Assembly: GCA_900315205.1 (NCBI GenBank) | Contig: OMYF01000012.1 | Coordinates: 1-64,000 of the forward strand | Reading direction: 5' to 3' | Length of the DNA stretch: 64,000 bases | DNA from: an uncultured Acidaminococcus sp. | Lineage (GTDB): Bacteria; Bacillota; Negativicutes; Acidaminococcales; Acidaminococcaceae | In this document: in pieces, positions 1-64,000 of the stretch | Layout of the letters: each line of letters opens with the position of its first letter | Position numbering within the stretch: the stretch's first letter is position 1 | Position numbers and translations under genes: made by a program | Notes under the pieces: model-generated | Database searches by the model: none | What the model saw: the letters and a program-made list of their open reading frames with translations, nothing else | Told to the model about the DNA's origin: nothing

Positions 1-199
1 CTTTTTTCAAACTTATATATTTTTTGAAGCCCCCTTTGAGGGCTTGTTTGCTGCGCCTTCTTTTACGGCATCTAACCGTCTGCTTCTTTTTTCAAACTTA
101 TCATCTCCTTGGACACTCTTATTATACATTAAAACCAGCAAAAAAGGGGGGATTTTAAGCAAATGTACATAAAAAAATCACAATTGAAATCCGGCGCCT

Positions 200-434
200 G
201 CTATGCGGTTCCCGCCATTTGTACGCAGCGGAAAAGGGGCTGCGGGGAGTTGCTGCCATGGTGCTGTGAAACTTTGATGCTGTGAGGCAGGCTGTGAAGC
301 GGTGCTGTCAGCTCCTCCTTCCATTACAGGAGGGATCCGTCCCTGCGGCCAGCTGCCATGGAGGCTTTACCCGTAAACATCTGAAAAAAGAGCTGTGAAA
401 AATGATTGCTCATCTTTCACAGCTCTTTGTGGAT
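200..434. repeat. Intergenic repeat region ending in a YTGC-loop terminator hairpin
   Basis: No gene is visible in the first 434 bases. Positions 255-320 are rich in short GATGC/GCTGTGA words, followed at 337-384 by a stretch (CCGTCCCTGCGGCC ... CCCGTAAACATCTG) that has a recognisable relative at about 16651-16696. At 387-428 lies a perfect 14-bp stem (AAAGAGCTGTGAAA / TTTCACAGCTCTTT) whose loop holds ATGATTGCTCAT. Read on the minus strand the stem ends in a T-run, so it is the probable terminator of the feo operon. Bases 1-200 are AT-rich with no coding signal that I can see. Confidence 0.6.
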
Positions 435-593
435 TCAAGGCTTTTTCTTGTCAGCCGGATGGAAATGGCAGGCCTGGCAGCTGGAGCAGTTGCCGCCGCA
501 GGCACCGACACCATTTTTCCTGTCGCGGATGATCTTGCGGACTGCCAGGACAACGGCGGCCAGCACGAGAAGCCCTACGATTAGTGTACCCAT
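435..593 (-). CDS. FeoB-associated Cys-rich membrane protein (52 aa)
   Basis: A 52-residue protein, too short for most gene callers, begins with ATG at 593. Residues 1-18 form one hydrophobic helix (MGTLIVGLLVLAAVVLAV), followed by a basic stretch (RKIIRDRK) and a Cys cluster of the form CGGNCSSCQAC before a short KKKP tail. This helix-then-cysteines layout is that of the small FeoB-associated proteins (FeoC-like position, PF12669 type) found at the end of feo operons in Firmicutes. It lies 15 bases downstream of feoB on the same strand, so it is the last gene of the operon. Its exact role is unproven in the family; a membrane-bound iron or redox accessory to FeoB is the usual suggestion. Confidence 0.85.
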   Translation of the reverse strand: MGTLIVGLLVLAAVVLAVRKIIRDRKNGVGACGGNCSSCQACHFHPADKKKP

Positions 594-608
594 TATGGCA
601 TCGCTCCG

Positions 609-2771
609 TTACTTCGTCACGGACGGATCCAGTTCCACAACGGTATTGTCGATCTTGGGAGCCGGACGGAACAGCAGGTAGAGGATGATGGCCGTGATGA
701 CAAGGGCTGCAGCCGTACCGATGCCGAAGACGCCCGTGCTCACGAACTGAGCGTACTGGTAGAAGCAGAGGGCGATGCAGTAGGCAAAGCCGCACTGGTA
801 GCCGATGGCTCCGAGCCACCATTTTGTGCTGTTCATTTCACGCTTGATGGCACCCATGGCAGCGACGCAGGGAGCGCACAGCAGGTTGAAGACCAGGAAG
901 GAGTAGGCAGAGGCCACACTGAAGTCCTGAGCAAAAGTGCCCCAGAACTCTTCACCGTCTTCAGCCGCATCGGCAAGGCCATACAGGATACCGAAGGTAC
1001 TTACCAGGTTTTCCTTGGCGATGAGTCCTGTAAAGGCGGCTACAGCTGCCTTCCAGTCGCCCCAGCCGAGCGGGCTGAAGATCCAGGCGATCTTGGTGCC
1101 GATGGCGGCTAGGATGCTTTCGTTCAGAGCATCTTCATCGAGCATGGTGAAGGCACCGTCCTGCCAGCCAAAGCTGGAAAGGAACCAGACCAGGATGGTG
1201 GAAAGGAGGATGACCGTACCGGCCTTCTTGATGAAGCTGGAAGCACGTTCCCATACGCTGCGGGCGATGTTGCCGACCGTCGGCATATGGTACGGAGGCA
1301 GTTCCATGATGAAGGGAGCCGGATCCCCTGCAAACATCTTCGTTTTCTTCAGGATAATGCCGGAAATGATGATGGCGGCGATACCGACGAAGTAAGCGGA
1401 CGGAGCCACCCACCATTCGCCGTCGAAGTAGGCACCGGCGATCAGGGCAATGATCGGCATCTTGGCGCTGCAGGGAATGAAGGTCGTGGTCATGATGGTC
1501 ATACGGCGGTCAGGCTGGTTCTCGATGGTACGGGAAGCCATGATGCCGGGCACGCCGCAGCCGGAGCCGATCAGCATGGGGATGAAGGATTTGCCGGAAA
1601 GCCCGAACTTACGGAAAGCACGGTCCAGGATGAAGGCGATACGGGCCATGTAGCCGCAGGCTTCCAGGAAGGCCAGGAAAATGAAGAGGACGACCATCTG
1701 GGGGACGAATCCGAGGACGGCGCCGACACCGGAGATGATGCCGTCAACGACGAGGCCTTTCAGCCAGTCGGCCACGCCCATGCTTTCCATGAAGCTGTCC
1801 GCAGCCGGGATGATCATTTCGCCGAAGAGCGTGTCATTGACCCAGTCCGTGGCATCCGTACCGATCGTCGTGACGCTGACATAATACACGCAGAACATGA
1901 TGACAGCAAAAATGGGGAGCGCCAGCCACCGGTTGGTGACGATGCGGTCGATTTTATCAGAAACGGTCAGCCTGTGTTTGTCTTTCTTGACATAGCACTT
2001 TTCGATCAGTTTGGAAACGAAATTATACCGTTCATTGGTGATGATGCTTTCGGCATCGTCGTCCATCTCGTCTTCCACAGCCTTCACGTCTTCATTGATA
2101 TGATTCTGGAGTTCCTGCGGCAGTTTCATTTCCTTCAGGACTTCCGGATCCCGCTCGAACAGCTTGATGGTGTACCAGCGTTCCTGATGGGCGGGCAGAC
2201 GGCCCTGCAGGGCTTCTTCGATATGGGCCAGGGCATGCTCCACAGGACCGCTGAAGTCATGTTTCGGTTCGGTGACGGGCTGATGCTTGGCCGTCCTGGC
2301 GGCGAAATCAGCCAGTTCTTTGATGCCGGCGCCGGTACGGGCAGAAATCTCAAGCACCGGGCAGCCCATGGATTCAGCAAGCGTCTCCGTGTGGATGATG
2401 TCCCCGTTGGCACGGACCACATCCATCATGTTGACGGCCATGATGACCGGGATCCCCAGTTCCATCAGTTGGGTCGTCAGGTACAGGTTCCGTTCCAGGT
2501 TGGTGCCGTCCACGATGTTCAGGATCGCATCGGGGCGTTCCGTGACGAGATACGTACGGGAAACAACTTCTTCCAGGGTGTACGGGGAAAGGGAATAGAT
2601 ACCCGGCAGATCCTGGAGCAGCACGTCCGGATGACCGATCAGGGTACCTTCTTTCTTTTCGACAGTAACGCCGGGCCAGTTGCCGACGAACTGGTTGGAA
2701 CCCGTCAGGGCGTTGAACAGTGTCGTTTTGCCGGTATTCGGGTTCCCGGCAAGGGCAATCTTAAATTGCAT
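609..2771 (-). CDS. feoB: Ferrous iron transporter FeoB
   Basis: FeoB is the inner-membrane Fe(II) permease with a cytosolic G domain. The 720-residue product shows the G1 motif GNPNTGKTTLFNALTG near residue 10, G3 DLPG near 54, G4 NMMD near 115, a helical GDI-like spacer to about residue 260, and then the polytopic domain with two Gate-type segments (CGVPGIMASR and LLCAPCVAAMGAIKRE). Length fits the family. I start at the ATG at 2771, where a GGAAGG ribosome site lies 6 bases upstream; the longer reading from a TTG at 2789 would swallow that site. It sits 58 bases after feoA, and the gap holds a palindrome (2791-2810). Confidence 0.97.
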   Translation of the reverse strand: MQFKIALAGNPNTGKTTLFNALTGSNQFVGNWPGVTVEKKEGTLIGHPDVLLQDLPGIYSLSPYTLEEVVSRTYLVTERPDAILNIVDGTNLERNLYLTTQLMELGIPVIMAVNMMDVVRANGDIIHTETLAESMGCPVLEISARTGAGIKELADFAARTAKHQPVTEPKHDFSGPVEHALAHIEEALQGRLPAHQERWYTIKLFERDPEVLKEMKLPQELQNHINEDVKAVEDEMDDDAESIITNERYNFVSKLIEKCYVKKDKHRLTVSDKIDRIVTNRWLALPIFAVIMFCVYYVSVTTIGTDATDWVNDTLFGEMIIPAADSFMESMGVADWLKGLVVDGIISGVGAVLGFVPQMVVLFIFLAFLEACGYMARIAFILDRAFRKFGLSGKSFIPMLIGSGCGVPGIMASRTIENQPDRRMTIMTTTFIPCSAKMPIIALIAGAYFDGEWWVAPSAYFVGIAAIIISGIILKKTKMFAGDPAPFIMELPPYHMPTVGNIARSVWERASSFIKKAGTVILLSTILVWFLSSFGWQDGAFTMLDEDALNESILAAIGTKIAWIFSPLGWGDWKAAVAAFTGLIAKENLVSTFGILYGLADAAEDGEEFWGTFAQDFSVASAYSFLVFNLLCAPCVAAMGAIKREMNSTKWWLGAIGYQCGFAYCIALCFYQYAQFVSTGVFGIGTAAALVITAIILYLLFRPAPKIDNTVVELDPSVTK

Positions 2772-2790
2772 AACAAACCTTCCTTTCAAG

Positions 2791-2810
2791 TGGTTTAATT
2801 AAGCTAACCA
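2791..2810. promoter_or_regulatory. Palindrome between feoA and feoB
   Basis: TGGTT(10)AACCA forms an inverted repeat in the feoA-feoB gap and contains a GCTAA half site also present in the operator-like palindrome at 3416-3429. It may be an internal operator or only an mRNA hairpin; function is inferred. Confidence 0.3.
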
Positions 2811-2829
2811 AATGGCAAAAAAGAAAAAA

Positions 2830-3057
2830 TCACAAAGCTTTGATTTCGACGATGGCGGCGTCTTCCTTCCGCAGGGAAAGTTCATAGCCGCGGACCGTCA
2901 GTTCGACGGGATCTCCCAGCGGTGCCACGCGGCGGATATGGAGCCGGACACCTTTGGTCAGTCCCATGTCCATGATGTGTTTCTTCATGGCCCCTTCGCC
3001 GTGGAGCTTTACGACTTCATAATCATGCCCTGTCTGGGCTTCTCTCAATGTCAGCAT
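2830..3057 (-). CDS. feoA: FeoA family protein (second copy in operon)
   Basis: A 75-residue SH3-like FeoA protein. The family signature is seen as HIMDMGLTKGVRLHIRRVAPLGDPVELTVRGYELSLRKEDA, matching the FeoA core (MGLxxG, GDP, G..LSLR..DA). FeoA is a small cytosolic protein that works with FeoB in ferrous iron uptake. An AAAGGAG site precedes the ATG by about 9 bases. It starts 14 bases after the upstream feoA paralogue and is followed by feoB. This copy keeps the complete family motif, so it is probably the canonical FeoA partner. Confidence 0.95.
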   Translation of the reverse strand: MLTLREAQTGHDYEVVKLHGEGAMKKHIMDMGLTKGVRLHIRRVAPLGDPVELTVRGYELSLRKEDAAIVEIKAL

Positions 3058-3071
3058 GGATCCATTCTCCT

Positions 3072-3284
3072 TTACTCTACAAAAATTTTAGACGCCATCT
3101 CTTTACTGATGGCGACACGGGAATCACGGATATTCACAATGATGCCGGACGGTGTGCTCTGGACGACTGTGATGGCGGCGCCCAGTGTGATCCCAAGATT
3201 TTCCAGATGGGAACGGACTTTTGCATTTCCGCCGACACGGATGACCTTGCAGACATCCCCGGGTTTGGCAAATGATAAAGGCAT
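3072..3284 (-). CDS. FeoA domain protein (first gene of the feo operon)
   Basis: This 70-residue protein is a diverged FeoA (HLENLGITLGAAITVVQSTPSGIIVNIRDSRVAISKEMASKI). It keeps LGI..G and the terminal R.AI..E.A pattern but has SGIIV in place of GDPV. The ATG at 3284 has an AAAGGAAG site upstream; a longer reading to 3383 has no such site. Tandem FeoA genes ahead of FeoB are known in Firmicutes, and the two proteins may form a hetero-assembly at FeoB, though that is inference. It is the first gene after the promoter at 3413-3441. Confidence 0.88.
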   Translation of the reverse strand: MPLSFAKPGDVCKVIRVGGNAKVRSHLENLGITLGAAITVVQSTPSGIIVNIRDSRVAISKEMASKIFVE

Positions 3285-3412
3285 GTACGAGGACTTCCTT
3301 TCTGCGACCGGGAACCAGGGATCCGGGAGCGGTGCGGTCCCTGCCGTCTGAAGGCGGGGAGACGGGAAAGCCGCAGGATCCATAATTAGCGATCGACGTT
3401 CTTATCATCAAT

Positions 3413-3441
3413 AAGTTAGCATATACTAATTTAAATGTCAA
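3413..3441 (-). promoter_or_regulatory. feo promoter with TTAGCATATACTAA operator-like palindrome
   Basis: On the minus strand a TTGACA (3436-3441) and TAACTT (3413-3418) are separated by 17 bases. The palindrome TTAGCATATACTAA (3416-3429) lies in the spacer and overlaps the -10 box, where a repressor would block transcription. TTAG...CTAA arms resemble DtxR/IdeR-class iron boxes, which would suit an iron-uptake operon; the regulator itself is not in the window. Confidence 0.55.
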
Positions 3442-3459
3442 CTGGAATCGGAAAAGAAA

Positions 3460-3497
3460 AGAGCTGCAGCAAATGATTTCGCATTCGCTGCAGCTCT
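3460..3497 (-). terminator. Terminator of the DUF368 gene (hairpin family member)
   Basis: An 11-bp stem AGAGCTGCAGC / GCTGCAGCTCT with an AATGATTTCGCATT loop, followed on the minus strand by TTTTCTTTT. It closes the gene ending at 3532 and resembles the YTGC-loop hairpins elsewhere in the window. Confidence 0.7.
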
Positions 3498-3531
3498 GAT
3501 GCGGAGGTCCCACTGCGGCAGGGCCTGCCGG

Positions 3532-4452
3532 TCACTGTTCTTCTGCTTTTGCGCGGAAGGCTTCCGGATGGAGTTTTGCTTCGGAGAACCGGCGGAGCCG
3601 TTCCAGGATATAGAGGAAGACGCCGCCCAGGATAAAGCACAGGGGACTGAAGGTGTCCAGGGTCATGGCGGGCTGCGGGACCTTCAGCGTCGTCGGGCCC
3701 ATGATGATGGCGTAAAGGGAGCCGAGCATCAGCCCGAGGATAAAGTAGACCATTGCGGCGCGGTGCTGTTCCAGCGCGTTCTTGACGATACGGATGATCC
3801 CGATGATGCCGGCCATGACGCCCAGTCCAAAGACCGCGAGGACGGGAAGGTAGGAGAAATTGAGATGCAGCAGTTCCCGGACGGCGCCGATGATCGGGAC
3901 GTACAGGCCAAAGATGAGCAGCATCGTGGAGCCGGAGATCCCCGGCAGGACCATGGCGCAGATGGCAATCATGGCACAGACGAAGATGTATCCGGCAAGC
4001 AGCGGCGTCAGGCGGGAGATTTCCACACTTGCCGCTTTGCCGCCAACGGGATTGAAGTAGGTGATTACCAGTACGAGGAGGATGCCGGCCAGCATGTAAC
4101 CGATGCGGCTGCGCTGTTTCAGGGCTTCTTTCTCTTCCCGCAGGATGAGGGGCAGGGAGAAGATCGACAGTCCCAGGAAGAGGGAACTGAGCTCATAGAT
4201 ATGGACAGTGAACAGGCTGCCCAGGACCATGACGGAGGAACCCATGCCGATCACCCAGCCAAGGCCGAGCTTGCAGAGAAAAATCAGGGATTTGCGCTTG
4301 AGCTCCCGGTTCCCGTGGGTCAGGAAAAAGAGCGAACTGATGAATTCATCATAAAAACCGAGGACGAAGGCAATCGTACCGCCGGATACGCCGGGTACGC
4401 TGTCCGCCAGGGCCATGCAGAAACCGCGGATCATGTTTAAGAAAATGTCCAT
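3532..4452 (-). CDS. DUF368 membrane protein, undecaprenyl-phosphate translocase-like
   Basis: A 306-residue polytopic protein of the DUF368 family, which has been linked to flipping undecaprenyl phosphate back across the inner membrane for wall and envelope glycan recycling (PopT-type). Near the start it carries the family motif DSVPGVSGGTIAFVLGFYDEFI, and a second related half-motif, PGISGSTMLLIFGLY, appears near residue 190, giving the inverted-repeat layout of the family. About eight to nine hydrophobic segments are visible. I start at the ATG at 4452 because a GAAAGG site sits 11 bases before it; the ATG at 4464 is directly against that site. It stands alone, divergent from map. Confidence 0.9.
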   Translation of the reverse strand: MDIFLNMIRGFCMALADSVPGVSGGTIAFVLGFYDEFISSLFFLTHGNRELKRKSLIFLCKLGLGWVIGMGSSVMVLGSLFTVHIYELSSLFLGLSIFSLPLILREEKEALKQRSRIGYMLAGILLVLVITYFNPVGGKAASVEISRLTPLLAGYIFVCAMIAICAMVLPGISGSTMLLIFGLYVPIIGAVRELLHLNFSYLPVLAVFGLGVMAGIIGIIRIVKNALEQHRAAMVYFILGLMLGSLYAIIMGPTTLKVPQPAMTLDTFSPLCFILGGVFLYILERLRRFSEAKLHPEAFRAKAEEQ

Positions 4453-4753
4453 CGAAAATTCCATCCTTTCAAAAAATGCAGGGTGCGTCAGCTCTGTGCC
4501 GGAGGCATGGCGCTGCGGGGTACCGGAAGGCGCCGCGGACCGGTTCGGACGGTACGGCAAAGGAAAGCGGGCTGCAGCCTTCCGCCCGGTCGGAATGGCA
4601 GAACCGTCTGTTCCTGCCGTAAAAATGTGCTATAATGATACCGCCGTCCATCCAAAGGCTGGCGGCAGAAATGAAACTAAAATATTATATCGTATTTTGT
4701 TTCCAATGAGAATAGAGAAAGGAGACGGAAGCTTGGATAGAGGAGAAATCAAG

Positions 4754-5551
4754 ATGAGGCTGATGGAATATGCAGCCAAAGGGTACGAAGTGCCCCGTAT
4801 GGATATGATCAAGACGCCGGAGCAGATTGCCGGGATCCGGGAAGCCGGGCGCCTGAATACAGAAGTCCTCGATGCTGTGGAGAAAGCGATCCACACGGGG
4901 ATGACGACGGACGAAATCGATCAGATTGTCTACCATTATACGGTGGACCATGGCGGCATTCCGGCCTGCCTGAATTATGAGGGATTTCCGAAGAGTGTCT
5001 GCACTTCCGTGAATGATGTCATCTGCCATGGCATTCCCGACCCCAAACAGGTCCTGAAGAGTGGGGATATCGTCAATGTCGATGCTACGACCATCTACAA
5101 GGGATATGTGGGCGATGCTTCCCGCATGTTCATGATCGGCAATGTCTCGGCGGAACGGAAAAACCTTGTCGGCGTGACCCGCGAATGCCTGCACCGGGGC
5201 ATGCTTGCTGCCAGGGGCTGGGTCAATACACTGGGTGATATCGGCGCGGCCATCCAGGCCTTTGCGCATAAGCACGGATATTCCGTGGTGCGCGAATTCG
5301 GCGGGCACGGCGTCGGGCTTTCCATGCACGAGGATCCCTTTGTGTCCCATGTGGGGCGCCGGGGGACGGGCATGCTGCTTGTGCCGGGCATGGTCATCAC
5401 CATCGAGCCCATGATCAATCAGGGCCATCCGGATCTGTACATCGATTCCCTGGATGAATGGACTGTCCGCACTGTGGACGGCAAAGCGTCGGCCCAGTGG
5501 GAACATACCCTCCTCATTACGGAGGGGGAACCGGAAATCCTGTCCTGTTGA
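4754..5551 (+). CDS. map: Type I methionine aminopeptidase
   Basis: MetAP removes the initiator methionine from new proteins in the cytosol. The metal ligands of the pita-bread fold are all visible: two Asp in VNVDATTIYKGYVGDASRMF, His in GGHGVGLSMHEDP, Glu in ITIEPM and Glu in QWEHTLLIT. The catalytic His of NDVICHGIP is also present. The product has 265 residues with a short N-terminal extension before the usual MIKTPEQI start. I chose the ATG at 4754 behind a GAGGAG site; a TTG 21 bases upstream, after AAAGGAGA, is the alternative. The following nitroreductase gene starts 35 bases after the stop. Confidence 0.96.
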   Translation: MRLMEYAAKGYEVPRMDMIKTPEQIAGIREAGRLNTEVLDAVEKAIHTGMTTDEIDQIVYHYTVDHGGIPACLNYEGFPKSVCTSVNDVICHGIPDPKQVLKSGDIVNVDATTIYKGYVGDASRMFMIGNVSAERKNLVGVTRECLHRGMLAARGWVNTLGDIGAAIQAFAHKHGYSVVREFGGHGVGLSMHEDPFVSHVGRRGTGMLLVPGMVITIEPMINQGHPDLYIDSLDEWTVRTVDGKASAQWEHTLLITEGEPEILSC

Positions 5552-5586
5552 CGGGCAGTGCCGGAGAAAACACAAAGGAGTGATTC

Positions 5587-6105
5587 ATGATGACATTCAT
5601 GGAACTTGCCAAAGCCCGCTATTCTGTGCGGAAATTCAGCGAAAAGCCGATTGAAAAAGAAAAACTGGAGCAGATCCTCGAAGCGGGACGCATTGCCCCG
5701 ACCGCCCATAATTACCAGCCTTACCGGGTGTACGTCCTCCAGAGCAGTGACGCCATCGCGAAAATCCGTGAGCTTACGCCCTGCGCTTTCAATGCGCCGG
5801 CCGTCCTCATGGTGACAGCCTGCCGTGATGAACAGTGGGTCAACGATATGGAGAAAGGTTTCGTCATGGGAGAAGTGGATGCGGCGATCGTGGCCACGCA
5901 CATGATGCTGGAAGCCTGGGAGCTGGGCATCGCTTCCTGCTGGGTGGCTCATTTCCCGCCGACCCGGACAGCCGATGTTTTCCATCTGTCCCACAACGAA
6001 ACGCCCGTGCTGCTCATGCCCATGGGGTATCCGCAGGAGGGAGCTCATCCTTCGCATCTCCATGAGCAGCGGAGACCTCTCAGCGAACTCGTCAGGTATC
6101 TCTGA
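5587..6105 (+). CDS. Nitroreductase family FMN protein
   Basis: A 172-residue protein of the nitroreductase (NfsA/NfnB-like, FMN-dependent) fold. Visible family features are the N-terminal FMN-phosphate contact region ARYSVRKFSEKPIEKEKLEQILEAGRIAPTAHN, the central Gly-containing AIVATHMMLEAWELGIASCWVA helix and the C-terminal PMGYP. Such enzymes use NAD(P)H to reduce nitro groups, quinones or flavins, and the natural substrate cannot be told from sequence. An AAAGGAG site precedes the ATG by 6 bases. Probably co-transcribed with map. Confidence 0.92.
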   Translation: MMTFMELAKARYSVRKFSEKPIEKEKLEQILEAGRIAPTAHNYQPYRVYVLQSSDAIAKIRELTPCAFNAPAVLMVTACRDEQWVNDMEKGFVMGEVDAAIVATHMMLEAWELGIASCWVAHFPPTRTADVFHLSHNETPVLLMPMGYPQEGAHPSHLHEQRRPLSELVRYL

Positions 6106-6231
6106 AATCCCCCCTTCCTTTGGTATCATTATGGACCGGGCCTTTAAAAAATCTGTAAACGAAGCTTGAAATTCTCATAAAAACTGTTTCATCAAATCCA
6201 GCTTGATTGTTTCGGAAAGGACGTGTCAGCA

Positions 6232-6717
6232 TTGAATAAGAAAGCCGAGCAATTCCAGAAATACATCAAGGAACAGAACATAACCGGTTTCCAGACCGCA
6301 GAACCGGAAAACCATGAGATGCACCCCGTGTATTTCCATTCTAATTTCAATATCGCAGGCAGCATGGTTCCGTTCGAACTGCTCTTTGATGATACGCCGT
6401 TCGTCGTGCTGCGCATCCTCGTGGCTCCCAGGGCGCTCCATGATGATAATGAGCTTTCTCTGAACCATCTGGCCAACCATCTGAACAACAGGTACAAACC
6501 GTATAAATTCGTCCTGAATGATGCCGGCGACCTGATGCTTCAGGCCAGTATCCTTACGTCCGATGACAACGGACGGCTGGGGGATCTGGTCCGTTTCCTC
6601 ATCGAATGTGCGCTGCGCGACCTGACAGCGGAATACAAGACCATCATGCAGACGGTGTGGGGCAGTGATACCCGCGGGACGGATGCACAGCCTGAGGAAA
6701 AAGCAAACGGAAAATGA
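6232..6717 (+). CDS. YbjN-like domain protein
   Basis: About 161 residues with no signal peptide or membrane segment. The pattern (HPVYFHSNFNIAGSMVPFELLFDDTPFVVLRILVAP ... LNHLANHLNNRYKPYKFVLNDAGDLMLQASILTSDD ... LVRFLIECALRDLTAEY) resembles the YbjN/sensory-transduction-regulator superfamily, small cytosolic proteins with a chaperone-like alpha/beta fold. No catalytic residue is apparent, so function is open. The GTG at 6223 is only one base from the AAGGA site; the TTG at 6232, ten bases away, is the better start. A hairpin follows at 6772-6813. Confidence 0.7.
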   Translation: MNKKAEQFQKYIKEQNITGFQTAEPENHEMHPVYFHSNFNIAGSMVPFELLFDDTPFVVLRILVAPRALHDDNELSLNHLANHLNNRYKPYKFVLNDAGDLMLQASILTSDDNGRLGDLVRFLIECALRDLTAEYKTIMQTVWGSDTRGTDAQPEEKANGK

Positions 6718-6771
6718 TGGCTGCAGGTGTGCTGACGGCCGGTGACCGGCTTCCAGCCACCCTAAAGGAAC

Positions 6772-6813
6772 GCCCCCGGACAGGATACGGGAATCTGGAA
6801 CCTGTCCGGGGGC
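6772..6813 (+). terminator. Terminator after the YbjN-like gene
   Basis: GCCCCCGGACAGG pairs with CCTGTCCGGGGGC (13 bp), followed by ACTTTGT. The T-run is poor, so efficiency is uncertain. Confidence 0.6.
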
Positions 6814-6866
6814 ACTTTGTATCCGGGAGAAAAAATTCCGCCGGATACCATGAGAATGATCATGCT

Positions 6867-6920
6867 GCGGCAGAAAAATACCGCCGGCCGGAAAACCAGC
6901 TGGCGGTATTTTTCTGCCGC
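6867..6920. terminator. Shared hairpin between convergent genes
   Basis: A perfect 19-bp inverted repeat (GCGGCAGAAAAATACCGCC and its complement) with a 16-base loop lies just after the aspA stop codon on the minus strand and downstream of the YbjN-like gene on the plus strand. It most likely ends transcription from both sides. Confidence 0.7.
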
Positions 6921-6926
6921 GGAACT

Positions 6927-8342
6927 CTATCTTTTCCGCATATGGGAGCTTGGGATACCGGCGATGCCGGGCTGCGTCATTTCCAGCGGTGACAGGATTT
7001 CCGCGATCCGCTCTTTGCTGAGAATGTTTTCCCTTTCCAGGATGGTCTGGACAGGGACATGTGTGGCATAGGCTTCTTTGGCAATGGCAGAACATTTTTC
7101 ATAGCCGATGTGCGGCAGGAGAGCCGTGATGATGCCGACGCTGTTGTCGACCCATTGTTTGCACTGCTCCCTGTTTGCCTGCAGGCCTTTCAGCAGCTTG
7201 TCCGTGAAGGTGTTCACGGCATTCGTGAGATAGCGGAAAGAATTGAAGAGATTGAAGGCCACGACGGGTTCCATGACATTCAGCTCCAGCTGTCCGTTCT
7301 CTACGGCAAGCGTGATGGCCAGATCATTGCCGATGATGTGATAGCAGGTCTGGTCCAGGACTTCGGCAATGACCGGATTGACTTTGCCGGGCATGATGGA
7401 GGAACCGGGCTGACGGGCCGGCAGCGTGATCTCATTCAGGCCGCAGCGCGGACCCGAAGCCATGAGGCGGATATCGTTGGCGATCTTGATCAGGGAAAGG
7501 GCTGAGGTCTTGAGGGCACCGGAAATCTCTGCGTAGGAATCCGTGCTGTTCGTGGCGTCCACCAGATTGCTGGACGTTTCGAAATGATGCCCTGTCAGCC
7601 TTGTCAGGATGTCCGGATATTCGGCGATGTATTCCACTTCGGAGTTGATGCCCGTGCCGACAGCTGTGCCGCCCATATTGATGGCACGGATGGCATCCAG
7701 GGAACGGTCGATCCGGCTGATGCAGCGGCGGACGATGGAGGCATAGGCATCCATTTCTTCACCGAGCGTGATGGGGACGGCATCCTGCAGATGGGTGCGG
7801 CCCATCTTGATGACATCATGGAATTCTTTCCCCTTGGCGTCGAATTCGGCAGCCATCCTTTCCAGAGCCTTGCTGAGAGCTTCGGCCTTGGTGAAGACGC
7901 AGACCTTGATGCTCGTAGGGAAAGAGTCATTCGTGGACTGGGCCATGTTGGCGTGATTGTTCGGTGAGATCAGGTCGTACCGTCCTTTGGGGAGCCCTTT
8001 GAGCTCCAGGGCCCGGTTGCAGAGCACTTCATTCATATTCATATTGATGGAAGTTCCGGCCCCGCCCTGGATGGGATCGAGGGGAAACTGATCCAGCCAC
8101 TTGCCGTCGATGATTTCGTCGGCCGCGGCAATCAGGTAATCGCCGATTTCGTGAGGCAGGCGGTGAGTGGCCATATTCGTCATTGCCGCTGCCTTTTTGA
8201 CAACAGCCATGGCCTTGATGAAATCAGGGTCGATGCGGAGTCCTGTGATCTGGAAATTGTCGATGGCCCGCATTGTCTGGACCCCATAATAACAGTCATC
8301 AGGAACTTCCCTGTCCCCCAGGAAATCGTGCTCGATACGCAT
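6927..8342 (-). CDS. aspA: Aspartate ammonia-lyase (aspartase)
   Basis: Aspartase converts L-aspartate to fumarate and ammonia in the cytosol. The 471-residue product has the fumarase/aspartase signature GSSIMPGKVNP with the catalytic Ser, the GxTHLQDAVPITLG segment, and the N-terminal IEHDFLGDREVPDDCYYGVQT typical of aspartases rather than class II fumarases. An AGGAGG site lies 9 bases before the ATG. It stands alone with its own promoter (8406-8434), whose -10 box lies in a TATGGTATTACCATA palindrome, so regulation by a dimeric repressor or activator is likely. In an amino-acid-fermenting anaerobe it would feed aspartate carbon to fumarate. Confidence 0.95.
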   Translation of the reverse strand: MRIEHDFLGDREVPDDCYYGVQTMRAIDNFQITGLRIDPDFIKAMAVVKKAAAMTNMATHRLPHEIGDYLIAAADEIIDGKWLDQFPLDPIQGGAGTSINMNMNEVLCNRALELKGLPKGRYDLISPNNHANMAQSTNDSFPTSIKVCVFTKAEALSKALERMAAEFDAKGKEFHDVIKMGRTHLQDAVPITLGEEMDAYASIVRRCISRIDRSLDAIRAINMGGTAVGTGINSEVEYIAEYPDILTRLTGHHFETSSNLVDATNSTDSYAEISGALKTSALSLIKIANDIRLMASGPRCGLNEITLPARQPGSSIMPGKVNPVIAEVLDQTCYHIIGNDLAITLAVENGQLELNVMEPVVAFNLFNSFRYLTNAVNTFTDKLLKGLQANREQCKQWVDNSVGIITALLPHIGYEKCSAIAKEAYATHVPVQTILERENILSKERIAEILSPLEMTQPGIAGIPSSHMRKR

Positions 8343-8396
8343 GCTTATTACCTCCTCACAGAATTGAGAAACCGCAGCTTTGGCATACTGTAAAAA

Positions 8397-8434
8397 TATG
8401 GTATTACCATACTACATTATCCGAACAATTTCAA
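8397..8434 (-). promoter_or_regulatory. aspA promoter with TATGGTATTACCATA operator
   Basis: On the minus strand TTGAAA (8429-8434) and TATGGT (8406-8411) have a 17-base spacer. The 15-base palindrome TATGGTATTACCATA (8397-8411) covers the -10 box. TGGTnnnACCA cores are the usual sites of FadR-subfamily GntR regulators, none of which is encoded nearby. Confidence 0.6.
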
Positions 8435-8618
8435 GAATAACTTATAAAATTTACGAAAAATATTCGAATATCAACGGTAGAGACGTAAAATCATTAAATA
8501 AAGTTCGGAAAAATCAAAAAAGACAGGAGCCTTTTCCTGTGTAATATCTTTCAGACACGGGGGATGGGATCCTGCAGGGGATACGTTTCCATGACCGCAT
8601 ATCTGACAGGACTTGTGT

Positions 8619-8647
8619 CTTGACATATTGCTTGTCAAGTGTAAAAT
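8619..8647 (+). promoter_or_regulatory. niaR promoter inside a CTTGACA-TGTCAAG palindrome
   Basis: TTGACA (8620-8625) and TAAAAT (8642-8647) have a 16-base spacer. CTTGACA (8619-8625), seven bases, TGTCAAG (8633-8639) form a perfect inverted repeat that contains the -35 box. This is where an autorepressor such as NiaR would bind. Confidence 0.6.
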
Positions 8648-8717
8648 GGAAGCATCTGTGAAAAGACCGGGCGGACGGAAATGGAGCTGCCGGAGCTGCA
8701 GAAAGAGGGAATTGACA

Positions 8718-9239
8718 GTGCAGACCAGTGAAGGTACAAAAAGACGGGAAAAAATCAAAGAAAAACTGCGGGAAGCCGGCAAGCCTGTTTCCGGATCCGA
8801 GTTGGCCCGGCGCTTCCATGTGAGCCGTCAGGTCATCGTGCAGGATATTGCCCTGCTGCGGGCGGCCGACGAGCCCGTCCTTGCCACGCCGCGGGGATAT
8901 CTGATCCGGGCCGGAGAAGAACCGCGGGTGCGGCGTTTCAAGGTCCGCCATACCTTCGATCAGATGGAGGAGGAACTGAATATTTTTGTCGATGCCGGTG
9001 CAACCGTGCGCAATGTCCTGATCCAGCATCCTGTCTACGGGCTCCTGGAGGGTAAGCTGAACCTTTCCAGCCGGCGCGGCGTGCGTCAGTTCATGGCGAG
9101 GATCGCGGCCCATCCGGATGCACCGCTGATGAACATGGCGGACGGGATCCATTATCATACGGTGGAAGCGCCCAGTATAGAGGTGCTGGACGAAATCCGG
9201 GACGCTCTGGAAGCGGCGGGCTTCCTTGTGGAGACCTGA
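8718..9239 (+). CDS. niaR: NiaR-type transcriptional repressor (HTH + 3H domain)
   Basis: A 173-residue regulator. Residues about 5-60 form a winged helix (GSELARRFHVSRQVIVQDIALLRA, HTH_11 type); the rest is a 3H domain, named for three conserved histidines, here seen in VRHTFDQM, IQHPVYG and HYHTVEAP. This architecture is NiaR (YrxA), the nicotinic-acid-responsive repressor of NAD synthesis and niacin transport genes in Firmicutes. No NAD gene adjoins it. I start at GTG 8718, seven bases behind AGAGGGA; an in-frame ATG at 8682 would add a Cys/Arg-rich leader not typical of the family. The palindrome at 8619-8639 suggests autoregulation. Confidence 0.88.
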   Translation: MQTSEGTKRREKIKEKLREAGKPVSGSELARRFHVSRQVIVQDIALLRAADEPVLATPRGYLIRAGEEPRVRRFKVRHTFDQMEEELNIFVDAGATVRNVLIQHPVYGLLEGKLNLSSRRGVRQFMARIAAHPDAPLMNMADGIHYHTVEAPSIEVLDEIRDALEAAGFLVET

Positions 9240-9393
9240 AGGCAGCGGCAGAAAATCTCATCTGGGAGATGCGGCCATGGGCCGGGAAAAATCCATCCCG
9301 CAAGGCCAGTGATATTTCCGATATCCCGTCATTTTGGCCGGGATCCAGTGACGTGATATAATAAATGGCAAAAACCGGCGAAAGGAGCACGCT

Positions 9394-9825
9394 ATGAAGA
9401 AACAGTTCATTGCAGGCGTACTGGCGGCCTCACTTTTTGGATTCGGGGGCGGTCTCATGACTGCACAGGCTTTTGACATCGGATCCGTCCTGAAACTTGG
9501 CGGGATCTCCTATCTGGTCGAACGCTTCGGGAGTGAGATCAATACGGCGATCAACAAGATCTTTTCCCAGAAGAGTATGGATACGGAGTATGCCACCAAA
9601 GTCGTGCCCATCCTGAGCCTTGGCAAGGGCGGCTACATCGGGGCAGTGCAGGTCGTGGGCCCCAAAGCGCAGGTGGATAAAGTCAAAGCCGTGGGCCAGC
9701 TGGAGTTCGGGTTCAGTGATTTTGCCCGCATCAAGGGCCTGATCCCGATCGACAAGCTCGATGTTTCCAATGTGAACCGAGTGCAGGGCGTGGGTGTTTC
9801 CGCTGTGATCGATTTTAAATTGTAA
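9394..9825 (+). CDS. Secreted or periplasmic protein of unknown function
   Basis: A 143-residue protein with a clear signal peptide (MKKQFIAGVLAASLFGFGGGLMTAQA, cleavage probably after AQA). The mature part contains VVPILSLGKGGYIGAVQVVGPKAQVDKVKAVGQLEFGF and ends in VNRVQGVGVSAVIDFKL, Gly/Val-rich and likely beta-structured. I recognise no family. A TATAAT box at 9358-9363 and an AAAGGAG site precede it. The DUF6282 gene follows after 25 bases, so the two may share a transcript, but their functions need not be linked. Confidence 0.75.
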   Translation: MKKQFIAGVLAASLFGFGGGLMTAQAFDIGSVLKLGGISYLVERFGSEINTAINKIFSQKSMDTEYATKVVPILSLGKGGYIGAVQVVGPKAQVDKVKAVGQLEFGFSDFARIKGLIPIDKLDVSNVNRVQGVGVSAVIDFKL

Positions 9826-9850
9826 TACCGGAAGACAGTGAGGAGAAAGC

Positions 9851-10726
9851 ATGGAATTTTCTGACGAGCCGTACAAAAGCCTGATCCCGTCCCTGCTGCA
9901 GGGGGCCTGGGATCTGCATATCCATACGATCCCGTCCCAGTTCCCGCGGGCCCTGGACGATGTGGAGACCGTCCAGCAGGCCTCGGCAGCGGGGATGGCA
10001 GGAGTCGTCATCAAATCGCATTATGAGCCCACCGGGGCACGGGCACGGCTTGTCAACCGGCGTAAGGTCGGGACGGCCAGGGCTTTTGGCACAGTGGTCC
10101 TGAACTGGCCCGTGGGCGGACTCAACCCCTACGCCGTCTGGAGCGCCCTGGAGATGGGGGCGGGCCTGGTCTTCATGCCGACCCGGGATGCTGCCAACTG
10201 CCTGCGCGATCCGGCTCTGCAGAAGAATTTCTTCGAGCGGCCCGGCATTTCCATCCTCGATGCGGATGGCGCCCTGAGGCCCGAAGTACTGACGATCATG
10301 GAAATCGTCAAAAAATATGGGGCGGCACTTGCCACGGGACATATCAGCCCTGAGGAAAGTCTTGTCCTTTGCCGGGAAGGCTGCCGGCGGGGTGTCCGCA
10401 TGGTGCTGACCCATCCGGAATGGTACCGGACGGCGATGGCGCCGGAACAGCAGCGGGAACTGGCCCGGGAGGGGACCTTCATTGAAAAATGCTGGTACAA
10501 TCTTGAGGACGGAAGCTGCAGCCCTGCGGAAATGGCATGTCATATCCGCATGATCGGGGCGGAGCACTGCTTCCTTTCTACCGATCGGGGCCAGAAAGGC
10601 AGGGAATTCCCGGTGGATGCCATGAAGCATTTCATTGCGGTCCTGCTGGAGGAAGGCATCACGGAAACAGAGCTCCGGCAGATGCTCTGCCGTACGCCGC
10701 GGCGCGTCCTGGGACTTGATGCCTGA
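9851..10726 (+). CDS. DUF6282 family metal-dependent hydrolase-like protein
   Basis: A 291-residue cytosolic protein. The N-terminal motif WDLHIHTIPSQFPR carries the HxH metal pair of amidohydrolase/PHP-like TIM barrels; further candidate ligands lie in IKSHYEPT, ATGHISPEES, VLTHPEWYR and LSTDRGQ near the C terminus. It matches the DUF6282 group of predicted metal-dependent hydrolases, for which no substrate is established. A GAGGAG site precedes the ATG. A strong two-way hairpin (10748-10795) ends it. Confidence 0.85.
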   Translation: MEFSDEPYKSLIPSLLQGAWDLHIHTIPSQFPRALDDVETVQQASAAGMAGVVIKSHYEPTGARARLVNRRKVGTARAFGTVVLNWPVGGLNPYAVWSALEMGAGLVFMPTRDAANCLRDPALQKNFFERPGISILDADGALRPEVLTIMEIVKKYGAALATGHISPEESLVLCREGCRRGVRMVLTHPEWYRTAMAPEQQRELAREGTFIEKCWYNLEDGSCSPAEMACHIRMIGAEHCFLSTDRGQKGREFPVDAMKHFIAVLLEEGITETELRQMLCRTPRRVLGLDA

Positions 10727-10747
10727 AAACGGCAGGTATGGACGAAA

Positions 10748-10795
10748 AAAGGATCTTCTCCCATCCGGAATGATGCCGGATGGAGAAGATCCTTT
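10748..10795. terminator. Bidirectional terminator between convergent genes
   Basis: AAAGGATCTTCTCC...ATCCGG pairs with CCGGAT...GGAGAAGATCCTTT, about 20 bp with one bulge, flanked by an A-run on the left. It can end both the DUF6282 gene and the convergent membrane-protein gene. Confidence 0.85.
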
Positions 10796-10821
10796 GCTGT
10801 TTGGAGAAAACTGTCAAAACT

Positions 10822-12189
10822 TCAATGCTTCCTAAGTACGCCTTCTTTATTGATGAGATGCCACAGGAGGACCGGCGTCCCCAGGTCAGCCAGGAGCTCC
10901 AGGAGACAGAGCTCCGTATCCGCATAGGTGATGGAGGGTTTCTGCAGCGTCTTGTAAAGCACGATGTGAGCGAGGAGGCACGACAGCAGCGTCCAGACCC
11001 AGAGTCCTTTCAGGCGGTGCGAACGGGCAGGCGCAAAAAGGAGAGCGGAAAGGCCGCCGATCATGGCCAGGGTGATCAGGATCAGGGTCACATCCAGGAA
11101 GATGCTGCCCAGAGGATAGAGCAGGATGAACTCCGCCGCGGCAAGCAGGATGGCGGCCCAGGCTGTGACGGTACTGCTGCTTTCGCCCCGGCGGGACTCA
11201 TAGTATGCCTGCAGGCGCCGTGCCGTATCCGGCCAGCGCTGTCCCAGCCGCTGGAACCCGGTCTTCAGGACGGCTGAAAGGAAGGATGGGCCATGCTTGT
11301 GCACGGCCAGCTTTTCCAGCTCGTTTACGTGGAGCCGGATGGCTTCGGTTTCTTCCGGCGTTTCGGGCCGGATCTCCAGGGCCGGCGCCAGGCTGTTTGC
11401 CGGGTGGTCCACGATGTAATTGTACCCGATGATGGAAAAAGCGATGGCGCCGATCATGTTCACAAAGAGGTCCTTCATGGTATCGATGATCCCGATGTCG
11501 AGATAGCCGCCATTGATGGTATATGTGCTGCCGTCCGCCGTGTAGATGACGGTGCGCGTGATATTGGCGATTTTCAGCGCTTTCTGGGCACTGTCCGTGT
11601 TGAGAGCCAGTGTGCCGATGGTCCTGACGACCGTGTCGTTCTGCATATCCGCGTAGAAGAAGATGTCGACGAAAAATTCACAGAACTCCCAGAGGACTCC
11701 TACGGTCATGGAAAAGCAGAAGGCTGCAATGACGACGTAGAGCGGTGACAGATGGATCCGGGCACTGTTGCGGTTGAACAGGTCGATGAGGGAGAAACCG
11801 ACTGCGGCACAGAGGAATCCGTTCATGGTGTGCAGCATCGTATCCCAGCCGGGGATCAGCACGTAGTAGCGCTGGATTTCACCAAGGATGGCCGCGGCGT
11901 AGATGAAAAGATAGATGATGGATTCAAAAAGGGCCGGGATTCGGAGCTTGAAGTTTTCCTCGGCGAAGGCCGGGACGAGGAAAAGCACCAGAGCCAGGAG
12001 ACAGAGCGCCACGTTTTCGTACTGGCCCAGCAAAAAGCACCAGACCATGGTCACGATGACCAGAAAACGCAGGCAGCAATAAAGGACAAACTGCTTTGGT
12101 TCCGTGGCGATCCGCAGCTGGAGCCGGTGGATGAACCGCATCAGACTGGGATGGCGTTCTTTGTGGAAATGGAAATCAGGCCGCTGCAC
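10822..12189 (-). CDS. Large membrane protein with YjdF/DUF2238-like domain
   Basis: A 455-residue polytopic protein. The N-terminal part has helices around residues 35-90 and 95-180, with the segment IPGWDTMLHTMNGFLCAAVGFSLIDLFNR followed by FSMTVGVLWEFCEFFVD, the motif set of YjdF-type (DUF2238/PF09997) inner-membrane proteins. A soluble stretch then runs to about 350, followed by four more helices. Function of this family is unknown. Start is a GTG at 12189 behind AAGGTG. The carboxy-terminal helical domain makes it much longer than YjdF (about 210 residues), so this may be a fusion. Confidence 0.7.
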   Translation of the reverse strand: MQRPDFHFHKERHPSLMRFIHRLQLRIATEPKQFVLYCCLRFLVIVTMVWCFLLGQYENVALCLLALVLFLVPAFAEENFKLRIPALFESIIYLFIYAAAILGEIQRYYVLIPGWDTMLHTMNGFLCAAVGFSLIDLFNRNSARIHLSPLYVVIAAFCFSMTVGVLWEFCEFFVDIFFYADMQNDTVVRTIGTLALNTDSAQKALKIANITRTVIYTADGSTYTINGGYLDIGIIDTMKDLFVNMIGAIAFSIIGYNYIVDHPANSLAPALEIRPETPEETEAIRLHVNELEKLAVHKHGPSFLSAVLKTGFQRLGQRWPDTARRLQAYYESRRGESSSTVTAWAAILLAAAEFILLYPLGSIFLDVTLILITLAMIGGLSALLFAPARSHRLKGLWVWTLLSCLLAHIVLYKTLQKPSITYADTELCLLELLADLGTPVLLWHLINKEGVLRKH

Positions 12190-12353
12190 GGCAAGTTCAC
12201 CTTCTTTATCAAGGACATGCTGATTCCATCATAAAAAGGAATGGCAGCCTTGTCAACACTCAGGGAACAAAGCCGCAGCAGCATTGTTCCTTCAGGCTGC
12301 AGAGTGCGGTATAATGACAGAAGGAAACGATCCGGAAAGTCAGGTGAATGGAA

Positions 12354-12560
12354 TTGAAAATCGGTTTTCGGACACCCAGTCTCAAAAAATCCATCAGTGC
12401 CCGCACGACCGGACAGCTGAAGCGGTCCGTCAAGCGGGCCCTTATCCCGGGCTATGGGAAAAAAGGCATGGGGATCCTTCATCCTAAAAAGGCTTTATAT
12501 AACAAGGTTTACCGGAAGACGACCTTTGGCCTGTCCGACCTGCTGAAGCTCTTCAAATAA
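12354..12560 (+). CDS. Small Lys/Arg-rich conserved hypothetical protein (68 aa)
   Basis: A 68-residue, strongly basic protein (KIGFRTPSLKKSISARTTGQ ... YGKKGMGILHPKKALYNKVYRKTTFGL). I recall similar short proteins annotated as hypothetical across Firmicutes, so I judge it real, but no function is established. The TTG at 12354 sits seven bases behind AGGTGA; the ATG at 12348 overlaps that site. A TATAAT box at 12310-12315 lies upstream. The high charge suggests binding to nucleic acid or membrane phosphate, which is only a guess. Confidence 0.65.
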   Translation: MKIGFRTPSLKKSISARTTGQLKRSVKRALIPGYGKKGMGILHPKKALYNKVYRKTTFGLSDLLKLFK

Positions 12561-12830
12561 GAGGTGGGGCAAATACTCTTTCCGGCCCCGTCTCCGGAAC
12601 CTGAAAAATGGGATCTTTGGAGATCGCCTTGCTGATAAGCGCAGACGGAAACGGACCGGAACAGGATTTTTTTGCAGATATCCCCAAAAACAGGAGCTGT
12701 CCGGTACTGCTGGAATCAATTGTGATACAATAATCGGGAAATATCTGAAGGAACGGAAATTTTGCCGCATTTTGTACCGAAAATACTGCATCGGCGGCAT
12801 ACTATGCCGTCTTTTGGGAAGGAGTTCAGT

Positions 12831-13757
12831 GTGGAATTACGTGTGCTGCGCTATTTTTTGACGATTGCCCGGGAAGAGAATATCACGCGGGCTGCCCAGA
12901 TCCTCCATATCACGCAGCCGACGCTGTCCCGGCAGATCCAGCAGCTGGAGGAGGAACTGAAGGTTACCCTGTTCCAGAGGTCCCGGCACCGCATTGTCCT
13001 GACAGAGGCCGGGATGCGGCTGAAGCTGCGGGCACAGGATCTGATCGAGCTGGCAGACCGGACGAAACGGGAAATGGAGCAGAAGGACGAGATCATTTCC
13101 GGCGAGATTTCCATCGGCTGCGGCGAGACACGGAATTTCCGTTTTCTGGCAAATGTCATGGAGGGATTCCAGGATACCTACCCGGAAGTGTATTTTTCCA
13201 TCTATACAGGGATCGCCGACGATGTCACCGAACGCCTTGACAGGGGTCTGCTCGATTTCGGGCTCCTGATCGAACCGGTGGATATCAGCCGCTTCCAGTT
13301 CATCCGGATGCCGGAAGAAGACTGCTGGAGCGTCCTGCTGCCCAAAAATCACCGGCTGGCAGAACAAAAGAGTATTTCACCCTGTGACCTGGTGGATGAA
13401 AAACTCATCCTGGCAGGACGGCGCTCCGTCAATAACCAGCTGGAGCACTGGTTTGGCCCGTATGCGGACCAGCTGAAACAGGCCACCTATATGAATCTGT
13501 CCCTTTTCAATAAATGTGTCCTTGTGGAAGAAGGCGTGGGGCTGGCTTTGACCCTGGATTTTTGTTATGTACCGGACGGGCTTGTCATGGTGCCCATGGA
13601 TCCGCCCATCCGCAATGGCGCATTTCTCGTTTGGAAGAAAAACCATTTCCTTTCCCCGACCATGGCCCGGTTCACGGATGCCGTGCGCCGCGCCCTGGAG
13701 GGAGTGCGGACAAAACAGGGACAGAAAGGAAACAGACGGCCTGCAGGGCCGGAATGA
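12831..13757 (+). CDS. LysR-family transcriptional regulator
   Basis: A 308-residue LTTR. The winged helix occupies residues 1-60 (LRYFLTIAREENITRAAQILHITQPTLSRQIQQLEEEL), followed by the linker helix and a two-lobed effector-binding domain (GEISIGCGETRNFRFLANVMEGF onward). It starts with GTG at 12831, six bases behind AAGGAG; the longer ATG reading lacks a site. It is followed 21 bases later by crcB in the same direction. The usual divergent target gene is absent: the upstream gene runs the same way, so the regulon cannot be guessed. Confidence 0.92.
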   Translation: MELRVLRYFLTIAREENITRAAQILHITQPTLSRQIQQLEEELKVTLFQRSRHRIVLTEAGMRLKLRAQDLIELADRTKREMEQKDEIISGEISIGCGETRNFRFLANVMEGFQDTYPEVYFSIYTGIADDVTERLDRGLLDFGLLIEPVDISRFQFIRMPEEDCWSVLLPKNHRLAEQKSISPCDLVDEKLILAGRRSVNNQLEHWFGPYADQLKQATYMNLSLFNKCVLVEEGVGLALTLDFCYVPDGLVMVPMDPPIRNGAFLVWKKNHFLSPTMARFTDAVRRALEGVRTKQGQKGNRRPAGPE

Positions 13758-13778
13758 TACGGAAAGGATGGGAAACGA

Positions 13779-14141
13779 ATGGAATTCCTTTATGTCGGCT
13801 GCGGCGGTGCCGTGGGAGCGGCAGCCCGCTATGCAGTCAGCCTGCTGCCGCTCAGGGCAGATCTGCCGGTGCTCACGCTGCTGACCAATTTTCTGGGGGC
13901 TATGCTCATCGGCTTCCTGACAGGCCTTGCTGAAGGCCGCGGCGTGTCCCCGCAGGGGATGCTTTTCTGGAAAACCGGGATCTGCGGCGGGTTCACGACC
14001 TTTTCCACTTTCTCCCTGGAGACGATGCAGCTCTTCCGGCAGGGCAGGTCCGCCCTGGGAGTGCTGTACGCAGCTCTCAGTGTGGGGCTCTGCGGTCTCG
14101 GCGTCATGCTGGGCTGGGCCCTGGGCAGAAAAGTGGAGTGA
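13779..14141 (+). CDS. crcB: Fluoride ion channel CrcB/FluC
   Basis: A 120-residue four-helix membrane protein that exports fluoride as a dual-topology dimer. Family motifs are present: GGAVGAAARYAVS at the start, TLLTNFLGAMLIGFL (pore Asn) and GICGGFTTFSTFSLE (the Phe-box and Na+ site region). A GGAAAGG site precedes the ATG. No fluoride riboswitch is visible upstream; the gene follows the LysR gene directly. Only one copy is present, consistent with a homodimeric channel. Confidence 0.93.
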   Translation: MEFLYVGCGGAVGAAARYAVSLLPLRADLPVLTLLTNFLGAMLIGFLTGLAEGRGVSPQGMLFWKTGICGGFTTFSTFSLETMQLFRQGRSALGVLYAALSVGLCGLGVMLGWALGRKVE

Positions 14142-14196
14142 TCGGGCAGCCGTGCCTATAAGAGTTTTTTTATAAGAATCGTAACAAAAACGGCAT

Positions 14197-14226
14197 TTTA
14201 CTTTCCCGGGATTCAGAGCCTATAAT
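14197..14226 (+). promoter_or_regulatory. Promoter of the RraA-like gene
   Basis: TTTACT (14197-14202), 18 bases, TATAAT (14221-14226), then AGGAGGAAA before the ATG at 14257. Confidence 0.5.
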
Positions 14227-14256
14227 GGGAATGTATATGAACAGGAGGAAATAATC

Positions 14257-14970
14257 ATGAATATTGGCTGCAGGATTTTTAAGGATTTTGAGCGCCCGCC
14301 CAAGGAACTGGTCAGACGCTTTTATGATTTGGCTGTTTCCGATCTCGACGACACGATGTCCAAATTCGGTGCCGTGGATCACCGGATCCAGCCCATGCGC
14401 AAATACACCCGTTCCATGGTGGGAACGGCTTTCACCATTCGTCTGCCCCATGGCGACAATCTGCTGTTCCGTGCTGCCATCCAGTATATGAAACGGGGAG
14501 ATGTCGTCGTCATCGATGCCGGCGGGTTCGAAGACCGTGCCGTGGCCGGTGAAGTCACTGCCAAGTACTGCCGTGCCCGCGGTGTCAAGGGCATGATCAT
14601 CGACGGTGCCACCCGTGATTCGGCCGTACTTTCCGAGATGGAGAATTTCCCCGTCTTTGTACGGGCCATCAGCCCGAACGGGCCGTATTTCAACGGTCCC
14701 GGTGAAGTCAATGTGCCCATCGTCGTGGGCGGTCAGATCGTCTGCCCCGGTGATATCGTCGTAGCCGATTCTGACGGCATCGTTTTCATCAACCCGGCTA
14801 ACGCCGAGGAAGTGCTGACTCAGTCCGTCAAGATCACGACCCGTGACCGCAATAACCTGAAGGAGCTGGAAGAGACCGGCACCTGCAATCAGGACTGGGT
14901 CATGGACAAACTGAAGACCATTGGCTGTGAAGTCCAGGATATGGCTGAACCTTTCAGAAGGATGGACTGA
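14257..14970 (+). CDS. RraA family protein (HMG/CHA aldolase-like)
   Basis: A 237-residue protein of the RraA/methyltransferase-like fold. The characteristic core is seen as GTAFTIRLPHGDN, RGDVVVIDAGGFEDRAVAGE, GVKGMIIDGATRDSAVL and PGDIVVADSDGIVFI. The Gly-Asp-Gly-Arg metal-binding region (here DGATRD) matches the aldolase branch (4-hydroxy-4-methyl-2-oxoglutarate/4-carboxy-4-hydroxy-2-oxoadipate aldolases), which cleave to pyruvate, rather than the RNase E inhibitor; however, many such proteins have unknown substrates. It has its own promoter and terminator and stands alone. Confidence 0.85.
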   Translation: MNIGCRIFKDFERPPKELVRRFYDLAVSDLDDTMSKFGAVDHRIQPMRKYTRSMVGTAFTIRLPHGDNLLFRAAIQYMKRGDVVVIDAGGFEDRAVAGEVTAKYCRARGVKGMIIDGATRDSAVLSEMENFPVFVRAISPNGPYFNGPGEVNVPIVVGGQIVCPGDIVVADSDGIVFINPANAEEVLTQSVKITTRDRNNLKELEETGTCNQDWVMDKLKTIGCEVQDMAEPFRRMD

Positions 14971-15007
14971 ACAGAAACAGCTGTTTGAGCGGCAGTATTA
15001 ATTGAAG

Positions 15008-15054
15008 ATCCGGCTGGACGGTTCCCGCAAAGGAGCGTCTCTGCCGGATTTTTT
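15008..15054 (+). terminator. Terminator after the RraA-like gene
   Basis: ATCCGGC pairs with GCCGGAT, extended by GGACG/CGTCT pairing, followed by TTTTTT. Confidence 0.75.
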
Positions 15055-15198
15055 GCGCGGAGCGGACGGACAGTTCACAGAATGTTCGTTCCCGCAGGGA
15101 TCAGGTTTGCTATAATAGGACGCGGCGGACCGTGGTGTCCGGGGAACCGTCGGATCATCAGAGGGTTCCGGGTTAGCTGCACAAAGGAGAATTTGATC

Positions 15199-16575
15199 AT
15201 GACGCAAGAGCATTCGAACGGGTATCCGTACGGACAGAGGGATGCGGGCGGAGAAGGCCCTGCTCCTTCCGGCCGGGCGGTGACCGGTCACGGTTTATAT
15301 CAGGGAAATGCCGGCGGCGGAGCTGCCGGGACGGATGGCCAGGGGACTGCGGGCCGGACCGGATATCCGGACGGTTATGGTACTGCCGGGCCGCAGGGCT
15401 ATGGTGCTGCCGGACAATCCGGCTATGGAACCGCGGGCGGATATATCCATCCCCAGCCTGCGGATTACGGCGAGGAAGCTCAGGCTGCGGCCCGGGCCAG
15501 GCTGAAAGCCGCCGAAGAGGCCCGTGCCCGCGCACAGGAAGAAGAGGCGCGCCGCAGGAAAAAGCGCAAGCGGATTACCATTGCCGCCGTGCTGGCCATT
15601 ATCGTGGGCGTCGTCCTGGGCTGGTATTTCCTCTACTATACAAAGACGCCGCAGTATGCGGTCAAACTGATCCGGAAATCCGTCAATGAGCATGATGTGG
15701 TGGCCTTCCAGACCTATACGGATCTGGACTCAGTCCTGTCGAAGGGGTTTGGCGCCGTCCGCGAAGCTGAATGGGAAAATGGTGTGACCCATGAATACAA
15801 TGAGTCGGACAAAGAAGAGTATATAAAGCATGAGGAACAGGTCATCATGAATGGTGTCATGAATGGTGACTGGGACGATCCCTATAAAAAGACGGATCCC
15901 GACCGGGCTCTTCGCGTGGACTGGGAAAGCCTGACGCTGAAAGATGTGGAAGCCGGAAAGGTCCATGGAGACGAGGCTCTCGTGAATATCCGCCTGGAGA
16001 ATCCTTCCGTAGGGACGGATACGCTGGTCCTCCGCATGAAGAAGGGACCTCAGGGCAGCTGGCAGCTCCATGAAATCACGAATCTCAAAGGGTATTACAG
16101 CAAAGTCCTGCAGAAGACGGGCGCCGGTCAGAAGCAGGGAGCCAATCAGCCCGGCGGAGAGCTCCAGAAGGCTCTGGGAGAAGTGAAAGATTCACCGGTC
16201 GGCCCGATCTATGAAAAGATCAGGGAAAAAGTCCTCGACAAGGCGGGCGGCAGTGAAAGTGGGAGCAGCAGTCAAAACGGCGCCCAGGAAGGAAGCACCA
16301 GTGCGCCGCAGGCCCGGAAACAGGGCGGCAGCAGCCAGGCTTCGCTGGAAGAGCAGCGGCAGGCTGTCGAGAAAATCCTGAATCACCCGGTCGTCGGCAA
16401 GCTTGCCGGGCTGCTGGTGGACCATCAGGATGAAATCATGGCCAAGCTGGATGAATTGTCACAGGCTGTGGCAAGCGGACAGGCTGATGCGGCGATTACC
16501 GAAAAAATCAGCGGTTATGAGACCGAACTGAAGCGCATCGGGAAAATCCTCGATTTTATTTCCCGTTTCCTCTGA
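15199..16575 (+). CDS. Membrane-anchored protein with Gly/Tyr repeat N terminus, unknown function
   Basis: A 458-residue protein with four zones: a disordered Gly/Ala/Tyr-rich N terminus (residues 1-95) with GYGTAG-type repeats; a charged helix (AARARLKAAEEARARAQEEEARRRKKRKR, about 98-128); one membrane helix (ITIAAVLAIIVGVVLGWYFLYY); and an external domain starting YAVKLIRKSVNEHDVVAFQTYTDLDSVL, which resembles DUF2939-like extracytoplasmic domains. A Ser/Gly/Gln linker around 345-400 precedes a final helical segment. Positive residues before the helix predict the N terminus in the cytosol. I chose ATG 15199 behind AAGGAG. No close function is recognised. Confidence 0.75.
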   Translation: MTQEHSNGYPYGQRDAGGEGPAPSGRAVTGHGLYQGNAGGGAAGTDGQGTAGRTGYPDGYGTAGPQGYGAAGQSGYGTAGGYIHPQPADYGEEAQAAARARLKAAEEARARAQEEEARRRKKRKRITIAAVLAIIVGVVLGWYFLYYTKTPQYAVKLIRKSVNEHDVVAFQTYTDLDSVLSKGFGAVREAEWENGVTHEYNESDKEEYIKHEEQVIMNGVMNGDWDDPYKKTDPDRALRVDWESLTLKDVEAGKVHGDEALVNIRLENPSVGTDTLVLRMKKGPQGSWQLHEITNLKGYYSKVLQKTGAGQKQGANQPGGELQKALGEVKDSPVGPIYEKIREKVLDKAGGSESGSSSQNGAQEGSTSAPQARKQGGSSQASLEEQRQAVEKILNHPVVGKLAGLLVDHQDEIMAKLDELSQAVASGQADAAITEKISGYETELKRIGKILDFISRFL

Positions 16576-16599
16576 TCAGGGGCAAACGGGTGGGATGTA

Positions 16600-16744
16600 C
16601 AGCTGTGAAGCTGTGATGCGTTGGCGCTGTGCGGCTGTAAACGGTGCGGCAGCCGTCTCTGCGGCCGGACTGGGAACCCTGGCCCGTAAGCATCAGAAAA
16701 GGATCTGTGAAGAAACGAGCAATCATTTCTTTGCAGATCCTTTT
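16600..16744 (+). repeat. Intergenic repeat with YTGC-loop terminator hairpin
   Basis: Like 255-428, this stretch has GCTGTGAAGCTGTGATGC words (16600-16620), a CCGTCTCTGCGGCC...CCCGTAAGCATCAG segment (16651-16696) and then a hairpin AAAAGGATCTG / CAGATCCTTTT (16697-16744). The hairpin loop, read on the minus strand, contains ATGATTGCTCGT. It ends the upstream plus-strand gene. Confidence 0.6.
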
Positions 16745-16922
16745 GCATGTTTTCAACCAGCGCCTGGAAAATCCTTTCTTTCCGGTCTTCCCTGACAGGC
16801 AGGCTGGAAGGGCGCGGCAGGAAGAGGGCTGCCCGATGCTTCATACTTCCCATACTTCTTCACTGTGATCCGGTCCTTCTGCCTGCAGCCATCCGGCATC
16901 TTTCCAAAATATGGGGTGAATC

Positions 16923-16960
16923 AAACCTGCCGCCCCGGAACGGACCGGGACGGCAGGTTT
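16923..16960 (-). terminator. Hairpin after the purine permease gene
   Basis: AAACCTGCCG / CGGCAGGTTT with an 18-base GC-rich loop directly follows the permease stop codon. There is no T-run, so termination is uncertain. Confidence 0.5.
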
Positions 16961-16972
16961 GGAGCCATGGCC

Positions 16973-18358
16973 TTACAGCATGAAGTATTTGCCGATGAAA
17001 AGAGCCGTCAGCACGTACATAAGCGGGCTGATCTTATCTTTATGACCGGTCAGCAGATTCAGGATGGTATAAGAAATGACACCAAAGGAAATGCCTTCGG
17101 AAATGCTGTAGCAGAAGGGCATGGCAATGATGGAGATGTAAGCCGGAAGCGCTTCGGACAGGTTTGTCATATCGATCTTCGTGACCGCCGAGAACATCAG
17201 GAACCCTACGATGATCAGGGCCGGTGCCGTCGCAAAGGACGGGATGGCCATGAAGAACGGGGACAGGAAGAGGGACAGGATGAAGAGCAGTGCCACCGTG
17301 ACGGACGTAAGGCCCGTGCGGCCGCCTTCAGCGACGCCGGCGGCGCTTTCCACGAAGGTCGTGACGGTGCTCGTACCCATCAGGGCACCGGTGCAGGTTG
17401 CACAGGCATCCGCCATCAGGGCACCTTTGATGTGGGGCAGACGGCCCTTTTCGTCGAGCATGTTGCTCTTGGAGGCTACCCCGATCAACGTGCCCAGCGT
17501 ATCAAAGAGGTCGACGAAGAGGAATGCGAAAATGACGGCGAAGAAGTCCAGGGACAGGACATTGCTGAAATCCAGCTGACCCCAGACGGGCAGCGGACTG
17601 ATGGGCGCAAAGGATGCAGCGCCGCGGGAGAGGTCGGGGAAGACACTGAAGGCGCCCAGTTTGGGATCCGGGACGTAAAGGCCCGTGGCTTCACAGATCA
17701 TTCCGAGTACCCATGTACCCAGGATGCCGAACAGGATATTGCCGCGGACGTTTTTGATGATCAGATAGGATGTGAACAGGATCCCGATGAGCGCGATGAC
17801 GACGGTGATCCCCACGCTGTGGAAGGATCCGTCCGCCATGGATTTGGTAAAGGAGTACAGCGAAACTTTCGTAGCCGGATTGGCGACAACGATCTTAGCG
17901 TTCAAAAGGCCGATGAAAGCGATGAAGAGACCGATACCTACCGAGATGGCCCGTTTGAGCGTCAGGGGGATGGCGTTGAAGATGGCTTCCCGGACGTTCG
18001 TCAGGGAGAGCACGATGAAGATGATGCCTTCGACAAAGACGGCGGTCAGTGCCATCTGCCAGGAATATCCCATCTGGATGACGACCGTGTAGGCAAAATA
18101 GGCGTTCAGCCCCATGCCCGGTGCGAGAGCAAAAGGATAGTTCGCAAAAAGCGCCATGAACAGGGTTCCCAGAGCGGAAGCCAGGGCTGTCGTCGTGAGC
18201 AGGGCACCTTTATCCATGCCGGCGGCGCTCAGGATCAGCGGATTGACGATCAGGATGTAGGCCATCGTCATGAAGGTCGTGATGCCTGCGATGATCTCCG
18301 TCCGGGCGGAGGTCTTGTTTTCCTTTAAATGGAAAACGCTGTCTAACATTTCTTCCAT
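16973..18358 (-). CDS. NCS2 family purine permease (AzgA/PbuG type)
   Basis: A 461-residue inner-membrane transporter with about 13-14 hydrophobic segments. The AzgA/PbuG branch of NCS2 is indicated by TARTEIIAGITTFMTMAYILIVNPLIL near the start, the APGMGLNAYFAYTVV segment, and FLFVDLFDTLGTLIGVA and GALMGTSTVTTFVESAAGVAEGGRTGL further on. Members import guanine, hypoxanthine or adenine with protons. It lies 49 bases after the ttcA-like gene on the same strand. The short gap leaves no room for a purine riboswitch. Confidence 0.93.
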   Translation of the reverse strand: MEEMLDSVFHLKENKTSARTEIIAGITTFMTMAYILIVNPLILSAAGMDKGALLTTTALASALGTLFMALFANYPFALAPGMGLNAYFAYTVVIQMGYSWQMALTAVFVEGIIFIVLSLTNVREAIFNAIPLTLKRAISVGIGLFIAFIGLLNAKIVVANPATKVSLYSFTKSMADGSFHSVGITVVIALIGILFTSYLIIKNVRGNILFGILGTWVLGMICEATGLYVPDPKLGAFSVFPDLSRGAASFAPISPLPVWGQLDFSNVLSLDFFAVIFAFLFVDLFDTLGTLIGVASKSNMLDEKGRLPHIKGALMADACATCTGALMGTSTVTTFVESAAGVAEGGRTGLTSVTVALLFILSLFLSPFFMAIPSFATAPALIIVGFLMFSAVTKIDMTNLSEALPAYISIIAMPFCYSISEGISFGVISYTILNLLTGHKDKISPLMYVLTALFIGKYFML

Positions 18359-18407
18359 AACAACTTTCCCTTTCTTAAACAGAAAATCTCATCTTTATGC
18401 AATGCCG

Positions 18408-19199
18408 TCAATGGGGCTGTTTTTTCCAGAAGGCCCGGAAGCGGGCCAGCATTTCTTTCTGGGTCGGCCGTGCCGGCCAGAGCTCCTCTTCGTCAGAGTG
18501 CCGCAGCGCCGAGGCCATATGATCATAGAAATGCGGGATTTTCTTATCCAGTTCGACAGCGAGCTCCTTCATATCCTGCCGCTCAGTATGCCCGTCGTAG
18601 GGACAGGGATTCTTGAGCGGCTGCAGGCCGATCGCTTTGCCGTAGGCGATGATTTCCGACTCCCGGTAGAAGAGCAGGGGCCGGATGACTGTCAGACCCG
18701 TCCTGGTCAGATAGGTCACCGGCAGAAAGGTCCTGTTCTGGCCTGACTGGAAAAGGTTCAGCATAAGGGTCTCCACGGCGTCATCGTTGTGATGGGCGAG
18801 GGCCACCTTGTTGCAGCCCAGTTCCCGGGCTTTGCGGTTCATGGCCGCCCGGCGGAAGTAGGCACAGGAAAAACACGGCGTGTTGCCGCGGTGGTTCCAG
18901 ACTTCCTCGACGTTGACCTGTTCCGACCAGTGTTTCAGGCCATACCGGCGGCAGAACATCTCCAGTTCTTTTTTGGGGAAATCCGGTGCGAACATGCCGT
19001 CCAGGGTATAGGCTTCCAGATCGAAATGGCGGGGGGAATGGCGCTGGATCTCGGCCAGGGCCGCCGTCAGGAACATACTGTCCTTGCCGCCGGAAAGACC
19101 GATGAGGATGCGGTCCCCTTCTTCGATCATGTTGAATTCAATGACAGCCCGCCAGAGTTTGTTCAGGTATTCAGCGGGCACATAAGGTGTATGGGACAT
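18408..19199 (-). CDS. TtcA-family tRNA 2-thiolation ATPase
   Basis: A 263-residue PP-loop ATPase. The pyrophosphate-binding motif IGLSGGKDSMFL lies near residue 35, PCFSCAYFRR supplies the CxxC pair, and AHHNDDAVETLMLNLFQSG and PLLFYRE are family segments. TtcA proteins use an iron-sulfur cluster to thiolate cytidine 32 of tRNA; this one also carries a third Cys (NPCPYDGHTERQDMK), as expected for the cluster. Some relatives in anaerobes act on other tRNA positions, so I keep the call at family level. It precedes the purine permease and diverges from pcrA. Confidence 0.9.
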   Translation of the reverse strand: MSHTPYVPAEYLNKLWRAVIEFNMIEEGDRILIGLSGGKDSMFLTAALAEIQRHSPRHFDLEAYTLDGMFAPDFPKKELEMFCRRYGLKHWSEQVNVEEVWNHRGNTPCFSCAYFRRAAMNRKARELGCNKVALAHHNDDAVETLMLNLFQSGQNRTFLPVTYLTRTGLTVIRPLLFYRESEIIAYGKAIGLQPLKNPCPYDGHTERQDMKELAVELDKKIPHFYDHMASALRHSDEEELWPARPTQKEMLARFRAFWKKQPH

Positions 19200-19424
19200 G
19201 ACAGCTTCCTTTCAGAAGAAATACGGAGGTGTGCAGCCATTCGCTTCCCGGCAGCCGGGGCGCCGGATGGATCCCCGCCCGGCAGGCCCGAGAGCCTCCA
19301 GGAGGGCTTTTGTCCAAAGCGGGCACAGCCTGGCAGCACGCTTCCTGGATGATTCTTCTATTATAGCAAAAATGGGCTGAATCTGTTAGAATGTTAGGGA
19401 CAAAACAGAAGAATCGAGGAAAAA

Positions 19425-21674
19425 ATGCAGGATTTATTATCTTCTTTGAACGAACAACAGGCTGAGGCTGTGCAGCAAACAGCCGGGCCTCTTTTAATTT
19501 TGGCGGGCGCCGGCAGCGGCAAGACCAAGGTCCTGACGACGCGGATCGCGTATCTGCTTGCCAAAGGCGTGGCACCGTACCACATCCTTGCCATCACTTT
19601 TACGAACAAGGCAGCCAAAGAGATGCGGCAGCGTGTGGATGCTCTTGTCGGACCGGCTGCCAAGGACGTGTGGCTCTACACGTTCCACGGCTTCTGCAAC
19701 CAGGTGCTGCGGAGGGAAGTCAAACATCTCAGGGGATACAGCCCGGGATTTACCATCTACGATGCGACGGACTGCAAAAATGTCCTCAAAGAAGTCCTCA
19801 AGGCTCTGAAACTGGATGAGAAATTCTATCCCGTCAACAGCCTCATGTCCATCATCTCGAATGCCAAGAATGCGCAGATCGATGCCGTGCGGTTCCAGGA
19901 ACAGGCGGACGATTTCCACCGTAAGAAAGTGGCCGAAGTGTACCTCGAGTACAGCAAACGGCTGCTGGCGAGCAATGCCATCGATTTTGACGATCTGCTC
20001 CTGCTCACGGTGCGGCTGCTCCAGCAGGACCGGGAAGTCCGAGAGAAGTATCAGCAGCGTTTCCATTATGTCATGATCGACGAATATCAGGATACGAACC
20101 ATGTGCAGTACCTCCTGGCCAAGCTCCTCAGTGCGCCGGAAAACAACCTCTGTGCTGTCGGGGACATCGACCAGAGCATTTACGGCTGGCGCGGGGCGGA
20201 CATCCGCAATATCCTCGATTTTGAAAAGGATTATCCCAAAGCCCGGATCTTCAAACTGGAGCAGAACTACCGTTCCACCCAGGTCATCCTGGATGCGGCG
20301 AATGCAGTCATTGAGCACAACGCGGCCCGCCGGCCCAAGAATCTCTGGACCGACAACGGGAACGGCAGGCCCATTGTCTATTTCCAGGCTTTCAATGACC
20401 GGAACGAAGCGGACTTTGTCGTCCATCATATGCGCAGCCTCCGGGGGGAGGGGTTCCGGTACGGTGATATGGCCGTCCTCTACCGGACCAACGCACAGTC
20501 CCGCATGTTTGAAGAAACGCTGATCCGCAGCGGTGTGCCCTATATCATGGTCGGGAGCCTTAAATTCTACGACCGCAAGGAAATCAAGGATATCCTGTCG
20601 TACCTGCGCTTCCTTGTGAACGGCCACGATGTGCAGGCGATGGAACGGATCATCAATGAACCCAAACGGGGCATCGGAGCCGTATCGCTCACCAAACTGC
20701 GCGGCTTTATGAACCAGACACCGCTTACGCTCAGTGAAATCGTGGCCAACCCTGCAGTGAAGCCGGTCCTGGGCCGGGCTTTCGATAAGATTGCTGCCTT
20801 CAGCCGGCTCATGGACGGACTGAGGGCGGAACAGGACAGCCTTTCCGTGAAGGATCTCATTACCAGGGTCCTTACGGAAACGGGATATCTGGACAGCCTG
20901 AATGAGGAGAATACGGAACAGTCCAGGGGGCGGATCGAGAACCTGCACGAACTGATGCGGATCGCTGACGAATTTATGAGTGAGGAAGAAACTGAAGGCG
21001 TCCGCACGCTGGAAGATTTCCTGAACCACATCGCTCTGGTATCCGATATCGATGATGCCAGGCTGAGTAAGGACAGCGTGACGCTGATGACGCTCCATTC
21101 TGCCAAGGGCCTGGAATTTCCCGTGGTCTTCATGGCCGGTATGGAAGAAGGTCTTTTCCCGAGCCAGCGTTCCCTGGACGACGAGGATAAACTGGAGGAG
21201 GAAAGGCGGCTGTGCTATGTGGGGATCACCCGCGCCAAGAAGCGCCTGTACCTGACCAGCTGCCGGAGCCGCATGCTCTATGGCCGGACTGTGATGCTCC
21301 CGCCTTCGCGCTTCCTGCAGGAAATCCCCCGTCAGCTCATCCAGGATGCAGTTCCGGACCACGGCGCTTTTGGAGCAGGTTCCGGCGGACCGGGAGGATT
21401 CCGTCAGCAGCGGCCTGAGTCGGGGCTGCGCGGCATCCTGCAAAGCCGCGGCAGCAGCCGGGAAGTGCCGGCCGGAGGGGCAGGCCGTTTCATCCCGGAC
21501 GGCGATGCACCGGTGCATTTCCACCCCGGTGAAAGGGTGCGCCACAAGACCTGGGGCGTCGGTACGATCATCGAAGCCAGGGATGAAGAGGATGGACAGA
21601 TCGTCAAGGTGGCTTTCCCGGGGAAAGGGATCAAATCCATCCTGACGAAATACAAGGTACTCCAGAAAGCATAA
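19425..21674 (+). CDS. pcrA: ATP-dependent DNA helicase PcrA (UvrD/Rep family)
   Basis: A 749-residue SF1A helicase. Motif I is ILAGAGSGKTKVLTTRI, Ia ITFTNKAAKEM, II VMIDEYQDTN, III VGDIDQSIYGWRGA, IV LEQNYRS, V VTLMTLHSAKGLEFPVVF and VI YVGITRAKKRLYL. The carboxy end keeps the PcrA Tudor-like module (FHPGERVRHKTWGVGTII) that contacts RNA polymerase. It works in DNA repair, plasmid rolling-circle replication and removal of transcription conflicts. ligA follows after 12 bases, the standard Firmicute pcrA-ligA pair. Confidence 0.98.
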   Translation: MQDLLSSLNEQQAEAVQQTAGPLLILAGAGSGKTKVLTTRIAYLLAKGVAPYHILAITFTNKAAKEMRQRVDALVGPAAKDVWLYTFHGFCNQVLRREVKHLRGYSPGFTIYDATDCKNVLKEVLKALKLDEKFYPVNSLMSIISNAKNAQIDAVRFQEQADDFHRKKVAEVYLEYSKRLLASNAIDFDDLLLLTVRLLQQDREVREKYQQRFHYVMIDEYQDTNHVQYLLAKLLSAPENNLCAVGDIDQSIYGWRGADIRNILDFEKDYPKARIFKLEQNYRSTQVILDAANAVIEHNAARRPKNLWTDNGNGRPIVYFQAFNDRNEADFVVHHMRSLRGEGFRYGDMAVLYRTNAQSRMFEETLIRSGVPYIMVGSLKFYDRKEIKDILSYLRFLVNGHDVQAMERIINEPKRGIGAVSLTKLRGFMNQTPLTLSEIVANPAVKPVLGRAFDKIAAFSRLMDGLRAEQDSLSVKDLITRVLTETGYLDSLNEENTEQSRGRIENLHELMRIADEFMSEEETEGVRTLEDFLNHIALVSDIDDARLSKDSVTLMTLHSAKGLEFPVVFMAGMEEGLFPSQRSLDDEDKLEEERRLCYVGITRAKKRLYLTSCRSRMLYGRTVMLPPSRFLQEIPRQLIQDAVPDHGAFGAGSGGPGGFRQQRPESGLRGILQSRGSSREVPAGGAGRFIPDGDAPVHFHPGERVRHKTWGVGTIIEARDEEDGQIVKVAFPGKGIKSILTKYKVLQKA

Positions 21675-23708
<2,034 letters not shown>

Positions 23709-23847
23709 AAGTCCGCAGCAGGGCCGGGATCCCATGCTGAAAGGGGCTTGATGGTACCGTGATGCGGGCTCCATCAGGCTGACAATGGAACAGGATCATA
23801 CAGCCTCCGACTGGATCTGCCGCCGGACAGGTCCGTGATCTGTACCC

Positions 23848-23881
23848 TCCTTACTGGACATCGTCCAGTAAGGATTTTTTT
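23848..23881 (+). terminator. Terminator of pcrA-ligA
   Basis: Perfect 12-bp stem TCCTTACTGGAC / GTCCAGTAAGGA with an ATC loop and seven T. About 140 bases of non-coding DNA separate it from ligA. Confidence 0.92.
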
Positions 23882-23917
23882 ATGGTGCACATTCCTGAAA
23901 GCTGATTTTTTCTTTGC

Positions 23918-23969
23918 GGACCGTCCCGGAGACGGAAGGAATTCTCTCCGGAGCGGTCCTGTTTTTTTT
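23918..23969 (+). terminator. Second terminator-like hairpin
   Basis: GGACCG..CCGGAG pairs with CTCCGG..CGGTCC with two mismatches, followed by TGTTTTTTTT. It stands 37 bases after the first terminator and could be a backup. The remaining bases to 24098 hold nothing that I recognise. Confidence 0.5.
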
Positions 23970-24098
23970 GGGGATACGGAAAGATCCCTCCCCGCAGACT
24001 CTTTCTGTTCCAGTCTTCTGCGAAGAGGGATCATGGCAGTGCAGTCCACTGCTTTTCTTATCCTGTATGCAGCTCTCAGCTGCCGGCGTGCCCTGCGG

Positions 24099-24710
24099 TC
24101 AGCTCCGGCTGCTTATGGCATACAGTTTTTCCAGTACTTCTTTTGTCAGGCGGCAGTCGTCGACGGCGCGGTGATGATTGCCTTCGATCCCGAAATACTG
24201 GCACAGGAACTCCAGGCTGTAGTGGGGAAGCCCGGGCAGTACGGTTTTGGCAAGCCTGCGCGTGTCCAGCCAGGGATTGTCGAGATGTTCTCCCGTGATC
24301 TGATAGATCCGGTCATACAGGAAGTCGATATCGAAGTTCACATTATGGCCTGCAAGCGTATAGCCGCCGATGAAACTGCGGAATTCCGGGAGGATATCGG
24401 CAAAGCGGGGAGCCTGGGCAAGATCTTCATTGCGGATCCCGGTCAGGTTCGTGATGAACGGAGTCAGCCGGCGGTAGGGCTCGGGCTGGAGAAAGGTCTG
24501 AAATTCGCGGACTGCGCTGCTGCCCTGGACCAGGATGGCCCCGATTTCAATGATGGCATCGCGGGCCGGATAGAGCCCTGTCGTTTCAATATCGATAATC
24601 ACATAGGAATGGGGAAGGATGAGGGACCCCTTTCCTTTCTTTCTTCCCGCTTTTTTGGCAGTGGGGGAAAGCGGCGGGAGCGCAAACAGAGAATCGGAAT
24701 AAGGTTCCAT
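24099..24710 (-). CDS. DnaQ-like 3'-5' exonuclease (DEDDh)
   Basis: A 203-residue exonuclease. The DEDDh residues are visible: Asp and Glu in VIIDIETTGL, Asp in HNVNFDIDFLY, His and Asp in NHHRAVDDCRLT. The first 35 residues are a basic, Pro/Lys-rich leader. Standalone domains of this PolC-epsilon type act in proofreading, repair or RNA trimming; nothing nearby narrows this. An AGGAGG site precedes the ATG. Confidence 0.9.
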   Translation of the reverse strand: MEPYSDSLFALPPLSPTAKKAGRKKGKGSLILPHSYVIIDIETTGLYPARDAIIEIGAILVQGSSAVREFQTFLQPEPYRRLTPFITNLTGIRNEDLAQAPRFADILPEFRSFIGGYTLAGHNVNFDIDFLYDRIYQITGEHLDNPWLDTRRLAKTVLPGLPHYSLEFLCQYFGIEGNHHRAVDDCRLTKEVLEKLYAISSRS

Positions 24711-24869
24711 GAAGGACCTCCTTTCTATTCCGCCGGGACCATGTCTTAAAAGACTGTCCGCCGGAATATTCTATTATACCTGTAGGAAATGGTTTTGAAA
24801 ATAGGAAAAATGGCAGGAGAGGGGAAGGAAAAACGTTACCGGACACAGGGGAGCACCGGGTACGGGAAT

Positions 24870-24900
24870 AAAAAAATCCCGTTCCGGGTGGAACGGGATT
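24870..24900 (-). terminator. Terminator of cstA
   Basis: ATCCCGTTCC / GGAACGGGAT with a GGGT loop, followed on the minus strand by a T-run, 19 bases after the cstA stop. Confidence 0.9.
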
Positions 24901-24918
24901 TGCTGATATCGAAGGATA

Positions 24919-26595
24919 TCAGTTCTGGGACTGGATATCGGTGCTGCTGTCTTCTTCAGGGTTTACCAGTTCCTTGCCGCAGTGCTTGACGACAAGGATG
25001 GCCAGTGCCATCAGGGCAATGGCTACGACGAGCTGCAGACCGTCAACCATCAGCACGAACTTGCCTGCCATCATCTTGGTGTAGATGCCATAGACGGACA
25101 TGCAAAGGGCTGTCATGGTCACGATGAACATGAAGCACATCGGGACGTAGAGCATCCAGCTCTTGCGGCCCGTGGTGCGCAGGAATACGGCCAGGCCGAT
25201 GAGTACGAGGGAAGCGAGCAGCTGGTTGGCTGCACCGAAGAGCGGCCAGATGTTCAGATAGCCGCCGAGGCAGAGCAGGTAGCTCGGGATCAGGGTCACG
25301 ATCGTGGCCACATAGGTGTTGCTCAGGAACTTGGAAACAGGGCTGTCATATTCGGACAGGAATTCCTGCATCATCATACGGCCGATACGGGTAACGGCGT
25401 CGATGGTGGTCATGGCCAGGGCGGAAATGCACATGGTCACGATGCAGTTGCTGACATAGGGAGGGATCCCGAAGATGGCGAAATACTTGCCGATGGCGGA
25501 ACCGAAGATGGCGAACGGAGTAGCCTTCGGAAGCGCACCGTCAACTGCGACGGAGCAGGCAATGACGAGGGAAACCACACCAAGGACGGATTCAATCAGC
25601 ATGGAACCATAGCCAACGGGGAGCATATCTTTTTCGTTGGAAATGGTCTTGGAGGAAGTACCGGAAGAAACCAGGCTGTGGAAACCGGAAACGGCACCGC
25701 AGGCGATGGTGACGAACAGGATCGGGAACATGGGTTTGCCGCCTACGACAAAGCCCTTGAAAGCAGGCATGTTCAGCGTCGGGTTGCCGACGATGATGCC
25801 GACGACACCGGCAAAGATCATGCCGAGCAGCAGGAATACGCTCAGATAGTCACGCGGCTGGATGAGGAGCCACATGGGCAGGACGGAAGCGATGAAGCAG
25901 TATGCATACGTCGCATACAGCCAGGAAGTGCGGGAAGCAAAGATCGGATGGGCGATACCGCCGGCGATCATGGCTACCATGCAGATGATGGCCAGGATGA
26001 TTTCCTTGCCCCCGGTGATCTTGAAACGGCGCGTAATGACACCGAAGATCATGGCAACGAATACGTACAGGGTGGAAATGGAACCTGCGGCAGCGTTCGG
26101 ACCCAGTTCAGCACCGGTCTTGGAGAAGCCGTTGAAGGTGCTGGCCATGATATCGGAGAAAGCTGCGATGACGAGCAGGGAGAACAGCCAGGCGAAAATC
26201 AGAAACAGCTTGCAGCCCGTGTGGCCGACATACTGTTCGATGATCTTGCCCATGGATTTGCCGTCGTTCTTTACGGAAGCATACAGGGATGTGAAATCCT
26301 GCACGGCACCGAAGAAGATGCCGCCGACGAGCAGCCAGAGGAAAGCCGGCAGCCAGCCGAACATGCAGGCGATGATCGGGCCCGTGACAGGGCCTGCACC
26401 CGTGATGGAGGAGAACTGATGGGCAAAGACAGTAAAGCGCGATGCCGGTGCAAAGTCACGGCCGTCTTCAAAGCGGTAGGCAGGGGTCTTCGCATCCGGA
26501 TCGATTCCCCAAGTCCTAACGAGCCAGCGACCGTAGAACAGATAACCGCACGCAAATACGATGATGGCAATACAAACAAGTGTTAATCCGTTCAT
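24919..26595 (-). CDS. cstA: Carbon starvation protein CstA (peptide/pyruvate transporter family)
   Basis: A 558-residue polytopic membrane protein. Family features include GWLPAFLWLLVGGIFFGAVQDFTSLYASVKNDGKSMG, the SSITGAGPVTGPIIA segment and GFHSLVSSGTSSKTISNEKD. Members of the CstA/BtsT family import peptides or pyruvate, often under carbon limitation. This is the shorter clade (E. coli CstA is about 700 residues). It stands alone under a promoter whose spacer contains TTGTATACAA, a site type bound by GntR-family regulators, so induction by a metabolite-sensing repressor is likely. Confidence 0.93.
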   Translation of the reverse strand: MNGLTLVCIAIIVFACGYLFYGRWLVRTWGIDPDAKTPAYRFEDGRDFAPASRFTVFAHQFSSITGAGPVTGPIIACMFGWLPAFLWLLVGGIFFGAVQDFTSLYASVKNDGKSMGKIIEQYVGHTGCKLFLIFAWLFSLLVIAAFSDIMASTFNGFSKTGAELGPNAAAGSISTLYVFVAMIFGVITRRFKITGGKEIILAIICMVAMIAGGIAHPIFASRTSWLYATYAYCFIASVLPMWLLIQPRDYLSVFLLLGMIFAGVVGIIVGNPTLNMPAFKGFVVGGKPMFPILFVTIACGAVSGFHSLVSSGTSSKTISNEKDMLPVGYGSMLIESVLGVVSLVIACSVAVDGALPKATPFAIFGSAIGKYFAIFGIPPYVSNCIVTMCISALAMTTIDAVTRIGRMMMQEFLSEYDSPVSKFLSNTYVATIVTLIPSYLLCLGGYLNIWPLFGAANQLLASLVLIGLAVFLRTTGRKSWMLYVPMCFMFIVTMTALCMSVYGIYTKMMAGKFVLMVDGLQLVVAIALMALAILVVKHCGKELVNPEEDSSTDIQSQN

Positions 26596-26685
26596 AAATC
26601 TAACTCCTTTCGCAAAATGTTACCGGTTCAGGAATCCGGCAGCAGAGTGACATTGTTTTTTCTCGGATGCGTTTGTCAGTGAATT

Positions 26686-26714
26686 AATCTATCACTTGTA
26701 TACAAAAATGTCAA
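26686..26714 (-). promoter_or_regulatory. cstA promoter with TTGTATACAA palindrome
   Basis: On the minus strand TTGACA (26709-26714) and TAGATT (26686-26691) have a 17-base spacer holding the 10-base palindrome TTGTATACAA (26696-26705). Bases 26715-26940 are AT-rich with no credible gene. Confidence 0.6.
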
Positions 26715-26942
26715 CACTCTTTTCTGTAAAAATCCAAAAAACAAAGAAAGTGTAATTTTCTAATTCATATAGAAGGAAGATTATAAAAAACGTCCTTGTT
26801 GAGTGTACTTTTCGAAAGGCCTGTACTGGATTTTCCTATCGCTGAGAAGCGGATTGTTACTCTTTGTGGAATTTTTGTGAAAAAAGATGGAAAATATGAG
26901 CTGTTTTCCGGTTAGATTCCAGGAATTGCATAAGAAAATCTG

Positions 26943-26970
26943 TTGACAGAATGGCGAAAACATATATAAT
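26943..26970 (+). promoter_or_regulatory. Promoter of the leucine T-box transcript
   Basis: TTGACA (26943-26948), 16 bases, TATAAT (26965-26970). Transcription should begin near 26977, just ahead of the T-box leader. Confidence 0.75.
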
Positions 26971-26984
26971 AAAAGTTAAACCAA

Positions 26985-27273
26985 TAAAAAATGGAATGAA
27001 AAGCATCGATCGGGAATAGTAGCGGTCGGACAGGCCTTTCAGAGAACTGCCGGGTGGTGCAAGGCAGGAAGGAAGTCCTCTGTGAATCTGGCCCGGGAGC
27101 TGCTCCGGTGAAATGACAGTAGTCGGAGCCGTCAGGCGGTCGTTACTCCGCCGGGCATTGGACGGGCCGCAGAGGGCCCGATGATGCTGGATAAGAGGCC
27201 GCCGCAGGCGGCAAAAAGAGTGGTACCGCAGAGCTTCAAGCGCTTTGTCTCTTGGGAGACAAAGCGCTTTTTA
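26985..27273 (+). promoter_or_regulatory. T-box riboswitch, leucine specifier (CUG) inferred
   Basis: Stem I elements are visible: AATAGTAG (27016-27023 region), an AGAGA motif in a CAGAG/CTCTG helix, and GTGGTGCAA in the distal loop. The specifier side reads GAAT then CTG (27088-27090) then G. The isoleucine T-box at 54394 reads GAAC then ATC then A at the same place, so CTG (Leu) is the aligned codon. The T-box sequence AGAGTGGTACCGCAG (27217-27231) gives TGGT for the tRNA NCCA end, which calls for discriminator A, as in tRNA-Leu. A terminator with a 14-bp stem (27238-27269) and T-run ends it. It would raise expression of the gene at 27440 when tRNA-Leu is uncharged. Confidence 0.88.
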
Positions 27274-27439
27274 TATATAGAGAACATGTTTTTGACTTTT
27301 GTTTTCTGTGCTGTCAGGACCCGGGTCCGTCCGGTGGGGAAAATGCTGCATGCTGCAGTCACTGCGGTGCGGGGGAGGTCTGCCGCTTCCGTGCGGGAGC
27401 GCGCAGGAAGAGTATTCAGTCAAAAGGAGATGCCTGGAT

Positions 27440-28390
27440 ATGATGAAAAAAAGAGTCATTGGCGTAATCGGTCTTGGTCATGTGGGCGCCCATGTGGCAT
27501 TCACCCTGGGCGTTACCGGGGCTGCGGATATCGTGAAACTCTGCGATGTCCGGGAGCAGAAACTCATCAGCGAAAGACAGGACCTGATGGATGCGGTCAG
27601 GTTTATGCCGCACCGCGTCAACTACGTCATCGCGAAATATGAGGAACTTGGCGACTGCGACATCATCATCAATGCCATCGGCAAGATCGAACTGCTCGTT
27701 ACCCACAACCGCGACACGGAAATGAATTTTACCGTGGCTCAGGTGGCGGATTTCATCCCCAGGGTCATGGCCGGCGGTTTCCAGGGCATCTTCATCAATA
27801 TCACCAATCCCTGCGATGTCGTGACCGACCTGATCGCTAAATTGAGCGGCCTGCCCAAAGGTCATGTCTTCGGGACCGGGACAGGGCTGGATTCATCGCG
27901 CCTTGTCAGCGCGATCGCGCAGCAGACCGGCCTGGATCACAAGTCCATTACGGCCTATATGATGGGAGAACACGGCAATGCCCAGATGGTGCCCTGGTCC
28001 CTCATCGAATTCGGCGGCAAACCGCTCAGCGAACTCGAAAAAGATCCCCGTTTCGTGTTCAATAAGGACGAAATAAAGGAACGGACGATCAAGGCCGGCT
28101 GGGTGACCTATGTGGGCAAAGGCTGCACGGAATACGGGATCTGCAGTACCGCCGTGGCACTGGCCAATGCGGTGCTCCATGATGAAAAACGCATCATGGC
28201 TGCAAGCTGCCCGCTGGACGGCGAATACGGAGAAAAAGGCATCTTTGCAGGCTGCCCCGCTGTGATCGGCGCCGCCGGAGTGGAGCAGGTCATGGAATAT
28301 ACCCTGACAGCGGAGGAATTGGCTGAATTCAGGAAATGCTGCAGCACGATCCGGGAGAACATCAAACGGGCCGAGGCTGTCTGGAGATGA
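27440..28390 (+). CDS. L-2-hydroxyisocaproate dehydrogenase-like enzyme (LDH/MDH superfamily)
   Basis: A 316-residue NAD-dependent 2-hydroxyacid dehydrogenase. The Rossmann motif is VIGLGHVGAHVA; the catalytic His lies in GEHGNAQMVPWS and the Asp/Arg pair in GTGTGLDSSRLVSAI. The pattern around the nucleotide site and the INAIGKIELL loop is closer to Lactobacillus L-2-hydroxyisocaproate dehydrogenase than to lactate dehydrogenase (from memory of that family, no alignment run). Such enzymes interconvert 2-ketoisocaproate and L-2-hydroxyisocaproate. I start at ATG 27440, ten bases after AAGGAG. It follows a leucine-type T-box by 167 bases with no other gene between, which supports a leucine-linked role. 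Confidence 0.85.
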   Translation: MMKKRVIGVIGLGHVGAHVAFTLGVTGAADIVKLCDVREQKLISERQDLMDAVRFMPHRVNYVIAKYEELGDCDIIINAIGKIELLVTHNRDTEMNFTVAQVADFIPRVMAGGFQGIFINITNPCDVVTDLIAKLSGLPKGHVFGTGTGLDSSRLVSAIAQQTGLDHKSITAYMMGEHGNAQMVPWSLIEFGGKPLSELEKDPRFVFNKDEIKERTIKAGWVTYVGKGCTEYGICSTAVALANAVLHDEKRIMAASCPLDGEYGEKGIFAGCPAVIGAAGVEQVMEYTLTAEELAEFRKCCSTIRENIKRAEAVWR

Positions 28391-28469
28391 TTTTTAGAGG
28401 ACGGGATTTCCTGAACTTTGTTTCTACTATATTATAGTAAGAAGTTAAAAAAATCCCTGCCCTGTGAAA

Positions 28470-28491
28470 AAGCATGCCGGATCCGGCATGC
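28470..28491. terminator. Perfect palindrome after the dehydrogenase gene
   Basis: AGCATGCCGG / CCGGCATGCT with a two-base centre, preceded by AAAAA and followed by TCATGG. It may act as a weak terminator for the dehydrogenase transcript. Confidence 0.5.
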
Positions 28492-28505
28492 TTCATGGAG
28501 AAAAC

Positions 28506-28555
28506 AAACAGGAGCTGTGAAAAAATGACTGCTCATTTTTCCACAGCTCCTGTTT
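28506..28555. terminator. Long hairpin with CTGC loop, between convergent transcripts
   Basis: AAACAGGAGCTGTG pairs with CACAGCTCCTGTTT, and an inner AAAAATGA pairs with TCATTTTT around a CTGC loop. It ends the plus-strand dehydrogenase transcript (T-run on the right) and lies downstream of pxpC on the other strand. It belongs to the hairpin family seen at 387, 3460, 16697 and 45244. Confidence 0.75.
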
Positions 28556-28573
28556 TAGCTGTACAGTTCCAAA

Positions 28574-28610
28574 GCATCGAAGCATCGAAGCATCGAAGCA
28601 TCGAAGCATC
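28574..28610. repeat. Tandem 8-bp repeat (GCATCGAA)
   Basis: Four and a half perfect copies of GCATCGAA lie between the hairpin at 28506-28555 and the end of pxpC. A related GTAAACATC word follows at about 28655 on the minus strand. Confidence 0.9.
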
Positions 28611-28658
28611 CATCAAAGCGCCATAGCCTCACGGTCCCTTTGTTTTCCGGCCGGATGT

Positions 28659-29663
28659 TTACAGACGTTTTTCCATTTCCGGGATATGGGCTGCCAGCAT
28701 CTCCAGGTATTCTTCCTGGTGGGCATAGGAAGCTTCCGCTTCACCGATGGTGACTTCCTCGAAATGGATGATCCGTCCGGGAAGCCGCTGGGCCAGGCGG
28801 GGAATATCCGTCTGGATGACCTGCCCGATCTTGGGATAGCCGCCCGTCGTCTGGCGGTCGGCCATCAGGATGATGGGTTTGCCGTCCGGAGGTACCTGGA
28901 TGGCACCCAGGTTGATGGGCTCAGAGATGAGGTCTCTTTTTTCCCTGATCTCAATGGCAGGACCGTCCGTCCGGTATCCCATGCGGTCAGAATTGGCCGA
29001 GATGGTGTAGGGCGACGAGAGAAATGTTTCCAGTCCCTTTGCACTGAACCAGTCGTACTGGAGACCCTGCGTCACATGGATGGGCGCATCTTCAAAGATA
29101 TAGCCGCAGTCGATGGACCAGGGAGCGGCCGCGAACGCATCATTGCCCCGCACTCTGGCAGCGAGCCTGTCCCGCAGTGCTTCCTGAGAAGGAGTGAGTG
29201 TACCCGTCGTGAGCAGGTCGCCGCTTTCCAGCAGGCGGCCCTTATATCCACCCATCGCAGCACGCAGATAGGTGCTTTTGCTGTTCATGACGACCGGGAC
29301 ATCGAATCCTCCGGCCACGGTCAGGTACGCACGGGCACCTTTGCTGGCAAACCCGAAGCTGAGGGTCGTATCTTTTGCCACATAGACCGGCTTCCAGAGG
29401 GGCACCGGTTTGCCGCCGAGTTTAGGTCCCATGTCGGCTCCCGTAATGGCAAAGACAAGCCCTGCGGGCACTTTGAGGAAAGGACCGCTTACGGTCATTT
29501 CAAGGGCGCCTTCTCCCTGGGGATTCTGCACGAGCATATTCCCGATCCTCAGAGATACGGGATCCATGGCTCCCCCTACGACGACGCCATACTGCTGGTA
29601 TCCATGGCGCCCTGCATCCTGGATCGTGGTCAGCGGTCCGCCTTTTTTGACTTCTATTTGCAT
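28659..29663 (-). CDS. pxpC: 5-oxoprolinase subunit PxpC
   Basis: A 334-residue protein of the biotin-dependent carboxyltransferase-like/KipA family. Family segments are GGPLTTIQDAGRHGYQQYGVVVGGAMDP at the start, ITGADMGPKLGG, and RMGYRTDGPAIE with GAIQVPPDGKPIILMADRQTTGGYPKIG. With PxpA and PxpB it forms the ATP-dependent prokaryotic 5-oxoprolinase that opens 5-oxoproline to glutamate. Its start overlaps the pxpB stop by ten bases, so translation is coupled. Confidence 0.95.
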   Translation of the reverse strand: MQIEVKKGGPLTTIQDAGRHGYQQYGVVVGGAMDPVSLRIGNMLVQNPQGEGALEMTVSGPFLKVPAGLVFAITGADMGPKLGGKPVPLWKPVYVAKDTTLSFGFASKGARAYLTVAGGFDVPVVMNSKSTYLRAAMGGYKGRLLESGDLLTTGTLTPSQEALRDRLAARVRGNDAFAAAPWSIDCGYIFEDAPIHVTQGLQYDWFSAKGLETFLSSPYTISANSDRMGYRTDGPAIEIREKRDLISEPINLGAIQVPPDGKPIILMADRQTTGGYPKIGQVIQTDIPRLAQRLPGRIIHFEEVTIGEAEASYAHQEEYLEMLAAHIPEMEKRL

Positions 29664-30421
29664 GACTTTGCGCCTTCTTTCTCCAGGATTTCTTTGTACT
29701 TGGCTTCATCGATGGCGTAGAACTTGACGTGGTCACCGGCATGGAGCACGGTGGGATCTTCTTTGTTTTCCGGACGGAAGAGTTCCAGCGGTGTCCGTCC
29801 GAGCAGATGGAAGCCGCCAGGCGATTCCATCGGATAAATCCCGGCCTGGGCGCCGCCGACGGCAACGGATCCTTTCGGGATGGCCAGACGGGGCGTCTTG
29901 CGGCGCGGCGTTGCCAGTTCTTTCGGCAGTCCGCCCATGTAGGGATACCCCGGCGTAAAACCGATCATATAGACGAGGTATTCTGCATCTGAAAAGACCT
30001 GGATGACTTTTTCGGGAGTCATACCGTGGGCTTTGGCCACGCTTTCCAGATCCGGTCCGTATTCTCCGCCGAAACAGACCGGGATCCTGACGAGCGGAGA
30101 AGTATCCCCGCTGGAAAGGACGATGTTCTTCATCAGGTCTTTCGTGCGTGCGAGCACTTCGGAATATCCTCTGCCCATGGGCGAATCGGGCAGGGAGGAA
30201 TTCCGGGCTGCAATCCGGGGGTCATAAAAGATCGTAACTCCCGTATAGGATGCGGTAAATTCAATGATGCCGGGAAACGGATGCGCCCTGAGCTGGTCCA
30301 TCAGGGCCGAAGTGCAGCGCAGGATTTCCGGTGAAATGATATTGCCGAACGATACCATCAGAGCGGTTTCGCCGACCGGATGGTACGTCGCCTGTTTTAA
30401 AAAATCCTCTGCGGTTTCCAA
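29654..30421 (-). CDS. pxpB: 5-oxoprolinase subunit PxpB
   Basis: A 255-residue KipI/PxpB family protein with the core YLVYMIGFTPGYPYMGGLPKELATPRRKTPRLAIPKGSVAVGGAQAGIYPMESPGG split across the cyclophilin-like fold; typical residues GFxPGFPYMGGL and PxGSVAxxxxQxGIYP are all present. I start at a TTG (30421) with AAGGAGG nine bases upstream; the longer reading has no such site. It follows pxpA after 178 bases that hold a 13-bp hairpin. The protein works with PxpA and PxpC in 5-oxoproline hydrolysis. Confidence 0.93.
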   Translation of the reverse strand: METAEDFLKQATYHPVGETALMVSFGNIISPEILRCTSALMDQLRAHPFPGIIEFTASYTGVTIFYDPRIAARNSSLPDSPMGRGYSEVLARTKDLMKNIVLSSGDTSPLVRIPVCFGGEYGPDLESVAKAHGMTPEKVIQVFSDAEYLVYMIGFTPGYPYMGGLPKELATPRRKTPRLAIPKGSVAVGGAQAGIYPMESPGGFHLLGRTPLELFRPENKEDPTVLHAGDHVKFYAIDEAKYKEILEKEGAKSCK

Positions 30422-30532
30422 TGTCTGGAACCTCCTTGTGGTTTGTGTACATGCGGATGCCGTTCCGTATGGAGCGTTGGACGGTCGGGAAGCGCGGCGC
30501 ATGTGATGACGCAGCGTTTTCGTGACGAAAGG

Positions 30533-30564
30533 AATGCTTACAGGCCGGGAAGCCTGTAAGCATT
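30533..30564 (-). other. Hairpin between pxpA and pxpB
   Basis: AATGCTTACAGGC / GCCTGTAAGCATT, 13 bp, loop CGGGAA. On the pxp strand it has no T-run after it, so it looks like a processing or stabilising hairpin rather than a terminator. Confidence 0.5.
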
Positions 30565-30599
30565 TTTAACGCTTCATTTCAGATGTGGATTGCAGTCCC

Positions 30600-31367
30600 T
30601 TATTTAATGAAGGAACCGGACGGTGCGATTTCTACACCTTCTTTTTTCAATGTTTCGCGAATCTTGTTGACGAAGGTAAGGGCTTTGGGGCCATCACCGT
30701 GTACACAGATGGAATCGGCCTTGATGGGGATGACTTTGCCGCTCAGGGTCGTGACTTTCTTGTCAAGGACCATGGAAAGGACCTGGGCAATGGACTTGGC
30801 TTCGTCCGTGATCATCGCGCCGGGCTGGGTCCGCGGCGTCAGGGAACCGTCATCCTGATAGGTCCGGTCCGCGAAGACTTCGCAGGCGGTCTTCAGACCA
30901 ATCTTTTCAGCAGCTTTGATGCTTTCCGTACCGGGCTGAGCATAGAGGATCAGGTCTTTGTCCACATCGTAGACAGCCTGGGCAATGGCTTCTGACAGAA
31001 CAGCGTCTTTGGCTGCCGTATTATACAGGGCGCCATGGGGTTTGACATGCTGCAGCCGGCCGCCGGCCGCTTTGGCAAATGCGGCCAGGGCACCCACCTG
31101 ATATACGATCATCGCATAGACATCGTCCGGAGAGGCAGCCAGCTTTCTTCTGCCAAACCCGACAAGATCAGGATATCCGGGATGGGCTCCGATGCCGACC
31201 CCGTTCTTCACGGCAAGCGCGACTGTCTTTTTCATTACGGAAGGATCCCCGGCATGGAAGCCGCAGGCAATATTTGCTGAAGTGATGAGCGGGATGATCT
31301 GATCGTCCATCCCGATCTTATAGTTACCAAAGCTTTCGCCCAAGTCTGAGTTCAAATCGATTTTCAT
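30600..31367 (-). CDS. pxpA: 5-oxoprolinase subunit PxpA (LamB/YcsF family)
   Basis: A 255-residue LamB/YcsF protein. Motifs include the N-terminal IDLNSDLGESFGNYKIG, SANIACGFHAGDP, GAHPGYPDLVGFGRR, HVKPHGALYN, EVFADRTYQDDGSLTPR and SICVHGDGP. It is the catalytic-type subunit of prokaryotic 5-oxoprolinase. The ATG at 31367 follows a GGAGGT site; the ORF could extend five codons upstream but would start inside that site. TATAAT on the minus strand (31409-31414) marks a likely -10 box. First gene of pxpABC. Confidence 0.95.
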   Translation of the reverse strand: MKIDLNSDLGESFGNYKIGMDDQIIPLITSANIACGFHAGDPSVMKKTVALAVKNGVGIGAHPGYPDLVGFGRRKLAASPDDVYAMIVYQVGALAAFAKAAGGRLQHVKPHGALYNTAAKDAVLSEAIAQAVYDVDKDLILYAQPGTESIKAAEKIGLKTACEVFADRTYQDDGSLTPRTQPGAMITDEAKSIAQVLSMVLDKKVTTLSGKVIPIKADSICVHGDGPKALTFVNKIRETLKKEGVEIAPSGSFIK

Positions 31368-31694
31368 TACGGACACCTCCAAAGAATGCTTTAAGACTTT
31401 ACCATCTAATTATAGTGTATGATGACGAAAAAAGTGAATAAAATAAATTAAAAAGAGAGGAATATTCATATTTTATCTTCAATGTGTTTCAAATCTTATA
31501 AAAAACGGAGATTTTACACTCAAAAAAAATGGGAACCTTTTTTTTTTACATAAAATCCAGAATGAAAAACGAAGATTTTTCTTATAGTGATGCAGGAACA
31601 GCACCCCTGTGCCAAAACAGACCGGACAGCCCGCTTCTGTGATCTCCGGGTACAGGACGGCTGCGGTCCCGGCGGAGCAGGTCCGTTTTGCCTG

Positions 31695-31723
31695 TTGACA
31701 TTTCATCTTTGATTCGCTAGAAT
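31695..31723 (+). promoter_or_regulatory. Promoter of the MATE exporter gene
   Basis: TTGACA (31695-31700), exactly 17 bases, TAGAAT (31718-31723). Transcription should begin near 31731. Bases 31430-31690 before it are non-coding with AT-rich segments. Confidence 0.8.
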
Positions 31724-31745
31724 ATGGAATGTTCATCGGAGGATG

Positions 31746-31814
31746 CTGTTTTAGGAAGAAACAGTACGCCGGATAAGATGGCTGGCAGGCGTCAGCTCTT
31801 ATCCGGCGTTTTTT
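31746..31814 (+). terminator. Leader hairpin plus terminator (attenuator candidate)
   Basis: The leader holds a small hairpin CTGTTT/AAACAG (31746-31764) and then a 12-bp stem ACGCCGGATAAG / CTTATCCGGCGT (31766-31777 and 31798-31809) with a T-run, only 19 bases before the MATE start codon and about 80 bases after the promoter. Since no other plus-strand gene lies upstream, the terminator must act on this transcript. Confidence 0.75.
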
Positions 31815-31832
31815 AGTAAGGAGTCTATCTGT

Positions 31833-33197
31833 ATGGAAGCACATAACGATTTTACGGAAGGAAATATCCTGACCTCTCTCCTGCACTTTGTCGTGCCCGT
31901 CCTTTTTGCTCTTTTCCTGCAGGCCATGTATGGCGCCGTGGATCTGCTCGTTGTGGGGCAGTTTGCATCGAGTGCGGACGTATCCGCTGTGGCGACCGGG
32001 TCCCAGCTCATGCAGACCGTGACCAATCTCATCAGCTCACTTGCGACGGGTACCACGGTCCTCCTGGGACAGAAGATCGGGGAGAAAAAGCCCCGCGACG
32101 GCAGCAGGATCACGGGCGCTTCGCTCTGCCTCTTCGGTATCATCGGACTTCTTTTCACTGTGGGCCTCAGCGTCTTTGCCGGGCCCCTTGCCAGTCTGAT
32201 GAATGCGCCGCTCGAGGCGTTCGGACTGACACGGTCCTATATCCGCATCTGCGGAGGCGGCGCAGCCGTCGTCGTGGCCTATAATCTGATCGGCAGCATC
32301 TTCCGCGGTCTCGGTGATTCAGCTACACCGTTCTATACCGTTGCCATCGCCTGTGTCAGCAATATCCTGGGGGACCTGCTCCTCGTGGCCGTGTTCCATA
32401 TGGGTGCGGCGGGGGCAGCCATTGCTACCGTCCTTGCACAGCTTTTGAGCGTCGTCATTTCTGTTCATCTGATACGAAAAAAACAGCTTCCTTTTACCCT
32501 GCGGCGGGAGGACTTTCATTTTGAACACGCCATCATCCGCCGCGTCCTCTCGCTGGGGATCCCGCTTGCGGTACAGGACATCCTTGTGGGATCATCCTTC
32601 CTCATCATCCTCGCTCTGGTGAACAATCTCGGTGTCGTTCCATCCGCCGGTGTGGGTGTGGCCGAAAAGGTATGCGGATTTGTCATGCTTGTGCCGGCAG
32701 CCTTCATGCAGTCCATGTCGGCCTTTACGGCCCAGAACTGCGGCGCCGGCCGCATGGACCGGGCTTTGCGGGGACTTTTTACCGCAATCGCTGTTTCCTT
32801 TCTCTGCGGGTGTGTCATGGGCTGGCTTGCTTTCTTCCATGGGGCCGTACTGGCCGGTATCTTTTCCAAAGCACCGGACGTGACTGCCGCCGCGGCGGAC
32901 TACCTGAAGGCTTATGCACTGGATTGTCTGCTGACGAGTTTCTTCTTCTGCTTCATCGGATTTTTCAATGGTCTGGGCCTTACCAAGTTCGTCATGTTCC
33001 AGGGCATTGCGGGTGCCCTGGGGGTTCGGGTCCCCGTTTCCTACCTCATGAGTCTCCGCCGGCCTGTTTCCTTATTCCATATCGGTCTGGCAACACCCTG
33101 TTCCAGCCTGCTGCAGCTCCTGCTCTGCTTCTGCTGCATGTACTTCCTGAAAAAGCATGGCCGTTTCTCTGATAAAATGCCGCACAGCCCGGAATGA
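31833..33197 (+). CDS. MATE family efflux transporter
   Basis: A 454-residue, 12-helix exporter of the MATE family. It shows the two-lobe layout: the first half begins GNILTSLLHFVVPVLFALFLQAMYGAVDLLVVGQF and the second half begins VLSLGIPLAVQDILVGSSFLIILALVNNLG, with the intervening VAYNLIGSIFRGLGDSATPF loop. MATE pumps expel cationic drugs or metabolites using Na+ or H+. AAGGAG lies nine bases before the ATG. The gene is preceded by its own promoter and an in-leader terminator, so expression is probably conditional. Confidence 0.93.
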   Translation: MEAHNDFTEGNILTSLLHFVVPVLFALFLQAMYGAVDLLVVGQFASSADVSAVATGSQLMQTVTNLISSLATGTTVLLGQKIGEKKPRDGSRITGASLCLFGIIGLLFTVGLSVFAGPLASLMNAPLEAFGLTRSYIRICGGGAAVVVAYNLIGSIFRGLGDSATPFYTVAIACVSNILGDLLLVAVFHMGAAGAAIATVLAQLLSVVISVHLIRKKQLPFTLRREDFHFEHAIIRRVLSLGIPLAVQDILVGSSFLIILALVNNLGVVPSAGVGVAEKVCGFVMLVPAAFMQSMSAFTAQNCGAGRMDRALRGLFTAIAVSFLCGCVMGWLAFFHGAVLAGIFSKAPDVTAAAADYLKAYALDCLLTSFFFCFIGFFNGLGLTKFVMFQGIAGALGVRVPVSYLMSLRRPVSLFHIGLATPCSSLLQLLLCFCCMYFLKKHGRFSDKMPHSPE

Positions 33198-33218
33198 CCG
33201 GACCCTGCGGCATTTTTT
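33177..33218 (+). terminator. Terminator of the MATE gene
   Basis: ATGCCGCA / TGCGGCAT followed by TTTTT. The left arm lies within the last codons of the MATE gene. Confidence 0.8.
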
Positions 33219-33387
33219 AATAAGGAGAAATTTTTGGGGCCCGTGCGGGTCCATATGTTTTGGGATGAACAGACGCTGCCGCCGGAGTGATGTGATGAAC
33301 GGGCAACGTATCAGTTGGCCCGGGATGCCCGTTTCGTTTCCCCGATTTGGCTTTGCTGCCTGTTTTTTCTCAGCAGACGGAAGCAAA

Positions 33388-34101
33388 TCAAAGATTGAGA
33401 GCGATCAGGGAAAGCCCTGACAGGATCAGGAAAAAGAGGATGATCTTTTTTACGAGCGCCTCGTCGAGCCGTGAGGAGAGTTTCAGTCCGGCCCACAGGC
33501 CGACTGCCATGGCGGGGATCAGAGAGGCTGTCGTGGCAAGTGTCGATGCGGTCAGGATGCCCGTATGGAAATAGAGCAGCAGCCGGAAAGTGTTCGTCAC
33601 GATGAAAAGGACGGACAGATTGCCCCGGAACGCATCGACGGATGTGGTGACGCGGGCCATGTAGAGACTGATGAGCGCACCGATGCCCAAAAGACCGGAA
33701 AAGAATCCGGCTGTGATGCCGATGAGCATATTGACGATGGGAGAGGGCTTTCTTTCCTGAGTATCCTTTTTCCGCAGCATGCCCGCCGCCAGGAAAAGGA
33801 TCAGACCGCCCAGGATCAGCTTGATGATTCCCGGATTCTGTGTCTTCAGGAAGAAGGCGCCGGGAATGATGCCAATGATCATATACAGGGCACCCAGGCC
33901 CCAGATCCGGAAGGATACGGAGCGGTGCTCATGCCAGGCCATCAGCAGATTGGAGACCAGGCTGAGGGGCAGATCCACCGGCGTGATCTCGATGTTGTCC
34001 TGCCAGAAACTGAGGATGGCATCAAAGACGAGCGTATTGGCAAAGCCGCACATCCCTTTGACCAGATACCCGCAGAATGAAGCCAGTAAGGTGATGGACA
34101 T
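33388..34101 (-). CDS. TauE/SafE family sulfite or organic-anion exporter
   Basis: A 237-residue polytopic protein with eight or so helices. The TauE/SafE pattern is visible in GYLVKGMCGFANTLVFDAIL, the VSNLLMAWHEHRSVSFR loop, and NMLIGITAGFFSGLLGIGALISLYMA, with the repeated half near the end. These proteins move sulfite, sulfonates or sulfoacetate out of the cell. Nothing adjacent identifies the substrate. It ends in a stand-alone position between the MATE gene (convergent) and the suf genes. Confidence 0.88.
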   Translation of the reverse strand: MSITLLASFCGYLVKGMCGFANTLVFDAILSFWQDNIEITPVDLPLSLVSNLLMAWHEHRSVSFRIWGLGALYMIIGIIPGAFFLKTQNPGIIKLILGGLILFLAAGMLRKKDTQERKPSPIVNMLIGITAGFFSGLLGIGALISLYMARVTTSVDAFRGNLSVLFIVTNTFRLLLYFHTGILTASTLATTASLIPAMAVGLWAGLKLSSRLDEALVKKIILFFLILSGLSLIALNL

Positions 34102-34182
34102 AGCGCCTCCTTTTCAGGGATGAGGGAGAGATGCAGAAAAAGACATCGGCGTTTTGCGGCTGATGTCTTTTCTTCCGGTCTT

Positions 34183-35103
34183 TTATTTCAGGAAGCCACT
34201 GATGATCTTTTCTTCTGCTTCGCTTTCCGTCAGTCCCAGGGTCATGAGTTTGATGATCTGATCCCCGGCGATCTTGCCGATGGCCGCTTCATGGACGAGA
34301 GCCGCGTCGAGGCAGTTGGCCTCCAGGGAAGGGACCGCCAGGATCTTTGCGTCATCCATCAGGATGGAATCACATTCCGTATGACCGGAGCAGGGAGCAT
34401 TGCCGGTGATGCGCAGGTCGAGTTTCTGATGGGACTGATTCCGGGCAACGCCGCGGGAAACCACGTCCGCACTGGAGCCTTCGCCATTCAGGGTCACCTG
34501 GTATCCGCTGACGGCATTCTGGCTGCCGTGCGTCATCAGGCGCTCTCTGACCACCAGCTTGCCTCCTTTGGCGACTTCTGCGGTGGTCTCGCGGTCCGTG
34601 TCATCGACGCCCTTGATCTGCGTCATTTCCATTTCCATGGTGCTGTCTTCACCCAGATGCACTTCCGTCACCGGGTTCAGGATGCGCTTGCCCTTGCCGG
34701 TGCCGCTGCCGTAGTGCTTTTCGATATATCTGACTTTGCAGTTTTTGCCGATGTAGAAGCGGTGGATGCCGTCATGTTCGGAATCCTGGCCGCCGCAGTT
34801 GTCGATGCCGCAGCCGGCGACAATGACGACATCGCTGCCGTCACCGACATAGAAATCATTGTATACCATGTCCTTCATTCCGGTCTTGCTCATGACGACG
34901 GGAATGTGGACGCTTTCATTTTTGGTACCCGGTTTGATCCGGATATCGATCCCGCTGACATCGGTCTTGGGGATGATCTCGATATGGGCTGTGGACTGGC
35001 GGTCCGCAGCCTGCCCGTTGACGCGGATATTGAAGGCCCCCGTCGGGCGGGAATCAAGGTCTGCCACTTCTTTCAGGAGCTGTAATTGAATCGGGTCCAG
35101 CAT
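34183..35103 (-). CDS. SufB/SufD-like Fe-S scaffold of a two-gene SUF system
   Basis: A 306-residue protein carrying the SufB/SufD beta-helix core (SEHDGIHRFYIGKNCKVRYIEKHYG ... TEVHLGEDSTMEME ... SRGVARNQSHQKLDLRITGNAPCSGHTECDSILMDD ... VHEAAIGKIAGDQIIKLMTLGLTESEAEEKIISGFL). It is much shorter than SufB (about 470) and carries Cys in GCGIDNCGG and PCSGHTECDS as possible ligands. With SufC alone it matches the minimal SufBC (SmsCB) arrangement of anaerobes and archaea, which assembles Fe-S clusters. The start overlaps the sufC stop (TGATG). Confidence 0.9.
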   Translation of the reverse strand: MLDPIQLQLLKEVADLDSRPTGAFNIRVNGQAADRQSTAHIEIIPKTDVSGIDIRIKPGTKNESVHIPVVMSKTGMKDMVYNDFYVGDGSDVVIVAGCGIDNCGGQDSEHDGIHRFYIGKNCKVRYIEKHYGSGTGKGKRILNPVTEVHLGEDSTMEMEMTQIKGVDDTDRETTAEVAKGGKLVVRERLMTHGSQNAVSGYQVTLNGEGSSADVVSRGVARNQSHQKLDLRITGNAPCSGHTECDSILMDDAKILAVPSLEANCLDAALVHEAAIGKIAGDQIIKLMTLGLTESEAEEKIISGFLK

Positions 35104-35840
35104 CAGGCGTCTCCTTTCTCCAGTTCGGCACAGGCTGCAACGGCTGAATCCGTGCCAAGCAGGCCCGGCAGGATCTCTTCCCGGGGTCCCTGCTTTACGA
35201 CCCTGCCGTCAGCAATGACGATGATTTCATCGGCGATTTTCAGGATCCGCTCCTGATGGGAAATGATGATCATGGTCCCGCTGAGTTTTTTCTGCATCCG
35301 TTCAAAGATATGGATGAGGTTCTGGAAGCTCCAGAGATCGATGCCGGCTTCCGGTTCATCGAAGACGGACAGTCTGGTTCCGCGGGCGATGACGGTAGCG
35401 ATTTCAATCCGCTTCAGTTCTCCGCCGGAAAGGGCTGCGTTGACTTCGCGGTCCACGTAGTCGTTGGCACAGAGACCGACTTCGGACAGATAGGCACAGC
35501 ATTCCATACGGGTAAGCGGTTTGCCCGATGCAATCCGGAGCAGGTCGATGACCTGGATCCCCTTGAATTTTACGGGCTGCTGCATGGCATAGCTGATGCC
35601 CTTCCTGGCCCGGTCCGTGATGGAAAGATCTGTGATGTCTTCTCCGTCATAGATGATCCGGCCCTGGCTCGGCGTGTCGATGCCGACGATCACCTTTGCC
35701 AGAGTGGATTTTCCGCCGCCATTGGGGCCCGTGATGACATAGAATTTGTCATCTTCGAATTTCAGGCTTACGTCGTGGAGAATCCCCTTGGTTCCCTTTT
35801 CTGTCTCCACGTCGAAAGAAATGTGGTTCAGTTCGAGCAT
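35103..35840 (-). CDS. sufC: Fe-S assembly ATPase SufC
   Basis: A 245-residue ABC-type ATPase. Walker A is GPNGGGKSTLAK, the signature is ALSGGELKRIEIA, Walker B is LSVFDEPEAGIDLWS and the switch His is in IIISHQERIL. The SufC-specific EPEAGID segment separates it from transport ATPases. It hydrolyses ATP to reshape the SufB scaffold during cluster assembly. AGGAGG precedes the ATG. There is no SufS desulfurase or SufU/SufE gene next to it, so sulfur must come from elsewhere. Confidence 0.95.
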   Translation of the reverse strand: MLELNHISFDVETEKGTKGILHDVSLKFEDDKFYVITGPNGGGKSTLAKVIVGIDTPSQGRIIYDGEDITDLSITDRARKGISYAMQQPVKFKGIQVIDLLRIASGKPLTRMECCAYLSEVGLCANDYVDREVNAALSGGELKRIEIATVIARGTRLSVFDEPEAGIDLWSFQNLIHIFERMQKKLSGTMIIISHQERILKIADEIIVIADGRVVKQGPREEILPGLLGTDSAVAACAELEKGDA

Positions 35841-36136
35841 AAACTCCTCCTTTATGGACTGTCAGGGCTGCCTATAATGTCCTGACCATCCAGTCTTGCT
35901 GCTTGTCTGGTTTTGTCTGCTGCTGATTTTGGCCCGGCTGGGGGGGAACGCTGTCACTCTCGCCTGACGCGGATCCCTTTCCGTGCGTGCTGCCGGCATC
36001 AGTATGCAATTTATTTATTTTACCATTTTTCCGATTCCTTGTGTATCTGTTTCTGAGAACTGACAGGAGTTCCAGCCGGCTGCCGGCCGGACCTTCCATT
36101 CGGCTGCGGAGGGATGCGGCGGGGATTGGATGTGGC
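35841..36136. other. Intergenic region upstream of sufC
   Basis: About 300 bases without a credible gene. TAAAAT on the minus strand near 36020 could be a -10 box, but no good -35 partner is visible and no operator palindrome stands out. Confidence 0.4.
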
Positions 36137-37501
36137 TCATAATCTCCGGATCGCTTCGAGGGCGAGGGGAGAACGTTCACATTCGGAGGGAAGCATCGTG
36201 ACCTGGCAGCAGAGCGGGCTTCCCTTCATTTTTTCAGAAGCATAGCTCAGACCGTTGGTCCGCTCGTCCAGGAAGGGTTTGTCGATCTGATGCGGGTCGC
36301 CGAGGAGAATGATCTTGGTCCCTTTCCCGGCACGGGTGATGATCCCTTTTGCCTGGTTCGGTGTCATGTTCTGGGCTTCGTCGATGATGAGATAGATTTT
36401 TTCGAGAGAACGGCCGCGGATGAAGTTCAGGGCCTCCATCTGGATCAGGTTGCGGTCGAAGACTTCCATCAGGCGGCTTTCCAGCTCCAGTTCGTCCGCA
36501 TAGCGGGATTCCTCGTCATCGTCCATGAGCTGTTCCAGGTTATCGATGATGGGGCGCATCAGCGGCGAAATCTTATCCTGCTCATCCCCGGGCAGGAATC
36601 CGATGTCCGAATCGAACTGGGAATTGGGGCGGCAGATCAGGATCCGCCGGTATTCCCCGGTCGGATGGTTCAGGACTTTTTCAAGGCCCACGGCCAGGGC
36701 ATAGAAGGTCTTGGCTGTGCCGGCCTGACCTTTGACGATGACAAGCGGCGCTTCCGAGGCGGGCTTCATCAGGGCTTCCTGCATGAAGTACTGGCCGGCA
36801 TTGCGCGGAGATACGCCGTAGGGGGTCTCGCGGCCGTATTCCAGGGGAACGACCCGGTCGCCCCAGACTCTTCCCAGATGGGTCTTGCGGAGGGAGGCGT
36901 CAGCCTTCAGCAGGACGAATTCATTCTGGACCAGTTCCACCGGTGCCGTGCGTCCCTCACTGTCAGCGCGGTAGAGGCAGGAAGTCCTGACTCCTTCCGT
37001 CATGAAACGCTCAAAATCAGCTTCGGGGACGAAACATTCCGTCCTGCCCATGAACTGCCGTTCTCCCGTACTGACCTGTTCAGTGCTGAAATCCTGGGCT
37101 TCAATGCCGAGGATCTGGGCCTTGAGCCGCAGCACCAGGTCCTTTGTCACGAGGATGGGATGTTCCGGTGCCAGGTGGCGGCAGACTTTGAGGATGCGGT
37201 TGTCGCTCTTGTCGTCCGGCAGGGATTCCGGCAGTTCCTCGTGGATGCAGTTCGTTTCCACCCGCAGGGTGCCGCCGCTTTTTAACGGGACGCCGGCAAT
37301 CAGGTCGCCGCTGCAGCGGAGCTGCTCCAGCGTGCGGATGACCTGACGGGCATTGTAGCCCCGCTCGCCTTCCGCTTTCTTCAGGCCGTCCAGTTCCTCC
37401 AGGACGACCAGCGGGAGGACCAGATTGTTTTCCTCGAAGCAGTCCAGAGCATTTGGTGCCTGGATCAATACATTGGTATCAATCACATAGGTCTTGGCCA
37501 T
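36137..37501 (-). CDS. PhoH family protein (PIN domain plus ATPase)
   Basis: A 454-residue fusion. Residues 1-140 form a PIN nuclease domain (YVIDTNVLIQAPNALDCF with catalytic Asp, LEELDGLKK, SDNRILKVC, LVTKDLVLRLKA). After a linker, residues about 235-440 form the PhoH ATPase (VIVKGQAGTAKTFYALAVGLE as Walker A, YLIIDEAQNMTPNQ as Walker B, LLGDPHQID). PhoH2-type PIN-ATPase proteins unwind and cut RNA. I start at ATG 37501 behind GGAGGG. It stands alone. Confidence 0.92.
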   Translation of the reverse strand: MAKTYVIDTNVLIQAPNALDCFEENNLVLPLVVLEELDGLKKAEGERGYNARQVIRTLEQLRCSGDLIAGVPLKSGGTLRVETNCIHEELPESLPDDKSDNRILKVCRHLAPEHPILVTKDLVLRLKAQILGIEAQDFSTEQVSTGERQFMGRTECFVPEADFERFMTEGVRTSCLYRADSEGRTAPVELVQNEFVLLKADASLRKTHLGRVWGDRVVPLEYGRETPYGVSPRNAGQYFMQEALMKPASEAPLVIVKGQAGTAKTFYALAVGLEKVLNHPTGEYRRILICRPNSQFDSDIGFLPGDEQDKISPLMRPIIDNLEQLMDDDEESRYADELELESRLMEVFDRNLIQMEALNFIRGRSLEKIYLIIDEAQNMTPNQAKGIITRAGKGTKIILLGDPHQIDKPFLDERTNGLSYASEKMKGSPLCCQVTMLPSECERSPLALEAIRRL

Positions 37502-37690
37502 AGGGATCCCTCCGTTTTTGGGAAATGATGCTTCCCGTGTCCGTTCAGGCGACACCGTGATGGCTGCACGGAAAGGCGGGCAGCATGCTGCATCGTGGGA
37601 AAAGCACTTTGCTGCTTCCAGTATAGCAGGGAAGAAGGGAAATTGTGTAAAAATGCGTAAAAAAACAGAGAAAACAACATTGACTTTGTA

Positions 37691-37738
37691 AAGAAAACTG
37701 CCGGGTGCGTGAAACCGATCGTTTCACACACCCGGCAG
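37691..37738 (-). terminator. Terminator of the autotransporter gene
   Basis: CTGCCGGGTG...TGAAAC / GTTTCA...CACCCGGCAG with a short GATC centre, followed on the minus strand by TTTTCTTT. Confidence 0.8.
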
Positions 37739-37821
37739 GGATGGCTTTCCATTGCGGAAAAAGGGCCATGGATTCCTGATGCATGTCCGAGGGCCCGCTG
37801 TTGCCGCGGGTCTTCAGGATT

Positions 37822-40800
37822 TTATGACTTGCTGCTCAGCTGCTGGACCAGAGCGGAAAGTTCATTCAATCTGTCATTCATGGCCGTCAGCTGCTCATGG
37901 ACTTTCTGGTTGTCCTCACGCAGGCTCTGATTGTCCTCGCGCAGCTGCCGGACTTCCCGGGTCAGAGCGATCCGGCTCTTCAGACGGTCCCCTCTGGCAG
38001 GATCCAGCGAGAAAGTGATGCCGGCATTGATCATGTTCTCCCCGCCGCCGAAGCTGCCGCCCATGCTGAGCCGCACGTTGGCATTGGGCTGGTAGAAGGC
38101 GCCGATGGCGGCGGCATTGGCACTGCGGTAGTGACCGAAGCCGGACGCAAAGCTCAGTTTATCCTCGGGATCGTATTCCAGCGGATGGAGCGCTGCCAGA
38201 GCGGAGGCTCCGGCACCGACCCGGTCGACGCGGCTGTCCAGCCGGCTGATGGCATTGTTGACGCTGCTGACGACGCCGCCCAGCTGGCTCACGTTCACGG
38301 CATCGGACGGCCGGGTCCCGGAAGCAACGTCGTGGATCTGCTGCCCGCCGGCGGAGATGTTGCTGTTTGTGATTACCACGGCATGGGTGCCGTCGCCGTC
38401 CGCGGCAATTTTGATGCCGCTGCTTGTGACGGTGGTCCCGGCAGCACCGCTGTCGCTGCGGACGGTCAGGCCATCGCTGTTCAGGGTGCTGCTGCCGGCT
38501 GTCACAGAGGTCAGGCCGGTCAGTTCAGAGGACAGTTTGATATTGAGGCCATCGCCGTTCCCGTTTTTGACGACCCCGATGTTGCCGTCCGTCAGTTTTG
38601 CCGTGTCGGTCTGGCCGCCGGTCAGATTCAGTGTTTCGCCCAGTCCGGCTTTGACGGTCTCCCCGTCGTCGCCGGCAAAGACGCGTCCGCCGGAAACAGC
38701 GGAATTTGCAGCTTCACCGGCAAGCTTCTTCACGTCACCGATGTTGGCGGCATTGCTGTTGTCGGCATCGCTCCCGGTCAGGATCCCGCTTGCCACGTTC
38801 GTGATGTTTTTGGAGGCTGCATCGATGCCGCTGCTGTCGATGGTGATGCCGCCGGCTTTGAGGGATCCGTCCGTACCCAGGTCGATATCCTTGTTCAGGC
38901 TGACTTTGACGGTGCCCTGCTCCACGGAGGTGGTGATGTTGCTGTCCCCTTTGAGGGCAATGGTGCCGCCAAGATTCTGCTTGACCACGTTGCCGTCATC
39001 GGCACTCAGCCCGAAACCGCCGCCCACCTGGCTGGCGTCCGTGAGCTGGTGGATGGCCTGCTGCAGCTGGCCTTCCGTGGCTGCCCGGCCGGATACGACG
39101 TTTGCGGGATTCCAGGTGGTATTGGACAGGCCCGTCAGGTAATTGCCGCTGGAATCGCTCGTGAGGGAAAGGCCGTTTGCCGTCGTGATGGAGGCCGTGC
39201 CGTCCGTGCTGCTCCTGATCGTAAGGCCGCCGTTCATGCTGATGCTGTCGAGATCCGTCAGGTCTTTGGCAAGTTTCACGTCAAAGCCGCTGCCGCTGTC
39301 ATTTTTGACAATGCCGATATTGCCGCCGCTGCTGAGGGCTGCCGTATCAGCGCCGCCGGAAAGGGTCAGTGAGGTATTGAGCAGGCGGTCCACACTGCCG
39401 TCGTCGCCGCTGAAGGTGAGGCCGTCGCCCAGGGTCGCCACGACGTGCAGGATGGTGTCTTCTCCGTCCGTATAGGCAAGACGCTTGGCACCTGCAGAAC
39501 CGTCCGAAGCGCTGAGGTACGGCAGGCTGACATACTGGCTCTGCAGGACCAGATTGGAATAGGTATTGTCGCTGTTCAGGCCGTTCAGCAGGATCTGTCC
39601 GGCTGTCTCTTCGTAGCCCGCCTGGAGGCTGCGGACTTCGAAATCCCGGTCGAGTTCGATATGGAGGACGCCGTCCTGTTCGATGACTTTTACATTGTGT
39701 CCCGAATAGGATGTGTTCTCTTTTGTGCCGGTCCCCACGATGGAAAGGGTTTCCCCGAGATCCTTATGGATGGTATGGCCGGAGTTGCCGGCAAAATTCA
39801 GGCCCTTGCTCGCCGCTCCGGAGGCGATGCTGGACTGGAGGTCGCCGATTGTGGCAGCGTGGTTCAGTATCTCGCCGGAAGCCTCTTCCAGTGTAGTTGT
39901 CCCCAGTCCGCTTGCCACGTTGGTGATCTGGTTGCCGCCGTTATCGAGGCCTGCGGCGGTAAGGGATACGATCGCGCCTGCGGCTGCACCCGTCCCGGAG
40001 ATGGAGATGCCGTTTCCGGTTACGGTCACCGTATTGCCGGCGGCATCGGTATAGGTGGTGGAATTGAGGCGCAGATCCTGGCTGAGGGCCAGCTTGATGG
40101 CACTGCTGTCCGCGTCGGCCGTTGTGGTAAGATTGTCGTCGGCGGAAGTGAGACTGATGGCACTGCCCAGGCTTTGCCGTACCGTAGTCCCGTCATCCGC
40201 AGTCAGGCCGAAGCCGCCTGTGGCCGTGCCGGTCAGGCTGTCACTGACAGCTTTCAGCTGATCTTCGGTGGCGGCCCGGCCGCTCATGATGGTATGGCCG
40301 TCCCAGGAAGTGTTGTCGAGACCGGTCAGGTAGTCGCCTGTGGAAGTACCTGCCGACTGGTTCCCCAGGACCGTATCCGTCCCCAGAGAAATGGAATTCA
40401 GTCCCGTGAGATCTTCAGCCAGCCGGACTTTCAGGATGCCTCCATCGACGCTGACGCCGATGTTGTTCTCGCTCAGGGTACCGCTGGCTCCGCCGCTGAT
40501 CCGGAGCGGAGTATCAGCATTCAGGGTCTGGGCCAGGACGGTGGCGCTGTCCGTGGCGGCATAGTTGTCGCCGGCAACGGTGATCCCGTCTTCCAGCGTT
40601 GCCAGGGTATGGAGCGTCCGGGAGGCTTCGCTTTCGGGCTGGTTCCCGCTGCCTGCCCAGTACTGCAGACGGGGAGAAGCAGCATCGGTGGATGTGAGGA
40701 ATTTGGGCCCCCCGTAGTTTTGGACCAGGGCTCCGTAGTTTCCGGCGGCATCGCCCATGCGCAGGGAACCGTCCGCACCCTGCAGGCTCAGATAAGCCCC

Positions 40801-43800
40801 GCTCCGGCCGGTGGCGGTAACGGATCCGTCGACTCCGGCAGCATCGTCCGTGGTCCGGGATCCCGCCGTCAGGCTTGTGGCGGTCAGGTTGTCATCCAGG
40901 AGGATGCGGATATTGCCGGAATCATCGATTGTCGTCGTGATGTTGTTGGAATTGTAGGTATGATTTTCCTGCTGTTTGCCGAAAATCCCGATGGTGTTGC
41001 CCAGCCGGGCTTTGTAGGAGAGGCTCGTGGCACCGTCCGCCATGGCACTGGCTGTAAAATTGAGCCCCTGATCCAGTTCGGCCTGGGAAGCGATCCCGGA
41101 AATGACAATGTTCGAAGGATCTCTGCCTGCTGCTTCGTCCGCGGCACTTGTCACATGCAGCGTAACGTTTCCGTCCGCATCCACGACGTAGGCTCCCGAT
41201 TCGGTATCGGCGGCGACGAGGCGGTCATCGGCATTGTACAGATTGCTCATGTCCACGGTCACCGTGTTGTCGCCCGTGCCGTTCCGCGTCAGTGTCAGGG
41301 TCTTTCCGTCAGCGTCCATGCTGCCGCCTGTCACATAATAGTCATGGATCCCCGTGAGGGGAGCGGTCGTATCGTCGGTCCGCAGCAGGGTGCCGGTGCC
41401 GTTGCCACTGGCATCATAGGAAACCGATCCGGACGCGACATAGACTTCACTGGCATTCACTTCTCCCCGGATTTCCTGGGCGACGATGTGCAGCTGATCT
41501 TCGGTGGCAGCCCGGCCGGACATGTAACTGTTGTTCGTCCAGGCTGTGTTCTGGAGTCCCGTGATGCTGGCGATATTGGAGGCGGCGCTGCCGTTGGCTC
41601 CGCCGCCCGGCTGGCTGCCGATGAGGATGCCGCCGGAGTAGGTGCCGTCCGTCAGCGTACCGCCGGCGCGGACCGTGGTGAAATTGACGTCCGGCAGCGT
41701 GCTGATGGTGATCGTGCTGTCACTGCCGCTGACAGTCATGTTGCTGCCGGCAGCGATGTTCAGGGTATTGCTGGACGGCGTCACATCTTTCAGTTTTGTT
41801 CCGTTCACGTCCGCTTCCCAGCCTGTGCTGACCGTTTCAGATACGGCTGCCAGCTGGTCTTCGGTGGCCACCCGGCCGCTCACGTAGGTGGGGTCCGCGG
41901 TATCCCACTGCGTATTGGTGAGACCGGTTAGATAGGTCCCGGCTGCAGCGGCCTGTCCCTTATTGTCCGTCAGGGACCAGGATCCCGTACCTGTATAATT
42001 CCCCAAATAGAGATTCCCGATGCTGCCGATCCCGCTCATCCCGTCCAGGGAGAGCAGCGTCCCCAGGGAAAGGGTGCCGCTCCGGCCGCTCAGGACTGCG
42101 GCTGCGTCCCCCGTGCCGAGGGTCAGGGCATCTTCCAGGGATACCTGATACTCCACAGTGCCGTCCGTATTTTTTGTCGATGTGACTTTCGTATTTGTGC
42201 CGTCCCCCGATACCGTGACCATTTTGGCGGCGAGCGTCTTTACGTCACCGATATTGGCGGCATTCGTATCATTTTCGTACAGCGGCGCATCCTCCGTGCT
42301 GACGCCGCTGGAACCGCTGGCAAGCTGCGTCAGCTGCCGGCTGCCGGCGCTGATGCCGGCGGAAGTGACACTGGGGCCGCCCGTGATCGTGAGGCCGCTG
42401 CTGCTTACGGCTGTCTGCCCCGCGGTCAGGGTGCCGTTTGCGCCGTCCAGGGTAATGGCGCCGGCACCCGTGCCGACGGTCACCTTGTCCGCTGTCAGCT
42501 GCGTATCCATGGCAATGGTGATGTTTCCGGCGTCATCGATCTGCGTGGTCAGGTTGTCCGTGCTGTAGGTGTGGCCATCCTGGGCATCGTGAGCCTTGAT
42601 CGACACGACATCGCCCAGGGCACGCTTCACTGTTTTATAGCCGGAAACATTGGCCGCATCAGTCGTGTTGGCGGAAAAACTCAGCCCTTTGGCGATATTA
42701 TCCGCATTGGCGGCGATATCCGTCCGGTTTGCGGCCGCCACATCTGCCACGGCCTGCAGCTGGTCTTCCGTCGCGGCCCTCCCGCTGACGGCTGCTGTCG
42801 TCCCGACGGCCCAGGTCCTGTTGTCGAGGCCGGTCACATAGCTGCCGGTCTGTGAGGCGTTATTGCCGTCAGCCTGGAGCCCCATGAGAGCAGTCCCTGC
42901 CTTCACCGAACTGAGTCCGGCAATGTCTTTTGCCAGCTGGAGGGACAGACTGCTGCCACTGGCGGTCACGCCGATATTGTTCCCTTCAGCCAGATCCGCT
43001 GCTCCGCCGCTGACGGTCAACGTGCTGTTCAGGGTCACGGAACCCGTCGTCCCCCCGTCGCCGGCCAGATTGAGGCCGTCATCGAGGGTGGCAAGCGTAT
43101 GGCTGCGGCTGCTGCCGTCCGCCTGATACTTGACCCGGTCCATGCTGCTGCCATCGAGAGCGGCGTTTTCCGCGGTACTCCTGCCCGTCGTGATCGTCGT
43201 GGCGATATAGGATGTGCTGGTTTCGTCCGCACCGGCGATCTTGATCGAACCGGCATAGCCCTGGGTGCTGGCATCGCTGGTCTTTCCTGCCGTGACACTG
43301 TCGAACCGGGGATTGCTGTCGAGAGCAATCTGGAGGCCGGTCTCCACAGTGCCGCTCGTGTCATTCTGGCTGACACCGATGACTTTGATGTTTTCTCCGC
43401 TGTAGGCCGTGTCTTCTTTTGTGCCCGTACCCTGGACCTGCAGGGTGCCGCCCTGGTCGATGTGGACCGTGGTGTCCGTATTGTTCCCCTGGAAGTCCAT
43501 GCCCATGGCGTACGATGTCCCGTTAATGGCAAGCGCAGAAAGCAGGCCGCTTTCTGCAGTGGTGGCAGCGACCCTGGAACCGCCGGAGAACGTCTGGGAA
43601 ACCGTCTCGCCAGCGGTCACGTTGGACAGCGTCAGGAATGTGTCGCTGCCGTCCGTGCCGCCGCCGCCGGTGATGGTGATGGCCCCGGTCACTGCCTCAG
43701 CGGCGTCCGTGCCGTTGCGCATGACCGAGATGGTCGCGGACGGCGCATCCGCCGTGCCGCCCGCTGCCATGTCGACGGATTTGACATCGTTGTGATAGAG

Positions 43801-44811
43801 GGCGATATCATTGTTCACCAGCGTGTTCAGATCGTTGTTGTAATCTGCCACGCGGTACGTGCTCATGGTTGCCGTCGCTTCCGTGACAGGTGCGGCCCAG
43901 TAGCTGTAATAGGCGCCATTTTGATAGACGGTCTTCAGAATCTCATTGTTGGCACCGTAGACGGTCCCCGTATAGACTGCGGAGCCGTCGTAATTCGTAA
44001 AGACGCCGACATGCCCGTCGATGACATACAGATTGTTCGTATCCACCGGTGTCCCGTTGTAAGTATAAAGGCTGCGGGTATCATCCCACGCCAGGGCGGA
44101 ACCGGATGTGGCCGTCGTGACAAATCCCAGCGGCATCCGATTGCTGCCGCCGGAGGAATTGCGCACGTTCGCATACCCGTCCCGATAGGCATAGGCGTGG
44201 CCTTCCCAGGACGGATCATAGATGATATAGTCCCAGCCGCCCGCCGCAGCTGTACCGCCGCCCAGGCTTACGCCTTCGAACGCGCTGGCCGTGACCTGGT
44301 TCAGTGTTTCCCCGGCATTGGTGACGGTGGATGTCGAGGCGACCAGGGAGCTGACTCCCACGAGGATATCACTCGGCTGGGTGCCGCCGGCCGTAAAGGT
44401 GACGTCATACCGCCTGTCCGAAGCGGACAGGGCCGTGTACGTCCCGGGCTCTGACTCGGTCAGGGTGTAACCGTCCCTGACCCAGAAATAATTTCCGTTC
44501 AAAGCGACTTTGTTGTAGACTGCATTGTTTATGGTCTGTGAAGCAGGGGAACTGTTATATTCGCTCCTTGTCATGCCGAAGGCGACATACTGATTCCTTG
44601 CCGTACTGCCCGCTGCCGGTTCGGCAGCGGCCGCTGTCCGCATGATGCCGGAAAAGAGCAGGGAACCGGCACAAAAAGCCCCGACCGTCCACGCGGCGGC
44701 CTTTTTGCTCAGATGGACCGATTTTTCCTTTCCTGCGGTTCTGGCCAGTTCAGAGACAACTACGTAACAATGGCGTACCCGGCTCCAGATGACTCGATAG
44801 ATTTTGTTCAT
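37822..44811 (-). CDS. Trimeric autotransporter adhesin (YadA-like, type Vc)
   Basis: A 2329-residue surface adhesin. It opens with an ESPR-type extended signal peptide (MNKIYRVIWSRVRHCYVVVSELA ... AAWTVGAFCAGSLLFSGIM, cleavage near AAAAE). The passenger is Ser/Thr/Gly/Asp-rich with few Cys and has at least five copies of a module of the form GLxNTxWxxxxxxSGRAATEDQLxAV, plus many GNIGV.. and LTGG.. strands. The YadA anchor spans about 2180-2270 (SSVNNAISRLDSRVDRVGAGASALAALHPL ... MINAGITFSL). A further 55 residues with coiled-coil heptads (LREDNQSLREDNQ) follow the barrel, an extension beyond the usual C terminus. It forms an outer-membrane trimer for adhesion. GGAAAGGAG precedes the ATG. Confidence 0.95.
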   Translation of the reverse strand: MNKIYRVIWSRVRHCYVVVSELARTAGKEKSVHLSKKAAAWTVGAFCAGSLLFSGIMRTAAAAEPAAGSTARNQYVAFGMTRSEYNSSPASQTINNAVYNKVALNGNYFWVRDGYTLTESEPGTYTALSASDRRYDVTFTAGGTQPSDILVGVSSLVASTSTVTNAGETLNQVTASAFEGVSLGGGTAAAGGWDYIIYDPSWEGHAYAYRDGYANVRNSSGGSNRMPLGFVTTATSGSALAWDDTRSLYTYNGTPVDTNNLYVIDGHVGVFTNYDGSAVYTGTVYGANNEILKTVYQNGAYYSYWAAPVTEATATMSTYRVADYNNDLNTLVNNDIALYHNDVKSVDMAAGGTADAPSATISVMRNGTDAAEAVTGAITITGGGGTDGSDTFLTLSNVTAGETVSQTFSGGSRVAATTAESGLLSALAINGTSYAMGMDFQGNNTDTTVHIDQGGTLQVQGTGTKEDTAYSGENIKVIGVSQNDTSGTVETGLQIALDSNPRFDSVTAGKTSDASTQGYAGSIKIAGADETSTSYIATTITTGRSTAENAALDGSSMDRVKYQADGSSRSHTLATLDDGLNLAGDGGTTGSVTLNSTLTVSGGAADLAEGNNIGVTASGSSLSLQLAKDIAGLSSVKAGTALMGLQADGNNASQTGSYVTGLDNRTWAVGTTAAVSGRAATEDQLQAVADVAAANRTDIAANADNIAKGLSFSANTTDAANVSGYKTVKRALGDVVSIKAHDAQDGHTYSTDNLTTQIDDAGNITIAMDTQLTADKVTVGTGAGAITLDGANGTLTAGQTAVSSSGLTITGGPSVTSAGISAGSRQLTQLASGSSGVSTEDAPLYENDTNAANIGDVKTLAAKMVTVSGDGTNTKVTSTKNTDGTVEYQVSLEDALTLGTGDAAAVLSGRSGTLSLGTLLSLDGMSGIGSIGNLYLGNYTGTGSWSLTDNKGQAAAAGTYLTGLTNTQWDTADPTYVSGRVATEDQLAAVSETVSTGWEADVNGTKLKDVTPSSNTLNIAAGSNMTVSGSDSTITISTLPDVNFTTVRAGGTLTDGTYSGGILIGSQPGGGANGSAASNIASITGLQNTAWTNNSYMSGRAATEDQLHIVAQEIRGEVNASEVYVASGSVSYDASGNGTGTLLRTDDTTAPLTGIHDYYVTGGSMDADGKTLTLTRNGTGDNTVTVDMSNLYNADDRLVAADTESGAYVVDADGNVTLHVTSAADEAAGRDPSNIVISGIASQAELDQGLNFTASAMADGATSLSYKARLGNTIGIFGKQQENHTYNSNNITTTIDDSGNIRILLDDNLTATSLTAGSRTTDDAAGVDGSVTATGRSGAYLSLQGADGSLRMGDAAGNYGALVQNYGGPKFLTSTDAASPRLQYWAGSGNQPESEASRTLHTLATLEDGITVAGDNYAATDSATVLAQTLNADTPLRISGGASGTLSENNIGVSVDGGILKVRLAEDLTGLNSISLGTDTVLGNQSAGTSTGDYLTGLDNTSWDGHTIMSGRAATEDQLKAVSDSLTGTATGGFGLTADDGTTVRQSLGSAISLTSADDNLTTTADADSSAIKLALSQDLRLNSTTYTDAAGNTVTVTGNGISISGTGAAAGAIVSLTAAGLDNGGNQITNVASGLGTTTLEEASGEILNHAATIGDLQSSIASGAASKGLNFAGNSGHTIHKDLGETLSIVGTGTKENTSYSGHNVKVIEQDGVLHIELDRDFEVRSLQAGYEETAGQILLNGLNSDNTYSNLVLQSQYVSLPYLSASDGSAGAKRLAYTDGEDTILHVVATLGDGLTFSGDDGSVDRLLNTSLTLSGGADTAALSSGGNIGIVKNDSGSGFDVKLAKDLTDLDSISMNGGLTIRSSTDGTASITTANGLSLTSDSSGNYLTGLSNTTWNPANVVSGRAATEGQLQQAIHQLTDASQVGGGFGLSADDGNVVKQNLGGTIALKGDSNITTSVEQGTVKVSLNKDIDLGTDGSLKAGGITIDSSGIDAASKNITNVASGILTGSDADNSNAANIGDVKKLAGEAANSAVSGGRVFAGDDGETVKAGLGETLNLTGGQTDTAKLTDGNIGVVKNGNGDGLNIKLSSELTGLTSVTAGSSTLNSDGLTVRSDSGAAGTTVTSSGIKIAADGDGTHAVVITNSNISAGGQQIHDVASGTRPSDAVNVSQLGGVVSSVNNAISRLDSRVDRVGAGASALAALHPLEYDPEDKLSFASGFGHYRSANAAAIGAFYQPNANVRLSMGGSFGGGENMINAGITFSLDPARGDRLKSRIALTREVRQLREDNQSLREDNQKVHEQLTAMNDRLNELSALVQQLSSKS

Positions 44812-45523
44812 ACAGGCTCCTTTCCGTTCTGGTTTGATCCAGGGATACTGATAAAAGAATGATGATCGAAGCAGTTTGGATCATAGCCCCGCCTGATAAG
44901 ATCCGCGGTCCCGTCCGTATGGATCGGCCGGGGACCCCGCTGTCAGAAAGACAGCGGGGTCAGGGATGATCTTGGGTAAAAAATATGTCAGATTCATGGG
45001 CAAGCGTCTGCATGAGTCTGGCACGTCTATGCGGAATATCATTCAATTGTAAATAAATGTAAATAAAAAAGGTTTATCTTATGAATTTAACTATATTTTA
45101 CGAAAGAACATCGAATATATCAAGGATATGGAAGTTTTATTTATGATAGTATTTTTTAATGACCATCAGATTGTGAAGTATAATCCTATGCTGATAATAA
45201 AAGACCGGCACTGCCGGCGGCAGGGCATTCCTGCGGCAGAAGGCTGAAAAAAGGGATTGCTTTTCACAGCTTTTTTGCGTCACAGGATATGCCTGGACAG
45301 ATAGTGACTTATTTTTCAGACAATCGAAAAAATCTATACTTTATTTATGGAAATTTTGCAATATTTGATGGATGGGAGCGTGATTCATTCATATTGATAT
45401 GCTATAATAGCAGTATTTTATAAAGAATCCATTATTTTTCGACGTTTTCGATTATTTGTGACAACACCGCCGCGGGCCGCTGTGACAGGGTCCGCATCGT
45501 GTGACGCTGGAAGCGAGGCCCTC
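44812..45523. other. Long intergenic region between the adhesin and the lipoate cluster
   Basis: About 710 bases with no credible gene. A perfect 11-bp hairpin (ACCCCGCTGTC / GACAGCGGGGT, 44934-44960) lies in the adhesin leader. AT-rich DNA at 45030-45190 may carry the adhesin promoter. At 45244-45280 a GGCTGAAAAAAGGGATTGCTTTTCACAGC hairpin-like element (given in parts: GGCTGAAAA and TTTTCACAGC around GATTGCT) resembles the YTGC-loop family. TATAAT at 45403-45408 is a likely -10 box for the lipoate cluster. Confidence 0.5.
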
Positions 45524-46477
45524 ATGCTGACTTTCGAAAATCCTTCACGGGATCCCTTTTATAATCAGGCTTTTGAGGAATATGTGTTCAACACGTACCG
45601 GGATGAGGATATCTTCTTCGTCTGGCAGAACCGGCCCGCTGTCATCGTGGGCTGCAGCCAGAACATCTGCCGGGAAGTCAAGGTCCCGCTGCTGCAGCAG
45701 CTCGGGATCCCCGTCATCCGCCGGATGACGGGCGGAGGCACGGTCTATCACGATGCAGGAAATCTCAATTATACCCTGATCCGGACCCTGCCCCCGGATG
45801 GCCTGCTGGATTATGACAAATGCCTGGCTCCCGTCATCGGAGCCCTGAATGATATGGGGATTCCCGTAAGGAAGAACCGCACCTGTGACATTGCCATCGG
45901 GGAGGAGAAGATCTCGGGCAGCGCCCAGAAAATCCAGAAGGGGAGGATCCTGCACCACGGGACCCTGCTTTTCGATACGGATCTTTCCGTCCTGGATGAA
46001 GTGACCACGGCCTGGAAGAATCAGGCTTTCCAGTCCAGAGGGACGGAATCCGCCATCTGCCCGGTCACGAACATCCGGGCTCATCTTGTCCGGGACATGA
46101 CTTTTGACCAGTTCCGGGAGCAGCTGACCGGCCGTGTCCTGCCGCCGGGCAGCCCCGCTGTGACCCTGAGCCCGGAGCAGCAGGCGGAGGTGTCCCGGCT
46201 CAGCGCAGCCAAATACCACAGCTGGGAATGGACGTGGGGGCGGACGCCTCCTTTCCAGTACCAACGGAAAGGGATCTTCCAGGGGCAGCCGATCGAAGTG
46301 GCCTATGCGGCCCGCCGCGGGATCCTTTCCGATGTGGCCATTGCTTCCCCGCTGTTTGACGGCGCACGGGCAGCAGCCGCTCTCGAAGGGAGCCGGCTTG
46401 ACCCTGACAGCTTCCTCACCCTCTGCCAGTCCCTGGTGGGCGGGGCTGCCCGGGAACTGCTTGACTTTTTGCTGTAA
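45524..46477 (+). CDS. lplA: Lipoate-protein ligase (LplA type), first copy
   Basis: A 317-residue BPL/LPL-fold enzyme that activates lipoate with ATP and attaches it to a carrier lysine. Motifs: VIVGCSQNICREV, IPVIRRMTGGGTVYHDAGNLNYTLI (the RRxxGGGxVxHD loop), IGEEKISGSAQKIQKGRILHHGTLLFDTDL (catalytic Lys in EKISGSAQ) and a C-terminal accessory domain (KYHSWEWTWGRTPPFQYQRKG). The ATG at 45524 follows GCGAGG; an upstream extension of 22 codons reads poorly. It leads the lipoate cluster. Confidence 0.92.
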   Translation: MLTFENPSRDPFYNQAFEEYVFNTYRDEDIFFVWQNRPAVIVGCSQNICREVKVPLLQQLGIPVIRRMTGGGTVYHDAGNLNYTLIRTLPPDGLLDYDKCLAPVIGALNDMGIPVRKNRTCDIAIGEEKISGSAQKIQKGRILHHGTLLFDTDLSVLDEVTTAWKNQAFQSRGTESAICPVTNIRAHLVRDMTFDQFREQLTGRVLPPGSPAVTLSPEQQAEVSRLSAAKYHSWEWTWGRTPPFQYQRKGIFQGQPIEVAYAARRGILSDVAIASPLFDGARAAAALEGSRLDPDSFLTLCQSLVGGAARELLDFLL

Positions 46478-46582
46478 CCTGTTGGACGCCCGCGGATTTG
46501 CATGGCGGACTGTATTCCCGCAGCAGTGCGGAAAGAGGCCTCTTTGCGGAAACCGCGGGTTTGAAAAGAAAGGATGATTACT

Positions 46583-46822
46583 ATGGAAAAGACAATCGTA
46601 ATGCCGAAACTCCGTCCGGAAATGAAATCCGGGACCATTTGTGCCTGGCTCAAAGAAGAAGGCGACCCGGTCCGGGCCGGTGAACCTCTTTTCGAGGTGG
46701 AAACGGACAAGGTCGTGAATCAGGTCGAGGCGACGGAGAGCGGTATCCTGAAGAAACAGCTTTGTGAAGAAAGCGATACGGTGGATGCACTTTCTCCCGT
46801 GGCGATCCTGAAGACAAAGTAA
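46583..46822 (+). CDS. Free-standing lipoyl domain protein (79 aa)
   Basis: A single lipoyl/biotinyl carrier domain of 79 residues. The modified lysine lies in FEVETDKVVNQVEA, the E-T-D-K-V/A motif of lipoyl domains, with the usual KEEGDPVRAGEPL turn before it and the ESGILKK strand after. Normal lipoyl domains are part of E2 or GcvH proteins; here there is no catalytic or E3-binding domain, and no E1/E2/E3 gene in the window. Start is ATG 46583, eight bases after AAAGGA. It lies between a lipoate ligase gene and lipA, suggesting a carrier in lipoyl assembly or transfer. Confidence 0.85.
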   Translation: MEKTIVMPKLRPEMKSGTICAWLKEEGDPVRAGEPLFEVETDKVVNQVEATESGILKKQLCEESDTVDALSPVAILKTK

Positions 46823-46831
46823 GGCACTGCC

Positions 46832-47692
46832 ATGCAGAGAAAGCCGGAATGGCTGAAAGTCCGTTTTAACCAGTCCGCAGTCAGAGAGGTCGCGGAACTG
46901 ATGCAGGGACTGAATCTCAATACGGTATGCAAGGAGGCCAACTGTCCCAATCTGGGAGAATGCTATCTGAAGCATACGGCGACCTTCATGATCCTGGGAA
47001 ATATCTGTACGCGCAACTGCCGGTTCTGCAACGTCGCAACGGGTCGGCCGCTGCCGCCGGATCCGAGGGAACCGGAGAATGTGGCCCGGGCTGCCCGTAA
47101 GCTGGGACTCCGTCATGTCGTCGTGACCTGTTCCACCCGTGACGATCTGCCCGACGGGGGTGCGGAACAGTTTGCCCGAACGGTGCGGGCTCTCCGTGAG
47201 ACCTGTCCCGGCGTGACGGTGGAAACCCTGATTTCCGACATGAAGGGAGATCCCGGATCGCTGGATATCGTGCTGGCGGCTCATCCCGATGTGCTGAACC
47301 ACAATGTGGAGACCGTGCAGGAACTTCAGAAGGCGGTGCGTCCCCAGGCCTCCTACGAACGGTCCCTGGGCGTACTGCGCTACTGCAAGGAGAAGGATCC
47401 GACGATCCTGACCAAGACGGGCTTTATGGTGGGCCTTGGCGAAACGGAGGAACAGATCGACCGTCTCATGGATGACATCCTTGCGACGGGCTGTGATATC
47501 CTCACGATCGGCCAGTACCTGCAGCCTTCGCCGCAGCATTATCCTCTGGCCCGTTATGTGACGCCCGATGAATTCGCCCATTACAAGGAACTGGCTCTCC
47601 GGAAAGGCTTCCGCCATGTGGCTTCAGCGCCCCTGGCGCGCAGTTCCTACAAAGCCTGGGAAGTGCTGGAGGACGTCCATGATCTATATTGA
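46832..47692 (+). CDS. lipA: Lipoyl synthase LipA
   Basis: A 286-residue radical-SAM enzyme that inserts two sulfurs into octanoyl groups on carrier lysines. The auxiliary cluster motif is CKEANCPNLGEC (C-x4-C-x5-C), the SAM cluster motif is CTRNCRFC (C-x3-C-x2-C), and the carboxy-terminal RSSYKA Ser that ligates the auxiliary cluster is present (ARSSYKAWEV). It starts ten bases after the lipoyl-domain stop and overlaps the next gene by 14 bases. Both iron-sulfur clusters would need the Suf system. Confidence 0.97.
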   Translation: MQRKPEWLKVRFNQSAVREVAELMQGLNLNTVCKEANCPNLGECYLKHTATFMILGNICTRNCRFCNVATGRPLPPDPREPENVARAARKLGLRHVVVTCSTRDDLPDGGAEQFARTVRALRETCPGVTVETLISDMKGDPGSLDIVLAAHPDVLNHNVETVQELQKAVRPQASYERSLGVLRYCKEKDPTILTKTGFMVGLGETEEQIDRLMDDILATGCDILTIGQYLQPSPQHYPLARYVTPDEFAHYKELALRKGFRHVASAPLARSSYKAWEVLEDVHDLY

Positions 47693-48665
47693 GACGGGGT
47701 CCGAAGATGTGTATTACAACTTTGGCCTCGAATATTATTTCACGCTGGAAAAGAAACTCCCTGACACGGTTTTTCTTTTCTGGCGGACCACACCGACCCT
47801 GATGGTCGGGAAGTATCAGAATGTGCTCGAAGAAATCAATCTGCCCTACGCGCGGCAGCACGGCATCCATCTCGTCCGGCGCATGAGCGGCGGCGGGACG
47901 ATCTATACGGACCTGGGCGGCTGGCAGTATACCTTTATCCAGCATACGGCGGAGCACCGGATCGAATTCCTGAAATACACGGCTCCCATCATCGGGGCGA
48001 TCCGCTCTCTCGGCGGGGATGCATCCTTTGACGGGCGCAACGATCTGCTCATCAAGGGCCGCAAATTTTCCGGCACGGCCCAGTACCGGCTGGAGGATGC
48101 CGTCGTCCATCACGGTTCTCTGCTTTTTGCCACCGATATCGAGGCCATGACGGCAGCGACGACCGTGGATCCCTATAAGATCATCTCCAGGAGCATCAAA
48201 TCCGTGCGGGACCGTGTGGCGAACCTGTCAGAATTTTTGCCCGGCCCGCTTACGAGCGGGCAGTTCAAGGCAGCGGTGGTGCAGCATGTGATGGACGGCA
48301 GCACGGCCGTGTATAAGCTGACGCCGGAGGATGACCGGCGGATCCGCGAGCTGGCAGAGGAGAAATTCCGCAGCTGGAAGGCTCTTTACGGAACAAATCC
48401 AAAATTCAACATCGAACGTACCGGACACTGCCGCGGCGGCAGGATCCAGTTCAAACTGGACGTGCAGCACGGCATCATCCGGAATGCTTCCGTCTATGGG
48501 GACTTTTTTGCGGCCCTGGACGCGGAGACTATTGCCGGTTCCCTCATCGGCTGCCGCTATGAACATGATGCCGTCCTTGCGGCACTGCGCAGCCACGGAC
48601 TGGATCATGCCATCTACCGCATCTCGGCAGAGGACATGGCCGCTGTGATCGCGGTGCCGGAATAA
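47679..48665 (+). CDS. Lipoate-protein ligase (LplA type), second copy
   Basis: A 328-residue paralogue of the first ligase. Motifs: TLMVGKYQNVLEEI, IHLVRRMSGGGTIYTDLGGWQYTFI, IKGRKFSGTAQYRLEDAVVHHGSLLFATDI with the catalytic Lys in RKFSGTAQ, and a full accessory domain (EKFRSWKALYGTNPKFNIERTG). Both copies keep the Lys, so neither is an obvious LipL/LipM-type Cys amidotransferase. The two may differ in carrier or in use of octanoate versus lipoate. It starts at ATG 47679 inside the end of lipA and ends at a two-way terminator. Confidence 0.92.
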   Translation: MIYIETGSEDVYYNFGLEYYFTLEKKLPDTVFLFWRTTPTLMVGKYQNVLEEINLPYARQHGIHLVRRMSGGGTIYTDLGGWQYTFIQHTAEHRIEFLKYTAPIIGAIRSLGGDASFDGRNDLLIKGRKFSGTAQYRLEDAVVHHGSLLFATDIEAMTAATTVDPYKIISRSIKSVRDRVANLSEFLPGPLTSGQFKAAVVQHVMDGSTAVYKLTPEDDRRIRELAEEKFRSWKALYGTNPKFNIERTGHCRGGRIQFKLDVQHGIIRNASVYGDFFAALDAETIAGSLIGCRYEHDAVLAALRSHGLDHAIYRISAEDMAAVIAVPE

Positions 48666-48681
48666 GAAGCTGTGAAAGGAC

Positions 48682-48724
48682 AAAAGGACTGGAAAGGGGA
48701 ATGTGCCTCTTTCCAGTCCTTTTT
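48682..48724. terminator. Bidirectional terminator, lipoate cluster and oad genes
   Basis: AAAAGGACTGGAAAG / CTTTCCAGTCCTTTT, 15 bp with A-run before and T-run after, directly between convergent genes. Confidence 0.93.
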
Positions 48725-48726
48725 GC

Positions 48727-48849
48727 TTATTTGCCTGCCGGGAACAGTTTTACTAATCCGAAGGTGAGCGCCGTGAAGATGGCCATGATCACAAAAACCA
48801 GGGGATAGGCGATGACGAAAAGCTGCAGGGCAGCGGAAACAGCATGCAT
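48727..48849 (-). CDS. OadG-like small membrane subunit (40 aa)
   Basis: A 40-residue, one-helix protein (MHAVSAALQLFVIAYPLVFV then IMAIFTALTFGLVKLFPAGK). It follows the oadB gene by 88 bases with an AAGGAGG site. Short hydrophobic partners of this kind accompany decarboxylase beta subunits as OadG-related or MmdE/GcdC-like subunits that stabilise the membrane complex. It is below the size limit of most gene callers, and I rest the call on context, RBS and helix. Confidence 0.8.
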   Translation of the reverse strand: MHAVSAALQLFVIAYPLVFVIMAIFTALTFGLVKLFPAGK

Positions 48850-48937
48850 GGTAACGACCTCCTTGGAAACTGACGGAAACAGGATCCGTGACAGGATATG
48901 CAGAAATGACGTGCCGACAGAGCCGGCAGCGGATCTT

Positions 48938-50089
48938 TTACAGCAGGACGGGAATCAGGGCCATGACCAGGCCGCCGGCAACGACGCTCGCCACCTGACC
49001 GGCCACGTTCACTCCGATAGCCTGCTGGATGATGAAATTCGTGGGATCTTCCTTCAGAGCCATCCGGGCGATGACCCGGCCGGAAATGGGGAAGGCGGAG
49101 ATGCCGCAGGCTCCGATCATGGGGTTGATCTTTTTCTTGAGGAACAGGTTGACGAACTTGGCAAAAAGGACCCCGCCCACTGTATCGAAAATGAAGGCGA
49201 CCGCACCCAGACACAGGATCTTCAGCACCTGAGGGGTCAGGATGTTTTCTGCGGTCATCGTGGCGCCCACGGTGATCCCCAGAAGCAGGGTGACCAGATT
49301 GGTCAGCTCGTTCTGGGCACAGCGGGAAAGAGTCTCGCAGCAGCCCGATTCCTTGAGCAGGTTCCCGAACATGAGGGCTCCGATGAGCGGGACCGAAATC
49401 GGGGCTGCGATGCCGGCCACGAGGGTGACCAGCAGCGGAAAGAGGAAAAGAGCTGTCCGGGAAATGGGCTTTTCTTCTTTATAAGGCATACGGATGCGCC
49501 GTTCTTCCCGCGTGGTCAGGAGTTTCACCACCGGAGGCTGCAGGATGGGCACCAGGGACATGTAGCAGAAAGCCGTTACAGTCAGCGGCGCCAGGAGTTC
49601 CCTGGCAAACTTCTGGGCCACGAAGATCGTGGTCGGGCCGTCGGCGGCCCCGATGATCCCGATGGAAGCCGCTTCGTTGAAGGGAAAACCGGCGAGGGCT
49701 GCGCAGAGCGTGGCCGCAAAGATCCCCAGATGGGCCGCCGCGGCAAAGAGCATCATGTAAGGAGCCCGCAGGAGCGGTGCAAAATCACACATGGCGCCGA
49801 TGCCGATGAAGATCAGGACCGGGAACAGTTCATTGGCAATGCCGAGCTGGTAGAGCACGGCCAGAAAGCCCGGTTCCCCGCCGCCGGTGGGCAGGACGGC
49901 AAAATGGCCGGGAATATTGGCCAGGATGCAGCCCACGCCCATGGGAAAGAGCAGCACCGGTTCGTAGCCTTTGCGGACACCCAGATAAATCAGCAGGGCC
50001 CCGATGGCCAGCATGACCCAGACAGTCCAGTCACCCATGCCGATGACTCCGGAGAACAGTTCCTGAAAGATAGTGCTTGCGTTTGACAT
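48938..50089 (-). CDS. Sodium-translocating decarboxylase beta subunit (OadB/GcdB/MmdB family)
   Basis: A 383-residue membrane protein that couples decarboxylation of a biotin-bound carboxyl group to Na+ export. It shows the family's key IIGAADGPTTIFVAQKFA segment with the essential Asp, TVGATMTAENILTPQVL, and GACGISAFPISGRVIARMALKEDP, with about nine to ten helices. The substrate depends on the alpha subunit (oxaloacetate, methylmalonyl-CoA, glutaconyl-CoA), which is not here. I start at ATG 50089; the longer reading runs through the leader. Preceded by a leader with a terminator hairpin. Confidence 0.93.
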   Translation of the reverse strand: MSNASTIFQELFSGVIGMGDWTVWVMLAIGALLIYLGVRKGYEPVLLFPMGVGCILANIPGHFAVLPTGGGEPGFLAVLYQLGIANELFPVLIFIGIGAMCDFAPLLRAPYMMLFAAAAHLGIFAATLCAALAGFPFNEAASIGIIGAADGPTTIFVAQKFARELLAPLTVTAFCYMSLVPILQPPVVKLLTTREERRIRMPYKEEKPISRTALFLFPLLVTLVAGIAAPISVPLIGALMFGNLLKESGCCETLSRCAQNELTNLVTLLLGITVGATMTAENILTPQVLKILCLGAVAFIFDTVGGVLFAKFVNLFLKKKINPMIGACGISAFPISGRVIARMALKEDPTNFIIQQAIGVNVAGQVASVVAGGLVMALIPVLL

Positions 50090-50124
50090 TTCATCACCCC
50101 GTAATAGATTGTGCCAGGCCATGT

Positions 50125-50238
50125 ATAAAAAAAGACCCGACATTTTTCAATGCCAGGTCTTCGCCATCCTTCCTGCCCCTGTGCCATACGCAGAAAGGAA
50201 ATATCCAGTTGACTGTGATTTTTGACGCCCTCATTATA
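50125..50238 (-). promoter_or_regulatory. oadB leader: promoter, hairpin and terminator
   Basis: On the minus strand TTGCGC (50256-50261) and TATAAT (50233-50238) have a 17-base spacer. The transcript then holds a hairpin CCTTTCTGC / GCAGGAAGG (50068-region complement: 50168-50176 with 50090-style pairing at 50190-50198) and a second hairpin AAGACCTGGCATT / AATGTCGGGTCTT (50132-50161) ending in a T-run at 50125-50133, 36 bases before the oadB start. This is a leader with its own terminator, the layout of a riboswitch or attenuator. Confidence 0.6.
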
Positions 50239-50505
50239 CTGCATCCGCCTGTTTTGCGCAAGCCAGTTCTTTAACCGGGGTATGTGGTATAATATAGAAA
50301 CAGATTTCAGGGGTATGAGCATCTGTGGAGCAGCCTGCGGGGAAACAAATCCCGGGCGCAGCGGGAATGAGCCTGGAATATGCCTTTTGCTGCACAGGCG
50401 GCATTTCCCCACAGGACCGGAATGTCGGGCTGCTTTTTGGAGCATCGTACCGCTGGAGACAAGGGACCGGTCCGCCGGTCCTGCTACAATAGGAGAGTGA
50501 CAGAA

Positions 50506-51519
50506 ATGGATTTTAAGGAAGTCATGGAAAACGCAAGGAAATGCCTGGGCAAGTGCAAAGGATGTCCGGTCTGCAACGGGATCGCCTGCAAAAATATGAT
50601 CCCGGGCCCGGGGGCCAAGGGAATCGGTGACACGGCAATCCGGAACTATGCCAAATGGCAGGAAATCCGTGTAGTCATGGATACTCTCTGTGAGAAGCGG
50701 CCGGCCGACACGTCCATCGAGCTTTTCGGACGTACCTTCAAGTATCCGATCTTTGCCGGTCCTGTGGGCGCTGTGGCCATGCACTACAGCGACAAATACA
50801 ATGATGTGACGTACAATGCGGAACTGGTTCCCGGCTGCGCGGAAGCAGGGATCGCCGCATTCACGGGCGACGGCATGGATCCCATGGTGATGCAGGGCGC
50901 CACGGATGCCATCAAGGCCTGCAATGGCGTGGGCGTGCCGACGGTAAAACCCTGGAATACCCAGATGATTGCGGAAAAGATGGAACTCGTGAAGCAATCC
51001 GGCGCTTTTGCCGTAGCCATGGATGTGGATGCGGCCGGACTGCCTTTCCTGAAGAATTTCGTGCCGCCCGCGGGCAGCAAGTCCGTGGCTGAAATGAAGG
51101 AAATCATTGCCCTGGCCGGTAAACCCTTCATCATCAAGGGCATCATGAGCGTCAAGGGAGCCCTGAAAGCTGTGGAAGCCGGTGCTTCTGCAATCGTCGT
51201 CTCCAACCATGGCGGCCGTGTCCTCGACCAGAGCCCGGCTACGGCGGAAGTGCTGCCTGAAATTGCCGCGGCCGTCAAGGGCAAGGTCAAGATCTTTGTG
51301 GACGGCGGGATCCGCACGGGTGTGGATGTCTTCAAGGCACTGGCTCTCGGCGCCGATGCAGTCCTCATTGCCAGACCGTTCGTCAATGCTGTCTATGGCG
51401 GAGGCAAGGAAGGCGCTGCGTGCCTTGCGGCCAAACTGGGGGCTGAGCTGGCTGATGCCATGGAAATGTGCGGCGCAGCTTCCCTGAAGGATATCCAGCC
51501 CGATATGGTACGGAGGTAA
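50506..51519 (+). CDS. Alpha-hydroxy-acid oxidizing FMN protein with Cys-rich N terminus
   Basis: A 337-residue TIM-barrel flavoprotein of the lactate/glycolate oxidase family. Core motifs: IKGIMSVKGALKAVEAGASAIVVSNHGGRVLDQSPATAEVLPEI with the catalytic His-Gly-Gly-Arg, and IFVDGGIRTGVDVFKALALGADAVLIARPF that binds FMN phosphate. The first 30 residues carry five Cys (CLGKCKGCPVCNGIACKNM) in place of the usual lid region, suggesting a metal or Fe-S site and an anaerobic electron acceptor rather than oxygen. ATG 50506 follows AGGAGAG. It starts an apparent four-gene run with ktrB, ktrA and trmH. Confidence 0.85.
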   Translation: MDFKEVMENARKCLGKCKGCPVCNGIACKNMIPGPGAKGIGDTAIRNYAKWQEIRVVMDTLCEKRPADTSIELFGRTFKYPIFAGPVGAVAMHYSDKYNDVTYNAELVPGCAEAGIAAFTGDGMDPMVMQGATDAIKACNGVGVPTVKPWNTQMIAEKMELVKQSGAFAVAMDVDAAGLPFLKNFVPPAGSKSVAEMKEIIALAGKPFIIKGIMSVKGALKAVEAGASAIVVSNHGGRVLDQSPATAEVLPEIAAAVKGKVKIFVDGGIRTGVDVFKALALGADAVLIARPFVNAVYGGGKEGAACLAAKLGAELADAMEMCGAASLKDIQPDMVRR

Positions 51520-51523
51520 GCTT

Positions 51524-52852
51524 TTGCTGGAAAAGCATCGATTCACGCCGAACCAGGTCGTGGCGCTGACCTTTGCCGGTCTGATCCTGGCAGGGACTCT
51601 GCTGCTCATGCTGCCGGCGGCCAGCCGGGACGGGAAGGGGCTGTCCTTTGTGGATGCGCTCTTTACGGCCACGTCCGCTTCCTGTGTCACAGGACTTGTC
51701 GTGGTGGATACGGGGACCTTTTTTTCCACTTTCGGGCAGCTCGTGCTCATCCTCCTGATCCAGACGGGCGGCCTGGGACTGATGCTTTTTGCGACTCTTT
51801 TTTCAGTCGTCCGGGGACGCAGGATCAATCTCCAGGACCGGATGAATATCCAGGCGTCACTGAACCAGGACGACCTCAACGGCGTCGTCCGGATGAGCCT
51901 CAAAGTGGCCCGCTACACGGCAGCGGTGGAACTCTTTTTCGGGACACTGCTGTGCTTCCGCTTTGTGCCGCAGTTCGGGATCCGGGGCATCTATTACGCC
52001 TACTGGCACGCCATTTCGGCCTTCTGCAATGCCGGGTTCGATCTTTTCGGCCATTTCCGGAGCCTGACGGGGTATGCCGGTGACCTGTGGGTGAACCTTG
52101 TCATCAGCGCCCTCGTCATCCTGGGCGGCATCGGTTTTCCGGTCATGAGCGATGTCCTGGAAAAGCGGCACTTTTCAAAGCTGCATCTCCATACGAAGAT
52201 TGTCCTGGTGACGACGGTTTTCCTGCTTGTGTCAGGGACCTGTCTCATCGAGTTCCTGGAAGCGGGCAATGCGAAGACCCTGGCGGCGCTGCCTTTGCCG
52301 CAGCAGTGGCTTGCAAGCTTCTTCCAGTCCATGTCCACGCGCACGGCGGGTTTCAACACGCTCGATCTGAACCAGCTCCGGTCTTCGACGATGCTGGTCA
52401 TGATCGTCCTGATGGTCATCGGGGCATCGCCGGCCTCCACGGGCGGCGGCATCAAGACGACGACCTTTGCCCTGCTCCTCCTGACGGCCCGGCAGGTCGT
52501 GCAGCAGCGGGAGGAATGTGTGATCTTTGGACGGCGTATCGATAATGATACGCTCTTCCGGGCTTTTGCCATTGCGACGCTTTCGATGGTATGGATCTTC
52601 GTTGCTGTCATCGGCATCACTTATCTGGAAGATACGAATTTCCTTTATACGCTCTTTGAAGTGGCTTCGGCCTATGCGACGGTAGGGATGTCGGCGGGAC
52701 TGTCGCCGCAGCTTTCTGCGGGGAGCAAGCTCATCATGGCCGTGACCATGTACGCCGGCCGCGTGGGCATCATGACTTTTGCCATGTCGCTGACGGCCCG
52801 GCGGAAACAGTCCGCCATCCGGTATCCCAGTGAAAAGATCATTGTAGGCTGA
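51524..52852 (+). CDS. ktrB: Potassium uptake protein, TrkH/KtrB family
   Basis: A 442-residue K+ channel-like transporter. The four selectivity-filter loops are visible: ATSASCVTGLVVVD, HAISAFCNAGFDLF, STRTAGFNTLD and SAYATVGMSAGL; the gating loop GASPASTGGGIKTTT lies in M2C2. KtrB-type proteins need the RCK subunit encoded next. Start is a TTG at 51524 directly behind GGAGGTAA, four bases after the previous stop. Confidence 0.95.
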   Translation: MLEKHRFTPNQVVALTFAGLILAGTLLLMLPAASRDGKGLSFVDALFTATSASCVTGLVVVDTGTFFSTFGQLVLILLIQTGGLGLMLFATLFSVVRGRRINLQDRMNIQASLNQDDLNGVVRMSLKVARYTAAVELFFGTLLCFRFVPQFGIRGIYYAYWHAISAFCNAGFDLFGHFRSLTGYAGDLWVNLVISALVILGGIGFPVMSDVLEKRHFSKLHLHTKIVLVTTVFLLVSGTCLIEFLEAGNAKTLAALPLPQQWLASFFQSMSTRTAGFNTLDLNQLRSSTMLVMIVLMVIGASPASTGGGIKTTTFALLLLTARQVVQQREECVIFGRRIDNDTLFRAFAIATLSMVWIFVAVIGITYLEDTNFLYTLFEVASAYATVGMSAGLSPQLSAGSKLIMAVTMYAGRVGIMTFAMSLTARRKQSAIRYPSEKIIVG

Positions 52853-52866
52853 AGGGGAAGGATCTC

Positions 52867-53526
52867 ATGGAAAAAACGAAACAGTTTGTCGTCTGGGGCC
52901 TGGGCCGTTTCGGCAGTTCCGTGGCGGTAACCCTTGCGGATATGGGCCACGAGGTCCTGGGCATCGATAACAATGAAGAGGTCGTCCAGAATATGGCCGA
53001 CAGGCTGACCCATGTCGTCGTCAGTGAAACGGTGGATGAAAATGTGGTGAAGAGCCTGGGCCTCCGCAATTTCGACGCGGCGGTCATCGCCATCGGCGAA
53101 CTCGAACCCAGTCTGCTGTGCTGCATGCTCCTGAAGGAAGCTGGTTTGCACAAGATCGTGGCCAAGGCATCCTCCGCCATCCACGGCAAGATGCTGAAAA
53201 AACTCGGAGCGACGTCCGTGATCTATCCGGAACGGGATATGGGGCGGCGTGTGGGCCACAGCCTGGGATATACCAATATCCTGGATTTCGTGGAGCTGTC
53301 CGATGATATCGTCCTGGTGGAAATCGACGCGCCGCAGGATGCTGTCGGCAGGAACCTGATCGAGCTCGATGTCCGCCGGAAGTACGGAGTGAACGTCGTG
53401 GCGGTGAAACATCCGGACAAACGGACTGAAATCAGTATGGATCCCCGCAAACCGCTGCAGGAAAAAGATGTCCTTGTCCTCATCGGGAGCCAGGAATCCA
53501 TCAGCCGCCTGAGGAATGAATTATGA
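52867..53526 (+). CDS. ktrA: Potassium uptake regulatory subunit KtrA (RCK)
   Basis: A 219-residue RCK protein. Residues 1-140 form the N-terminal Rossmann domain (FVVWGLGRFGSSVAVTLADMGHEVLGIDNNEE), followed by a TrkA_C domain (DIVLVEIDAPQDAVGRNLIELDVRRKYGVNVVAVKHP ... EKDVLVLIGSQESISRL). It forms a ring that binds ATP/ADP or c-di-AMP and gates KtrB. It overlaps the next gene by four bases (ATGA). Confidence 0.95.
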   Translation: MEKTKQFVVWGLGRFGSSVAVTLADMGHEVLGIDNNEEVVQNMADRLTHVVVSETVDENVVKSLGLRNFDAAVIAIGELEPSLLCCMLLKEAGLHKIVAKASSAIHGKMLKKLGATSVIYPERDMGRRVGHSLGYTNILDFVELSDDIVLVEIDAPQDAVGRNLIELDVRRKYGVNVVAVKHPDKRTEISMDPRKPLQEKDVLVLIGSQESISRLRNEL

Positions 53527-54308
53527 TCCAGAACATCATTTCCCTGAAAAATGAAATCGTCAAAAAAGCAGCTTCCCTGAAACAGAAGAAATACCGTCAG
53601 CGGGAGCAGCTTTTCCTGGTGGAAGGTGTGCGGGCTGTCGAGGAAGTCCGCCATTCGGACTGGGAGACCGCGGCCTATTTCTATACACGGCTGCCCGAAG
53701 CCTGGCAGGCAGAAGCCGCTTCGTCCGGGACGCCCTATTATGCCGTGACGGACGCTGTGATGGCAAAAATCGCGGCGACCGAAGAGCCTCAGTCCGTGGC
53801 AGCCCTGGTCCGGCTCCGCCGGCCGCTCCTTTCGTCTTTCCGGCCCGGACGGGGTCTTGTCCTCGTGCTCGATCAGATCCATGATCCGGGCAATGCCGGG
53901 ACCATGCTCCGGACAGCCTGCGCAGCCGGGGCGGAAGGTGTGGTCTTCCTGCAGGATTCCGTCGATCTGTATAATCCGAAGGTCGTGCGTGCGGCCATGG
54001 GCAATCTGTTCCATCTGCCCGTTTTTACGGATGTCGCCCCGGCCGATCTGATCAGCTGGGCCCGTGACCGGGGATGGAAACTTGTCGTGACGGATCTGCG
54101 CGGAGCTGTCAGCCTGCCGGCTTTCACGTGGCCGGAACGGACCGTCCTTGTCATGGGAAGCGAAGCCGAAGGCGTTTCAGATACGCTGCTTGCTGCGGCG
54201 GATACGCGTGTCCGGATCCCGATGTACGGTCCTGCGGAGAGCCTCAATGTCGGCGTTGCCGCGGGCATCCTGCTGTATGACTGCGCGAGCAGGGGGCGGC
54301 AGGGATAA
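53523..54308 (+). CDS. TrmH/SpoU family RNA 2'-O-ribose methyltransferase
   Basis: A 261-residue SPOUT methyltransferase. The knot motifs are LVLDQIHDPGNAGTMLRTACAAGAEGVVFL (motif 1), VLVMGSEAEGVSD (motif 2) and RIPMYGPAESLNVGVAAGILLY (motif 3). An N-terminal L30e-like domain (RQREQLFLVEGVRAVEEV) contacts RNA, as in RlmB and TsnR-like enzymes. Target may be 23S rRNA or tRNA. Translationally coupled to ktrA. Confidence 0.93.
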   Translation: MIQNIISLKNEIVKKAASLKQKKYRQREQLFLVEGVRAVEEVRHSDWETAAYFYTRLPEAWQAEAASSGTPYYAVTDAVMAKIAATEEPQSVAALVRLRRPLLSSFRPGRGLVLVLDQIHDPGNAGTMLRTACAAGAEGVVFLQDSVDLYNPKVVRAAMGNLFHLPVFTDVAPADLISWARDRGWKLVVTDLRGAVSLPAFTWPERTVLVMGSEAEGVSDTLLAAADTRVRIPMYGPAESLNVGVAAGILLYDCASRGRQG

Positions 54309-54358
54309 GCATCATCCGTTTTGACAGATTGCAGAATTGTATTCTTTTCAGGAATAAT

Positions 54359-54387
54359 TTGACGCCCCTCCCTGAGCAGTGTATAAT
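54359..54387 (+). promoter_or_regulatory. Promoter of ileS T-box transcript
   Basis: TTGACG (54359-54364), 17 bases, TATAAT (54382-54387). Confidence 0.8.
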
Positions 54388-54393
54388 GTACGG

Positions 54394-54642
54394 GTAAAAA
54401 TGATAACAGCCATGACGGAGACAGTAGGTCCTGCGGCCGGTACAGCGATTCGGGAAGAGTGGGAGCCCGGACAGGAGGCGGCAGGAAGGAACATCACTCC
54501 CGAGCTGACCGCCGAAACAGCAGTAGGCCGGTCCGTCCGTTGCGCGTTAGGCAGATCAAGAGTGGCAGGAAATGTCCTGTCATGAGGGTGGTACCACGGG
54601 TTATGAGTCCCGTCCCTTTGCGGGGACGGGACTTATTTTTTT
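54394..54642 (+). promoter_or_regulatory. T-box riboswitch, isoleucine (AUC)
   Basis: The leader shows ACAGTAGG near its start, a specifier strand GAAC-ATC-A with ATC at 54493-54495 (isoleucine), the T-box AGGGTGGTACCACGG (54585-54599) and a terminator AGTCCCGTCCC / GGGACGGGACT followed by a T-rich tract (54606-54642). The TGGT bulge fits the A discriminator of tRNA-Ile. Uncharged tRNA-Ile would prevent termination and allow ileS expression. Confidence 0.95.
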
Positions 54643-54657
54643 GGAGGTGTATTTGCC

Positions 54658-57465
54658 GTGAAGAAAGAAAATGAAGGGTACAGGAGCACGCTGAACCTTC
54701 CTCAGACAGAATTCCCCATGCGTGCCGGCTTACCGGCGCGGGAACCGGGATTCCTGGAATTCTGGCAGAAGAATGATATCTATAAAAAAAGACTGGAAGC
54801 CCATGCGGGCCATAAGAAATTCATCCTGCATGACGGACCTCCGTATGCCAACGGGAAGATCCATCTGGGCCATGCTCTGAACAAGATCCTGAAGGATATC
54901 ATCCTGAAATATAAATTCGCCCGGGGCTACGATACCCCCTATGTACCGGGCTGGGATACGCACGGTATGCCGATCGAGCATGCCTGCCTGAAGGCGACCG
55001 GCGTGGACCGCCACAAACTGTCTCCGCTGGAACTGCGCAAGATGTGCAAGGAATACGCGCTCAAGTGGATCGATATCCAGCGGGAAGGGTTCAAACGCCT
55101 CGGCGTGCTGGGTGCCTGGGACAACCCGTACATCACGATGCGCCCGGCCTTCGAAGCGGAACAGATCCGTGTCTTTGGCGAAATGGCGCATAAAGGCTAT
55201 ATCTACAAGGGCAAGAAGACCGTATACTGGTGCCCGCACTGCGAAACGGCTCTGGCCGAGGCTGAAATCGAGTACGCCGATCAGAAGACGCCGACCATTT
55301 ACGTCAAGATGCCGCTTGTCAAGGATAACGGCCTGACGCCGGAGGCTGCCAAAGGAAAGAAAGCCTTCATGCTGGTGTGGACGACGACGCCCTGGACCAT
55401 CCCGGCAAACGTCGCTGTCTGCCTGAACCCGGACTTTGAATATGCCTGGGTGGAATATCAGGGAGAAGTCCTGATCATGGCCAAAGACCTGGTGGACAAG
55501 GTCGCCGCAGACTGCGGCATTGCCTTTGGACCGGTCCTGGGTGTGACTAAAGGACGCGATTTCGAATACGCTGAATGCGAGCATCCGTTCCCGGAATACA
55601 ACCACAGGAAATCCCTCGTCGTCCTGGGCGACTACGTCGATCTGGAAACAGGTACCGGAGCGGTCCATACGGCTCCGGGCCACGGCGATGTCGACTATCT
55701 GACCGGACTTAAGTACCATCTGGACATCCTCTGCCCGGTCGATGAAAAAGGCTGTTACACTGAGGAAGCCGGTGAACTGTTCAAGGGCAAATTCGTCTTT
55801 GACAGCAACGGGCTGGTCATCAAGCATCTGGCTGAAAACGGCGCTCTCCTGGGCAAGAAGACAATCCATCACCAGTACGCCCACTGCTGGCGCTGCAAGA
55901 ATCCGATCATTTACCGTGCTTCCGAGCAGTGGTTCTGCTCCGTGGACGGGTTCCGCAAGCAGGCTCTGGATGCCATTGCCAATGATGTCAAATGGATCCC
56001 GAGCTGGGGCGAAGCCCGGATCCACAACATGGTCAGGGACCGTCATGACTGGTGTATTTCCCGGCAGCGTGTCTGGGGCGTGCCAATCCCCATCTTCTAC
56101 TGCGAGGACTGCGGCGAGCCGCTGATCACGCCGGAAACGGTGGATCATATCGCAAATATCTTTGCGAAGGAAGGCAGTGACGCCTGGTGGGCCCATCCGG
56201 CGGAGGAACTGATGCCGGCGGGCACGAAGTGTGCAAAGTGCGGAGGGACCCATTTCCGCAAGGAAACGGATATCATGGATGTCTGGTTCGACTCCGGTTC
56301 TTCTCACCGGGCCGTGCTGAACTACTGGCCTGAACTTCGCTGGCCCGCGGATATGTACCTCGAAGGCAGCGACCAGCACAGAGGCTGGTTCCAGTCTTCC
56401 CTCCTGACGTCCATTGCGACGACGGGCAAGGCTCCGTACCGCTCCGTCCTGACCCATGGCTATACCCTCGACGGGGAAGGCCGCAAGATGAGCAAGTCCG
56501 TCGGCAATACGGTTGCCCCGCAGGACATCATCAAGGATTATGGTGCCGATATCGTCCGCCTGTGGGTCGCTTCCGCCGATTACAAGGGCGATGTCCGTGT
56601 CTCCAAAGAAATCATCAAACACGTGGCAGAAGTGTACCGGAAGATCCGCAATACCATCCGGTACATCCTGGGCAATACCTCGGATTTCGATTATGAAACC
56701 ATGAAGGTGCCTTTTGACCGGATGGAAGAACTGGATCAATGGGCCCTGATGCATCTGGAACTCCTCAAGAAGGACGTCGAAAAAGCGTACGAAGAATACG
56801 ACTTCCATCTGGTGTACCATGATATCCATGAATTCTGCACAGTGGAAATGAGCTCTTTCTACCTGGACATCATCAAGGACCGTCTGTACACGAGCAAACC
56901 GGATGATCCCAGACGCCGCAGCGCCCAGACCGCGATGTATGAGATCCTGAAGGAACTCATCGTCCTCCTGACGCCGATCCTGAGCTTTACGATGGAAGAA
57001 GTATACCAGTTCATGCAGAAGCCGGCAGACGCGCCGGAAAGCGTGATGCTGCTGGAATGGCCGGCAATGCATGAGGAATACCTGGATAAGGAGAAACTGG
57101 CGAAATGGGATGCCTTCATCTCCCTGCGCGGTGAAATCACGAAAGTGCTGGAAATGAGACGCCGTGAAAAGAAGATCGGCAATTCTCTTGATGCAAGAGT
57201 CGATATCTACGCCGAAGGCGAAGCACTGGCTCTCTTGAAATCCATGGAGAAGGAACTGGCGACACTCCTGATCGTGTCCCAGGCCGTCCTGCACGAAGGC
57301 CTGACGGAGGAAGGCGAGGCCACGGAACGCAAAGACCTGAAAGTGGCCGTCACACCGGCCGAAGGGCACAAATGCGAACGCTGCTGGACCTATGATGTCA
57401 CCGTCGGCCAGGATCCGGCTCATCCGACCCTGTGCCGCCGCTGCATTGAAGTCCTGACGAAATAA
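54658..57465 (+). CDS. ileS: Isoleucyl-tRNA synthetase
   Basis: A 935-residue class I synthetase. HIGH is in GPPYANGKIHLGHALNK, the editing CP1 domain carries LVWTTTPWTIPANVAV and GTGAVHTAPGHGDVDY, KMSKS is in GRKMSKSVGNTVAPQ, and the C terminus ends in a zinc site (CERCWTYDVTVG ... CRRCIEVL). Length fits the bacterial type. Start is GTG 54658 behind GGAGGTG. Preceded by an isoleucine T-box and ended by a hairpin at 57545-57583. Confidence 0.98.
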   Translation: MKKENEGYRSTLNLPQTEFPMRAGLPAREPGFLEFWQKNDIYKKRLEAHAGHKKFILHDGPPYANGKIHLGHALNKILKDIILKYKFARGYDTPYVPGWDTHGMPIEHACLKATGVDRHKLSPLELRKMCKEYALKWIDIQREGFKRLGVLGAWDNPYITMRPAFEAEQIRVFGEMAHKGYIYKGKKTVYWCPHCETALAEAEIEYADQKTPTIYVKMPLVKDNGLTPEAAKGKKAFMLVWTTTPWTIPANVAVCLNPDFEYAWVEYQGEVLIMAKDLVDKVAADCGIAFGPVLGVTKGRDFEYAECEHPFPEYNHRKSLVVLGDYVDLETGTGAVHTAPGHGDVDYLTGLKYHLDILCPVDEKGCYTEEAGELFKGKFVFDSNGLVIKHLAENGALLGKKTIHHQYAHCWRCKNPIIYRASEQWFCSVDGFRKQALDAIANDVKWIPSWGEARIHNMVRDRHDWCISRQRVWGVPIPIFYCEDCGEPLITPETVDHIANIFAKEGSDAWWAHPAEELMPAGTKCAKCGGTHFRKETDIMDVWFDSGSSHRAVLNYWPELRWPADMYLEGSDQHRGWFQSSLLTSIATTGKAPYRSVLTHGYTLDGEGRKMSKSVGNTVAPQDIIKDYGADIVRLWVASADYKGDVRVSKEIIKHVAEVYRKIRNTIRYILGNTSDFDYETMKVPFDRMEELDQWALMHLELLKKDVEKAYEEYDFHLVYHDIHEFCTVEMSSFYLDIIKDRLYTSKPDDPRRRSAQTAMYEILKELIVLLTPILSFTMEEVYQFMQKPADAPESVMLLEWPAMHEEYLDKEKLAKWDAFISLRGEITKVLEMRRREKKIGNSLDARVDIYAEGEALALLKSMEKELATLLIVSQAVLHEGLTEEGEATERKDLKVAVTPAEGHKCERCWTYDVTVGQDPAHPTLCRRCIEVLTK

Positions 57466-57487
57466 GACAAAAATAAGAAGTGTGGAA

Positions 57488-57587
57488 GATACCCGTATCA
57501 AATATGCGGGTATCCGTCCATCTGCCTCAGCCGCTGCTGACAGGCACCCCGGAATGCAGGAATGCTGCAGATCCGGGGTGTTTTTTT
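57488..57587 (+). terminator. Terminators after ileS
   Basis: Two hairpins: GATACCCG / CGGGTATC (57488-57514, no T-run) and CACCCCGGA / TCCGGGGTG (57545-57580) followed by seven T. The second is the clear terminator. Bases 57590-57760 hold only GC-rich hairpin-like DNA without a gene. Confidence 0.85.
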
Positions 57588-57761
57588 CAGCACAGCGTTC
57601 TTGCGCGGGAGCTTTGTTTTCCGGAGTTCCCGGCTCTGTAAGCCGCTTTCCGCCTGCTTTTTGCCGGCGCCGGGAGCGGCCTTTCCACCGGCGGCAGCGT
57701 GGCTTTGCAGAACCGGATCCCGACACCCGTGACAGGTACCGGGAAGATTTTCCAAAAAGAT

Positions 57762-57790
57762 TTGACAGCCAGGTACAAAGCGAGTATTAT
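57762..57790 (+). promoter_or_regulatory. Promoter of csoR-copZ
   Basis: TTGACA (57762-57767), exactly 17 bases, TATTAT (57785-57790). A CsoR operator would be expected near 57785-57805, but I do not see a clear G-tract palindrome. Confidence 0.8.
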
Positions 57791-57813
57791 ATACGTAACG
57801 GAGGTATAGTAAG

Positions 57814-58104
57814 ATGCTGCATGAAATGACAAAACGGAACAAAGAGAGCAGTGAGTATAAAGACCTCATCAAGAGGCTGAACCGGATTGAGGGCCAGGTC
57901 CGCGGCATCAAACGGATGCTCGAGGAAGACCGGTACTGTGTCGATATCCTGACGCAGGTCAGTGCCATCACATGCGGCCTGAATGCCTTCAATAAAAAAC
58001 TCCTGGCCGACCACATCAAGAGCTGTGTCGTGGATGATATCCGCAAAGGCAATGATCAGGTCGTGGACGAATTGTGTGAGACTCTCCAGAAATTGATGAA
58101 ATGA
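57814..58104 (+). CDS. csoR: CsoR-type copper-sensing repressor
   Basis: A 96-residue all-helical metal sensor of the CsoR/RcnR family. The Cu(I) ligands are in place: Cys in DRYCVDILTQ, and His and Cys in LLADHIKSCVVDD (C-H-C pattern). The W-X-Y-Z RcnR His pattern is absent, which supports copper. Binding of Cu(I) releases it from DNA. The copper chaperone gene follows after 19 bases, but no CopA ATPase is present in the window. Confidence 0.92.
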   Translation: MLHEMTKRNKESSEYKDLIKRLNRIEGQVRGIKRMLEEDRYCVDILTQVSAITCGLNAFNKKLLADHIKSCVVDDIRKGNDQVVDELCETLQKLMK

Positions 58105-58123
58105 CAGAAAAGAGGAAATCAGA

Positions 58124-58327
58124 ATGGAAAAAACACTGAAAGTCAAAGGAATGATGTGCGTACACTGCCAGCAGCATGTACATGACGCGCTGGCGGCTCT
58201 GGCCGGTGTGTCCGCTGTAGATGTGGATCTGGCTGCCGGGACGGCAAAAGTGACGGCGGATCATGATATCCCCGAAGCCGAATTTGCCAAGGCAGTCACC
58301 GATGCCGGGTATGAACTCGTAAAATAA
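58124..58327 (+). CDS. copZ: Copper chaperone CopZ (HMA domain)
   Basis: A 67-residue HMA-fold protein. The metal motif is MMCVHC near residue 11 (MxCxxC), a close variant of MTCxHC, followed by the family segment VSAVDVDLAAGTAKV. It shuttles Cu(I) in the cytosol, normally to the CopA ATPase. It is co-transcribed with csoR. A GCAGC-GCTGC hairpin with T-run at 58351-58384 ends the transcript. Confidence 0.93.
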   Translation: MEKTLKVKGMMCVHCQQHVHDALAALAGVSAVDVDLAAGTAKVTADHDIPEAEFAKAVTDAGYELVK

Positions 58328-58350
58328 ATGATCCTGTCCGTAAGGAAAGG

Positions 58351-58384
58351 GCAGCTGCCGGATTTTCCAGCGGCTGCTTTTTTC
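58351..58384 (+). terminator. Terminator of csoR-copZ
   Basis: GCAGCTGCCGG / CCAGCGGCTGC with one mismatch, followed by TTTTTTC. Confidence 0.75.
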
Positions 58385-58477
58385 TTTATGGCAGTGCTGC
58401 AGCCCTTTTGAAAAAAGAGTCCCTGCGCCCAGCCATTGTAAAATGTGTGGCGTTTTCCGTAATTTTTTCCCCGTGAC

Positions 58478-58506
58478 TTGCGTGTCATTTTTTGAAATGC
58501 TATAAT
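58478..58506 (+). promoter_or_regulatory. Promoter of the ompH-like gene
   Basis: TTGCGT (58478-58483), 17 bases, TATAAT (58501-58506). Confidence 0.75.
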
Positions 58507-58562
58507 TCAGAAAGCGTTTCTGTGAAGCATAGAAGCAGATTTTAGAAAAGAGGATGATTCCG

Positions 58563-58997
58563 GTGAAAAAACAAATCATTGCTGCCGCCATGGCACTGTC
58601 CGTTTCCCTGGGTGTTTCCGGAGCGGTTGTACCGGCCACAGCTTTTGCCGCTGATACGATTGGATATGTGGATCTCAATACGGTGTTTTCCCATCACCCT
58701 GATTTTGCCAGTGCCAGAGCTGCTCTGAACCTGGAACAGCAGAAAGCACAGCAGGAGTTCCGTGAAAAGGCTCCCAACCTGGATGACAATGGCAAGCGCG
58801 CCCTCGACAACACCCTGACGGAGCGGATCGCTCAGAGAGAACAGGAACTCTTCAACCCGATCCGGGAAAAAATCCTGAAGGCCGTCAACACGGTCGCCAA
58901 GGAACGCGGGATCACCACGGTCCTGACAGCCAGTGCCGTAATCAACGGCGGTACGGACCTGACCAAGGATGTGCTGAAGGCTGTCGGCGGAAAATAA
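58563..58997 (+). CDS. OmpH/Skp-like periplasmic chaperone
   Basis: A 144-residue secreted protein. The signal peptide is KKQIIAAAMALSVSLGVSGA..., cleaved near AFA|ADT. The mature part starts IGYVDLNTVFSHHPDFASARAALNLEQQKAQQEFREKA, the OmpH/Skp opening, then a helical coiled region and the TTVLTASAVINGG closing strands. Skp-like proteins hold unfolded outer-membrane proteins in the periplasm, so this gene supports a two-membrane envelope and could serve the large autotransporter. GTG 58563 follows GAGG by ten bases; the ATG at 58554 is too close to it. Confidence 0.88.
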   Translation: MKKQIIAAAMALSVSLGVSGAVVPATAFAADTIGYVDLNTVFSHHPDFASARAALNLEQQKAQQEFREKAPNLDDNGKRALDNTLTERIAQREQELFNPIREKILKAVNTVAKERGITTVLTASAVINGGTDLTKDVLKAVGGK

Positions 58998-59015
58998 GCG
59001 AACCTGCGGAGAAAG

Positions 59016-59076
59016 AACAGGCTGCTCTGATATGTACCTGAGATCTGGTACGCATATCATACGGGCAGCCTGTTTT
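59016..59076 (+). terminator. Terminator after the ompH-like gene
   Basis: AACAGGCTGC / GCAGCCTGTT with an internal loop, followed by TTCTGCTTTT. Confidence 0.75.
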
Positions 59077-59116
59077 CTGCTTTTGCCGGCTGCTGCCGGT
59101 CTCCTGGAAAAGAGGG

Positions 59117-59157
59117 TTGACAGGCCGATACTGTAATTGATAAAATTACAGTATCGG
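59117..59157 (+). promoter_or_regulatory. trx-rrf2 promoter with a 14-bp-arm palindrome
   Basis: TTGACA (59117-59122), 18 bases, TAAAAT (59141-59146). CCGATACTGTAATT (59125-59138), five bases, AATTACAGTATCGG (59144-59157) form a perfect inverted repeat centred on the -10 box. It has no T-run and lies upstream of the first gene, so it is an operator rather than a terminator. The Rrf2 protein encoded at the end of the operon is the natural candidate ligand. Confidence 0.8.
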
Positions 59158-59189
59158 TCAAGCATTTTTCATTGTCAAAGGAGATTATG

Positions 59190-59513
59190 ATGGATATACA
59201 AAAAGTAACGCAGCAGAATTTTGATGAAATCGTGCTCGGCAGCAGCAAACCGGTCATTGTCGGTTTTTCGGCACCCTGGTGCGGTTACTGCCGCCGTCTG
59301 AAACCGGCCATGGGACAGCTGGCCGCGGAACTGGCGGACCGCGTGTCGCTTATGTCCGTGAACATCGATGAGGAACCGGAACTGGCCGCGCGTTTTGGCG
59401 TGGAAACGATTCCCAGCCTGATGCTCTGCAGGGATGGGAAGACGAGCGAACTGCTCGTGAACCCGCCTTCAAAAGCGGCTGTCAAGACCTGGCTGGAAGG
59501 AAAGGGAATATGA
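59190..59513 (+). CDS. Thioredoxin with CGYC active site
   Basis: A 107-residue thioredoxin-fold protein without a signal peptide. The active site is FSAPWCGYCRRLKP instead of the canonical WCGPC, and the cis-Pro loop is VETIPSLML. The changed dipeptide points to a different redox potential from housekeeping thioredoxin. ATG 59190 lies six bases after AAAGGAG. The stop overlaps the reductase start by four bases, so the pair is translationally coupled. Confidence 0.92.
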   Translation: MDIQKVTQQNFDEIVLGSSKPVIVGFSAPWCGYCRRLKPAMGQLAAELADRVSLMSVNIDEEPELAARFGVETIPSLMLCRDGKTSELLVNPPSKAAVKTWLEGKGI

Positions 59514-60439
59514 AAGACCGCATCTATGATATCCTGGTGATCGGAGGCGGCCCTGCCGGTTATACGGCAGCGCTGTATGGGGTCCGCAGCGGCTTTTCTG
59601 TAGCCGTGCTGGAAAAACTTTCGCCGGGCGGCCAGATGGCTGCGACGGGCGAAATCGAAAATTATCCGGGGTTCCCCGATCCGGTGGACGGTTTTGAGCT
59701 GGGAGAACGGATGCAGGCTGGAGCGGAGCGCTTTGGTGCAGAAACGGTCTATGCGGATGTCCAGGGCTTTGACTTTACGGCTGAGCCGAAGAAGGTGCTG
59801 ACTTCAGAAGGAGAATTCCTGGGCCGCGCCATCATCCTCTGCATGGGCGCTTCCGCACGTCAGCTCGGACTGCCCCGCGAAACGGAACTGACCGGCCGGG
59901 GAGTAGCCTACTGTGCTCACTGCGACGGACAGTTTTACAAGGATAAGTGCGCCGTCGTCAATGGCGGAGGGAATTCTGCCGCAGGAGATGCCCTCTATCT
60001 GGCCCGCATCTGTCGGGAAGTCCATCTGGTCCACCGCCGTGATACCCTGCGTGCCGCACCTCTGTATCTGCGCCGCCTTAAGGAAGCCGGCGTCAGGATC
60101 CACTGGAATACGGCCATTGCTGCCATTGAAGGAGAAAAGAAGGTATCGGGAGTCCGGCTCCGCAATGTCCTGACCGGAGCGACGGAGGAACTTCCCTGTG
60201 ATGCTCTTTTCATCTCCATAGGGCGCAAACCGGAGACAGAACTTGTTGCCGGCAAAGTTGCCCTCGACGGAGCCGGCTATATCGTGGCCGGAGAAGATAC
60301 CAAAACTTCTGTGCCCGGGGTCTTTGCCGCCGGCGACATCCGGACCAAGGCCCTGCGGCAGATCATCACAGCTGCCGCTGACGGTGCCTGCGCGGCCCAT
60401 GCAGCCGAGCTCTGGCTGGCGGACAGGGCCGGCGCTTGA
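59510..60439 (+). CDS. Thioredoxin reductase-like flavoprotein
   Basis: A 309-residue low-molecular-weight thioredoxin-reductase-type enzyme. FAD motif VIGGGPAGYTAALYGVRSG, redox motif AYCAHCDGQFY (CxxC with Ala-His), NADPH-type motif VVNGGGNSAAGDALYLA with HRRDTLRAAP, and the second FAD motif GVFAAGDIRTK. It probably reduces the neighbouring CGYC thioredoxin. The nucleotide preference (HRRD...R suggests NADPH) is inferred. Operon with thioredoxin and Rrf2. Confidence 0.93.
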   Translation: MKDRIYDILVIGGGPAGYTAALYGVRSGFSVAVLEKLSPGGQMAATGEIENYPGFPDPVDGFELGERMQAGAERFGAETVYADVQGFDFTAEPKKVLTSEGEFLGRAIILCMGASARQLGLPRETELTGRGVAYCAHCDGQFYKDKCAVVNGGGNSAAGDALYLARICREVHLVHRRDTLRAAPLYLRRLKEAGVRIHWNTAIAAIEGEKKVSGVRLRNVLTGATEELPCDALFISIGRKPETELVAGKVALDGAGYIVAGEDTKTSVPGVFAAGDIRTKALRQIITAAADGACAAHAAELWLADRAGA

Positions 60440-60468
60440 ATTTATAGAACGAGGAAGGTCCTTGCATC

Positions 60469-60966
60469 GTGAAAAGTGATTTTATTGTGGCGGTCCATGC
60501 CATGGTCTATCTGACCCATATGGGGTGTCTCGTTTCCAGTGATGAACTGGCAAAGAACATCTGCACCAATCCGGCCCGCGTCCGGAAAATCATGGGACAG
60601 CTGAAGCAGCATGGCCTGATCAGTACGAAGGAAGGCCATGTCGGAGGCTACTGTACGGCACCGGGCGTGGAAAAGACGACGCTGCTCCAGATTGCAGACT
60701 GTCTGGATATTTCTTTCGTGGATACGAAGTGGCGGAGCGGGACCGAAGATAATGACTGCTTTATCAGCAGCGGGATGGGCAGCTTCTTCAATCAGCTGTA
60801 TGAAGAAATGGACCGGGCCTGCCGGGAACAATTGAAAAAGATCACACTGGAAGATATCACTCTCAAGATCGTGCGGTCCCGGATGGAACAGTCCGGCCAC
60901 TGTCATGGCGAAACCTGCTGTGACTGCCCGGCCTGGGAGCGGTTCAGTGCCAGATACGGGCGCTGA
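60469..60966 (+). CDS. Rrf2 family transcriptional regulator, Cys-rich C terminus
   Basis: A 165-residue Rrf2 protein. The winged helix is in residues 1-70 (VHAMVYLTHMGCLVSSDELAKNICTNPARVRKIMGQLKQHGLI ... GHVGGYCTAPG). The C-terminal part is unusually Cys-rich: a Cys near residue 103 (NDCFISSG) and then HCHGETCCDCPAW, four Cys and two His within 15 residues. Rrf2 proteins sense Fe-S clusters, nitric oxide, iron or cysteine supply. GTG 60469 follows GAGGAAGG. Position in a thiol-redox operon with a promoter palindrome points to redox or metal sensing and autoregulation. Confidence 0.9.
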   Translation: MKSDFIVAVHAMVYLTHMGCLVSSDELAKNICTNPARVRKIMGQLKQHGLISTKEGHVGGYCTAPGVEKTTLLQIADCLDISFVDTKWRSGTEDNDCFISSGMGSFFNQLYEEMDRACREQLKKITLEDITLKIVRSRMEQSGHCHGETCCDCPAWERFSARYGR

Positions 60967-60984
60967 AAGAGCTCTGCACGGCGC

Positions 60985-61042
60985 GTGATCCCCTGCTGCG
61001 GCGGACAGGCATCGTCCTGTCCGGACCGCGGCAGGGGATCAC
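60985..61042 (+). terminator. Terminator of the trx-rrf2 operon
   Basis: A long hairpin: GTGATCCCCTGC / GCAGGGGATCAC outside, CGGACAGG / CCTGTCCG inside, then TGTTTTGT. Confidence 0.85.
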
Positions 61043-61099
61043 TGTTTTGTACGGTATCTATGGTATAATGAGTGGAGAAAATTTTCCGAGGTGATTACA

Positions 61100-61822
61100 T
61101 TGAAAAAAACAGTAGCAATCCTGGCAGTCCTGATCAGTTTCCTGGGATTTTCCGCACCGAAGGTTTCGGCCGACCAGCCGCTTGATACGGTGAGCCTGAC
61201 GGGGTATGCCAGCCGCACGGTGGCGCCCGACATGGCCACGGTCGCCTTTTCTTACGAGACACAGGGAAAGAGCATCGAGGCTGTCCGTCAGGACGGTGCA
61301 GTCCTTTCGAACAAAGTCCTGGCCAAGATCCTCTCTCTGGGCATCGCCCGGACGGATCTTGCCACGACGCGGTATACGGTGGCACCGACCTATACGTATG
61401 GAAAGAACGGGAAGCAGATGCTGACGGGGTATGAACTTTATGCGACCTGGACCGTCAAAGTCAATGATCTGAACCAGCTTGGGAATGTTGTCGATGAACT
61501 GCTCGGACTCGGTGTCAACCGCATCGATTCTGTTTCCTATGGCGTGAAATCCGCCGATGTCTACCGCCGTCAGCTGATGGCCGAGGCCGTCAGCAATGCC
61601 CGTCTGAATGCGGCCGCGATTGCCGAGGCCGGGGGGCGCGGACTTGGCGTGCTGCGGCAGGCCAGTATCTCCCAGGCCAATTTTACGATGGATGCGGCAC
61701 CGCAGATGCTGATGCGGGCCAAGAACATGGAAGCCGTGGGAGCAGCCAGTACGGAACTGGTACCCAAAGCGTATACCATCAGCGTGACCGTGAACACCGT
61801 ATTTGCCATGACCCTGGAGTGA
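61100..61822 (+). CDS. SIMPL domain (DUF541) periplasmic protein
   Basis: A 240-residue exported protein. Signal peptide KKTVAILAVLISFLGFSAPKVSA, then the DUF541 pattern VSLTGYASRTVAPDMATVAFSYETQGKS ... VLSKILSLGI..TDLATTRYTVAPTYTY..GKQMLTGYELYATWTVKV ... AVSNARLNAAAIAEAGGRGLGVLRQASISQ (given as separate short segments in the protein). These proteins form ring-like periplasmic or surface assemblies with no settled role. Start is a TTG (61100) six bases behind GAGGTG. A TATAAT box lies at 61064-61069. Confidence 0.88.
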   Translation: MKKTVAILAVLISFLGFSAPKVSADQPLDTVSLTGYASRTVAPDMATVAFSYETQGKSIEAVRQDGAVLSNKVLAKILSLGIARTDLATTRYTVAPTYTYGKNGKQMLTGYELYATWTVKVNDLNQLGNVVDELLGLGVNRIDSVSYGVKSADVYRRQLMAEAVSNARLNAAAIAEAGGRGLGVLRQASISQANFTMDAAPQMLMRAKNMEAVGAASTELVPKAYTISVTVNTVFAMTLE

Positions 61823-61828
61823 CCGGTT

Positions 61829-62578
61829 ATGGAGACACAGCTTGCAAGGCCTGCTTTCCTGCAGTCGGACGGACCGGTCCTGCTGCAGGGCGCCATGGAT
61901 ATGGAAATCCGTCCCTATGTGGAGGCCCTTCAGGATCCGGTCAAAACGGTCCTGGGTGACTTTGTCTTCTGGCAGGGACGCCTGGGACGGCAGCGCGCCG
62001 TCCTTTCACGGACCGGCATCGGGACAGCTGCAGCGGCTGCTGCTACAGCTCTCGGCTGCCAGGTCTTCCGGCCGGCCGCGATCCTGAACCAGGGATCAGC
62101 CGGGGGATACGGCCTTAAGGCCCGGGTCGGGGATCTGGTGATCGGGACTTCCGTGTACAACGGGAACGCGGTCTTTACGGATAAGGAAGGAGTCCGCTAT
62201 CTCGATCTGGGACGTCTGGAACACGAAACGGCAGCCGCAGCTGTTTTCCCTGCAAAGCCGCCGCTCCTCGAACCGGATGCTGCCATGACCCGCTGGCTCT
62301 TCGCGGGGCTTTCCGCATATGCAGGGCGGGTCTCTCAGGGAGTCATCGCTTCGTCCGATCAGTGGAATGACGATCCGGATCTGATTGCCCGGCGGGAGGC
62401 ACTGACGGGAGCGCTCTGCGAGGAAATGGAGGCTGCCGCTGTGGTGATGACGGCAGCGCGTTTTGGTGTGCCCTGCGGACTCGTCCGGGTGCTGTCCAAC
62501 AATAACAGGACCGGACAGCCTTTTGATCCCGCGGTCTGCGGGAAGCTGGCCGCAGCTGTCTGCCGCCTCTTTGCCTGA
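61829..62578 (+). CDS. Nucleosidase of the MTAN / futalosine-hydrolase superfamily
   Basis: A 249-residue PNP/UDP-family nucleosidase. GAMDMEI near the start gives the Glu of MTAN, NQGSAGGYGLKARVGDLVIG is the family core, and EEMEAAAVVMTAA carries the base-binding Glu. The final catalytic residue, Asp in the ISD motif of MTA/SAH nucleosidases, is replaced: here the motif reads VRVLSNNNRTG. Asn at this site suits 6-oxopurine substrates, as in futalosine hydrolase, so substrate is uncertain. GGAGTGA precedes the ATG, six bases after the SIMPL stop. Confidence 0.82.
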   Translation: METQLARPAFLQSDGPVLLQGAMDMEIRPYVEALQDPVKTVLGDFVFWQGRLGRQRAVLSRTGIGTAAAAAATALGCQVFRPAAILNQGSAGGYGLKARVGDLVIGTSVYNGNAVFTDKEGVRYLDLGRLEHETAAAAVFPAKPPLLEPDAAMTRWLFAGLSAYAGRVSQGVIASSDQWNDDPDLIARREALTGALCEEMEAAAVVMTAARFGVPCGLVRVLSNNNRTGQPFDPAVCGKLAAAVCRLFA

Positions 62579-62638
62579 GACAGGGATACGCAGGGGGAGC
62601 CTTTTGTTTTTCTTTCTTTACGAAAACAGTATAAAAAC

Positions 62639-62674
62639 ACACGGGGCTGCCGCAATCATGCGGCAGCCCCGTGT
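62639..62674. terminator. Terminator between nucleosidase and purC
   Basis: A perfect 16-bp stem ACACGGGGCTGCCGCA / TGCGGCAGCCCCGTGT, with a T-run on the minus strand; main terminator of purC. Confidence 0.92.
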
Positions 62675-62690
62675 GCTGTGCCGGAACGGT

Positions 62691-63566
62691 TCAGGCACCG
62701 AATTTTTTGCCCGTCAGTTTTTCAAAGGCTTCTTTATATTTTTCAATCGTCTTGTCGATGATGTCCTGAGGCAGCAGATAGTCACTGTCCGGATTGGCCA
62801 GCAGCCAGTTGCGGACGAACTGCTTGTCGTAGGAAGGCTGGTCGTGACCGACTTCGTAGCCTTCCAGCGGCCAGAAACGGGAGCTGTCCGGTGTCAGCAT
62901 CTCATCGCCCAGGATCACCTTGCCATTTTCATCCAGACCAAATTCGAATTTCGTGTCAGCGATGATGATCCCTCTCGTATAGGCATAATCCGCACACTTC
63001 TTATAGAGAGCGATCGTGGCATCCTTGATGGCTTTGGTGTATTCCGCACCGTGGCCGGGGAAGATCTTTTCCAGGAAATCCACACACTGATCCACGGAAA
63101 TGTTTTCATCGTGGTCGCCCAGTTCCGCTTTGGTGCTCGGCGTAAAAAGCGGTTCGGGCAGCTTCTGGCACTGCTTCAGGCCGGCCGGCATGGCCATGCC
63201 GTTGACGGTGCCGTTTTTCTTGTAGGATTCCCAGCCGCTGCCGGTGATATACCCGCGGACGATGCACTCCACAGGAATCATGTTGAGCTTGCGGCATTTC
63301 ATGCTTTTGCCCACAAATTCCGGAGAACGGAAGAATTCGGGCATATCGGCGGGGTCGACAGAGATCATATGGTTGGGGATCACGTCCTTCGTGAAGTCGA
63401 ACCAGAACTTGGACAGCTGCGTCAGGACAGCTCCCTTGTCAGTGATGGTGTTCTTGAGAATATGATCGAAGGCAGAAATCCTGTCGGACGCAACCATGAT
63501 CAGGCTGTCACCGATATCATAAACTTCCCGGACCTTTCCCGATTTAAAAGGCTTGTATTCCTGCAT
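62691..63566 (-). CDS. purC: SAICAR synthetase PurC
   Basis: A 291-residue phosphoribosylaminoimidazole-succinocarboxamide synthase of purine synthesis. Motifs: KVREVYDIGDSLIMVASDRISAFDHIL at the start (ATP site), IPVECIVRGYITGSGWESYKKNG, IIIADTKFEFGLDENGKVILGDEMLTPDSSRFW and SYDKQFVRNWL. It is the longer eukaryote-like form found in many anaerobes. It stands alone, with TCGACA/TATGAT promoter boxes (63602-63630) and AAGGAGG. Confidence 0.97.
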   Translation of the reverse strand: MQEYKPFKSGKVREVYDIGDSLIMVASDRISAFDHILKNTITDKGAVLTQLSKFWFDFTKDVIPNHMISVDPADMPEFFRSPEFVGKSMKCRKLNMIPVECIVRGYITGSGWESYKKNGTVNGMAMPAGLKQCQKLPEPLFTPSTKAELGDHDENISVDQCVDFLEKIFPGHGAEYTKAIKDATIALYKKCADYAYTRGIIIADTKFEFGLDENGKVILGDEMLTPDSSRFWPLEGYEVGHDQPSYDKQFVRNWLLANPDSDYLLPQDIIDKTIEKYKEAFEKLTGKKFGA

Positions 63567-63601
63567 AGTACATCCTCCTTAGATGCTTTTTTTGTCTTTC
63601 T

Positions 63602-63630
63602 ATCATATCACAAGACCATTTCCTTGTCGA
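63602..63630 (-). promoter_or_regulatory. purC promoter
   Basis: On the minus strand TCGACA (63625-63630), 17 bases, TATGAT (63602-63607). Confidence 0.6.
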
Positions 63631-63783
63631 ATAAAACAGCAGCGGCAGATTGGAATGTTAGGCCTCTCCGGGATCCGGCCCGGCCTGTGAAAAGAGGTTA
63701 GAGTTTCGTAATGATGTCTGTTATAATGATAGCAGCCCCGGTGCTGAATATTTGACGTTATTTCAAACAATGTTCACGTTCCA

Positions 63784-63812
63784 TTGAACGGGCACGGGGG
63801 ATATCGTATAAT
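63784..63812 (+). promoter_or_regulatory. Promoter of the ACT-domain gene
   Basis: TTGAAC (63784-63789), 17 bases, TATAAT (63807-63812). A further TATAAT lies at 63722-63727. Confidence 0.7.
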
Positions 63813-63846
63813 GAAAAAGAAGTCTACTGCAGGAAGGATGGGTATT

Positions 63847-64000
63847 ATGCGTATCGTCATGACAATTGTCGGGCTTGATAAAGTGGGTATCATTGCCAGA
63901 GCCAGCGCACTGCTTTCAGAAAATCAGGTCAACATCCTGAACATCAATCAGAACATCACGGATGAATTCTTTAACATGGTGCTGATCGGGGATATGGCAA
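63847..64000 (+). CDS. ACT domain protein, 5' part (runs off the window)
   Basis: Fifty-one codons are visible from the ATG at 63847, behind a GGAAGG site. The sequence opens MRIVMTIVGLDKVGIIARAS and continues ALLSENQVNILNINQNITDEFFNMVLIGDMA, the start of a GcvR/UPF0237-type ACT domain (beta strand, G-xDxxGI turn, helix). The gene continues beyond 64000, so total length and any second domain are unknown. ACT domains bind amino acids; in this small-protein class the ligand is unknown. Confidence 0.88.
   Translation, partial: MRIVMTIVGLDKVGIIARASALLSENQVNILNINQNITDEFFNMVLIGDMA

Follow-up and report, generated by a model that had tools for sequence, protein, structure and literature searches.

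L-2-hydroxyisocaproate dehydrogenase (HicDH) is chiefly known as a 2-keto acid reductase, and Acidaminococcus is known as an amino acid fermenter. The hydroxy acid 2-hydroxyisocaproate is excreted by lactic acid bacteria (PMC5589888), and enzymes of the LarAH10 group act mainly on hydrophobic 2-hydroxy acids, including 2-hydroxyisocaproate, with a preference for linear over branched chains (PMC11770544). Among the T-boxes that respond to leucine, the specifier CUG is rare and accounts for approximately 7% (PMC7778990). The main text of a T-box survey does not mention dehydrogenases, and in the open papers searched we found no report of a T-box linked to hydroxyisocaproate or to a lactate permease, and none of T-box control of HicDH. 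Within the same scope, a Leu T-box ahead of a 2-hydroxyacid dehydrogenase gene appears to be new. Here, we describe such an arrangement in a 64,000-nucleotide stretch of contig OMYF01000012.1 from an uncultured Acidaminococcus sp. (GCA_900315205.1), hereafter called the window. Also new are the kinship of this T-box to the Ile T-boxes of a BASS-family transporter, the gene neighborhoods of the dehydrogenase homologs, and an operon in Oscillibacter that contains an LctP-family permease and a dehydrogenase and has a CUG T-box of its own.

Structure of the T-box leader

All features of the leader are located on the forward strand. A sigma-70-type promoter, TTGACA-16-TATAAT, matches the consensus at 12 of 12 positions (26943-26970) and is followed by a full-length T-box leader at 26997-27255, which covers all of positions 1-219 of the RF00230 covariance model with a score of 113.6 bits (E 2.3e-24), above the gathering score of 93 bits. 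The specifier loop consists of GAA (27084-27086), U, the predicted specifier codon CUG (27088-27090), GCCCGG, and GAG (27097-27099). The antiterminator at 27216-27253 (minimum free energy fold of -10.4 kcal/mol) contains a seven-nucleotide bulge of the UGGNACC type, UGGUACC, at 27221-27227, and the intrinsic terminator at 27238-27269 has 14 pairs and then a U run (-22.8 kcal/mol, z -7.8). Folding of the leader indicates that the antiterminator and the terminator are mutually exclusive. The T-box with promoter, stem I, core, and terminator that a preliminary description of this DNA had recognized ahead of the dehydrogenase gene is thus real.

The only gene behind the T-box is located at 27440-28390 on the forward strand. 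It starts with ATG, is preceded by the ribosome binding site AAGGAG at 27424-27429 (+), and encodes an L-2-hydroxyacid dehydrogenase of 316 amino acids with the Pfam domains Ldh_1_N and Ldh_1_C. A longer open reading frame with a TTG start at 27299 gained no support. No additional promoter-like site was seen on the forward strand between the terminator and the start codon, so that expression of the dehydrogenase probably depends on the upstream T-box. Downstream of the gene, at 28574-28605, there is a short tandem repeat, GCATCGAA, in four copies.

Specifier codon and amino acid specificity

The amino acid to which the T-box responds was read from the register of the specifier in the other T-boxes of the same genome. 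The 2.27 Mb source assembly contains 17 matches to RF00230. According to the Rfam alignments and the leader listing, the codon that fits the target gene sits six nucleotides 5' of the stem-I GAG in the T-boxes with an obvious target, where the names of the target genes were taken from reading the translated gene starts. In this register, the leaders of ileS, ilvD, and one ilvC gene read ATC, while those of valS, metF, serA, and leuA read GTC, ATG, TCC, and CTG, respectively, and the Cys-type leaders read TGC. The ileS leader, which had served as the only reference in the preliminary description, is a real Ile T-box at 54403-54620 (+) with the specifier ATC, although its score of 92.9 bits is marginally below the gathering score of 93. 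The leader of the dehydrogenase gene reads CTG in the same register, identical to the leaders of leuA and of a second ilvC gene, and CUG is the specifier in all three Leu leaders of the source genome. The earlier assignment to Leu is thereby borne out by several T-boxes of known target in one genome rather than by a single comparison.

A tRNA-Leu with the anticodon CAG is present in the source genome, and the four tRNA-Leu genes found there all have an ACCA end, that is, discriminator A. The TGGT bulge of the dehydrogenase leader fits this discriminator, as had been argued before, but the argument is weaker than claimed because wobble pairing also allows a UGGU bulge to match discriminator G (PMC7778990). 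The register is therefore the main argument for Leu and the bulge is secondary. The triplets UCU (Ser), UGG (Trp), and GGC (Gly) overlap within the specifier loop, and alternative frames are on record for T-boxes (PMC7778990). A specifier at another triplet of the loop is nevertheless extremely unlikely, since the register of the other T-boxes in the genome rules out these three codons, and since the bulges of the serA and Cys leaders are TGGC and TGGA, as opposed to TGGT in the dehydrogenase leader. The predicted Leu specificity of the T-box, with CUG as the specifier, is well supported.

Other T-boxes likewise precede transport genes. In the source genome, a Phe-type T-box (TTC; C56:34466-34676, minus strand) is located ahead of a gene of the sodium:solute symporter family, the substrate of which may be related to Phe, and two Cys-type T-boxes in tandem (specifier TGC and bulge TGGA; C83:11003-11570) are located ahead of an ABC transporter ATPase gene. 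In A. massiliensis, a T-box with the specifier CTG that groups with the leuA leaders (C4:1326403-1326661) precedes a gene for a carrier of the MatC/CitMHS type.

Sequence and structure of the dehydrogenase

Both domains of the dehydrogenase score above the Pfam gathering scores (PF00056, 58.0 bits; PF02866, 82.3 bits), and the catalytic-type residues Asp151, Arg154, and His178 are conserved. Among the NCBIfam models, the highest score was obtained for L-lactate dehydrogenase (LDH; TIGR01771), but at 261.8 bits it remains below the curated cut-off of 303.55, and the score for malate dehydrogenase (MDH; TIGR01763), 149.7 bits, is below the cut-off of 351.85. The substrate loop reads GKIELL and contains neither the NQKPG motif of the LDHs, with its Gln, nor the PRKPG motif of the MDHs, with its Arg. 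In an alignment of characterized relatives, it is most similar to the GNIKLQ loop of HicDH. The protein is 35.8% identical to HicDH, as opposed to 26-31% for the LDHs and MDHs included in the comparison. In a maximum-likelihood phylogeny, the dehydrogenase family forms a clade apart from LDH and MDH, and groups with HicDH at a weak support of 57.8/58 (bootstrap 58%). As judged from its sequence, the protein is an Ldh_1-fold enzyme distinct from the canonical LDHs and MDHs.

The AlphaFold model has a mean pLDDT of 92.7 and matches the structures of LDHs and HicDH about equally well (Z 42-44). HicDH (1hyh; Z 42.0) shows an rmsd of 1.5 over 297 residues, the lowest among the rows shown, but with Z-scores that tie, the fold does not serve as an arbiter between the two enzymes. 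The earlier label of a HicDH-like enzyme holds to the extent that the canonical features of LDH and MDH are missing and that HicDH is the closest characterized relative by identity. HicDH-like is thus a plausible and fair name for the protein, although an identity of 36% leaves its substrate unfixed.

These results bear on the main alternative, according to which the enzyme would act as an oxidizing lactate dehydrogenase and, at leucine shortage, convert L-lactate to pyruvate, the precursor of acetolactate and hence of valine and leucine. The best NCBIfam score and the fit of the structure to the LDHs would agree with such a function, but the residues of the LDH substrate loop are absent, and a canonical L-LDH that scores above the cut-off is already encoded elsewhere in the source genome. 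Moreover, pyruvate also feeds valine and much else, so that a signal from leucine only would be odd. We consider this explanation rather unlikely, also in light of the gene neighborhoods described below.

Gene neighborhoods of the homologs

To learn about the genes that accompany the dehydrogenase, we examined 80 homologous loci from public genomes, in which the neighboring families were identified on representatives. Since close relatives are numerous among these loci, the following counts are not independent. An LctP-family permease is encoded directly upstream of the dehydrogenase homolog in 21 of the 80 loci, and a racemase of the LarAH10 type in five. In another arrangement, found in seven of the loci, a branched-chain aminotransferase gene is located 24-68 bp downstream of the dehydrogenase gene. 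This neighbor exceeds the curated cut-off of the branched-chain aminotransferase model, and its link to the dehydrogenase was observed in Oscillospiraceae-like genomes and in Fretibacterium.

The neighbors can be read in two ways. The LctP-family (lactate) permease, the LarA-family racemase, and CstA would be expected near a lactate dehydrogenase, and the LctP and CstA neighbors count against a function in hydroxyisocaproate metabolism in that they would equally suit lactate or pyruvate. However, a lactate dehydrogenase would leave the branched-chain aminotransferase unexplained.

A motif scan of the 80 loci yielded few T-box candidates, which refutes the idea that the T-box is broadly conserved ahead of the dehydrogenase. 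Rfam confirmed the candidates at locus L162 and at the locus of the Acidaminococcus genome G005, and most of the loci had no T-box at the gathering score, a threshold that weaker T-boxes would escape. In Oscillibacter sp. RGIG4469, a T-box with a score of 87.7 bits, slightly below the gathering score of 93, precedes the LctP gene and then the dehydrogenase gene. It reads CTG in the six-nucleotide register, which in the same genome gives CTG for leuA and leuS, GTC for valS, TAC for tyrS, and ATC for ilvC. This arrangement, one among 80 loci, could be due to chance in T-box-rich genomes, but the match in amino acid type (Leu) makes such an origin less likely. In the Oscillospiraceae-like genome G302, a T-box above the gathering score with the specifier ATC is located ahead of genes for an LctP permease and a LarA-type racemase (C15:31800-38500), and this genome yielded no dehydrogenase homolog.

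Origin of the T-box in Acidaminococcus

Nine Acidaminococcus genomes were compared. The same Leu T-box is present ahead of the orthologous dehydrogenase gene in one other genome, G001, so that the dehydrogenase is under T-box control in two of the nine genomes, and in one of the two the gene is interrupted. A T-box phylogeny placed the leader in the window and its counterpart in G001 together with the leaders of a BASS/PanS-like transporter (local support 0.992) and apart from the leaders of leuA and ilvC that read Leu. The transporter leaders read ATC (Ile) in G002, G004, G005, G006, and G007.

The gene order suggests how the T-box came to its present position. In the window, cstA (CstA family; 24919-26595, minus strand) is divergent from the T-box and the dehydrogenase, and it is also located beside the T-box and/or the dehydrogenase in G003 and G005. 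In G005, a divergent cstA is followed by the T-box, the BASS gene, and, approximately 350 bp further, the orthologous dehydrogenase. In the window and in G001, there is no BASS gene at the locus and the T-box adjoins the dehydrogenase. The segment GAAGATCA reads GAATCTGG in these two genomes, and the following CCCAGGAG is unchanged in G001. No remnant of the BASS gene between the T-box and the dehydrogenase was seen in the window with blastn, and no close BASS ortholog was found elsewhere in the source genome or in G001, only relatives with 42% identity. In A. intestini (G003), cstA and the dehydrogenase gene have neither a T-box nor a BASS gene between them, and an Rfam search of the regions of seven more relatives identified no T-box. 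The simplest history would be that a cassette of T-box and BASS gene was located beside the dehydrogenase, that the BASS gene was lost, and that the specifier switched from Ile to Leu, with the order of events inferred. The leader of ilvD provides a second switch of this kind, since it reads CTC (Leu) in G005 (C38:3063-3289) and ATC (Ile) in the source genome, G001, and G003, and specifier switching is thus not unique to the dehydrogenase T-box.

Such a history raises the question of whether the T-box stands before the dehydrogenase by accident, as a leftover from the lost BASS gene, with a control that is unrelated to leucine metabolism. Its kinship to the BASS T-boxes, the gene order retained in G005, and the interruption of the ortholog in G001 would all be in line with an accident. 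However, the switch from Ile to Leu altered the specifier segment and left its flank intact, and Leu is common to the two species. The separate Leu T-box ahead of the LctP and dehydrogenase genes in Oscillibacter, as well as the aminotransferase neighbors in relatives, also argue against an accident, which we consider unlikely.

The orthologous gene in G001 (C1:2899500-2907500) is split by an insertion of approximately 1.7 kb that contains a transposase-like gene and the lincosamide nucleotidyltransferase gene lnu(C) (380.8 bits versus a cut-off of 300). The interruption suggests that the dehydrogenase gene is probably dispensable in G001. As for the transporter, five species (G002 and G004-G007) have a BASS/PanS-like gene behind an Ile T-box, and several Acidaminococcus species have a further BASS gene downstream of ilvD or of an Ile T-box. 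The substrates of these transporters may be branched-chain 2-keto or 2-hydroxy acids.

Proposed role in leucine supply

Taken together, we consider it moderately probable that one gene, encoding an NAD-dependent L-2-hydroxyacid dehydrogenase, is governed by a T-box that recognizes tRNA-Leu through the specifier CUG, and that the enzyme serves to make leucine from 2-hydroxyisocaproate under leucine shortage. When tRNA-Leu is charged, the terminator would form. When it is uncharged, its CAG anticodon would base-pair with the stem-I CUG and its ACCA end with the UGGU of the antiterminator, which would stabilize the antiterminator, allow transcription to continue, and lead to synthesis of the dehydrogenase. 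The enzyme would then most likely use NAD to oxidize L-2-hydroxyisocaproate taken up by the cell, as well as related branched-chain 2-hydroxy acids, and the resulting 2-ketoisocaproate would be converted to leucine by a transaminase. We infer the substrate, the direction, the use of NAD, and the control of read-through by tRNA charging in the source species. The supply of 2-ketoisocaproate for leucine synthesis, as suggested in the preliminary description, is a hypothesis that gains support from the aminotransferase neighbors, the LarAH10 racemases, and the separate Leu T-box in Oscillibacter.

A class IV aminotransferase (PF01063, IlvE family) is present in five sister Acidaminococcus species, but was not found in the source genome (approximately 90% complete), G001 (99% complete), G005, or G008. 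IlvE was thus rejected as the final transaminase in the source genome, and in the source genome, G001, and G005 another transaminase would have to perform the last step to leucine.

The reverse reaction, in which 2-ketoisocaproate is reduced to 2-hydroxyisocaproate as an electron sink of amino acid fermentation, as in lactic acid bacteria with HicDH, would match the best-known activity of HicDH and the metabolism of Acidaminococcus. However, a Leu T-box would activate the gene when leucine is short, a condition under which catabolism of leucine would be harmful. A role in supply therefore fits better than one in disposal, and we regard the reductive direction as very unlikely.

Judging from the related gene clusters, gut bacteria of the genus Acidaminococcus may respond to a shortage of leucine by rebuilding branched-chain amino acids out of 2-hydroxy acids. 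More tentatively, there could be a salvage route in gut anaerobes, in which branched-chain 2-hydroxy acids from neighboring organisms are imported by LctP or BASS carriers, racemized by LarAH10 enzymes, oxidized by members of the dehydrogenase family, and aminated by IlvE or another transaminase to leucine and isoleucine, under the control of T-boxes for branched-chain amino acids. Lineages would vary in the combination of these parts, and the specificity of the T-box would switch between Ile and Leu with the target gene. If the dehydrogenase family does make amino acid precursors from 2-hydroxy acids, this would represent a route of cross-feeding in gut and rumen communities. For an enzyme family that reaches no more than sub-threshold database scores as a lactate or malate dehydrogenase, the T-box specifiers also offer an easily read clue to its physiological role.

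Comparison with known systems

The enzyme shares its fold and the loop motif GxIxL with the L-2-hydroxyisocaproate dehydrogenase of Lactobacillus confusus (PDB 1hyh), to which it has the highest identity among the characterized relatives compared, but its substrate loop is shorter. It belongs to the same superfamily as the bacterial L-lactate dehydrogenases of TIGR01771 and has the same domains, but differs from them in the absence of the NQKPG loop and in a score below the cut-off. The leader shares stem I, the specifier loop, the UGGU bulge, the terminator, and the match to a tRNA of the genome with the Leu-class transcriptional T-boxes, such as those of leuA and leuS. The targets of these are ligase, transporter, or classical biosynthesis genes, whereas the target here is a 2-hydroxyacid dehydrogenase gene. 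The closest relatives of the leader are the Ile T-boxes of the BASS/PanS-like transporter in other Acidaminococcus species, which are its sisters in sequence, have the same terminator, and, in the case of the G005 copy, are likewise located between cstA and the dehydrogenase gene. They differ in that their specifier is AUC (Ile) and their first target is a transporter. The locus is a clear natural example of T-box divergence within a genus, as both the controlled gene and the amino acid sensed vary from species to species.
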